Both the position numbers and the translations under genes were made by a program. Of a stretch of DNA of 34,999 bases, positions 1 to 34,999 are shown piece after piece. The stretch is from Myxococcales bacterium. Its GTDB lineage: Bacteria; Myxococcota_A; Polyangia; Haliangiales; Haliangiaceae. Under the pieces are notes generated by a model. That model ran no database searches, had not been told where the DNA came from, and was given only the letters and a program-made list of their open reading frames with translations. The stretch spans positions 1 to 34,999 of the forward strand of contig JAEUJX010000112.1 of the NCBI GenBank assembly GCA_016794545.1, written 5' to 3'. Every line of letters begins with the position of its first letter. Within the stretch, counting starts at the first letter, position 1.

Positions 1-95
1 TAGATGCGCTGCTCGTAGCTCGCGAGCAGCTCGTCGAGCGCGCGGCGGTCTCCGTCGCGCGCGGCGGCGATCAGCGCGGTCTCGGCCTGGTCCAT
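1..95 (-). CDS. ECF-type RNA polymerase sigma factor, N-terminal fragment (runs off left edge)
   Basis: The first 31 codons of a minus-strand gene are visible, starting with the ATG at 95-93 and continuing past the window edge. The peptide opens MDQAETALIAAARDGDRRAL and continues DELLASYEQRI. This is the usual opening of an ECF sigma-70 factor: an acidic start, then the A-x-x-G-D-x-x-A-(L/F)-x-x-L-(L/Y) helix of region 2.1. It is divergent from the thioredoxin operon, whose promoter-like element begins only 20 bases upstream of this start. By position it is the natural candidate to recognise the four repeated elements between 115 and 2229. No copy of that element faces this gene, so self-regulation through it is not evident. 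Regions 2.4 and 4 are outside the window, so the ECF assignment rests on the N-terminus only. Confidence 0.7.
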   Translation of the reverse strand, partial: MDQAETALIAAARDGDRRALDELLASYEQRI

Positions 96-114
96 GCACC
101 GAGGGATAGCACGC

Positions 115-143
115 GAACCCTTTCCGGCGCGCCCGGCTCTCAC
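115..143 (+). promoter_or_regulatory. ECF-type promoter P1 upstream of thioredoxin operon
   Basis: GAACCC at 115-120 is followed after 16 bases by CTCTCAC at 137-143. This has the shape of an RpoE-like ECF promoter (-35 GAAC, -10 near TCTGA, about 17 bases between). The thioredoxin ATG at 148 begins five bases after the TCTCA core, which is where transcription would be expected to start, so the mRNA is probably leaderless. There is no Shine-Dalgarno sequence. The same layout recurs at 1185, 1957 and 2201. Confidence 0.65.
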
Positions 144-147
144 GGTC

Positions 148-531
148 ATGACGATCGAAGTGACGCAAGACAACTTCGAGCAAACGGTCCGTTCCGGCAT
201 CGTGCTGCTCGACTGGTGGGCCTCCTGGTGCGGTCCGTGCCGGGCCTTCGCGCCGGTGTTCGAGCGCGCCAGCGCCAAGCACCCCGACATCGTGTTCGGC
301 AAGATCGACACCGAGGCGCAGCGCGCGCTCGCCGCCGCGTTCGAGATCCAGTCGATCCCGACGCTGATGGCGATCCGCGACGGCGTCCTCGTGTTCTCTC
401 GCCCGGGCGCGCTGCCCGCGGCGGCGCTCGAGGAGCTGATCGCGGGAGTCCGCGCGCTCGACATGAACGAGGTGCGCCGCCACATCAAAGCGTCGGAGCC
501 GGCTGCTGCGCCGGCGAGGAGCTCGCCATGA
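148..531 (+). CDS. Thioredoxin-family protein
   Basis: A 127-residue thioredoxin-fold protein that should carry out dithiol-disulfide exchange in the cytoplasm. It has no signal peptide. The classical active site WCGPC lies at residues 27-31 and the cis-proline before the C-terminal strand is in SIPT (P71). Length and order (WWASWCGPC, KIDTEAQ, IPTLM) match ordinary thioredoxins, with about 20 extra residues at the C-terminus ending in Ala/Pro. An upstream in-frame ATG at 94 would add 18 residues lying across the promoter. The ATG at 148 is preferred because the domain starts there and it sits at the fixed distance from the -10-like element. The stop overlaps the OsmC start by ATGA, so the two are translationally coupled. 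Confidence 0.93.
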   Translation: MTIEVTQDNFEQTVRSGIVLLDWWASWCGPCRAFAPVFERASAKHPDIVFGKIDTEAQRALAAAFEIQSIPTLMAIRDGVLVFSRPGALPAAALEELIAGVRALDMNEVRRHIKASEPAAAPARSSP

Positions 532-1004
532 CCACCCCCGAGACCGTCGCTTCGCCGCCCGCGAAGCCGCGCACGATCGCGCCGTTTCCGCACCGCTACA
601 CGGTTCGCCTCGCGGACCGCCAGCTGCTCGCGCCACCGCGGGCCCCGATCGCCGCCGGCCCTCCGCCGCAGTTCGGTGGCAGCGACACCGCGTGGAGCCC
701 CGAGGAGCTGCTGGTCGCCGCGGCGCTCGAGTGCCTGTGGACGACCTTCGAGGCCTACGCGCGGCGCGACAAGCTCGAGGTCCTCGACTGGGTCGGGACC
801 GGCACGGCGGTGCTCGAGAAGGGCGCGCCGATCCCGACGTTCTCGTCGATCACGCTGCGCGTCGAGCTCGCCGTCGCGGCGGGCGAGGAGGACCGCGCGC
901 GCCGTCTCGTCGAGACCGCGGAGGGGCGCTGCATCATCTCGAACGCGCTCAAGGTCCCGGTCGGGCTCGAGGTCGACGTGCGTGCTACGGTCGGACCGAC
1001 GTGA
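528..1004 (+). CDS. OsmC/Ohr-family protein
   Basis: A 158-residue OsmC-like protein. The family detoxifies organic hydroperoxides or related thiol adducts with a reactive cysteine pair, using dihydrolipoyl or thioredoxin-type reductants. The pattern SPEELLVAAALECLWTTFEAYAR (split across residues 57-79) carries the first cysteine (C69) on the central helix. C135 in EGRCIISNAL corresponds to the second. Length is normal for the family. The second motif is CIISNAL rather than the CP-x-S-x-A form typical of Ohr, so it belongs to the broader OsmC/YhfA-like group and its substrate is open. The start overlaps the thioredoxin stop (ATGA) and its stop overlaps the next start (GTGA), indicating one tightly coupled operon. 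A thioredoxin encoded next door is a plausible electron donor. Confidence 0.88.
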   Translation: MTTPETVASPPAKPRTIAPFPHRYTVRLADRQLLAPPRAPIAAGPPPQFGGSDTAWSPEELLVAAALECLWTTFEAYARRDKLEVLDWVGTGTAVLEKGAPIPTFSSITLRVELAVAAGEEDRARRLVETAEGRCIISNALKVPVGLEVDVRATVGPT

Positions 1005-1186
1005 CCGAGAACCCGCGACGCTGGTGGAAGCGACCGCTCATCGGTGGGCTGCTCGGTGCGGCCGCGGGCTACGCGTTCTACGTGCTGTACGGCTGCGACA
1101 GCGGTTGAGCGCTGCAGGCCAACCCGTTGATCACGACCGCTTACGGTCTTGGCATCGGGTTGTTGATGACCGTGGGTCGTCGCTGA
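1001..1186 (+). CDS. Small DUF6132-like membrane protein with in-frame UGA at codon 36 (possible selenocysteine)
   Basis: A GTG start at 1001 overlaps the OsmC stop. The first 35 codons encode an N-terminal basic/aromatic stretch (RRWWKRP), a glycine-rich membrane helix (LIGGLLGAAAGYAFYVLYG) and the motif GCDSG. Codon 36 is TGA (1106-1108). The same frame then continues as ALQANPLITTAYGLGIGL and LMTVGRR to a TGA at 1184-1186. As I recall the family, small DUF6132-type proteins have GCxSGxC followed by a few residues, NP, a Ser/Thr stretch and YGxxxG. The UGA therefore falls where the second cysteine is expected, although one residue is missing between G and C. Full length would be 61 residues, normal for such proteins. 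The next promoter begins exactly at the downstream stop, as if this were the true gene end. If UGA means stop, the product is a 35-residue truncated protein. The family name is from memory. Confidence 0.6.
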
Positions 1187-1213
1187 ATCCTTTCCCGCGC
1201 TGCACGCTCTCAC
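1185..1213 (+). promoter_or_regulatory. ECF-type promoter P2 upstream of glutamine amidotransferase
   Basis: GAATCC at 1185-1190, a 16-base spacer, then CTCTCAC at 1207-1213, with ATG at 1218 after four bases. The spacing is identical to P1. The -35-like box overlaps the terminal TGA of the extended DUF6132-like frame. There is no ribosome-binding site in the short gap, consistent with a leaderless mRNA. Confidence 0.6.
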
Positions 1214-1217
1214 GGGT

Positions 1218-1994
1218 ATGTGCGAGCTTTTCGCGGTGTCCGCCCGGTACCCCACGAGTATCCAGGCGCCGCTCGGCGAGCTGGCGCGTCATGGCGGGGA
1301 GACCGGACCGCACCGCGACGGCTGGGGCATCGCCTACCTCGACGGTGGCGACGCGTTCGTGGTCCGGGAGGCGGGGGCCGCGCACGAGAGCGAGCTCCGG
1401 CGGTTCCTTCACGAGCGGGACCGCCGCGCCGACCTCGTGATCGCGCACGTCCGCCACGCCACGCAGGGCGAGCTGTCGCTGCGCAACACCCAACCGTTCC
1501 AGCGCGAGCTCGGCGGGCGCGTGCACGTGTTCGCGCACAACGGCATGGTGCCCGGCATCGAGCGTGACCGCCGGTTCCGGGCGAGGTGGACGCGGCCGAT
1601 CGGCGAGACCGATTCGGAGCACGCGTTCTGCGCACTGATCGACCGGCTGCGGCCGCTGTGGGACCGCGGGGTGCCGGAGCTCCGGGACCGCTTCGATGAG
1701 GTCGTCGCGTTCGCGCACGACCTGCGGACGCTCGGTCCCGCGAACTTCCTCTACAGCGACGGGGAGCTCCTGTTCGCGCACTCGCACCGCCGTCGGACTC
1801 CGACGGGCGCGATCGAGCCGCCGGGGCTGCACGTCCGCTCCGACGACGAGGCGACGTGGATCGCGAGCGTGCCGCTCACCGGCAGCGGCTGGCGGCCGCT
1901 GCCCGAGGGCAGGGTGATCGCGCTGCACCGCGGCCGCGAGGTCGCGAGCTCCGCGCGAACCGTTTCGCCCGGCGCGTGGCTCTCACCCGCATGA
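1218..1994 (+). CDS. Class II glutamine amidotransferase (YafJ-like)
   Basis: A 258-residue Ntn-hydrolase-fold protein of the GATase type 2 class. The catalytic cysteine is residue 2, exposed after removal of Met1 (MCELFAVSA). Further family motifs are HRDGWGIAY, the RHATQGELSLRNTQPF loop that holds the glutamine, and the oxyanion-hole HNG in FAHNGMVPG. No synthetase domain is attached, as in the stand-alone YafJ/EgtC-like group, so the ammonia acceptor is unknown. The EgtC relatives hydrolyse a gamma-glutamyl bond in ergothioneine synthesis, which would fit a thiol-related neighbourhood, but no other ergothioneine gene is present. It has its own copy of the shared promoter (P2), and the stop overlaps the next ATG (ATGA at 1991-1994). 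Co-regulation with thioredoxin and an efflux pump is unusual. Confidence 0.88.
   Translation: MCELFAVSARYPTSIQAPLGELARHGGETGPHRDGWGIAYLDGGDAFVVREAGAAHESELRRFLHERDRRADLVIAHVRHATQGELSLRNTQPFQRELGGRVHVFAHNGMVPGIERDRRFRARWTRPIGETDSEHAFCALIDRLRPLWDRGVPELRDRFDEVVAFAHDLRTLGPANFLYSDGELLFAHSHRRRTPTGAIEPPGLHVRSDDEATWIASVPLTGSGWRPLPEGRVIALHRGREVASSARTVSPGAWLSPA
1957..1986 (+). promoter_or_regulatory. ECF-type promoter P3 inside the end of the amidotransferase gene
   Basis: GAACCG at 1957-1962, a 17-base spacer, then CTCTCAC at 1980-1986, with ATG at 1991 after four bases. It lies inside the last codons of the upstream gene, yet keeps the same box-to-start distance as P1 and P2. Its spacer is one base longer than in the other copies. 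Confidence 0.5.
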
Positions 1995-2191
1995 TGACCA
2001 ACGAAGCCTCGTTCGATCGCGTCCTCCGCGTCGTCCTCGGGATCGTCCTGTTGGCGCTCGTGTTCGTCGGGCCGCGCACGCCCTGGGGCTGGCTGGGCCT
2101 CGTGCCGCTCGCGACGGGCCTCGCGGGCTTCTGTCCGCTGTACCGGCTGGTCGGGATCGACACGTGCCGGCTGGCGAAGCGCTCCGCCTAG
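1991..2191 (+). CDS. DUF2892-family small membrane protein
   Basis: A 66-residue inner-membrane protein. A short polar start (MMTNEASFDRVLR) is followed by two hydrophobic segments (about residues 13-27 and 32-48) and the family ending GFCPLYRLVGIDTC. DUF2892 proteins are also found as the C-terminal membrane part of YgaP-like rhodaneses and often accompany sulfur or sulfide-responsive genes. The cysteines in GFCPLY and DTC are the conserved ones. The molecular role is not established. ATG 1991 overlaps the amidotransferase stop; a second ATG at 1994 is equally possible. The gene has its own promoter copy (P3), and the next promoter (P4) starts 9 bases after its stop. Confidence 0.82.
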   Translation: MMTNEASFDRVLRVVLGIVLLALVFVGPRTPWGWLGLVPLATGLAGFCPLYRLVGIDTCRLAKRSA

Positions 2192-2200
2192 CGGCGGCGC

Positions 2201-2229
2201 GAACCCTTTCGAATGCGCGCGGCTCTCAC
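2201..2229 (+). promoter_or_regulatory. ECF-type promoter P4 upstream of the second DUF2892 gene and the RND genes
   Basis: GAACCC at 2201-2206, a 16-base spacer, then CTCTCAC at 2223-2229. Here the start codon is further away (2254) and a Shine-Dalgarno GGAGG is present at 2243-2247, so this mRNA should have a leader of about 20 bases. It is the only one of the four copies with a conventional leader, and it precedes the long unit ending in the RND pump. Confidence 0.62.
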
Positions 2230-2253
2230 CGCCCAGTGTCATGGAGGCCAGCA

Positions 2254-2457
2254 ATGTCGATCGATCGAATCGTGCTCGTGTTCGCGGCGGTGGTGATCCT
2301 CACGGGGACGGCGCTCGCGGCGACGGTGAGCCCGTGGTTCCTGGTCATGCCCGCGTTCGTCGGGCTGAACCTGCTGCAGGCGCAGTTCACGGGGTTCTGT
2401 CCCCTCGCCAAGGTGCTGGGCGCGTGCGGCTGCGAGCGCGGTTCGTTGTTCCGCTGA
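2254..2457 (+). CDS. DUF2892-like small membrane protein, Cys-rich tail
   Basis: A 67-residue membrane protein with two hydrophobic helices (about residues 5-25 and 27-42) and the DUF2892-type ending FTGFCPLAKVL, followed by a short tail with two more cysteines (GACGCERG). It is a paralogue of the gene at 1991 with about the same architecture. The ATG at 2254 is chosen because GGAGG lies seven bases upstream. The last 34 bases also encode the signal peptide of the RND adaptor in another frame, so the two genes are closely coupled. Its role is unknown. Association with thioredoxin, OsmC and DUF6132-like genes points to sulfur or thiol handling at the membrane. Confidence 0.8.
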   Translation: MSIDRIVLVFAAVVILTGTALAATVSPWFLVMPAFVGLNLLQAQFTGFCPLAKVLGACGCERGSLFR

Positions 2458-3563
2458 TCGCGGTGGCCGCCGCGTGCGGTCATCCCGAGCACGCGGTCGA
2501 TCCGCCGGGGCCGCCGGTCCCGGTCGCGATCGCGACCGCGCACGAGGAGAGCCTGCCCGAGCTCTATCGCGCGAGCGGCACCGTGCGCGGGCGCACGACG
2601 ATCGCGCTCACGAGCAAGGTCTCCGGATACGTCCGGGCCGTGCGCGTCGGCGCGGGTGACAGCGTGGCCGCGGGCCAGCTCCTGGTCGAGCTCGAGGCGA
2701 ACGAGAGCCGCGCCGGCGTCGGCCGCCAGCGCGCCGAGCTGGCGCACGCGATCGACGGCCGGGCCGAGGCCACGAGCTCTCTCGAGGCCGCGCGCGCCGC
2801 CGAGGAGCTCGCACGGACCTCGCGCGATCGGGTCGCGAAGCTGTTCGAGACCGGCGCCGTGGCGCGCCAGGCGCTGGACGAGGCCGAGGCCCAGGCGCGG
2901 TCTGCCGCCGCGCAGCTCTCCGCGGCCGAGGCGCGCGTGCGGGGCGCGAGCTCCGCGATCGAGGTCGCGCGCGCGGCGCTGACGCAGGGCGAGGTCTCGC
3001 TCGACTACGCGCGCGTGGTCGCGCCGTTCGCCGGCCGCGTGGTCGAGCGCCGGGTCGAGCCCGGAGCGCTCGCGTCGCCGGGGATGACGCTGCTCGTGAT
3101 CGACGACGGCGGCCGGCCCCGGGTCGAGACCAACGTCGAGGAGTCCCGGGCGGCGGCGATCCGCATCGGAGACGCCGTGACGGTGGAGATCGGTGCGCAG
3201 GCGCCGCTGACCGGCACAGTCGGAGAGATCGTGCCGAGCGTCGACGTCGCGTCGCGCAGCTTCGTGGTCAAGGTCGACCTGCCCGGCGGCGCGAGCGGGC
3301 TCCGGCCCGGGACGTTCGCGCGGGTGGCTTTCGCGACCGGTGCGCGGGCGCGGCTCGTCGTTCCGACCACCGCGATCACGTCGCTCGGTGCGCTCGACCG
3401 CGTGCTCGTCGCCGAGGGCGGGCGAGCGCGGTTGCGCATGATCACGCGCGGCGAGGTCCGCGGGCCGTGGACCGAGGTGCTCTCGGGGCTGTCGGCCGGC
3501 GAGCAGGTCGTCGTCGATCCGGCCGCGGTGCGCGATGGCGCCCCGGTCGAGGTGCGGCGATGA
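2424..3563 (+). CDS. RND efflux periplasmic adaptor subunit, lipoprotein (membrane fusion protein)
   Basis: A 379-residue adaptor that should link the inner-membrane pump encoded next to an outer-membrane channel. The GTG start at 2424 gives a basic n-region and a lipoprotein signal ([17 protein letters not shown]), so the mature protein would be anchored by a lipidated Cys near residue 17. Then come the first lipoyl half-motif ([20 protein letters not shown]), a long Ala/Glu/Arg-rich coiled-coil hairpin, the second lipoyl half ([20 protein letters not shown]), a beta-barrel domain and the membrane-proximal domain ending in GDQV-like [10 protein letters not shown]. This is the HlyD/AcrA order. 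The start lies inside the upstream DUF2892 gene, and the stop overlaps the pump start (ATGA). No outer-membrane TolC partner is in the window. Confidence 0.92.
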
Positions 3564-6500
3564 GCGCGCCGGCGAAGCTCGGCCTCGCGGGGCGGCTCGC
3601 GAAGCTGTTCATCCACTCGAAGCTGACGCCGCTGCTGCTCGTGGCCGCGGTCGGCGTCGGTGCGCTCGCCGTGTGGCGGCTGCCGCGCGAGGAAGAGCCC
3701 CAGATCGTCGTGCCGATGGCCGACGTGTTCGTGCGCATGCCGGGCGCGTCGGCGAAGGAGATCGAGGCGCGGATCACCACGCCGCTCGAGCGCTACCTGT
3801 GGGAGGTGCCGGGCGTGGAGTACATCTACTCCACGTCGAGCCCGGGCCTCGCGAACGTGATCGTGCGGTTCCATGTCGGCGAGGACGAGGAGCGCGCGAC
3901 CGTCCGCCTCCAGCAGAAGCTCGCCGCGCACGCGGACCTGATCCCCGCGGGCGCGTCTCCGCCCCTGATCAAGCTCCACTCGATCGACGACGTGCCGGTG
4001 CTGGCGGTGACGCTGTGGAGCAAGCGCTACTCGGGTTACGAGCTGCGCCGCCTCGCGGCCGAGCTCCAGCAGCAGGTCAAGCAGGTGCCCGGCGTCAGCG
4101 AGGTCACGTTGATCGGCGGCGAGCGCCGCCAGGTCCGCGCGGTGCTCGATCCCGAACGCATGGCGGCGCGCGGCCTGACCCCGGAGCAGATCGAACGCGC
4201 GGTGATGTCCGCGAACGTGCAGCGCCCCGCCGGCGCGGTGAGCTCCGGCAACCGCGAGCTGCTGCTCGAGACCGGCGCGGTGCTGGCGAGCGCGGCTGAT
4301 GTCGGCGACGTCGTCGTCGGCGCGACGGCGGGACGTCCGGTGCTGCTCCGCGACGTCGCCTCGATCGTCGACGGGCCGGAGGAGCCATCGAGCTACGTCC
4401 GGTTCGGCGGCGGTGCCGCGGCGGACGGCAAGGCCCGTGAGCTCGGCGCCGGCGCCGCACCGGCGGTGACGCTCGCGGTCGCGAAGCACGGCGGCCAGAA
4501 CGCGGTGGAGGTCGTCTCCGACGTGATGCGCAAGCTCGATGGCCTGCGCGGCACCGTGGTCCCCTCCGACGTCCAGCTCTCGGTGACGCGCGACTACGGT
4601 GCGACGGCGAGCGAGAAGAGCAACGAGCTGCTGCTCCACATGGGGATCGCGGTGATCAGCGTCGGGCTGCTCATCTGGCTGGCCCTCGGCCGGCGCGAGT
4701 CGATCATCGTGATGCTCGCGATCCCGGCGACGCTCGCCCTCACGCTCGCGGTGTTCTACTTCTACGGCTTCACGCTGAACCGGATCACGCTGTTCGCGCT
4801 GATCTTCTCGATCGGCATCCTGGTCGACGACGCGATCGTGATCGTCGAGAACATCACGCGACACGCGCGGATGCCGGAGAACGAGCACGCGGACCTCGCG
4901 GACATCGCGGTCCGCGCGGTCGACGAGGTCGGCAATCCCACGATCCTCGCGACGATGACGGTGATCGCCGCCATCCTGCCGATGGCGTTCGTCGGCGGCC
5001 TGATGGGCCCGTACATGCGCCCGATCCCGATCGGCGCCTCGGCCGCGATGATCTTCTCGTTGCTCGTCGCGTTCGTCGTGACGCCGTGGGCGACCGTGCG
5101 GCTGCTGCGCCGCGGTCACGGTCACCACGGCGAGACCGAGAGCCGGCTGACGCGCGTGTACCGCCGCGTGATGTCCGCGCTGCTCGGCCGGACGCGGGCG
5201 CGCATGGTGTTCCTCGGTGGCGTCGCGGCACTGCTCGTCGCGGCGATGGCGCTCGTCGCGGTCAAGTGGGTGCGCGTGAAGATGCTGCCCTTCGACAACA
5301 AGAGCGAGTTCCAGGTGATCGTCGACATGCCCGAGGGCACCACGCTGGAGCAGACCGATCGCGTCACGCAGGCGCTCGCCGATGCGCTTCGCACCGAGCC
5401 GGAGGTCACCGACTACCAGACCTACGTCGGGACGTCGGGGCCGTTCAACTTCAACGGGCTCGTGCGCCACTACTACCTGCGCACCGGGAGCAACGTCGCG
5501 GACATCCAGGTCAACTTGCTCGAGAAGGGCGAGCGCGGTGCGCAGAGCCACGCCATCGCGCGCCGCGTGCGCGAGCGGATCGCGCCGATCGCCGCGAAGT
5601 TCGGCGCGCGCATCAAGGTCGCCGAGGTCCCGCCCGGTCCGCCCGTGCTGCAGACGCTCGTCGCCGAGATCTACGGCCCGGACTACGGCCGGCAGGTCGC
5701 GATCGCGAAGCAGGTCCGCGGCCTCATGGAGAGCACGCCCGGTGTCGTCGACGTCGACTGGTACGTCGAGGACGACCGGGAGAAGACGCGGTTCGTGATC
5801 GACGAGGAGAAGGCGGCGCTGAACGGGATCAGCGAGGCGCAGATCGTACGCGCCCTCGAGCTCGCGGTCGACGGAGCACCGGTCGGACTCGTCCACGATG
5901 CGCGCGAGCGCGAGGACGTCGCGATCGTGCTGCACCTCGACCGTGCGAACCGCTCGGACCTCGACCGGCTGCTCCGGCTCGAGGTCGCCGGGAGTAGCGG
6001 CAACCTCGTCGCGATCTCGGAGCTCGTGCGCGTCGAGACGGTGCTCGAGGACAAGTCCATCTATCACAAGAACCTGATGCCGGTCGTCTACGTGACCGCC
6101 GACGTCGCCGGCGAGATCGAGAGCCCGGTGTACGCCATCCTCGAGCTCGGGCCGAAGATCGCCGCGCTCCAGCTCCCCGAGGGCTACGAGCTCGAGCAGC
6201 GCACGGCCTCGCAGCCGTTCTCGACGGACACGTTCGCGATGAAGTGGGACGGCGAGTGGCACATCACGTACGAGGTGTTCCGCGACCTCGGGCTCGCGTT
6301 CGCGGCGGTGCTCGCGCTCATCTACGTCCTGAACGTCGCCTGGTTCCAGTCGTTCAAGACGCCGCTCGTGATCATGTCCGCGATCCCGTTCTCGCTGATC
6401 GGGATCCTGCCGGCCCACGGCGCGCTCGGAGCGTTCTTCACCGCGACGTCGATGATCGGGTTCATCGCGGGCGCCGGGATCGTGGTGCGCAACTCGATCA

Positions 6501-6790
6501 TCCTGGTCGACTTCATCGAGCAGCGTCTCGCCGAGGGTGTCCCCCTCGAGCAGGCGGTGATCGATGCGGGCGCCATTCGCTTCCGCCCGATGGTGCTCAC
6601 GGCCACGGCGGTCGTGGTCGGTGCGTTCGTGATCCTGTTCGATCCGATCTTCCAGGGGCTCGCGATCTCGCTGATGGCCGGCGAGGTCGCCTCGCTGCTG
6701 CTCTCGCGGATGACGGTGCCGGTCGTGTACTTCCTGATGCGGAGGCGCGAGCTGCGGAAGCGGTCACGGCTCGCGCAGCTGGCGCTGTAG
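3560..6790 (+). CDS. RND-family efflux pump permease (AcrB-like)
   Basis: A 1076-residue inner-membrane proton antiporter of the resistance-nodulation-division family, usual length for the class. TM1 is near residues 22-38, followed by the porter domain ([20 protein letters not shown]). TM2-TM6 follow, with the proton-relay aspartates in [14 protein letters not shown] near residue 420. The second porter half and TM7-TM12 end with [19 protein letters not shown]. The second-half relay segment follows the pattern common in pumps labelled HAE-1/AcrB-D-F. Substrates cannot be read from sequence. Its place at the end of a thioredoxin/OsmC/DUF2892 block suggests export of a toxic electrophile, sulfur species or lipid-oxidation product. 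The last 27 bases overlap the convergent DUF998 gene. Confidence 0.94.
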
Positions 6791-7402
6791 CGTCACGGCG
6801 AGCACGGCGTTCCACAGCATCGCGCCGTGGACGTTGATGCGCTCGAGCAGGCCGATCCAGGGCGTCTCGTCGCCCTCGGCCATGGCCCCGCCCTGCATCG
6901 CGGAGAGCGCGCCGCACACGAACAGCACGGCGAGCGTGATCACGGAGTAGACGCGAAACCATCCGCGGAGCGCGATCGCGCCCGCGGTGATCGACGCGAG
7001 GATCAACGCGACCGTGACCGACGTGAGCGCGACGTGCATCGCGTCGGTGAACGTGGGCTCGACGCCGCGCAGGTGGATCGGGAACACGGGGCCGAGCACG
7101 TTGACCAGGCCGAGCGCGATCAGGATCCCGCCGGTGACGCGCAGCGCGCGCGTGCGCGCCGTGGCCCACACGCCGAAGCCGAACGCGATCGAGCCGAGGA
7201 TGTAGACGAAGAACAGCGGCGCGACGATCGCGCGCGACGGAGAGCCGATCGCGTTGAGCTCGCTGATCGTGGTCGTGCGGAAGCTGTAGCCCCGCCAGTG
7301 CAGGCCGCCGATCAGGTCAGCGGCGGCGTAGAACACGCCCGCGATCACGCCGCACGCGAGCAAGGCGCGGGTGTCGACGGTGCGGCTGGCGATCGCGGGC
7401 AT
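6764..7402 (-). CDS. DUF998-family integral membrane protein
   Basis: A 212-residue membrane protein with about six hydrophobic helices. The opening TM plus [19 protein letters not shown] loop is characteristic of DUF998 proteins, whose function is unknown. Start is the ATG at 7402, after which a short polar stretch leads into TM1 ([18 protein letters not shown]). The C-terminal end ([17 protein letters not shown]) contains a helix with His. Its 3' end overlaps the RND gene by 27 bases in the opposite strand. The 117 bases upstream (7403-7519) contain no gene I can support, only GC-rich sequence with a weak 5-bp hairpin at 7445-7457. Confidence 0.85.
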
Positions 7403-7519
7403 GACATCCGAAGGCGTTGCATCGGCCGCGCCACCGACGGGAGGCCTCGCCGCGAGGTGGCCCGCGCAGCCGCTGCAGGAGCGTCGCGGGAGCGCGCTAG
7501 ACCTGCGGTGCGCGGGGGC

Positions 7520-8953
7520 TCACAGCGTGCCCGACTCGGCCTCGCCCGGGCCGATCGTCGTCGGATCGCCGCGGCAGAGGCCCGCCATGGTCCCGGGGAC
7601 CTCCGGCAGCCGGGCGGGCCGCGCGGCCCACTCGGCGGAGCCGGTCGCGATCTGCGGCCCGGCCAGCGACGCGAGCGGATCGTCGGGGATGTTCACGTAG
7701 CCCGACGGCATCCCCGAGACGCCGCCGGTCTCGGCGCTCGGGAGGTTCATCGGGGCGGAGCTCGCCGGCGTGTCGCTCGCGTACCAGAGGTTCGTGCGGA
7801 ACGTGAACGTGCCCGCCGAGGTACCCGCGCCGACGTTGACCGCGGTCGCGAGGCTCGCCGCCGAGAACACGAACGTGTTGTTGATGACGCGGCCATTCGC
7901 CGCCGGCTCGAACGTGAACCCGCTCTGGGTCGCGGTCTCCTGGAGGACGCGGACGTGCCAGCGCTGCTGGCCGCGAACGTAGTTGTGGGCGGCGAGGCAG
8001 TCGATGCAGCCGACGAACGCGAACGGCGTCGCGGTCGGGCCGAGGCCCGTGATCACGTTGTCGAAGGCGCGGATCCGGCGCGCCTCGGCGTTCGGTGCGG
8101 TGGTCGAGAGGGGAGGGCGGAACAGGTTCAGATCCGTCGAGCCGCCCAGGTTGAACGCGCGCGAGCCGGTGATGGCGACGCGGTTGGCGCGGAGGTCGTG
8201 ATCCCTCGCGCCGCCCTTGGACTGCACGGCGTTCTCCATGCGGCCGGAGAACACGTTGCGCGCGATCGTGCTGCCGTGACAGCCGACGTGATCGATGCCC
8301 GAGCCGCCGCCGCCGCAGTTCGCGAACCGCGAGTCGAGCACGGCGAGCTGATTGACGCCGGAGACCTTGAGGCAGTCGTTGTTGCCTCCGGTGGTGCCGA
8401 CGTCGTGGATGTCGACGCGCTCGACGACGACGTGGTGCGCGGCGGTCTCGTCGGAGAACATGCCGCCGTCGTCGATGTTGAGGCCGTTCGCGGTGGCACT
8501 CGCGATCTCGAGGTCGTGCACCACGACGTACGCGGGGCGCGCGAGCTGCAGCGCCTGGGCGCCGCCCGAGATCACCGGCTTCGCCGCGCCGGGCGCGCCG
8601 CCGATCCAGATCGGCGCGGTGGCCGTGCCGCGCAGCGCGGCGACGAACTGGTCCGCCTGGTGCGTGCCCGGGGCGAGGAGGATCGCGGTGCCGGGCGTCG
8701 CGGCGGCCGCGGCCTGCTCGATCGTCGCGAACGGGCTCGCCGGACTGCCGTCGCCGCCGGCGCTGCCCGAGGGCGAGACGTGCAACGTGCGCAGCGGTGT
8801 GAGGCCGGCGGCGAACGTCGCGGGCGGATCGCAGCGCGGAACGTCGCCGGGGCCATCGGGGTCCGCGCTGTCACCCGTGGGAGCGGCATCGACGGGCCGG
8901 CTGGCGTCATCGCCGCAGCCGACCAGGAGGAGGAGCAGCGCTAACCCCTTCAT
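7520..8953 (-). CDS. Right-handed parallel beta-helix lipoprotein
   Basis: A 477-residue exported lipoprotein. ATG at 8953 starts the signal MKGLALLLLLVGC with a lipidated Cys at 13, followed by an acidic/Pro linker. The body starts with LHVSPSGSAGGDGSPASPF, ATIEQAAAAATPGTAILLAPGT and so on, the standard opening of pectate-lyase-like beta-helix proteins. Repeated short strands with N and G turns follow (VVHDLEI, VVERVDIHDVG, NQLAVLDSRFANCGGG). No catalytic polysaccharide-lyase signature is clear, so the substrate is unknown. It is probably a surface or periplasmic polysaccharide-binding or -degrading protein. A longer frame to 9055 exists, but the lipoprotein signal fixes the start. The gene is divergent from the MBL-fold gene. 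Confidence 0.82.
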   Translation of the reverse strand: MKGLALLLLLVGCGDDASRPVDAAPTGDSADPDGPGDVPRCDPPATFAAGLTPLRTLHVSPSGSAGGDGSPASPFATIEQAAAAATPGTAILLAPGTHQADQFVAALRGTATAPIWIGGAPGAAKPVISGGAQALQLARPAYVVVHDLEIASATANGLNIDDGGMFSDETAAHHVVVERVDIHDVGTTGGNNDCLKVSGVNQLAVLDSRFANCGGGGSGIDHVGCHGSTIARNVFSGRMENAVQSKGGARDHDLRANRVAITGSRAFNLGGSTDLNLFRPPLSTTAPNAEARRIRAFDNVITGLGPTATPFAFVGCIDCLAAHNYVRGQQRWHVRVLQETATQSGFTFEPAANGRVINNTFVFSAASLATAVNVGAGTSAGTFTFRTNLWYASDTPASSAPMNLPSAETGGVSGMPSGYVNIPDDPLASLAGPQIATGSAEWAARPARLPEVPGTMAGLCRGDPTTIGPGEAESGTL

Positions 8954-9026
8954 GTCACGAGGGTACAGGATTTCGTGTAACGACCGGCGGGCTCCGGGAA
9001 CGACAGGTCCAAAGGAGACGCCACCG

Positions 9027-9737
9027 ATGACCACCGTCCACGAGATCGCCGACAAGCTCTACCGCATCAGCACGCCCGTCCCGCCCGAGGTGATCCCGGG
9101 CGGCTTCACGTTCAACCAGTTCCTGCTCGTCGACGACGAGCCGCTGCTGTTTCACACCGGGCCGCGCAGGATGTTCCCGCTCGTCAAGCAGGCGGTCGCG
9201 ACGGTCATCGATCCGGCGACGCTGCGCTGGATCAGCTTCTCGCACTACGAGGCCGACGAGTGCGGCTCCCTCAACGACTGGCTCGAGCTCGCGCCGCACG
9301 CGGCGCCGCTGTGCGGGATGACCGCGGCGATGGTGTCGGTCAACGACACGGCGAGCCGCCCGGCGCGCGCGCTCGCCGACGGCGAGGAGGTCGTGCTCGG
9401 CAAGAAGCGAGTGCGCTGGCTCGACGCGCCGCACGTCCCGCACAACTGGGAGACCGGCTTCCTGTTCGAGGCGTCGACCCGCACGCTGCTGTGCGGCGAC
9501 CTCTTCACGCACGGCGGCGCCGCGCTGCCGGCCGTCGTCGAGACGGACGTGCTCGGGCCCGCGATCGCGACGCACCAGCTGGGCCTCTCCGGTTTCCAGC
9601 CCGGACCGCACACGCGCGCCGCGCTCGAGAAGCTCGCGCGCACCGAGCCGGCGACGCTCGCACTCATGCACGGCAGCTCGTACCGGGGCGACGGTGCGCG
9701 CCAGTTGCGCGAGCTCGCGACCGCGCTCGGCGTGTGA
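9027..9737 (+). CDS. Metallo-beta-lactamase-fold protein, flavodiiron (ODP)-like
   Basis: A 236-residue cytoplasmic protein with an MBL fold close to the diiron domain of flavodiiron proteins. Candidate metal ligands are H73, E75 and D77 in SHYEADECGS (H-x-E-x-D rather than the lactamase HxHxDH), H136 or H139, D158 in LLCGDLF and H215 in LMHGSSY. In flavodiiron enzymes this site reduces oxygen or NO, but there an attached flavodoxin supplies electrons, and none is fused here. The start is set by AAAGGAG at 9011-9017. About 20 bases separate it from the sigma-factor gene, so a common operon is likely. It could be an oxygen/NO-binding protein or a hydrolase. Confidence 0.85.
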   Translation: MTTVHEIADKLYRISTPVPPEVIPGGFTFNQFLLVDDEPLLFHTGPRRMFPLVKQAVATVIDPATLRWISFSHYEADECGSLNDWLELAPHAAPLCGMTAAMVSVNDTASRPARALADGEEVVLGKKRVRWLDAPHVPHNWETGFLFEASTRTLLCGDLFTHGGAALPAVVETDVLGPAIATHQLGLSGFQPGPHTRAALEKLARTEPATLALMHGSSYRGDGARQLRELATALGV

Positions 9738-9756
9738 TGCTACGCTGTCCGGCAGG

Positions 9757-10236
9757 ATGGACGAGGCAGAGCTGTGTCGCCGGTTCGCGCCGCGCATCCG
9801 GCTCTACGGCCTCAAGCACCTGCGCGACGAAGAGCGCGCGCGCGACCTGGTACAGGCGGTGCTGGTCGCGGTGATCGAGGCCGCGCGCGCGGGCCGGATC
9901 GAGGAGCCCGAGCACCTCGACCGGTACGTGCTCGGCGTGTGCCGCAACCTCGCGCTCCGCGTCCATCGCACCGATCGCCGCTCGCCCGAGCTGGTGCCCA
10001 CCGAGCAGCTCGACCTCGCGGGCGCCTTGCCTCCCACCGACGCGCTCGACGCCAGCGCTCTGCTCCACTGCTTCGCGGCGCTCGAGCAGCGCGCGCAGAC
10101 CGTGCTGACGCTGTCGTTCTACCGCGACAAGTCCGCCGAGGAGATCGCGGCGGTGCTCGCGACGACCGCCGGCAACGTGCGCGTGCTGCGCCACCGCGCG
10201 GTCGCGCAGCTCCGCGACTGCATGGGGGTGTCGTGA
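9757..10236 (+). CDS. ECF-type RNA polymerase sigma factor
   Basis: A 159-residue sigma-70-like factor with only regions 2 and 4. Region 2 runs over the first 75 residues (LCRRFAPRIRLYGLKHLRD, ARDLVQAVLVAVIEAAR, YVLGVCRNLALRVHR). Region 4 is at about 110-155 (VLTLSFYRDKSAEEIAAVL, TTAGNVRVLRHRAVAQLRDC) and contains the -35-binding helix-turn-helix. The stop overlaps the GTG of the anti-sigma gene (GTGA), which is typical of a co-translated sigma/anti-sigma pair. The ATG at 9757 has a weak GGCAGG upstream. I did not find the GAACC/CTCTCAC element before this gene, so it is probably a different regulon from that of the left-edge sigma factor. Confidence 0.92.
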   Translation: MDEAELCRRFAPRIRLYGLKHLRDEERARDLVQAVLVAVIEAARAGRIEEPEHLDRYVLGVCRNLALRVHRTDRRSPELVPTEQLDLAGALPPTDALDASALLHCFAALEQRAQTVLTLSFYRDKSAEEIAAVLATTAGNVRVLRHRAVAQLRDCMGVS

Positions 10237-10784
10237 GCCACCTCGATCCGGCCACGCTGCTCGACTACTGGACGCGCGATCTGTCGCCGGCGGAGGTCGA
10301 CGACGTGGAGGCGCACCTGTTCGCGTGCGATGCCTGCACCGCCGAGGCGGAGCGCTACGCCTCGATCGCGGCCGCGTTCCGCGCGTTCCTGCCGCCGGCG
10401 ATCGGCCCGGAGCAGCTCGCCGAGCTGAGGGCACAGGGGCTCGCGATCGAGGAGAACAGCTTCGCGCCCGGGACGCGCACGACGGTGACGTTCCCGGCCC
10501 GGCTGGATCTGATGATCCACCGGCTGGCCGGCCTCGACCTCGTCACCGCCGAGCGCGTCGAGCTCACGGTCCGGTCCGCGACCGCCGGGGTCGTCCATCA
10601 CGATCCGTTCGCGCCGTTCGACGCCGCGCGCGGCGAGGTGCTGATCGCGTGCCAGAAGCACTTCGCGATGTTCCCGCACGACATCGTGTTCGACGTCGAC
10701 GTGCACCGCCCCGGGGCGCCGTCCGTGCGCAGCACGTACGAGATCCCGCACGTGTTCGCCGGCGTCAGCGACGCGGCTCCTTGA
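10233..10784 (+). CDS. Zinc-finger anti-sigma factor, apparently soluble
   Basis: A 183-residue protein starting at a GTG that overlaps the sigma stop. The N-terminal 40 residues hold a ZAS-type zinc motif H28-x3-C32-x2-C35 (HLFACDAC), which in the family binds the partner sigma factor and often senses redox state. There is no transmembrane segment. The remaining 140 residues form a beta-rich domain (TRTTVTFPARLDL, RVELTVRSATAGVVHHDPF, GEVLIACQKHF, DIVFDVDVH) that I do not recognise. It could be the sensor part. Because the protein is cytoplasmic, release of the sigma factor by regulated membrane proteolysis is unlikely; thiol oxidation or ligand binding fits better. The 3' end overlaps the convergent LysR gene by 20 bases. 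Confidence 0.85.
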   Translation: MSHLDPATLLDYWTRDLSPAEVDDVEAHLFACDACTAEAERYASIAAAFRAFLPPAIGPEQLAELRAQGLAIEENSFAPGTRTTVTFPARLDLMIHRLAGLDLVTAERVELTVRSATAGVVHHDPFAPFDAARGEVLIACQKHFAMFPHDIVFDVDVHRPGAPSVRSTYEIPHVFAGVSDAAP

Positions 10785-11649
10785 ACAGCTCGATCAGCGC
10801 GCGTAGCTTGGGCAACGTTCGGCTCGCCTCGGGGAAATAGAGGAAGAACCCGGGCACCGTCGGCAGGTACGGTTCGAGGACGACGACGAGCTGCTTGTCC
10901 TTCACGAGCGGGCGGGCGGTGTGCTCGTCGACGTACGCGAGCCCGAGCCCGTCGGCGGCGGCCCGGAGGGCGAGTGCGGTGTCACCCGTGACGATCGTGC
11001 TCGGTACCGCGATCGCGAGCTCCCGGCCGCGGCGCTCGAACTCCCACCGATACAGCACGCCGCTCGTCGGGCCTCGCCAGCCGATGCACTCGTGCTCGAC
11101 GAGATCGCGCGGGTGTGTCGGCGTGCCGTGCCGTGCGAAGTAGGCGGGCGCACCGACCACGACGAACCGGAACGCCTCGGAGATCCGCACGCCGACCATG
11201 TGCTTCTCGATCGCCTCGCCGAGGCGGATGCCAGCGTCGAACCGCTCGGCGATGATGTCGACCAGCCGATCGTCGACGCTGATCTCGATGCCGAGCGCCG
11301 GGTGGCGCGCCCGCAGCCGCGGCAGCAGCGGCGCGACCATCGAGGGCACCGCGATGTGGGGGACGGTCAGGCGCAGCACGCCGGCGGTCCCATCGCCACC
11401 GCGCACGGCGGCGAGCGCGTCCTCCGCCCGGTGCAGCGCGGGGCCGGCCTCCGCCGCGAGGCGAGCGCCGGCGTCGGTGAGCCGGACGCTGCGCGTCGTG
11501 CGAACCAGGAGCGCCGCGCCGAGCTCGGCCTCGAGCGCGCGCACGGCCTGGCTCACGGCCGACCGCGAGATCCCGAGGGCGGCCGCCGCGGCGGAGAAGC
11601 TGTGGTGCTCGGCGACCGCCAGGAACGTGGACAGGCCCTGAAGGCTCAT
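10765..11649 (-). CDS. LysR-family transcriptional regulator (AKR-linked)
   Basis: A 294-residue LysR-type regulator. The N-terminal winged helix-turn-helix spans about residues 4-62 (LSTFLAVAEHHSFSAAAAAL, GISRSAVSQAVRALEAEL, VRLTDAGARL). The effector domain follows (LRLTVPHIAVPSMVAPLLPR onwards) with the HPRDLVEHECIGWRG strand common in the CrgA/DsdC-like subgroup. ATG 11649 is chosen because the helix-turn-helix begins there. The open frame continues upstream but only through divergent gene sequence. It is transcribed away from the aldo/keto reductase, with 90 bases between, and most likely controls that gene and itself. Confidence 0.92.
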   Translation of the reverse strand: MSLQGLSTFLAVAEHHSFSAAAAALGISRSAVSQAVRALEAELGAALLVRTTRSVRLTDAGARLAAEAGPALHRAEDALAAVRGGDGTAGVLRLTVPHIAVPSMVAPLLPRLRARHPALGIEISVDDRLVDIIAERFDAGIRLGEAIEKHMVGVRISEAFRFVVVGAPAYFARHGTPTHPRDLVEHECIGWRGPTSGVLYRWEFERRGRELAIAVPSTIVTGDTALALRAAADGLGLAYVDEHTARPLVKDKQLVVVLEPYLPTVPGFFLYFPEASRTLPKLRALIELFKEPRR

Positions 11650-11659
11650 TGTGTAGACA

Positions 11660-11677
11660 TACTTACCAGTGTGAGTA
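11660..11677. promoter_or_regulatory. Candidate LysR operator between LysR and aldo/keto reductase
   Basis: TACTTA-N6-TGAGTA forms an imperfect inverted repeat (5 of 6 pairs) in the 90-base divergent gap, ten bases from the LysR start. The length and AT-rich arms fit a LysR-type binding site in otherwise GC-rich DNA. One mismatch and the lack of a second half-site keep this tentative. Confidence 0.4.
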
Positions 11678-11739
11678 GCTGTTGCGAGCTTCCCGATCCC
11701 CGATGACGGCGGCAGGATGAGCGCGAAAGGATCCCCGCC

Positions 11740-12828
11740 ATGCCCACGACGCCTTCCCTCGCGACCTACTCCCTCCTCGGACGCAGCGGCCTGCGGGTCA
11801 GCCCGCTCTGCCTCGGCACGATGACGTTCGGCACCGAGTGGGGGTGGGGCGTCGATGCCCGGAGCGCCGAGCAGCTGATGGGCACGTTCCTCGACGCCGG
11901 TGGGAACTTCATCGACACGGCGGACGGGTACACCGGTGGCTCGAGCGAGAGCATCATCGGTGACTACCTCGCGGCGAGTGGGCGGCGCGATCGCGTGGTG
12001 CTCGCCAGCAAGTTCTCGTTCGCCGCGGTGCCCGGCGATCCGAACTCCGGCGGCAACGGCCGCAAGAACATCTACCGCGCCGTCGAGGGCTCGCTCCGGC
12101 GGCTGAAGACCGACTACCTCGACCTGTACTGGTTGCACGCCTGGGACGGACTGACGCCGGTCGAGGAGGTGATGCACGCGCTCACGGACCTCGTGCGCGC
12201 CGGCAAGGTCCGGTACCTCGGCCTGTCGGACGTGCCCGCGTGGTACTTCGCGCGCGCGCAGACACTCGCGGAGCAACGCGGGCTCGAGCGCATCGCGGCG
12301 CTGCAGCTCGAGTACTCGCTCGTCGAGCGCAACATCGAGCGCGAGCACATCCCGGCGGCGATCGAGCTCGGCGCCGGCGTGATGCCGTGGTCGCCGCTCG
12401 CGAGTGGGCTCTTGACCGGCAAGTACCAGCGCGCCACGAACGAGCGCGCCGCGGGCACGGGGCGCCTCGACGTCGTCAAGGACCAGGGCAATCCGGCGTT
12501 CCTCAAGCTGTTCACCGAGCGGAACTGGCGGATCGTCGACGAGCTGTCCGCGGTCTCGCGCGAGCTCGGTCGCCCGATGGCGCAGGTGGCACTCGCCTGG
12601 GTCGCGCGGCGGCCTGGCGTGGTCTCGACGATCATCGGCGCCACGAAGCCGGAGCAGCTGACCGCGAACCTCGGCGCGCTCGCGCTGGAGCTCCCGCCGG
12701 CGCTCGCCGCGCGGCTCGATGCCATCGGCGAGCCCGAGGTCGTGCACCCGTACCTGTTCTTTCAGCCCGGGATGCGCGGGATGCTGCAGGGCGGTACGAC
12801 GGTCAGCCGACCTGCGCGGTACGCGTGA
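11740..12828 (+). CDS. Aldo/keto reductase
   Basis: A 362-residue NADPH-dependent oxidoreductase of the (beta/alpha)8 AKR superfamily, cytoplasmic. The catalytic tetrad is complete: D59 (FIDTAD), Y64 (GYTGG), K91 (ASKFSF) and H133 (WLHAWD). The cofactor end is seen in STIIGATKPEQLTANLGAL. The sequence resembles the YajO/PaAKR group that reduces or dehydrates carbonyl and sugar-like substrates; the specific substrate is unknown. AAAGGA at 11726-11731 sets the start. It is divergent from a LysR gene and convergent with a pirin gene, overlapping its 3' end by 26 bases. Likely role is detoxifying reactive aldehydes or using aldoses under LysR control. Confidence 0.93.
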   Translation: MPTTPSLATYSLLGRSGLRVSPLCLGTMTFGTEWGWGVDARSAEQLMGTFLDAGGNFIDTADGYTGGSSESIIGDYLAASGRRDRVVLASKFSFAAVPGDPNSGGNGRKNIYRAVEGSLRRLKTDYLDLYWLHAWDGLTPVEEVMHALTDLVRAGKVRYLGLSDVPAWYFARAQTLAEQRGLERIAALQLEYSLVERNIEREHIPAAIELGAGVMPWSPLASGLLTGKYQRATNERAAGTGRLDVVKDQGNPAFLKLFTERNWRIVDELSAVSRELGRPMAQVALAWVARRPGVVSTIIGATKPEQLTANLGALALELPPALAARLDAIGEPEVVHPYLFFQPGMRGMLQGGTTVSRPARYA

Positions 12829-13672
12829 TCTCGCCCATCTTGCCGCTCGTGAAGTCCTTCACGGCCTGGATGATCTCCTGCTCGGTGTTCATCACGAACG
12901 GGCCGTAGCGCGCGATGGGCTCGCGGTGGGGCACGCCGCCGAGCAGCAGCAGCCGGCCGCGGCCGCCCGCGAGCTCGACCGCGTCGCCCTCGCCGAGGAT
13001 CGCGAGCTCGCCGTCGGTGACCTCGCGCCCTCCGACGCGCACCGCGCCGTCGAACACGTACGCGAGCACGCGCAGCTCCGGCGCGATCGGCAGCTCGACC
13101 CGGCCACCCTCGTCGAGGGTCCAGTCCTGGAACACGATCGGCGTGTGCGTCTCGATCACCGCGCGCGCGCCGAGCGCCTCGCCCGCGACGATCGTCACGC
13201 GCGCCTTGCCGTCGTCGGTCTGCGCGGTCGGCAGCCGGGAGCCGGGCACGTCCTGATAGCGGGGGCGTGTCATCTTGAGCCGCGCCGGCAGGTTGACCCA
13301 GATCTGGAAGCCATGGACGCGCCCGCCGTTCGCGAGCAGTTCCGCGCCCGGCATCTCCGAATGCACGATCCCCGCACCAGCCGTCATCCACTGCACGTCA
13401 CCGGGGCCGAGGCGCCCGCGGTGGCCCGCGGAGTCCTCGTGCTCGACGGCGCCGTCGAGGATGTACGACACCGTTTCGAACCCGCGGTGTGGGTGGTCGG
13501 GGGCGCCGATCGCTTCGCCGGGCGCGTAGGTGACGGGACCGAGCTCGTCGATCAACAGGAACGGATCGGCGTGCTCGAGCCCGCGCGTGGGGAGCGGGCG
13601 GCGCACGACGAACCCGCCGCCCTCGGTCTGGCGGTGCGACTTGATGACCCTCGCGACGCTGCGCTTCGACAT
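12803..13672 (-). CDS. Pirin-family bicupin protein
   Basis: A 289-residue protein with two cupin domains. The N-terminal cupin keeps the metal ligands of pirins: H60 and H62 in APDHPHRGFET, then H104 and E106 in IVHSEMP. Further family landmarks are FLLIDELGP near residue 38 and the conserved GFQIWVNLP. Pirins bind iron and some act as quercetinases or transcription cofactors; the substrate here is unknown. The C-terminal cupin is followed by a short extra segment (VMNTEQEIIQAVKDFTSGKMG) that is also common in bacterial pirins. Start at ATG 13672 (MSKRSVARVIKSH) matches the family; a longer frame to 13849 is not supported. Confidence 0.92.
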   Translation of the reverse strand: MSKRSVARVIKSHRQTEGGGFVVRRPLPTRGLEHADPFLLIDELGPVTYAPGEAIGAPDHPHRGFETVSYILDGAVEHEDSAGHRGRLGPGDVQWMTAGAGIVHSEMPGAELLANGGRVHGFQIWVNLPARLKMTRPRYQDVPGSRLPTAQTDDGKARVTIVAGEALGARAVIETHTPIVFQDWTLDEGGRVELPIAPELRVLAYVFDGAVRVGGREVTDGELAILGEGDAVELAGGRGRLLLLGGVPHREPIARYGPFVMNTEQEIIQAVKDFTSGKMGEITRTAQVG

Positions 13673-13778
13673 GGCGATCAGTGATGGGCTCGTGCCAAGC
13701 CCGGCGCAAGAAGGCACACGGCTGTCCCTACCCGATCGGTGGGCGCCCGCGCGGGGGCGGAGCTGGTAGCGTCGTCCC

Positions 13779-14468
13779 ATGTCGACAGGGGAAGACTCCC
13801 GCCGCGCGCCGCCCGCGCCCGAGGCGCTGGGCAACGGCGTCGAGCGCATCGCCGGCGCGCGCCTGAACGTGATCTACGAGGGCAAGCGCTGCATCCACGC
13901 GCGGCACTGCGTGACCGGCGCGCCGACGGTGTTCCTCGCGAACGTGAAGGGGCCGTGGATCGACCCCGACACGATCTCGGCGGAGCGGCTCGTCGAGATC
14001 GCCCACGCGTGCCCGTCGGGCGCGATCCGCTACGAGGGCAAGGACGGCGTTCCGGAGGAGACCGCGCCGCCCGTGAACCTGATCGCGATCCGCGAGAACG
14101 GGCCCTACGCCGTGCGCGCGGACCTGCGGTTCGACGGCCAGGCCGCCGGGTACCGCGCGACGCTGTGCCGCTGCGGCGCCTCGAAGAACAAGCCGTTCTG
14201 CGACGGCTCGCACCACGCGGTCGACTTCGCCGCGACCGGCGAGCCGCTCACCGACAGCGCCGACATGCTCGCGGTGCGCGACGGCCCGCTCGCGATCGAG
14301 CCGCTGCCCGATGGCCCGCTGAAGGTCACCGGCAACCTCGAGATCACGAGCGGCACGGGCCGCGTGGTCGCGCGCGTCCAGTCGGCGAAGCTGTGCCGCT
14401 GCGGCGGCAGCGCGAACAAGCCGTTCTGCGACGGCACGCACACCAGGCTCAACTTCCGATCAACCTAG
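13779..14468 (+). CDS. Iron-sulfur protein: ferredoxin-like domain plus two CDGSH domains
   Basis: A 229-residue cytoplasmic protein with three predicted iron-sulfur sites. Residues 28-86 form the divergent Fer4_19-type domain (LNVIYEGKRCIHARHC ... HACPSGAI) with cysteines C38, C44 and C78. Two mitoNEET-like CDGSH sites follow: C130, C132, C141 and H145 (CRCGASKNKPFCDGSH), then C206, C208, C217 and H221 (CRCGGSANKPFCDGTH). Each CDGSH unit binds a 2Fe-2S cluster with three Cys and one His and can transfer electrons or clusters; the exact role here is not known. The start is ATG 13779 and the stop overlaps the convergent gene by four bases. The gene is divergent from pirin, with 106 bases between. 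Confidence 0.93.
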   Translation: MSTGEDSRRAPPAPEALGNGVERIAGARLNVIYEGKRCIHARHCVTGAPTVFLANVKGPWIDPDTISAERLVEIAHACPSGAIRYEGKDGVPEETAPPVNLIAIRENGPYAVRADLRFDGQAAGYRATLCRCGASKNKPFCDGSHHAVDFAATGEPLTDSADMLAVRDGPLAIEPLPDGPLKVTGNLEITSGTGRVVARVQSAKLCRCGGSANKPFCDGTHTRLNFRST

Positions 14469-14944
14469 CGCTGCGCGACGAGGTCATCGCGCGGCACGAT
14501 CGCGGCCCCGTACACGACGTAGCTGCCCACCGGCCTGCGCGCCGTGGTGATCGTGATGCGATCGACGTAGTGGAGCGCCCCCAGGTCGATCCGCGTGTTC
14601 GGGCGCCGGCGGTCGAGCCAGCGATCGGCCGAGAAGGTCAGCACCTTGCCGCTCGCGAGGTCGACGCGCACCTGCTTGAGGTGCACGGTCCCCGACGTCG
14701 CCTGGATGCGCAGGACGCGCAGCGGACCGGTGCTGTCGTCGAGGAAGATCCACTCGGTGCCGTGGCGTGTGGGCGTCGGTGTCGCGAGGGTCACCCAGCC
14801 CGCGCGGGGGGCAGCGGCCGGCGGCCGCGGCCGCCAGTTCGGTCCGTAGGGCACGCGCCCTCCACGTTCCTCGCGGGGCTGCGCGTTCCCCGCAGTCGAC
14901 GAGGCGGCGATCGCGAGCATGGCGACGAGTGTGGCGACCTTCAT
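14465..14944 (-). CDS. Secreted beta-rich protein, DUF2541-like
   Basis: A 159-residue protein with a signal peptide (MKVATLVAMLAIAASSTAG then NAQ). ATG 14944 is preferred over 14962 because AGGAG lies nine bases upstream. After a Pro/Arg-rich linker the domain reads PLRVLRIQATSGTVHLKQVR, VDLASGKVLTF, RRPNTRIDLGA and VDRITITTARR. This pattern of strands (an LR-I start, a V-x-V middle, an IDL turn and a final R-I-x-I strand) resembles DUF2541-type periplasmic proteins. The family has no known function. The gene lies downstream of LysR on the same strand with about 140 bases between, so it may or may not be co-transcribed. Confidence 0.62.
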   Translation of the reverse strand: MKVATLVAMLAIAASSTAGNAQPREERGGRVPYGPNWRPRPPAAAPRAGWVTLATPTPTRHGTEWIFLDDSTGPLRVLRIQATSGTVHLKQVRVDLASGKVLTFSADRWLDRRRPNTRIDLGALHYVDRITITTARRPVGSYVVYGAAIVPRDDLVAQR

Positions 14945-15082
14945 GATCGCCAGCTCCTGCATCGGGGGTGCCGCGCGAGCAGGCCCGTCGACGGACGTTC
15001 CCGTGCCGCGTCCGCGAACCGTTTGCGCGACCCGAGGATCGGGACGACGAAGTCGACGGGGACGTTCCGCGGAGGAAGCGGA

Positions 15083-15994
15083 TCACCGGGAGCCTCGGGG
15101 GCGAGCGAGCGCCGCGCGCAGGCGCGGCGTCGCGAGCTCGAGGAACGCGCGGACCTTCGCGGCGCGCGCGCCGGCCGCCGGGAACACGAGCTGGACCGGC
15201 ACCGGTGGCGGCTCGAACGCGGGGAGCAGCCGGACCAGCGCGCCGCGCTCGAGGTGATCGGCGACCTGATAGGACAGCGCACACGTGATGCCGGCGCCCG
15301 CGGCGGCGGCGCCGATCGCGCTCTCGGCGTGGTTCACGGACAGCACGGGCGCGACACGCACCTGGATCGCTCGGCCGCGGCGGAACGTCCAGGTCTCGCT
15401 CGGTGTGAGGCCGAGCGAGGAGATGCAGCGGTGCGCGGCGAGGTCGGCGGGCTTCCTCGGCGTGCCGTGGCGGGCGAGGTACGCCGGGCTCGCGACGGCG
15501 AGCCGCCGCACGGCGCCGACCGCGGTGGCGATCAGCGCGGAGTCGGGGAGGTGGGCGATGCGCACGGCGATGTCCACGCCCTCGTCGACGAGGTTGACCA
15601 CGCGATCGAGCAGCAGCAGGCGCACGCGCACGCCGGCGTGCGAGGCGAGGTAGCTCTCCACGAGCGGCCGCACGTGCAGCGAGCCGAACAGGACGGGCGC
15701 GGTCACGGTCAGCTGGCCGTGCGGCTCGCGCCCGGCGGTGGCGGTGGCTGCCGCCTCGGCGACATCGAGCTCGTCGAGCACGCGCCGCGCGGTCGGCAGG
15801 AACCGTTCGCCGGCCTCGGTCAGCTTGAGGGCGCGCGTGGTGCGCACGAGCAGCGGTGCGCCGAGGCGATCCTCGAGCGCCGCGATCGCGCGCGTGATCG
15901 AGGCCGGCGACCGGGCGAGCTGCCGGCCGGCGGCCGACAGGCTGCCGCGGTCGACGGCGAGGGTGAACGCGCGCAGCGCATCGAGCCGATCCAT
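15083..15994 (-). CDS. LysR-family transcriptional regulator (PNPOx-linked)
   Basis: A 303-residue LysR-type regulator. The DNA-binding domain spans residues 1-60 (MDRLDALRAFTLAVDRGSLS, AAGRQLARSPASITRAIAAL). The effector-binding domain opens with GQLTVTAPVLFGSLHVRPLV and includes the P-A-Y-L-A-R-H-G-T-P strand. ATG 15994 is the start because the helix-turn-helix begins there and a perfect palindrome lies directly against it. The gene is divergent from a pyridoxamine-phosphate-oxidase-like protein, so the two probably form a regulator/target pair with autorepression. Confidence 0.92.
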   Translation of the reverse strand: MDRLDALRAFTLAVDRGSLSAAGRQLARSPASITRAIAALEDRLGAPLLVRTTRALKLTEAGERFLPTARRVLDELDVAEAAATATAGREPHGQLTVTAPVLFGSLHVRPLVESYLASHAGVRVRLLLLDRVVNLVDEGVDIAVRIAHLPDSALIATAVGAVRRLAVASPAYLARHGTPRKPADLAAHRCISSLGLTPSETWTFRRGRAIQVRVAPVLSVNHAESAIGAAAAGAGITCALSYQVADHLERGALVRLLPAFEPPPVPVQLVFPAAGARAAKVRAFLELATPRLRAALARPRGSR

Positions 15995-16015
15995 GTTTTG
16001 CAGGATATGCAAAAC
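15995..16015. promoter_or_regulatory. Palindromic LysR operator
   Basis: Perfect 8-bp inverted repeat GTTTTGCA-N5-TGCAAAAC, starting on the base next to the LysR start codon. It contains the T-N11-A core of LysR sites (T-GCA-N5-TGC-A) in AT-rich arms that stand out from the surrounding GC-rich DNA. Its position would let the protein block its own transcription and act about 56 bases upstream of the divergent gene. Confidence 0.72.
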
Positions 16016-16070
16016 CGGGTTGCAGATGACGAGGATTCTCGACAACCGAGGTGCGCCCCATCCTGGCGCC

Positions 16071-16568
16071 ATGAGCAGCTTCTCGCGCATCGCGTTCACA
16101 CCCGGCGTGCAGGCCCTCCAGGAGCGGATGGGGAGCCGGCGCGCCTACGCCCGGCGCGAGGCCGGGCCCGACGACCGCATCGGCCCGGACGAGGCGGCGT
16201 TCATCGCCGAGCGCGACAGCTTCTACCTGGCGACGGTCAGCGAGTCGGGCTGGCCGTACGTCCAGCACCGCGGTGGGCCGAAGGGCTTCGTCCGGGTGGT
16301 CGACGAGCACACACTGTCGTTCGCCGACGAGCGCGGGAACCGCCAGTACATCACCGCCGGCAACCTCGCCGCGAACGACCGGGTCGCGCTGATCTTCGTG
16401 GACTATCCGAACCGCGCGCGGCTGAAGGTGCTCGCGCGGGCGACGCGCGCCGAGCTCGAGGGCGCGTTCGTGCTGCGCGTCGAGGGGCTCGACTGGAACT
16501 GCTCGCGCAACATCACACCTCGCTACACCGAGGCGGAGCTCGCGGCGATCATCGAACGCGCGCGGTGA
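16071..16568 (+). CDS. Pyridoxamine 5'-phosphate oxidase-like flavin-binding protein
   Basis: A 165-residue split-barrel protein of the PNPOx-like superfamily. After an N-terminal helix (FTPGVQALQERMGSRRAYAR) comes the barrel: FIAERDSFYLATVSESGWPY, VQHRGGPKGFVRVVDEHTL, FADERGNRQYITAGNLAAND and VALIFVDYPNRARLKVLARA. This is the small FMN/F420-type group, not the true vitamin B6 enzyme, and its substrate is unknown. The ATG is at 16071 with no strong Shine-Dalgarno sequence. It is divergent from LysR and is the likely target of the palindrome at 15995. The 120 bases that follow contain nothing I can support. Confidence 0.87.
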   Translation: MSSFSRIAFTPGVQALQERMGSRRAYARREAGPDDRIGPDEAAFIAERDSFYLATVSESGWPYVQHRGGPKGFVRVVDEHTLSFADERGNRQYITAGNLAANDRVALIFVDYPNRARLKVLARATRAELEGAFVLRVEGLDWNCSRNITPRYTEAELAAIIERAR

Positions 16569-16688
16569 AAAGCGCGCAACGCCTGCCGGTCGCGCACGAG
16601 CTGCGCGCGGAACCTGCGCCGCGGCTCGCTGCGGATCGCGGCGTTGCCTCGCCGGCTGCTGGCCCGCATCGTGCTCGCCCAGCAAAGG

Positions 16689-19673
16689 ATGCGCTGCTGG
16701 GGCTCGCTCGCGCTTGGCCTGTTCGCGCTCGTTGCCTGCGGCGAATCGCCGCCGGGACGGACGTACTTCGAGAGCACGATCCAGCCGATCTTGATGGACT
16801 CGTGCGCGAAGGGCACGGCGGGCTGTCACGAGGCGAGCACCGACTCGCCGTACCAGCTCGCCGCCGGCAACCTCGACGTCACGTCGTTCGAGCGGATCCA
16901 GAAGCGCCGCGACGTGCTCGCACCTTTCGGCGCATATCCGTACGCGCTCCTCCTGATCAAGGCGGTGCCGCCGGGTCAGCTGAAGATGCCGTACGGCTAT
17001 CAGGCCGACGGGGTGACGCCCCGGTTCCTGCCGATCGACGTGCAGCACTCCGGCGGGCCGCGGATCGACGTCGGCTCGGATGCGTTCTTCACGCTCCAGA
17101 GCTGGCTCGACAACGGCGCGACGGAGAACGGCCTCGCGCCTCCGACGCCGGCGCACGTCGGCGAGGGACCGTGCTCGGAGTCGGTGCCGCCGGGCTTCTC
17201 GCGCGCGGCGTTCGTCAACACACCGCTGCGGCAGACCGCGTTCGACGCGTTCAAGGCGACCGTGCAGCCGGTGCTCCGCGATCGCGGCTGCGCGGCCGGC
17301 GACTGTCACGGCGCGCCCCAGTCGGACTTCTACGTCACCTGCGGGACCACCGACGACCAGGTCGCGTTCAACTTCAGCCAGGCGTGGTCGTTCGTCAGCG
17401 CGCCGGTCGAAGACTCGCAGCTGCTCCGCGTGCCGCTCGCGGTCGGGGCCGGTGGGGTGGGGCACGCCGGTGGAGATCAGTTCGCCGGGACGCAGGCCGC
17501 CGACTACCGCGCGGTGCGGGCGTGGGCCGAGGGCGTCGGCGTCCTCGACTTCTCCGACGGAGATCCGAACAAGAAGTTCTTCCAGGACAACATCCAGCCG
17601 ATCCTGCTCCAGCGCGGGTGCTCGTTCCAGGCGTGTCACAGCCCGCAGGCGGCGAACGATCTGAAGCTGCGCAATGGCTCGCTCGGGTTCTTCTCCGCGG
17701 TCGCGCTCGAGAAGAACTACGAGGTCCTGCGCGACGAGTTCATGGCGATGGAGTTCCCCGACGCACGCCGCAGCCGCGCCGTGGCGAAGGCGATCCTCGA
17801 GGACGATCTCGAGCGCGTCCCGCTGCCGCAGGTCGGTGGCATCGCGCACCGCGGCGGCCCGGTGCTCGAGAACCAGGACGGACCGACGGGGTCCGGCTCG
17901 GAGCCGGGCGAGTGCGGTCCGTTCGTCGCGGGCACCTCGAGCCCGTTCTGCACGTTCCAGGAGTGGGTGCGGCGAGAGCGCGCCGCGGATCCCGCGCGGT
18001 TCACGCCGATGGACGCGGGCGATCCGATCGACATCGTGTACGTCGATCGCGCGACGCTGCCCACCGCGGATCGCCTCGCGTTCGACACGTTCCAGGGCGG
18101 CGCGGATCTCAAGGTCGTCACGACCACGATCGGCGCGGACCAGGTGATGCCGGCGGCCGCGTCGTCGGCGCGCTCCGTGCTCGCCGGCTGCGGACTCGGC
18201 GCGTCTCCCGACGTGCAGGCGCCGGATGTCGCCAACGACGGTCGGCGCGTGGCGTTCGCCGCGCGCGCGTCGGCCGCCGAGCCGCTCGGCGTGTACGTCG
18301 TCGACCTCGGCGCGGGCAGCCCGCCGCCGTGCCGGCGCGTGATGCCGGCGCGCCCGGACTCCAACGGCCTCCGCTCGCACGACTTCGATCCCGCGTGGTC
18401 CCCCGACGGCGAGTGGCTGGTGTTCGCCTCGACGCGCGGCGCGTCGGGCGCGACGAAGTCCCGCCGGCGCTTCCTGCCGCAGGCGGATCTGTGGCGCGTG
18501 CGGGTCGCCGGGCTCGACGCATCGGGGCCGCCGGAGCAGATGACGGTGCTGTCGAACTCCGAGATCGGTCCGCAGTTCATGCGCGAGGGCCGCGTGATCA
18601 TGACGACCGAGAAGACGAGCGACGGCTTCTACCAGCTCTCGGGCCGGCGGCTGAACTGGGACCTCACCGATTACCACCCGCTCCTCGCGCAGCGGAAGGA
18701 GTCGCCGTACGCCGACCTGACGGAGCCCGCGCAGACGCGGATGTCGATCGGCTACTCGTCGGCGACGGACATCCGCGAGGGCGCCGACGGCAACTTCCTC
18801 GTGATCTTGTCGGACACCGCGCCCGATGGCTCGCCGCTCACGCAGGGAGCCACCGGCGCGCTCGCGACGTTCAACCGCAGCATCGGTCCGTTCGAGCGCG
18901 GCCGCACGGATCCCGGCTACCTGCCGTCGGCGAGGATCCTCGACCCGTCGCCGATCTACCGCGGTCCCGTCTCGCTGCCCGACGGGACGATCATGGTGTC
19001 GCGGCTCGCCGGCGGTCGGTTCCAGATCGTGTCGGTGAGCCCGCGCGCGCCCGGCGATGTCCGCACGCTCGTCACCGGCGCCACCGGGAGCCAGGTCGAC
19101 GCGCAGCTCGTGTTCAAGCACCCGCCGCGCCCGCTCTACTTCAACCGCCGCCAGCTCGTGTTCGGCGGGTCGATCGGCGACGACCCGAGCAAGGCGGTCG
19201 TGCACATGCCGGACGCGCCGCTGATCTTCACGCTGCTGACGGGGAACCTGCGGCGCGGCCGTCCGGTCGAGGCGTTCGCCGCAGCGCGCTCGATCGTCGT
19301 CTACGGCGAGGAGCCGTGCCCGAACGCCAGCTGCCCGCCGAACACCAACGGCATCTACCAGAACCGCGTGATGCTCGGGCGCGTGCCGCTCGAGGAGGAC
19401 GGCTCGATGAAGGTCGTGCTACCGCCGCGGCGCGGGCTCGTGCTCGAGCTCCAGGACGATCAGGATCGGCCGATCGTCACGATGACCGAGGAGCACCAGC
19501 TCGGTCCCGGCGAGAACATCACGATGGGGATCACCGCGCCGCTGTTCGATGCCGTGTGCGGCGGCTGCCACGGCTCGATCTCGGGCTCCGAGCTCGACGT
19601 CAACGTCACCCCCGACGCGCTCACCGGCGCGTCGCGCTCGATGTCGGCGCTCTCGCCACCGGTCACGCCATGA
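16689..19673 (+). CDS. Large lipoprotein with four CxnCH motifs and PD40-like repeats
   Basis: A 994-residue exported protein. The chosen ATG gives the lipoprotein signal MRCWGSLALGLFALVAC with the lipidated Cys at 17; an ATG at 16644 would add 15 residues. The first third contains three Cys-His motifs with wide spacing: C39-x6-C46-H47, C201-x4-C206-H207 and C311-x4-C316-H317. Each is followed by strands typical of the small c-type-cytochrome-like domains at the start of HZS-alpha-like proteins. The middle carries beta-propeller repeats (FDPAWSPDGEWLVFAST near residue 565). The end has a classical C957-x2-C960-H961 (VCGGCHGS). Similar proteins are frequent in myxobacteria and of unknown role. 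Whether the Cx4CH and Cx6CH sites bind haem cannot be told from sequence. Confidence 0.82.
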   Translation: MRCWGSLALGLFALVACGESPPGRTYFESTIQPILMDSCAKGTAGCHEASTDSPYQLAAGNLDVTSFERIQKRRDVLAPFGAYPYALLLIKAVPPGQLKMPYGYQADGVTPRFLPIDVQHSGGPRIDVGSDAFFTLQSWLDNGATENGLAPPTPAHVGEGPCSESVPPGFSRAAFVNTPLRQTAFDAFKATVQPVLRDRGCAAGDCHGAPQSDFYVTCGTTDDQVAFNFSQAWSFVSAPVEDSQLLRVPLAVGAGGVGHAGGDQFAGTQAADYRAVRAWAEGVGVLDFSDGDPNKKFFQDNIQPILLQRGCSFQACHSPQAANDLKLRNGSLGFFSAVALEKNYEVLRDEFMAMEFPDARRSRAVAKAILEDDLERVPLPQVGGIAHRGGPVLENQDGPTGSGSEPGECGPFVAGTSSPFCTFQEWVRRERAADPARFTPMDAGDPIDIVYVDRATLPTADRLAFDTFQGGADLKVVTTTIGADQVMPAAASSARSVLAGCGLGASPDVQAPDVANDGRRVAFAARASAAEPLGVYVVDLGAGSPPPCRRVMPARPDSNGLRSHDFDPAWSPDGEWLVFASTRGASGATKSRRRFLPQADLWRVRVAGLDASGPPEQMTVLSNSEIGPQFMREGRVIMTTEKTSDGFYQLSGRRLNWDLTDYHPLLAQRKESPYADLTEPAQTRMSIGYSSATDIREGADGNFLVILSDTAPDGSPLTQGATGALATFNRSIGPFERGRTDPGYLPSARILDPSPIYRGPVSLPDGTIMVSRLAGGRFQIVSVSPRAPGDVRTLVTGATGSQVDAQLVFKHPPRPLYFNRRQLVFGGSIGDDPSKAVVHMPDAPLIFTLLTGNLRRGRPVEAFAAARSIVVYGEEPCPNASCPPNTNGIYQNRVMLGRVPLEEDGSMKVVLPPRRGLVLELQDDQDRPIVTMTEEHQLGPGENITMGITAPLFDAVCGGCHGSISGSELDVNVTPDALTGASRSMSALSPPVTP

Positions 19674-19779
19674 GCTGAACGGCGATCAGCGGGCGGTCTC
19701 GCACGTGGCTACTCCAGTCGCCGTCGAGCGTCGATCGGCGATCTCGATCATTTCGATCACTTCCCGATCCCTCCGCGGT

Positions 19780-19795
19780 CGGCACTGCACTTGCT
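19780..19795 (+). promoter_or_regulatory. Sigma-54-type promoter (-24/-12)
   Basis: CGGCACTGCACTTGCT matches the sigma-54 consensus TGGCAC-N5-TTGCW at every conserved position except the first, with the required 12-base distance between GG and GC. Transcription would start about 12 bases after the -12 box, just before the AGGAGG at 19808-19813 that precedes the ATG at 19821. Upstream, TCGATCA occurs twice (19744-19750 and 19753-19759) within a run of CGATC words, a possible activator site. Confidence 0.6.
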
Positions 19796-19820
19796 TCAGC
19801 GCGGCGCAGGAGGTCACTCC

Positions 19821-20144
19821 ATGCAGACCCAGGTGCGAGTCCGGACCGAGCTGAGGCTCGCTCCGCCGGTGAGTGGTGGTCAGAAGCACGACGAGCTGGT
19901 CGCGTTCGCGGGCTTCTGCGCGGCGCGGATCGCGCGCGACCTGCGCGGGCTCGGCGCGTGGGACCTGTTCGTCGTCGCCGGGCTCGAGGGCCAGTCCGAT
20001 GCGGTGGTCCGCGTGCAGGTCGGTCGGGAGACCGTCGAGGCGCGGTCGAGCGCCTGCGATCCCGCGCACGCGATCTGGAACGCGATGTGCGACGTCGAGC
20101 CGCGCATCCGCGAGGCCGCCTGCCGGCGCCCGGCGGCGGCGTAG
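19821..20144 (+). CDS. Small protein, possibly HPF/RaiA-like
   Basis: A 107-residue soluble protein with a perfect Shine-Dalgarno AGGAGG seven bases before the ATG. The predicted order is a strand (TQVRVRTELR), a long helix (HDELVAFAGFCAARIARDL), strands (WDLFVVAGLEG, DAVVRVQVGRETVEARSSAC) and a helix (PAHAIWNAMCDVEPRIREA). This is the layout of ribosome-hibernation factors of the HPF/RaiA family, and the ending of the form V-x-A-x-x-x-D-x-x-x-A-I-x-x-A-x-x-x-x-x-x-R is reminiscent of them. I do not recognise a conserved signature, so this is a distant fold-level suggestion. A sigma-54-type promoter lies directly upstream, implying regulated, activator-dependent expression. It ends one base before the convergent phosphatase gene. 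Confidence 0.6.
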   Translation: MQTQVRVRTELRLAPPVSGGQKHDELVAFAGFCAARIARDLRGLGAWDLFVVAGLEGQSDAVVRVQVGRETVEARSSACDPAHAIWNAMCDVEPRIREAACRRPAAA

Positions 20145-20145
20145 C

Positions 20146-21849
<1,704 letters not shown>

Positions 21850-21894
21850 GGACTGGCGATACTACTCGTCGGCAGGGCGCAGTACCATCGTCGG

Positions 21895-22290
21895 ATGACC
21901 TACCGGTGGATGGTCCTGGCGGTGATGCTCGCGGCGTGCGGCGGGAAGGAGCGCGGGACGCAGCCGCCGGCCCCGTCGCCCCCGGCGCCGACGCCCGTCG
22001 CTGCGTCGGGGTTCCCCGCGCTCGAGACCCGCTGCGTCACGGACGAGGACTGCACGTACACGGGCCGGTGGTCGACCTGCTGCGGCGTGTGCGAGCAGAG
22101 GTACGCGAGCAAGGCGTACGTCGCGAAGGTCGATGCCTACTGCGAGGCGAACCCACCCGCGCAGTGCCCGCCCAGCGGTTGCTCGTGGGGGATGGCGACG
22201 GTGCACTGCGTGGAGGGTGTCTGTCGCGACCGACCGCCGCAGGCTCCGGTGATGAAGGTGCGCGAGCCGCTCCCGCCGAAGCAGCCGTAG
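21895..22290 (+). CDS. Small Cys-rich lipoprotein
   Basis: A 131-residue exported protein of unknown function. The lipoprotein signal is MTYRWMVLAVMLAAC (C15), followed by a Pro/Ala-rich linker of about 25 residues. The folded part contains ten cysteines in the pattern RCVTDEDCTYTG, CCGVCEQRY, AYCEANPPAQCPPSGCSWG and HCVEGVCRD. Such T-D-x-D-C and C-x-x-G-x-C pairs are common in myxobacterial secreted proteins and suggest a disulfide-rich domain. The ATG lies 45 bases from the divergent phosphatase start. I do not assign a function. Confidence 0.78.
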   Translation: MTYRWMVLAVMLAACGGKERGTQPPAPSPPAPTPVAASGFPALETRCVTDEDCTYTGRWSTCCGVCEQRYASKAYVAKVDAYCEANPPAQCPPSGCSWGMATVHCVEGVCRDRPPQAPVMKVREPLPPKQP

Positions 22291-22367
22291 CGCGCACGTC
22301 TGAGATATCCTCGGGGATGATGCGGAATCTGGACCTCGTGGATGACACGGAGCGCACGGTGGACCGA

Positions 22368-23474
22368 ATGAAGCGGCGCTGCGTCGTGTGGGTGCTCGCG
22401 TTCGCCGCCTGCGGCGACGGCGGCGGGCAGAAGCCCGACGCCCCCACCGGCGGCAGCGACGCTCCGCCCGGCGATGTCTGCTCCGCGTCCGACCTCGACG
22501 CGTGCGAGTACCCGCTGCAGAACCTGACGACGACGCAGCGCCGCGTCACGATCATGGATCAGTCGACCGGGCGCCAGCTGCCGCTGCTCGCGCGCATCCC
22601 CGCACTGCCCGGCCCGCTCCCCGTGTTCATCTGGTCTGCCGGCGGCGGGTTCTACGACAATGCCGAGGACCAGAGCGCGGTCTGGGGCGAGACGATCGCC
22701 CGGCAGGGCTACGTGGTGATCCACATCGGCCACGTGCCGCTCACGTTGCAGACCGGCAGCACGATCTGCCAGCTCGCCCAGATCCCGACCAACGAGTGCA
22801 TGCCACCGAGCGGCGACGAGGACAGCTACGTCGTCGCGGTCGGCAAGGCCTATGACGAGAAGGCCGTCCTGGACAAGCTCCAGGTGCTCTCCGATGGCAG
22901 CGTCTCGATGGGCGGACCCGCGCTCGATCTCGGCAAGGTCGCCGTCGGCGGCTGGTCCGGAGGCAGCCGTGGTCCGCAGATCCTCATGGGAGCGCGGATC
23001 GACACGACCGCCTCGGCCCCGCGGTTCACGCTCGAAGACGCGCGGGTGAAGGCCGTCGTCGAGATGAGCCCCGCCGGCCCGACCTACGGCGGGTTCTTCG
23101 ACACCGGCACGAACGACTCGTGGCGTACGATGCGCGGCCCGACGCTCGTCAGCACCGGTACCAACGACGTCAAGCCCGACAAGCCAGCGCTCACCGGGGC
23201 GATCCGGCGGATCGCGTACACCAAGCAACCGGCCGACGGGACGCACCGCCTGCTGTACTCGAACCTGCCCGTCGGCCGCGGCGGCCACGGCACGTTCAAC
23301 CTCGGGGACCTCGACTCGACGGATCCCGAGGTCGCGCGGTTCTCCCGCGCGCTCCGCTCGGCGGTGGTCGCGTTCCTCGATGCGAACGTGAAGGGCAAGG
23401 CCGAGGCGGCCGCGTACCTGACCACCGACAACGTGAAGATCCTCGCGGGCGACGTCGACTGGGAGAAGCACTGA
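22368..23474 (+). CDS. Alpha/beta-hydrolase lipoprotein (PAF-acetylhydrolase/dienelactone-hydrolase-like)
   Basis: A 368-residue exported hydrolase. ATG 22368 begins the lipoprotein signal MKRRCVVWVLAFAAC (C15); an earlier ATG pair at 22317 would place charged residues before it. Fold landmarks are LPVFIWSAGGGFYD (oxyanion strand), the nucleophile elbow GGWSGGS with S197, an acidic strand near LVSTGTNDVKPD and the catalytic-His candidate in RGGHGTFN. The substrate is unknown; esters or lipids are plausible. The gene follows the small lipoprotein by 77 bases, and a 7-bp hairpin lies just after its stop. Confidence 0.82.
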   Translation: MKRRCVVWVLAFAACGDGGGQKPDAPTGGSDAPPGDVCSASDLDACEYPLQNLTTTQRRVTIMDQSTGRQLPLLARIPALPGPLPVFIWSAGGGFYDNAEDQSAVWGETIARQGYVVIHIGHVPLTLQTGSTICQLAQIPTNECMPPSGDEDSYVVAVGKAYDEKAVLDKLQVLSDGSVSMGGPALDLGKVAVGGWSGGSRGPQILMGARIDTTASAPRFTLEDARVKAVVEMSPAGPTYGGFFDTGTNDSWRTMRGPTLVSTGTNDVKPDKPALTGAIRRIAYTKQPADGTHRLLYSNLPVGRGGHGTFNLGDLDSTDPEVARFSRALRSAVVAFLDANVKGKAEAAAYLTTDNVKILAGDVDWEKH

Positions 23475-23497
23475 TCGTGGCAAATCACCCACGCTGA

Positions 23498-23514
23498 CGT
23501 TGCGATTCGCAACG
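23498..23514. terminator. Short perfect hairpin after the hydrolase gene
   Basis: CGTTGCG-ATT-CGCAACG is a perfect 7-bp stem with a 3-base loop, 24 bases after the hydrolase stop. No T-run follows, so it is at best a weak intrinsic terminator; it could equally be a protein-binding palindrome before the phosphatase gene. Confidence 0.35.
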
Positions 23515-23572
23515 CCGCGCCTCGCTCGTCGGCGTTGACCTCGCGATCGCCAGCGACGAGACTCGCGGCGTG

Positions 23573-25432
23573 ATGCGGGCGTTGCCGATCGTGATCGTGC
23601 TGGCGGCGTGTGGCAGCTCGGGCGACGCGACGGCGCCGCCGGACTCCGCGCCCGAGCTGACGAACAAGCGCGTCGTCATCCTGATGATCGGTGACGGGAT
23701 GGGCACCGGGCACCGCGAGGCGGCGAGCCACTTCGCGCACGGCGCTGCCGGCAAGCTGTTCCTGGAGTCGCTGCCCGTGCGCGGGACCGTGATCACCGCC
23801 GGACCGTCGGGCACGACGGACAGCGCCGCGGCCGCGACGACCATGGCGACCGGGCGGCGCGCGTACAACGGCGCGATCGGGATCGATCGCGACGGCCTGC
23901 CGGTGCAGACGGTCGTCGAGCTCGCGCACGACCTCGGGCTTCCCGCCGGCATCATCGCCACGTCGGCACTGCCGCACGCGACGCCGGGCGCGTTCACGGC
24001 GCACCGCAAGTCGCGCCACACCCTCGCCGACATCGCCGCCGACCAGGTGAGCGTGGTGCAGCCCGACGTGATGCTCGGCGGCGGCGCGCAGTACTTCGCG
24101 AGGCTCGAGGAGCACCTCGAGGCGCGCTACACCGTCGTGCGTACCGCCGCGGGGCTCGCCGCGGCCCCGCGCACCGGGCGGCTCGCGGGCCTGTTCGCGC
24201 CCGAGCACCTCGCGTTCTCGATCGCGCGGCCCGCGGACACGACGGAGCCGACGCTGCAGGAGATGTCGCTTGCCGCGCTCGATCGGCTCGACGCCGCGTC
24301 GGAGGGCGGGTTCTTCCTGATGATCGAGGGCTCGCGGATCGACATGGCGAGTCACGGCAACCAGCTCGCGGAGGCGATCGGGGAGACCCTCGCGTTCGAC
24401 GACACCATCGAGCTGGTCAGCGAGTGGGCGCGCGGCCGCGACGACGTCACGCTGATCGTCACGTCGGATCACGAGTGCGGCGGGCTGGAGGTCGTGACGC
24501 CGAACGGCGCCGGCGTCTTGCCCGACGTCACGTGGCGCTGGGGCCAGCACACGAACGCCTCCGTCGGCGTCTACGCCTCCGGGCCCGGGACCGAGGTCCT
24601 GCACGACGCCGAGGTCACGCACCGCACCATCTACCAGGTGATCGAGGCGCGGCTGCGCGGCCGTCCGTTCGAGGCGCCGAGCGCCGAGCGGATCCCCGAC
24701 GGGCGCCTCGCGGACCTGCCGACCGTGGCCGCGACGCAGACCACGGCGAGCGGGTTCGGCGCGGGCCGCAACGAGCTCGAGGCGCTGCGCGTCGCCGCCG
24801 ACGAGCACGGCCTCGCGATCGGCGTCGAGGGCGTGTTCGAGCGTGGCAAGAACGCGCTCGTGATCCTCGTCGATGTCGACTACGGCGCGGCGACCGGTCC
24901 GGCGCGCATGCGCGGCGCGCTCGCCGACGGCAGTGGCGTGGCCGACGGCATCCTGTCGTCGCTCAACCTCGATGCGCCGGCGGCGGCCGGGTTCGGCGTC
25001 GACCTCGCGATCGTCTCGCACGGCGCCGAGGATCCGATGCTCGAGCAGACGGTCGGGGAGGGCGGCCTCCGCGGCGTGCGCGCCCCGTACGGCGTCGCCG
25101 GCAACCTGGGCTGGTACGGCGTCGCGATGGCCTTCGACGAGGACACGAAGGCCAGGCCGAGTCCGGCACCGCCCCGCGCGCGGCGCGCCGGCCGCGGCTT
25201 CGAGGCTCACCTCGCGTGGCACCAGCTCTATCCCGGGGGCAAGCCCGCCGCGCCGACGCTCGCGATCGCCGCGGTGCTGGTCAACGACGACGGCGGCTAC
25301 ACGTCGAACCAGGCGCTGCCGCCGTTCCCGCCGAACACGCCGAACCCGGCGCGCACCCCCGTCGCGCTCCCCGGCGTCGTCGTCGTCGACGTGAACGCTG
25401 CCAATGCCGTCTCCACCACGGTCGCGCCGTAG
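23573..25432 (+). CDS. Alkaline phosphatase, lipoprotein, with extra C-terminal domain
   Basis: A 619-residue exported phosphomonoesterase. The signal MRALPIVIVLAAC gives a lipidated Cys at 13. Catalytic residues of the alkaline phosphatase superfamily are present: D41 in MIGDGMG, nucleophile S84 in GTTDSAAAATTMATG, D299-H300 in TSDHECGG and H326 in WGQHTN. The acidic metal ligand in FFLMIEGSRIDMASH also fits. The phosphatase domain ends near residue 365. About 250 further residues follow (ETTA-like linker, then ALRVAADEHGLAIGVEGVF, VDLAIVSHGAEDPM, PALTLAIAAVLV-like strands) and form a beta-rich domain I do not recognise. It probably releases phosphate in the periplasm or at the cell surface. 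GTG 23570 is an alternative start adding one residue. Confidence 0.9.
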   Translation: MRALPIVIVLAACGSSGDATAPPDSAPELTNKRVVILMIGDGMGTGHREAASHFAHGAAGKLFLESLPVRGTVITAGPSGTTDSAAAATTMATGRRAYNGAIGIDRDGLPVQTVVELAHDLGLPAGIIATSALPHATPGAFTAHRKSRHTLADIAADQVSVVQPDVMLGGGAQYFARLEEHLEARYTVVRTAAGLAAAPRTGRLAGLFAPEHLAFSIARPADTTEPTLQEMSLAALDRLDAASEGGFFLMIEGSRIDMASHGNQLAEAIGETLAFDDTIELVSEWARGRDDVTLIVTSDHECGGLEVVTPNGAGVLPDVTWRWGQHTNASVGVYASGPGTEVLHDAEVTHRTIYQVIEARLRGRPFEAPSAERIPDGRLADLPTVAATQTTASGFGAGRNELEALRVAADEHGLAIGVEGVFERGKNALVILVDVDYGAATGPARMRGALADGSGVADGILSSLNLDAPAAAGFGVDLAIVSHGAEDPMLEQTVGEGGLRGVRAPYGVAGNLGWYGVAMAFDEDTKARPSPAPPRARRAGRGFEAHLAWHQLYPGGKPAAPTLAIAAVLVNDDGGYTSNQALPPFPPNTPNPARTPVALPGVVVVDVNAANAVSTTVAP

Positions 25433-25462
25433 CGCACGACCGTTCCGGGGTAGGCTGGTGAG

Positions 25463-25858
25463 ATGGTGCGGATGATCGTCGTCATGCTGTCGGGGCTCGG
25501 GCTCGCCTCCGCGGGCTGTGGCAAGGCCAAGGAGGGGGGCGGCGGTGGTGCCGAAGGAGGCCCGCCGTGTCAGGTCGCGGTGAAGGCCTACGTGGACAAC
25601 CTCCTCGACACGAAGGGCAACTACCTGTCCTCCGCGGAGTTCACGCCGAACGCCGAGCAGGTCGCGATCGTCAGCGCGAAGCTCGTCGAGCACTGCACGA
25701 CGACGCCGTGGAGCGCGGACACCAAGACGTGTCTGACGACCACGAAGGATCGGTTCAAGTTCGGCAAGTGCTTCGGTGACGCGATGGATTCGGCGCGGGT
25801 CAGCCAGGTGATCTTCGACGTGGTCAAGGGCTTCAAGGCGGCCGGTTCCTCCAGGTAG
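25463..25858 (+). CDS. Small lipoprotein of unknown function
   Basis: A 131-residue protein with signal MVRMIVVMLSGLGLASAGC (C19), a Gly-rich linker and a helical C-terminal part (CQVAVKAYVDNLLDTKGNYL, EQVAIVSAKLVEHCTTTPWS, KTCLTTTKDRFKFGKCFGDA). Four cysteines in the last 95 residues could form two disulfides. It starts 30 bases after the phosphatase stop on the same strand and may be co-transcribed. No family recognised. Confidence 0.75.
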   Translation: MVRMIVVMLSGLGLASAGCGKAKEGGGGGAEGGPPCQVAVKAYVDNLLDTKGNYLSSAEFTPNAEQVAIVSAKLVEHCTTTPWSADTKTCLTTTKDRFKFGKCFGDAMDSARVSQVIFDVVKGFKAAGSSR

Positions 25859-25889
25859 GACCGCGCGCGAGCACGCGTCTCTCCGAGGG

Positions 25890-26771
25890 TCACCGGAACG
25901 CGTCGACGAGGAACTGGATGAACGCGCGTGCGCTGGCCGAGCGCCCGCGGCTCGCGGTCGACAGCGCGTGGATCCGCGGTCCGGCGACCGCGTGGGCGGC
26001 GAGGACCTCGACGAGGGTGCCCTCGCGGAGGGCATCGTGCACCATGAAGTCGAGGACCTGGCAGAGGCCGAGGCCCGCGCGTGCGGCGGACACGAGCTCC
26101 GCGCCGTGATCGACGAGGAGCGTCCCGGTCACCGTCCGCTCACCGCCCGCGTACGACCAGTCGCGCGGTCTCCCGCTGGGCGCGAGGAAGCGCAGGCAGT
26201 CGTGGCCGGCCAGGTCGTCCGGCGTGCGCGGGGCCGCACGGCGCGCCAGGTAGCTCGGCGCTCCCACGGTGACCCAGCGCGTGGTGCGGAGCAGCCGGGC
26301 GACGTGCGTCGACGGCGGGAGCTCGCCCATGCGGATCGCCACGTCGTAGCTCTCCTCGGCGAGCCGCGCGATGCGGTCGGTCACGTGCAGGCGGAACCTG
26401 AGCTTTGGAAACTGGTGGGCGAGCGGCGCGAGGCCGGGCACCACGAACGGCGCGAGGATGTACGGCAGCGTCACCGCGAGCTCGCCGCGGGGCTCGCGCC
26501 GCGAGGCCTCGACCGCGTCCCGGGCGCCCTGCACGCCGAGCACGGCCGGCCGGCAGCGGTCGAAGAACTCCGCCCCCTCGCGGGTGAGCGTGACGACGCG
26601 CGAGCTGCGCTCGAGCAGCTTGACGCCGAGGTCCTCCTCGAGCCTGCGCACCGCCTTGCTGACCGCCGCGGTCGTGATCCCGAGACTCGCCGCGGCCCGG
26701 CCGAAGCTCCTGTGCTCGGCGGTCCGCACGAACGGCACCACGCCGGCGAACAGGTCCACGCGGCTCGTCAT
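25890..26771 (-). CDS. LysR-family transcriptional regulator (oxidoreductase-linked)
   Basis: A 293-residue LysR-type regulator. The helix-turn-helix is at about residues 10-66 (VPFVRTAEHRSFGRAAASLG, ITTAAVSKAVRRLEEDLGVK, LTREGAEFF). The effector domain opens GELAVTLPYILAPFVVPGLA. The start at ATG 26771 leaves a 93-base gap to the divergent oxidoreductase gene, which contains repeats of AGGTTGA. It is likely to control that gene and itself; the effector is unknown. Confidence 0.92.
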   Translation of the reverse strand: MTSRVDLFAGVVPFVRTAEHRSFGRAAASLGITTAAVSKAVRRLEEDLGVKLLERSSRVVTLTREGAEFFDRCRPAVLGVQGARDAVEASRREPRGELAVTLPYILAPFVVPGLAPLAHQFPKLRFRLHVTDRIARLAEESYDVAIRMGELPPSTHVARLLRTTRWVTVGAPSYLARRAAPRTPDDLAGHDCLRFLAPSGRPRDWSYAGGERTVTGTLLVDHGAELVSAARAGLGLCQVLDFMVHDALREGTLVEVLAAHAVAGPRIHALSTASRGRSASARAFIQFLVDAFR

Positions 26772-26773
26772 CG

Positions 26774-26799
26774 TTAACCTGAGGTTGACAATAGGTTGA
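26774..26799. promoter_or_regulatory. Candidate LysR operator with AGGTTGA half-sites
   Basis: TTAACCT (26774-26780) and AGGTTGA (26782-26788) form a near-perfect inverted repeat around one base, with AACCT-G-AGGTT fully symmetrical. A second AGGTTGA follows in direct orientation at 26793-26799. The site touches the LysR start region and overlaps TTGACA at 26785-26790, which could be a -35 box for the divergent gene, although no good -10 box follows. Confidence 0.55.
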
Positions 26800-26864
26800 G
26801 TTCGACCCCCTGGTCAACCACAGCGCCCGGACCTACCGTCGATCGCGAAGGAAAGGACCACGCC

Positions 26865-27545
26865 ATGAACATCGGAATCCTCGGCAGCGGAATCGTCGCG
26901 AAGACCATCGCCGGCAAGCTCGACAGCCTCGGGCACGCCGTGAAGCTCGGCACGCGGGACGTCCAGGCGACGCTCGCGCGCAGCGAGCCCGACATGGCCG
27001 GAGGGCCGCCGCTCCGCACCTGGCTGGAGACCCATCCGCGGGTCACGCTGGTGACGCACGACGAGGCGGCGGCCCACGGCGAGCTCGTGATCAACGCGCT
27101 GTCGGGGCAGGGCGCGATCCCCGGCCTGCGCTCGGTCGCGCGTCGCCTCGCGGGCAAGATCCTGATCGACGTGTCGAACCCGCTCGACTTCTCGAACGGC
27201 TTCCCGCCGTCGCTGACGGTCGCGAACACGGACTCGCTCGGCGAGCAGATCCAGCGCGAGCTGCCGGACACGCGTGTCGTGAAGACGCTGAACACGGTGA
27301 ACGCCTTCCTGATGATCGAACCGGCCCAGCTCGCGGGCGGCGATCACACCATGCTCGTGTGCGGCAACGACGCGGCCGCGAAGGCCCAGGTGACGCGCCT
27401 GCTGAAGGAGGGCTTTGGCTGGAAGGACGTCGTCGATGCGGGCGACATCACGAACGCGCGCGGCACGGAGATGTACGTCGTGCTGTGGGCTCGCCTGTTC
27501 GGCGCGCTGAACACTCCGATGTTCAACATCAAGCTCGTGCGCTGA
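26865..27545 (+). CDS. NAD(P)-binding oxidoreductase, F420-dependent NADP reductase-like
   Basis: A 226-residue cytoplasmic Rossmann protein. The N-terminus MNIGILGSGIVAKTIAGKL has the dinucleotide-binding G-x-G-x-x-A/G pattern, followed by LGHAVKLGTRD, LVINALSGQ, ILIDVSNPL and the helix-rich end with VVKTLNTVNAFLM. This is the F420-dependent NADP reductase/NADB-rossmann group, many members of which use NADP(H) with other partners. GAAAGGA at 26851-26857 sets the start. The gene is divergent from and presumably controlled by LysR. The substrate is unknown. Confidence 0.87.
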   Translation: MNIGILGSGIVAKTIAGKLDSLGHAVKLGTRDVQATLARSEPDMAGGPPLRTWLETHPRVTLVTHDEAAAHGELVINALSGQGAIPGLRSVARRLAGKILIDVSNPLDFSNGFPPSLTVANTDSLGEQIQRELPDTRVVKTLNTVNAFLMIEPAQLAGGDHTMLVCGNDAAAKAQVTRLLKEGFGWKDVVDAGDITNARGTEMYVVLWARLFGALNTPMFNIKLVR

Positions 27546-27599
27546 GCCGGCCGACGAGCGCCAGGCAACCGGCGACCGGCGCCGGGCGTCCAAGCGTCG

Positions 27600-28460
27600 A
27601 TGCACCGCGCGCTCGTCGTCCTGCTCGCCGCGTGCACGGCGACGGCACCGGTCGCGGTCACCTCGATCGCCTCGGCGCCCAGGGCCCACGACGCTCCGGC
27701 GCGGCCCGCGGGCGCGCTGCGGGTGATGTCGTACAACGTGAACTTCGGGCTCGAGGGCGATCCGCAGGCGATCGACGCGATCGCGCAGGCGCACCCGGAG
27801 ATCGTGCTGCTCCAGGAGACGACCGACACGTGGCGCGACGTGCTCGTGGGCGGACTGCCGCAGCTCCCGCACCACCACTTCGTCCCGCCGAAGGATCTCC
27901 CGGCCGGCGGCATCGGCGTGCTGTCGAGGTACCCGATCGTGTCGGCCGAGGAGCTGCCGAGCGTCGGGGGGCCGTTCGCCGCGCTCCGCGTGGTGATCGA
28001 CGCGCCCGGCGGCCGGATCCAGCTGCTCGACGTCCACCTGCGGCCGCCGATGTCCGATGGCGGGAGCTGGGTGGTCGGCTTCTTCTCGACGCGCGACGTG
28101 CGCGAGCGCGAGATCGCGTGGCACGCCGAGCGGCTCGATCGCTCGCTGCCCAAGGTGATCGCCGGCGACTTCAACGAGGAACGCGGCGGGCTCGCGCTCG
28201 CCGTCGCCGAGCGGCTCGGCTACACCGACGCGATCGCGCAGTGGGCAGGCGAGACGCGCACGTGGGAGTGGCCGGTCGGCAGCCTGACGCTCCGGTTCCA
28301 GCTCGATCACATCCTCCACGACGGTTGCTTCGTGGCGTCGGCGGCCGGCATCGTCGAAGCGGGCCGCTCGGACCACAAGCCGATCTGGGCGGACCTCGAA
28401 CGCGTCGACGCCGCGCTGATCAGCGCGGCGTCGGGACAGCTCGGGTGTTCTGGTCGCTGA
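27600..28460 (+). CDS. Endonuclease/exonuclease/phosphatase-family lipoprotein
   Basis: A 286-residue exported protein with signal MHRALVVLLAAC (C12). The EEP fold motifs appear in order: LRVMSYNVNFG with the metal-binding Asn (N46), IVLLQET with the catalytic Glu (E73), LLDVHLRPP, VIAGDFNEE, and the C-terminal SDHKPIWADL with the Asp-His pair. The LDHIL strand is also present. Members hydrolyse phosphodiesters of nucleic acids, sphingolipids or inositol lipids. Export suggests an extracellular nuclease or phospholipase C-like role. It ends four bases before the convergent lipoprotein gene. Confidence 0.87.
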   Translation: MHRALVVLLAACTATAPVAVTSIASAPRAHDAPARPAGALRVMSYNVNFGLEGDPQAIDAIAQAHPEIVLLQETTDTWRDVLVGGLPQLPHHHFVPPKDLPAGGIGVLSRYPIVSAEELPSVGGPFAALRVVIDAPGGRIQLLDVHLRPPMSDGGSWVVGFFSTRDVREREIAWHAERLDRSLPKVIAGDFNEERGGLALAVAERLGYTDAIAQWAGETRTWEWPVGSLTLRFQLDHILHDGCFVASAAGIVEAGRSDHKPIWADLERVDAALISAASGQLGCSGR

Positions 28461-28464
28461 GTCG

Positions 28465-29220
28465 TTAGTAGCAGGAGCCGCCGCAGCTCGCGTTGTTCGA
28501 CATGAACAGGTAGTCGTCCGACGCGTTGGAGAAGCTGCCGAGCTGGTAGTCGTGCAGCGCGCAGTCCTTGGAGTACAGCGTGCTACCCACGCACGGCGGG
28601 AAGCTCGTGCCGCCGCAGCCCTGGCCGCAGCGACCGGCGCAGCCGTTGGCGGGCGACGTCTTGCAGCTGCAACCCTTGCCTGCCGTACGGTAGTAGCCGT
28701 TGCCGATGTGCTGGTACTGGCACGTCGGGCTGATCGTCGTGTTCAAGCCGCCCGTCTCGTGCGCGAACTCGTACGGCGCGAGCTCCTCGCCGGTCGGGAC
28801 GATCATCATCAGGTTGCCAGCGCGGATGACGAGGTTCTCGACCGTGGTCCGCTCGGGCTCGTCGCCGCCGACCATGCCCTGCAGGTTGGTCACCAGCATG
28901 GCCACCAGGCGGAGCTGCGCCTGGTCGAGTGGATCGCCGTTGGGGATGATCTGGCCTTCGCCACGGTTCTTGTCCACGTGGAGCGCGACCTGCGTCGTGC
29001 CGAAGTCCCACGTGATGTCGACGACACCGGCTTCGACCTCGGTGGCGAACAGGTGAACGCGATCGCCACCGCCCATCATCGTGGCCTCGATCGTCGTGGC
29101 GCTATGGCCGAGCAGCGCGAACTGATCCTGTGGATCGGGCGCGTTGACCTGCTCGTCCTTGGTAGTGCAGGCGCCGAGCGCGAGTGCGAGTCCAGCCACG
29201 AGACAGAAAGCGGTGTTCAT
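28465..29220 (-). CDS. Lipoprotein with Cys-rich PLA2-like C-terminal region
   Basis: A 251-residue exported protein. ATG 29220 begins signal MNTAFCLVAGLALALGAC (C18) and is preceded by a G-rich Shine-Dalgarno-like run. The N-terminal 150 residues are beta-rich (VHLFATEVEAGVVDITWDFG and following). The last 85 residues hold about ten cysteines: GCSCKTSPANGCAGRCGQGC, then PPCVGSTLYSKDCALHDYQLG. The C-x3-H-D-Y arrangement after a Cys/Gly-rich stretch resembles secreted phospholipase A2-type active sites (C-x2-3-H-D-x-C) and similar bacterial proteins, but the usual calcium loop is not evident. Function is unproven. Confidence 0.72.
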   Translation of the reverse strand: MNTAFCLVAGLALALGACTTKDEQVNAPDPQDQFALLGHSATTIEATMMGGGDRVHLFATEVEAGVVDITWDFGTTQVALHVDKNRGEGQIIPNGDPLDQAQLRLVAMLVTNLQGMVGGDEPERTTVENLVIRAGNLMMIVPTGEELAPYEFAHETGGLNTTISPTCQYQHIGNGYYRTAGKGCSCKTSPANGCAGRCGQGCGGTSFPPCVGSTLYSKDCALHDYQLGSFSNASDDYLFMSNNASCGGSCY

Positions 29221-29333
29221 CGGTCCCCCCATTGAGTTGCGTGAGGGATTCCCTGAGCACCAAGTGCGCCAACCCGAACTCATCAACAAGCACGAGGAGA
29301 TGGCGTGCGTTCGTCCGTGTCGGCTCTTCGCTT

Positions 29334-29372
29334 CTTGCACGAGTCGCCCAAGTTCTGGGCAAGTCGTGCAAG
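29334..29372. repeat. Two-level 39-nt inverted repeat in divergent promoter region
   Basis: CTTGCACGA (29334-29342) and TCGTGCAAG (29364-29372) are perfect 9-bp inverted arms. Inside them, after 3 bases on each side, GCCCA (29346-29350) and TGGGC (29356-29360) form a second perfect 5-bp pair around AGTTC. The whole 39-nt element is centred at 29353, midway between the divergent genes starting at 29220 and 29430. It may be an operator for two dimers or a structured RNA element. Confidence 0.62.
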
Positions 29373-29429
29373 TGTCCAACGTCCGAAAAACACACAAGAG
29401 CTCGCCGCGGCTGCTGGTAGTGTGGCTCC

Positions 29430-30812
29430 GTGGCACCGGGGCTCCTCATCCTTGCCATCCTGCCGGTCATCGGCGGATCGACGAGTGATGACCAGCGCGT
29501 GGTCGCGCTCCGCCTCCCGGCGGGGTGCGGGCAACCGCCCGCCGTTCAGTGCACGGGGACCCTGCTGTCGCCGCGTGCGGTGCTGACCGCCGCGCACTGC
29601 ATCGAGAACACCCCGCTCGGGTCGCTCGAGGTGGTGTCGGCCACCGATGCTGGATCGGCCGAGGTCGCGGGGGTGCGGGTGGCGATGGGGTGGACGGCGC
29701 CCGATGGCGCCGACCTCGCCGTGATCGCGTTGACCGAGCCGGCGATCGGCGCGCCGGTGGCGTCGATCGGCGACATCCCGGACGCGCAGGCGCTGATCGG
29801 GACCAACGTCGTCGTGATCGGATATGGGCTCGATGGGGAAGGCGGCTCGGGGCTCCGCCTGGCCGGCGTCTCGACGATCCGCGCGATCGATCCCGGCACG
29901 ATCGAGGCGATGCCGGGACCATCCCTGGCATGCTCGGGTGATAGTGGAGGTCCCGTGCTACTCGATGACAAGGTGATCGGAGTGAGCTCGTTCGGTGACG
30001 CGGAGTGCGCGATCTCCGCCACCAGTGCGCGCGCGGACACGCAGCGTGCGTTCATCGCGGGTGCGATCGCGAATGCGGAGCAGCTGCCGACCGGCACGCC
30101 CGCGCCCGGGGAGGTCGATTGCGGACCGCCGGACGATCGCGGTTGTCACGCTGGCGGCACGTCCGGTGCCGGCGCGATCCTCCTCGTACTCGCCGCGCTC
30201 GGCGCGATCCGGCCTCGGCGGGCGCTGCTCGCGTTCGCGGTGCTCGTGCTCGCGGCGTCGTGCCAACGCAGCCAGAGCAGCCCGAGCAGCCCGGAGTGCA
30301 ATGGTGGCGTCGCGCACGGCGCCAAGCCGCCTAAGGGATCGCTGTTCTGGTGTGCCGATGGGAGCGGCCGCAAGCACGGCCTCTACCAGGAGTGGTTTCC
30401 GAACGGCACGCTCAAGGTCGATGCCATGTACCGGGCCGGCAAGGCCGACGGGACGTTCGTCGCGTACCACGACAGCGGCAAGCGCAAGGAACAGGGCCAG
30501 CACGAGGGTGGTCTCCGCGTCGGACGGTGGCAGGAGTGGCACCCCGACGGGTCGCTCCGTCGAGACGCCGAGTACCTTCCGGGCGGTGAGGTCCGGTTCA
30601 CGACGTACCACGAGGGCGGCGGGCCACGCTGGGTGGTGGGTGCGATGCGCGCGCAGAAGGAGCACGGGCACTTCGTCGAGTGGTCCCGCGGCGGCACCAA
30701 GATCGCCGAGGGCGACTTCGAGGCCGGGCGCAAGCTCGAGAACTGGACGTTCTGGAACGACGACGGCACTCCGTCCGCGGAGCCGCGCGGCATGCTGTTC
30801 ACGGGCGAGTAG
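29430..30812 (+). CDS. Trypsin-like serine protease fused in frame to YwqK/MORN-type lipoprotein
   Basis: A 460-residue frame from a GTG. Residues 1-13 are hydrophobic and lead directly into an I-G-G-S mature trypsin-like N-terminus (residue 14 on). The S1 catalytic triad is complete: H56 (TAAHC), D95 (GADLAVI) and S172 (CSGDSGGPV). Residues 231-264 look like a MYXO-CTERM-type surface signal: G238-C239, a hydrophobic helix ([12 protein letters not shown]) and R261-P-R-R264. Without a stop, a second lipoprotein-like signal follows ([16 protein letters not shown]278). Residues 300-450 contain YwqK/MORN-2 repeats of the form G-x-W/Y-x-x-W/Y-x-x-x-G ([29 protein letters not shown]). It looks like two neighbouring exported-protein genes joined by loss of a stop, or a real fusion. 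No separate strong start codon is visible for the second part. Confidence 0.78.
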
Positions 30813-30829
30813 CGCAGTACGATGCGGCG

Positions 30830-32626
30830 GTGGCGAACCCGCTGTTCGACGATCGCGATGTCGATCTGATCCTGAACGACCTCGTCGGTCTCGACCGGCT
30901 GCTCGCGCTGCCCGCGTTCGCCGGCCACGATCGGGAGACCCTCCAGCTGTTCCTCGACGCCTCGCGGTCGCTCGCGCGCGACCGGCTGTTCCCGGCGTAT
31001 CGCAGCATCGACGCGGAGCCGCCGCGGCTCGTCGACGGCAAGGTGATCGTGCACCCGCGGATGCACGAGCTGTACGCGCAGCTCCGCGAGCTCGGCGTGA
31101 TCGCGGCGCCGCGTCCCGAAGAGGTCGGCGGCGCGCAGCTGCCGCGCGCGGTGTTCGCGCTCGCGACCGCGTACCTGTGCGCGGCGAACCTGTCGGCCTA
31201 CGCCTACGCGGGGCTGACCCAGGGCGCCGCGCACCTGATCGAGGCGTTCGGCAGCGCGGAGCTGCGCGCGCTGTATCTCCCGCGGATGTACAGCGGTGCG
31301 TGGACGGGCACGATGGCGCTCACCGAGCCGCAGGCCGGCTCGAGCCTCGCCGATCTGACGACGACCGCGGATCCGACGCCGGAGGGCCACTATCTCCTGC
31401 GCGGCTCGAAGATCTTCATCTCCGGCGGCGATCAGGACCTGACCGAGAACATCGTGCACCTCACGCTCGCGCGGCTGCGCGGCGCCCCCGCCGGGATGAA
31501 GGGCGTCTCGCTGTTCTGCGTACCGAAGCGTAGGCCCGCGCCCGGCGGCGCGCTCGTCGACAACGACGTCGCGGTCACCGGCGTCATCCACAAGATCGGC
31601 TGGCGCGGGCTGCCCAGCGTGGTCCTCGCATACGGCGAGCGCGGTGATTGCCACGGCTGGCTCGTCGGCGAGCCGCACCAGGGCATCCGCTACATGTTCC
31701 AGATGATGAACGAGGCGCGGATCATGGTCGGCCTGAACGGCGTGGCGACCGCCTCGGTCGCGTATCACGAGGCGCTCGCCTACGCGCGCGAGCGCACGCA
31801 GGGCCGGCCGCTCGGCGCGAAGGATCCGGCGTCGCCGCCGGTGCCGATCATCGAGCACGCCGACGTGCGGCGCATGCTGCTGCGGCAGAAGGCGATCGTC
31901 GAGGGCGGCCTCGCGCTGCTCGTGCGCGCCTCGGCCCATGCCGACCTCGCCGAGCACGCGACGGATCCCGCCGAGCGGGCGCGGAGCGCGCTGCTGCTCG
32001 ATCTGCTGACGCCGATCGCGAAGTCGTTCCCGGCCGAGGCCGGCTTCGAGGCGAACGCGCTCGCGCTCCAGATCCACGGCGGCTACGGCTACTCGAGCGA
32101 GTACCTGCCGGAGGCGTGGCTGCGCGACCAGAAGCTCAACTCGATCCACGAGGGCACCACCGGCATCCAGGCGGCGGACCTGCTCGGCCGCCGCGCGCTC
32201 GCGCAGGGCGGCGCCGCGCTCGCCGCGCTCGGCGCCGAGATCGCGCAGGCGACCGGACGGGCGCGGCGCGCCGGGATCGACGCGGCGTGGATCGCGGAGC
32301 TCGAGCGTGCCGTCGGCACCGTCGGGGCGTTGACGGCTACGCTCGCGAAGCGCGGCATGGGTGGCGATCCGGCGGGGATGATGCTGCACGCGCGCGACTA
32401 CCTCGAGCTGTTCTCGATCGTCGTGATCGCGTGGCAGTGGATCGAGCTCGCCGCGATCGCGAAGGAGGCGCTCGCGGCCGGCACGCGCGAGGCCGGCTAC
32501 TGCGAGGCGAAGCTCGCGGCCGCGCAGTACTGGCTGCGCACGGAGCTGCCGCGCATCGACCACCTCGCGCGGCTGTGCGAGACCGCGGAGGACTCCTACG
32601 CGCGCCTCGATCCCGCCTGGCTGTAG
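30830..32626 (+). CDS. Acyl-CoA dehydrogenase (long FadE-like form)
   Basis: A 598-residue flavoenzyme that should introduce the first double bond into acyl-CoA thioesters in beta-oxidation. The length matches the 590-600-residue FadE/DmdC-type class. FAD and substrate motifs are seen in [36 protein letters not shown] and [14 protein letters not shown]. The catalytic-Glu region is [19 protein letters not shown] further helical C-terminal domain (residues 460-598) is typical of this class. The start is a GTG at 30830 with no strong Shine-Dalgarno sequence. The stop is immediately next to the stop of the convergent MshEN gene. Confidence 0.93.
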
Positions 32627-33694
32627 CTACGACCTCGGCGCGCCGCGGCTGCCCGACGGGATCCCGAACCGCTCGTAGGCGGTGCCGAGGACGTCGGCGA
32701 GCAGATCCAGCTCGGCGATCGTGGTGCGCGCGCGCGCATCCAGGGGATCGCCGACGGCGAGCACCATCTCGACGTTGCCCCCGACGATCACCGGCACCGC
32801 CGCCGGAGCGCTCGCGCGCCACAGCAGGCTGGTGAGCTCGCCCTGGACGCGCCCGATCGGACGCTCGAGGACGGGCTCGCGCGTGTCGCGCGCGACCGTG
32901 AGCAGCGACGGCGCGGAGAGCGGCAGGCGGATCGAGTCGATGCCCGCGCCGCCGTGGCCGCGCACGCCGAACGCCCAGCCGTCGACGAGGTGGAACAGCA
33001 GCGCGGCCTGCCAGCGGCGCTCGGCGTACGCGAGCACGAGGCGCTCGACCGCCATCGAGGACACGGCGCCGCGCACCTCCTTGCGCAGGGCGTCGAGCGC
33101 CGACGGGTTCGATGGCGCGCGGACCGGCAGCTCGGGCTCCTCGTCCATCATCCGCGACACGGTGCGCGCGCGGCGCGGGATCGGGGTGTCGTCGAGCCGG
33201 ACGTTGCCGATGTCCGCGAGCGTCGGCGGCGCATACGGCAGCGGCTGCTCGTCGGAGCCGGGCGCCCCGTAGAACGTGCGGACCAGCCGCTCGAGCTGGA
33301 TGCTCGGCATCACCGACAACAGGATCGGCACCTTCGTGACGTGCTCGAGCGACGCCGCGAGGATCTGGTTCGGGTCCCGTGCGACGACGACCAGGTGCCC
33401 CGACCGCGCGAACGCGAGCGGCAGCACCACCCACCGCGCGCCGATCTCCTCGGGGATGCGCCGGAGCGTCGCCGGATCCCGGCGCTCGATGTGGCGCTGC
33501 ATCGCCGCGGGATAGCCGAGCTGCTGCGAGAGCAACGCCGCGCCTTCGTCGTGATCGATGAGCGCGCGCTGGATCAGCAGCGAGAGCATGCGCTGCCGCG
33601 TGGCGGCCTGATCGCGCAGGGCCTGTGTGACCTGCCACGGATCGACCGTCTCCTCGCGGAGGAGCAGCTCGCCGATGCGGACGCGTTCGGTCAC
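32627..33694 (-). CDS. Stand-alone MshEN/GspE-N-type protein with C-terminal GAF-like region
   Basis: A 355-residue cytoplasmic protein without signal or membrane segment. Residues 4-140 match the N-terminal domain of type II secretion and pilus ATPases (RIGELLLREETVDPWQVTQA, AALLSQQLGYPAA, IPEEIGARWVVLPLAFARSG, VVVARDPNQ), a domain that binds cyclic di-GMP in some proteins. The Walker ATPase domain of GspE/PilB is absent. After a Pro-rich linker (about 165-205) the C-terminal part (RLVLAYAERRWQAALLFHLV, AVPVIVGGNVEMVLAVGDP) looks like a GAF-type sensor fold. GTG 33694 is chosen because MshEN begins there. It could be a c-di-GMP receptor; the partner is unknown. Confidence 0.78.
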   Translation of the reverse strand: MTERVRIGELLLREETVDPWQVTQALRDQAATRQRMLSLLIQRALIDHDEGAALLSQQLGYPAAMQRHIERRDPATLRRIPEEIGARWVVLPLAFARSGHLVVVARDPNQILAASLEHVTKVPILLSVMPSIQLERLVRTFYGAPGSDEQPLPYAPPTLADIGNVRLDDTPIPRRARTVSRMMDEEPELPVRAPSNPSALDALRKEVRGAVSSMAVERLVLAYAERRWQAALLFHLVDGWAFGVRGHGGAGIDSIRLPLSAPSLLTVARDTREPVLERPIGRVQGELTSLLWRASAPAAVPVIVGGNVEMVLAVGDPLDARARTTIAELDLLADVLGTAYERFGIPSGSRGAPRS

Positions 33695-33767
33695 GGCGGG
33701 AGTGTTAGCCCGTCGGAGGACCTCGCGGTACGAAATCGGCACCTCCCGTGCTGAATGACCATCGCTT

Positions 33768-34475
33768 TCAGCGCCGGCGGAATAGCAGCAGCACGGCGGT
33801 CGCCGCGATCGAGCCGATCGCCGCGACCGCATTCGTCATCCGGCGGCGGTCGACCGCGGCGCGCTCGGTGGCGAGCAGGTTGACGATCCGCGCGCCGCTC
33901 CGGTAGGCCGCGACGTGCGCCTCGACGTGGGCGATCCGGTCCCGGCTCGGGAAGTAGCCGCGCCGCGCGATGTCTCCCTCGGGGTCGTGGGGCGCGCCGA
34001 GCGACGCCTCGAGGTCGCCGCAGGCCAGGAACAGCGCGTCGAGGATCTGGAGCGCGATGAGGCAGCGCTCGGGAGCGTAGCCGGCGCCCATGCACAGCTC
34101 GATCGCGTGCAGATCCGCGTGGCGCTCGCGCTCGTGCGACACCGGCGGAGGGGCGAACATCGGCCACGTGCGCGCAAACCGTCCGGGGACGTGACCGAGG
34201 TGATGGTGTGCCAGCTCGTGCGCGATCACGAACGCCGCCGCGGCCTCGTCGGGCAGCTGGTCGAGCAGGCGATGCGTGATGAAGATCGTGCGGCCCGGCC
34301 CGGTGAACGCGTTCGCCTGGTCCGCGTGGATGACGAGCGTCTCGAATCGCTCGTGCTCGGGGAGCGCTGCCTGGAGCCGCTCGGTGACGCGGCGCGCGCG
34401 CTCGACCCGCCAGCCCTCGCGCTCGATCACGTGCCGCGCCTCGACCTGCCGGCGCAGAGCTTCACGCGATCGCAT
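33768..34475 (-). CDS. M48-type zinc metallopeptidase, membrane-anchored
   Basis: A 235-residue protein. The zinc site is H86-E87-x2-H90 in VIAHELAHHHLGH, with the third ligand E117 in HERERHADLHAIEL (the E-x-x-A-D form of M48 peptidases). A C-terminal hydrophobic segment (NAVAAIGSIAATAVLLLF) followed by RRR would anchor it in the membrane. It lacks the long membrane-embedded N-terminus of HtpX and is closer to small M48/SprT-like proteases. It may degrade damaged envelope proteins. Start is ATG 34475. Confidence 0.85.
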   Translation of the reverse strand: MRSREALRRQVEARHVIEREGWRVERARRVTERLQAALPEHERFETLVIHADQANAFTGPGRTIFITHRLLDQLPDEAAAAFVIAHELAHHHLGHVPGRFARTWPMFAPPPVSHERERHADLHAIELCMGAGYAPERCLIALQILDALFLACGDLEASLGAPHDPEGDIARRGYFPSRDRIAHVEAHVAAYRSGARIVNLLATERAAVDRRRMTNAVAAIGSIAATAVLLLFRRR

Positions 34476-34492
34476 GGCCGAAGCGTAGCAGC

Positions 34493-34999
<507 letters not shown>

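Follow-up and report, generated by a model that had tools for sequence, protein, structure and literature searches.

An internal MYXO-CTERM-like tag joined to a lipobox helix in a protease and MORN-repeat fusion gene of Haliangiaceae

The MYXO-CTERM tag usually lies at the C-terminus of a protein and the lipoprotein signal of the Lgt/LspA pathway at the N-terminus; a lipobox helix is the signal that LspA cuts after lipidation. In the published model, an exported MYXO-CTERM protein is held by its helix, the Arg cluster being cytoplasmic; its cysteine is probably lipidated, and a myxosortase cuts it (PMC11980579). MXAN_5598 of Myxococcus xanthus carries an atypical internal MYXO-CTERM, which Guo, Haft and Wall (2025, PMC11980579) ascribed to the fusion of two genes, suggesting that the N-terminal part undergoes processing and anchoring. 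Literature searches returned this paper alone for internal MYXO-CTERM tags, no paper for an internal lipobox, and nothing relevant for internal signal peptides and polyproteins. We analysed a stretch of 34,999 nucleotides from a Myxococcales genome (assembly GCA_016794545.1, contig JAEUJX010000112.1; hereafter the window). A preliminary description of this DNA had reported a lipobox helix directly after a MYXO-CTERM-like signal in one frame; translation bore this out at the same coordinates.

The fusion gene and its signals

The gene was a single frame of 460 aa at 29430..30812 (+), with a GTG start and a stop at 30810-30812, and its translation met no stop codon before that one. The short, hydrophobic N-terminus of 13 residues (29430..29468, +) was the sole candidate export signal, weak and without a basic n-region. 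It was followed by a trypsin-like protease domain (29502..30017, +), which matched PF00089 over residues 25-196 with 82.7 bits against a gathering score of 20.6 and gave a trypsin fold in Foldseek. By this score and its catalytic motifs TAAHC, DLAVI, and GDSGGP, the window protein belongs to trypsin family S1. The MYXO-CTERM-like segment (30141..30221, +) consisted of a GC motif (residues 238-239, with Cys239 at 30144-30146), a hydrophobic helix, and R261PRR264, which finished at 30221. A second helix (30222..30263, +) began there and closed with the lipobox cysteine Cys278 (30261-30263), forming a candidate internal type II signal. The remainder (30264..30809, +) was a linker and a MORN_2/YwqK-type repeat domain, supported by PF07661 (34.0 bits against a gathering cut-off of 29.6), by the orthologue alignment, and by a beta-rich model. 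Two cysteines of this domain, Cys290 and Cys308, were invariant in the four-sequence orthologue alignment, and such a pair suggests an oxidising compartment. The AlphaFold model built on that alignment contained the trypsin fold and the beta-rich repeat domain, the latter with pLDDT mostly 80-94 to about residue 380 and lower beyond; helices were placed at 248-257 and 265-276 with low confidence.

The window tag scored 14.0 bits with TIGR03901, under the cut-off of 20, and appeared only when the frame was cut at the tag. Since 196 residues lay beyond RPRR, in place of the C-terminal location of a MYXO-CTERM, it was classed as MYXO-CTERM-like and internal.

Head-to-head with the fusion gene lay a divergent gene (28465..29220, -), an arrangement found in all four orthologous loci described below. 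Its product, a putative lipoprotein, was rich in Cys and had the motifs DCxxHD and SDD. Homologues of this neighbour also adjoined trypsin cousins in several other genomes, and two of these adjoining homologues were in the window's own genome. By these two motifs alone the neighbour is reminiscent of phospholipase A2; Pfam and PDB profile searches gave no match for that assignment.

Orthologues and a possible origin of the fusion

Three full-length fused orthologues with 46-49% identity were found in the same family: L002 (genome G024, MAG TH-Jun18-119), L003 (G018, PRO3), and L004 (G029, UBA2376). G024 and G029 shared one genus and G018 belonged to another, both different from that of the window. 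At E <= 1e-12 the repeat half was absent from all the remaining 15 genomes in the genus of the window, G010 excepted, where the match was weak (27% identity). All four loci came from MAGs, and the window's genome was an assembly of 780 contigs.

The preliminary description had proposed that orthologues be compared for a stop codon at the junction and for a separate start. No stop was present in L002, L003, or L004. A scan for ATG, GTG, or TTG codons at which an independent lipoprotein could begin with a normal signal found none in the window, L003, or L004, leaving the lipobox away from any protein N-terminus there, and an internal ATG in L002 that yields MRRRGTMFTVGVAAAAALFAGC, a good lipoprotein signal. 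An open junction by itself is weak evidence, as 54% of shuffled junctions were also stop-free in this high-GC DNA. What goes beyond chance, on comparison of the sequences, is that the frame, the GC cysteine, and the lipobox cysteine were kept in four of four loci while the Cys-to-Cys span changed (39, 51, 22, and 24 residues in the window, L002, L003, and L004 set).

The form of the junction varied among these loci. The window and L002 had two helices, those of L002 being parted by ARRTRRRTMRRRGTM, and in both the GC motif, transmembrane helix, and Arg-rich end were present by sequence. L003 and L004 had one helix, which started at the GC motif and ended in the lipobox; acidic residues lay ahead of it and basic residues behind it, and it had no Arg cluster right after it. 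The L002 tag was above the cut-off of TIGR03382 GC_trans_RRR (17.1 against 15.85) and below that of TIGR03901 (16.6 against 20), and the L003 tag scored 15.1 with TIGR03901 against 20. The lipobox with its small residue and cysteine was found in all four loci (LAAS-C in the window, LFAG-C in L002, LVAA-C in L003, and LLVA-C in L004); in L003 and L004 it and the cysteine pair of the repeat domain were kept despite the unfavourable helix charges. Inspection of the four N-termini found very short hydrophobic stretches in the window and L003, and no hydrophobic peak or signal peptide in L002 and L004. Start sites may have been misjudged, or export may depart from the model. Across the trypsin-like protease group (the window, L002, L003, L004, L006, L016, and L020), signal peptides were very short or missing just ahead of the IVGG-like mature start.

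The nearest unfused cousin of the protease was L006 (G022), next to a homologue of the divergent neighbour gene. L006 ended with a terminal MYXO-CTERM-like tag, and a different lipoprotein gene started 10 nt after its stop; if a gene pair of this kind lost that stop, a junction of the window type would arise. An unfused protease/MORN pair was not found in 30 family genomes, 317 class genomes, or contig searches. The comparison supports reading the window gene as the product of a MYXO-CTERM serine-protease gene that joined, in frame, a lipoprotein gene downstream of it. Stop-codon loss, part of one of the two readings offered in the preliminary description, was in keeping with the open junction in four of four loci, and because the junction is open in all of them the loss is, by this alignment, old and not recent. 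In L024 (G032), a protease frame from 1252 did not end at its tag-like helix and Arg residues but continued through a further hydrophobic segment ending SSAHA to TPR-like repeats, possibly a further fusion.

Recurrence of the tandem junction

An unrelated family of proteins of ~1,350 aa (about 1,200-1,500) carried a MYXO-CTERM, an Arg cluster, a linker, and a lipobox in one frame, between a lipoprotein-like N-terminus and a further C-terminal domain (loci L109, L110, L111, L113-L162, and L197-L200); Pfam gave no match for it. One member was encoded in the window's own genome (L109:3457-7485 (-), G000:C198). The order of GC, Arg cluster, linker, and lipobox Cys was read in 45 loci (26 + 15 + 4 from closed genomes), nine loci of two surveys having escaped the search pattern and not being among those read. 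The internal MYXO-CTERM of this family exceeded the curated cut-off, with 20.8 and 27.8 bits. The L109 junction region matched 139 of 309 class genomes, mostly in one frame without a stop, and a full paralogue matched 91 of 235 phylum genomes, some in one half only. In L198, from the closed genome G385, the linker was almost absent, as in the window: GRRRRFAALIAALFLGTVGC. A split homologue was present in L195 (G486): its first gene stopped after RRRRRGEDQ, and 21 nt further a new ATG opened the second. L109 also had an internal ATG for a separate lipoprotein, and no start codon was found in the linker of L121, L156, or L161.

Two surveys of MYXO-CTERM hits were then read for what follows the tag. 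Among 27 readable hits in six genomes, 24 were terminal and 3 internal, and all three internal tags ran into a lipobox helix. A further 20 hits comprised 14 terminal and 6 internal tags (2 running into a lipobox, 4 into a type I AxA signal); this survey was partly picked for long frames, so the share of internal tags does not give a base rate. Across the 47 hits, 9/9 internal tags ran into a second signal peptide, five of type II and four of type I, and the lipobox cases of both surveys were members of the second, unrelated family. In MXAN_5598-like proteins (L183, L175, L176, L177, and L180), the internal MYXO-CTERM ran into a type I (AxA) signal, with a barrel/OmpA-like part beyond it; by eye, L183:4987-12795 (-) read as adhesin-like repeats, MYXO-CTERM, AAPAAAQ, a barrel-like part, and an OmpA-like end.

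Internal MYXO-CTERM tags were already known, and the tandem-signal junction of the window gene recurs in at least one unrelated family. We tentatively suggest, at slightly less than even odds, that an internal MYXO-CTERM acting as stop-transfer and a type I or II signal acting as restart, cut on both sides, form a general route to two exported proteins per frame in Myxococcota, with the window gene as an independently formed example.

Proposed processing, alternatives, and known systems

The best explanation, to which we assign a probability of about 0.6, is that an old fusion kept both signals and makes a polyprotein that yields two lipoproteins once myxosortase and LspA have cut it. We infer export, topology, lipidation, and both cleavages of the fusion protein as follows. 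The protease half would be exported until the MYXO-CTERM helix stops transfer and leaves RPRR in the cytoplasm, and the second helix, acting as an internal type II signal, would restart transfer and bring the repeat domain out as well. The tandem helices would form a hairpin with both domains outside and cuts on both sides: myxosortase would cut at the GC tag (Cys239), while Lgt would lipidate and LspA cut at Cys278. The outcome would be two separate proteins, each with a lipid anchor, while the helical hairpin is discarded. The window's genome encoded a myxosortase (Mrt_core 106.2 against a cut-off of 100) and two LspA genes. A whole-genome search did not find Lgt (PF01790) in the window's own MAG (G000); because the relatives search found Lgt in 33 of its 36 genomes, the absence is probably an assembly gap.

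This polyprotein reading is supported because the orthologues are fused and stop-free with both cysteines kept over four spans, because no start for a separate lipoprotein exists in the window, L003, or L004, and because the genome encodes myxosortase and LspA. Further support comes from the recurrence of the junction in the unrelated family, with one split homologue, from the second signal after every surveyed internal tag, from the 10 nt between protease stop and lipoprotein start at L006, and from the oxidising compartment suggested by the cysteine pair. The reading is weakened by the helix charges of L003 and L004, which would favour an orientation that hides the lipobox, by N-terminal signals that are absent (L002 and L004) or short (window and L003), and by a window tag under the MYXO-CTERM cut-off together with the missing Lgt. 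The single-helix orthologues and weak N-terminal signals do not fit it.

It is unlikely, though worth serious attention, that the protein stays uncut, with protease and repeats tethered to each other by a membrane hairpin (or one helix) and the signals left as relics of fusion. Working signals are not a requirement after fusion, and the window and L002 do have both helices with an Arg-rich loop between them; however, relics would be expected to decay, whereas the cysteines and lipobox persist in orthologues of 46-49% identity in which the number and spacing of helices vary, and the second family retains both signals in many bacterial families. The deliberate double membrane anchor of the preliminary description is not supported as the conserved feature, given the single helix of L003 and L004 and the known sorting or cleavage signal types to which both elements belong. 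Its placement of protease and repeats on the same membrane side would fit the Arg-rich inter-helix loop of the window and L002.

Two overlapping products, with an internal ribosome start also making the lipoprotein separately, could be produced from the ATG of L002 and likewise from that of L109, but the want of a usable ATG, GTG, or TTG in the window, L003, and L004, and of a linker start in several second-family members (L121, L156, and L161), makes this improbable. Less probable still is a fusion in decay, with the C-terminal part cytoplasmic or the protein mis-targeted and the lipobox disused in the single-helix state: the conserved catalytic motifs, repeat domain, paired cysteines, and lipobox oppose it, against the helix-flanking charges in L003 and L004 and the missing N-terminal signals of L002 and L004. 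The derivation of all four loci from MAGs would allow for an assembly error, which, with a recent stop-codon mutation, was named in the preliminary description as a refutation. The fused orthologues rule these out for practical purposes, leaving them a negligible probability: four independent assemblies are in frame with differing junction lengths, the codon-position GC of the junction agrees with that of the remaining gene, and closed genomes carry the analogous junction.

Should the tandem junction function in the proposed way, a single round of translation would give two surface lipoproteins in a fixed ratio, which membrane sorting enzymes would part from each other, and proteins of this kind would escape annotation in which a MYXO-CTERM is expected to be terminal and a lipobox N-terminal. 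In the single-helix orthologues either end of the helix bears a candidate lipidation Cys, and these proteins could help to test what modifies the MYXO-CTERM cysteine, which was left open by PMC11980579.

Compared by its published description, MXAN_5598 resembles the window gene in having an internal MYXO-CTERM in one frame ascribed to gene fusion (PMC11980579), but it joins an adhesin to an outer membrane beta-barrel/OmpA part instead of a protease to repeats. A lipobox or second signal is not in its authors' description (PMC11980579), and the MXAN_5598-like proteins found here carry a type I (AxA) signal. TraA/TraB of M. xanthus likewise place a MYXO-CTERM protein gene beside a partner gene, with overlapping ORFs (PMC11980579), but as two genes rather than one frame and with different domains. 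The MYXO-CTERM/myxosortase system (TIGR03901, TIGR03382; MrtX) shares with the window the GC motif with its invariant Cys, the helix, the basic cluster, and a myxosortase gene in the genome, whereas its tag is usually C-terminal and that of the window is internal and below cut-off. Lgt/LspA signal peptides share the basic residues, the hydrophobic helix, and the small residue and Cys at its end, but are usually N-terminal and not about 265 residues into a frame. The second fused family (L109, L110, L111, and relatives) has the same MYXO-CTERM, Arg cluster, lipobox helix, and further domain in one frame, and differs from the window gene in its unrelated domains without a Pfam match and its far wider distribution.
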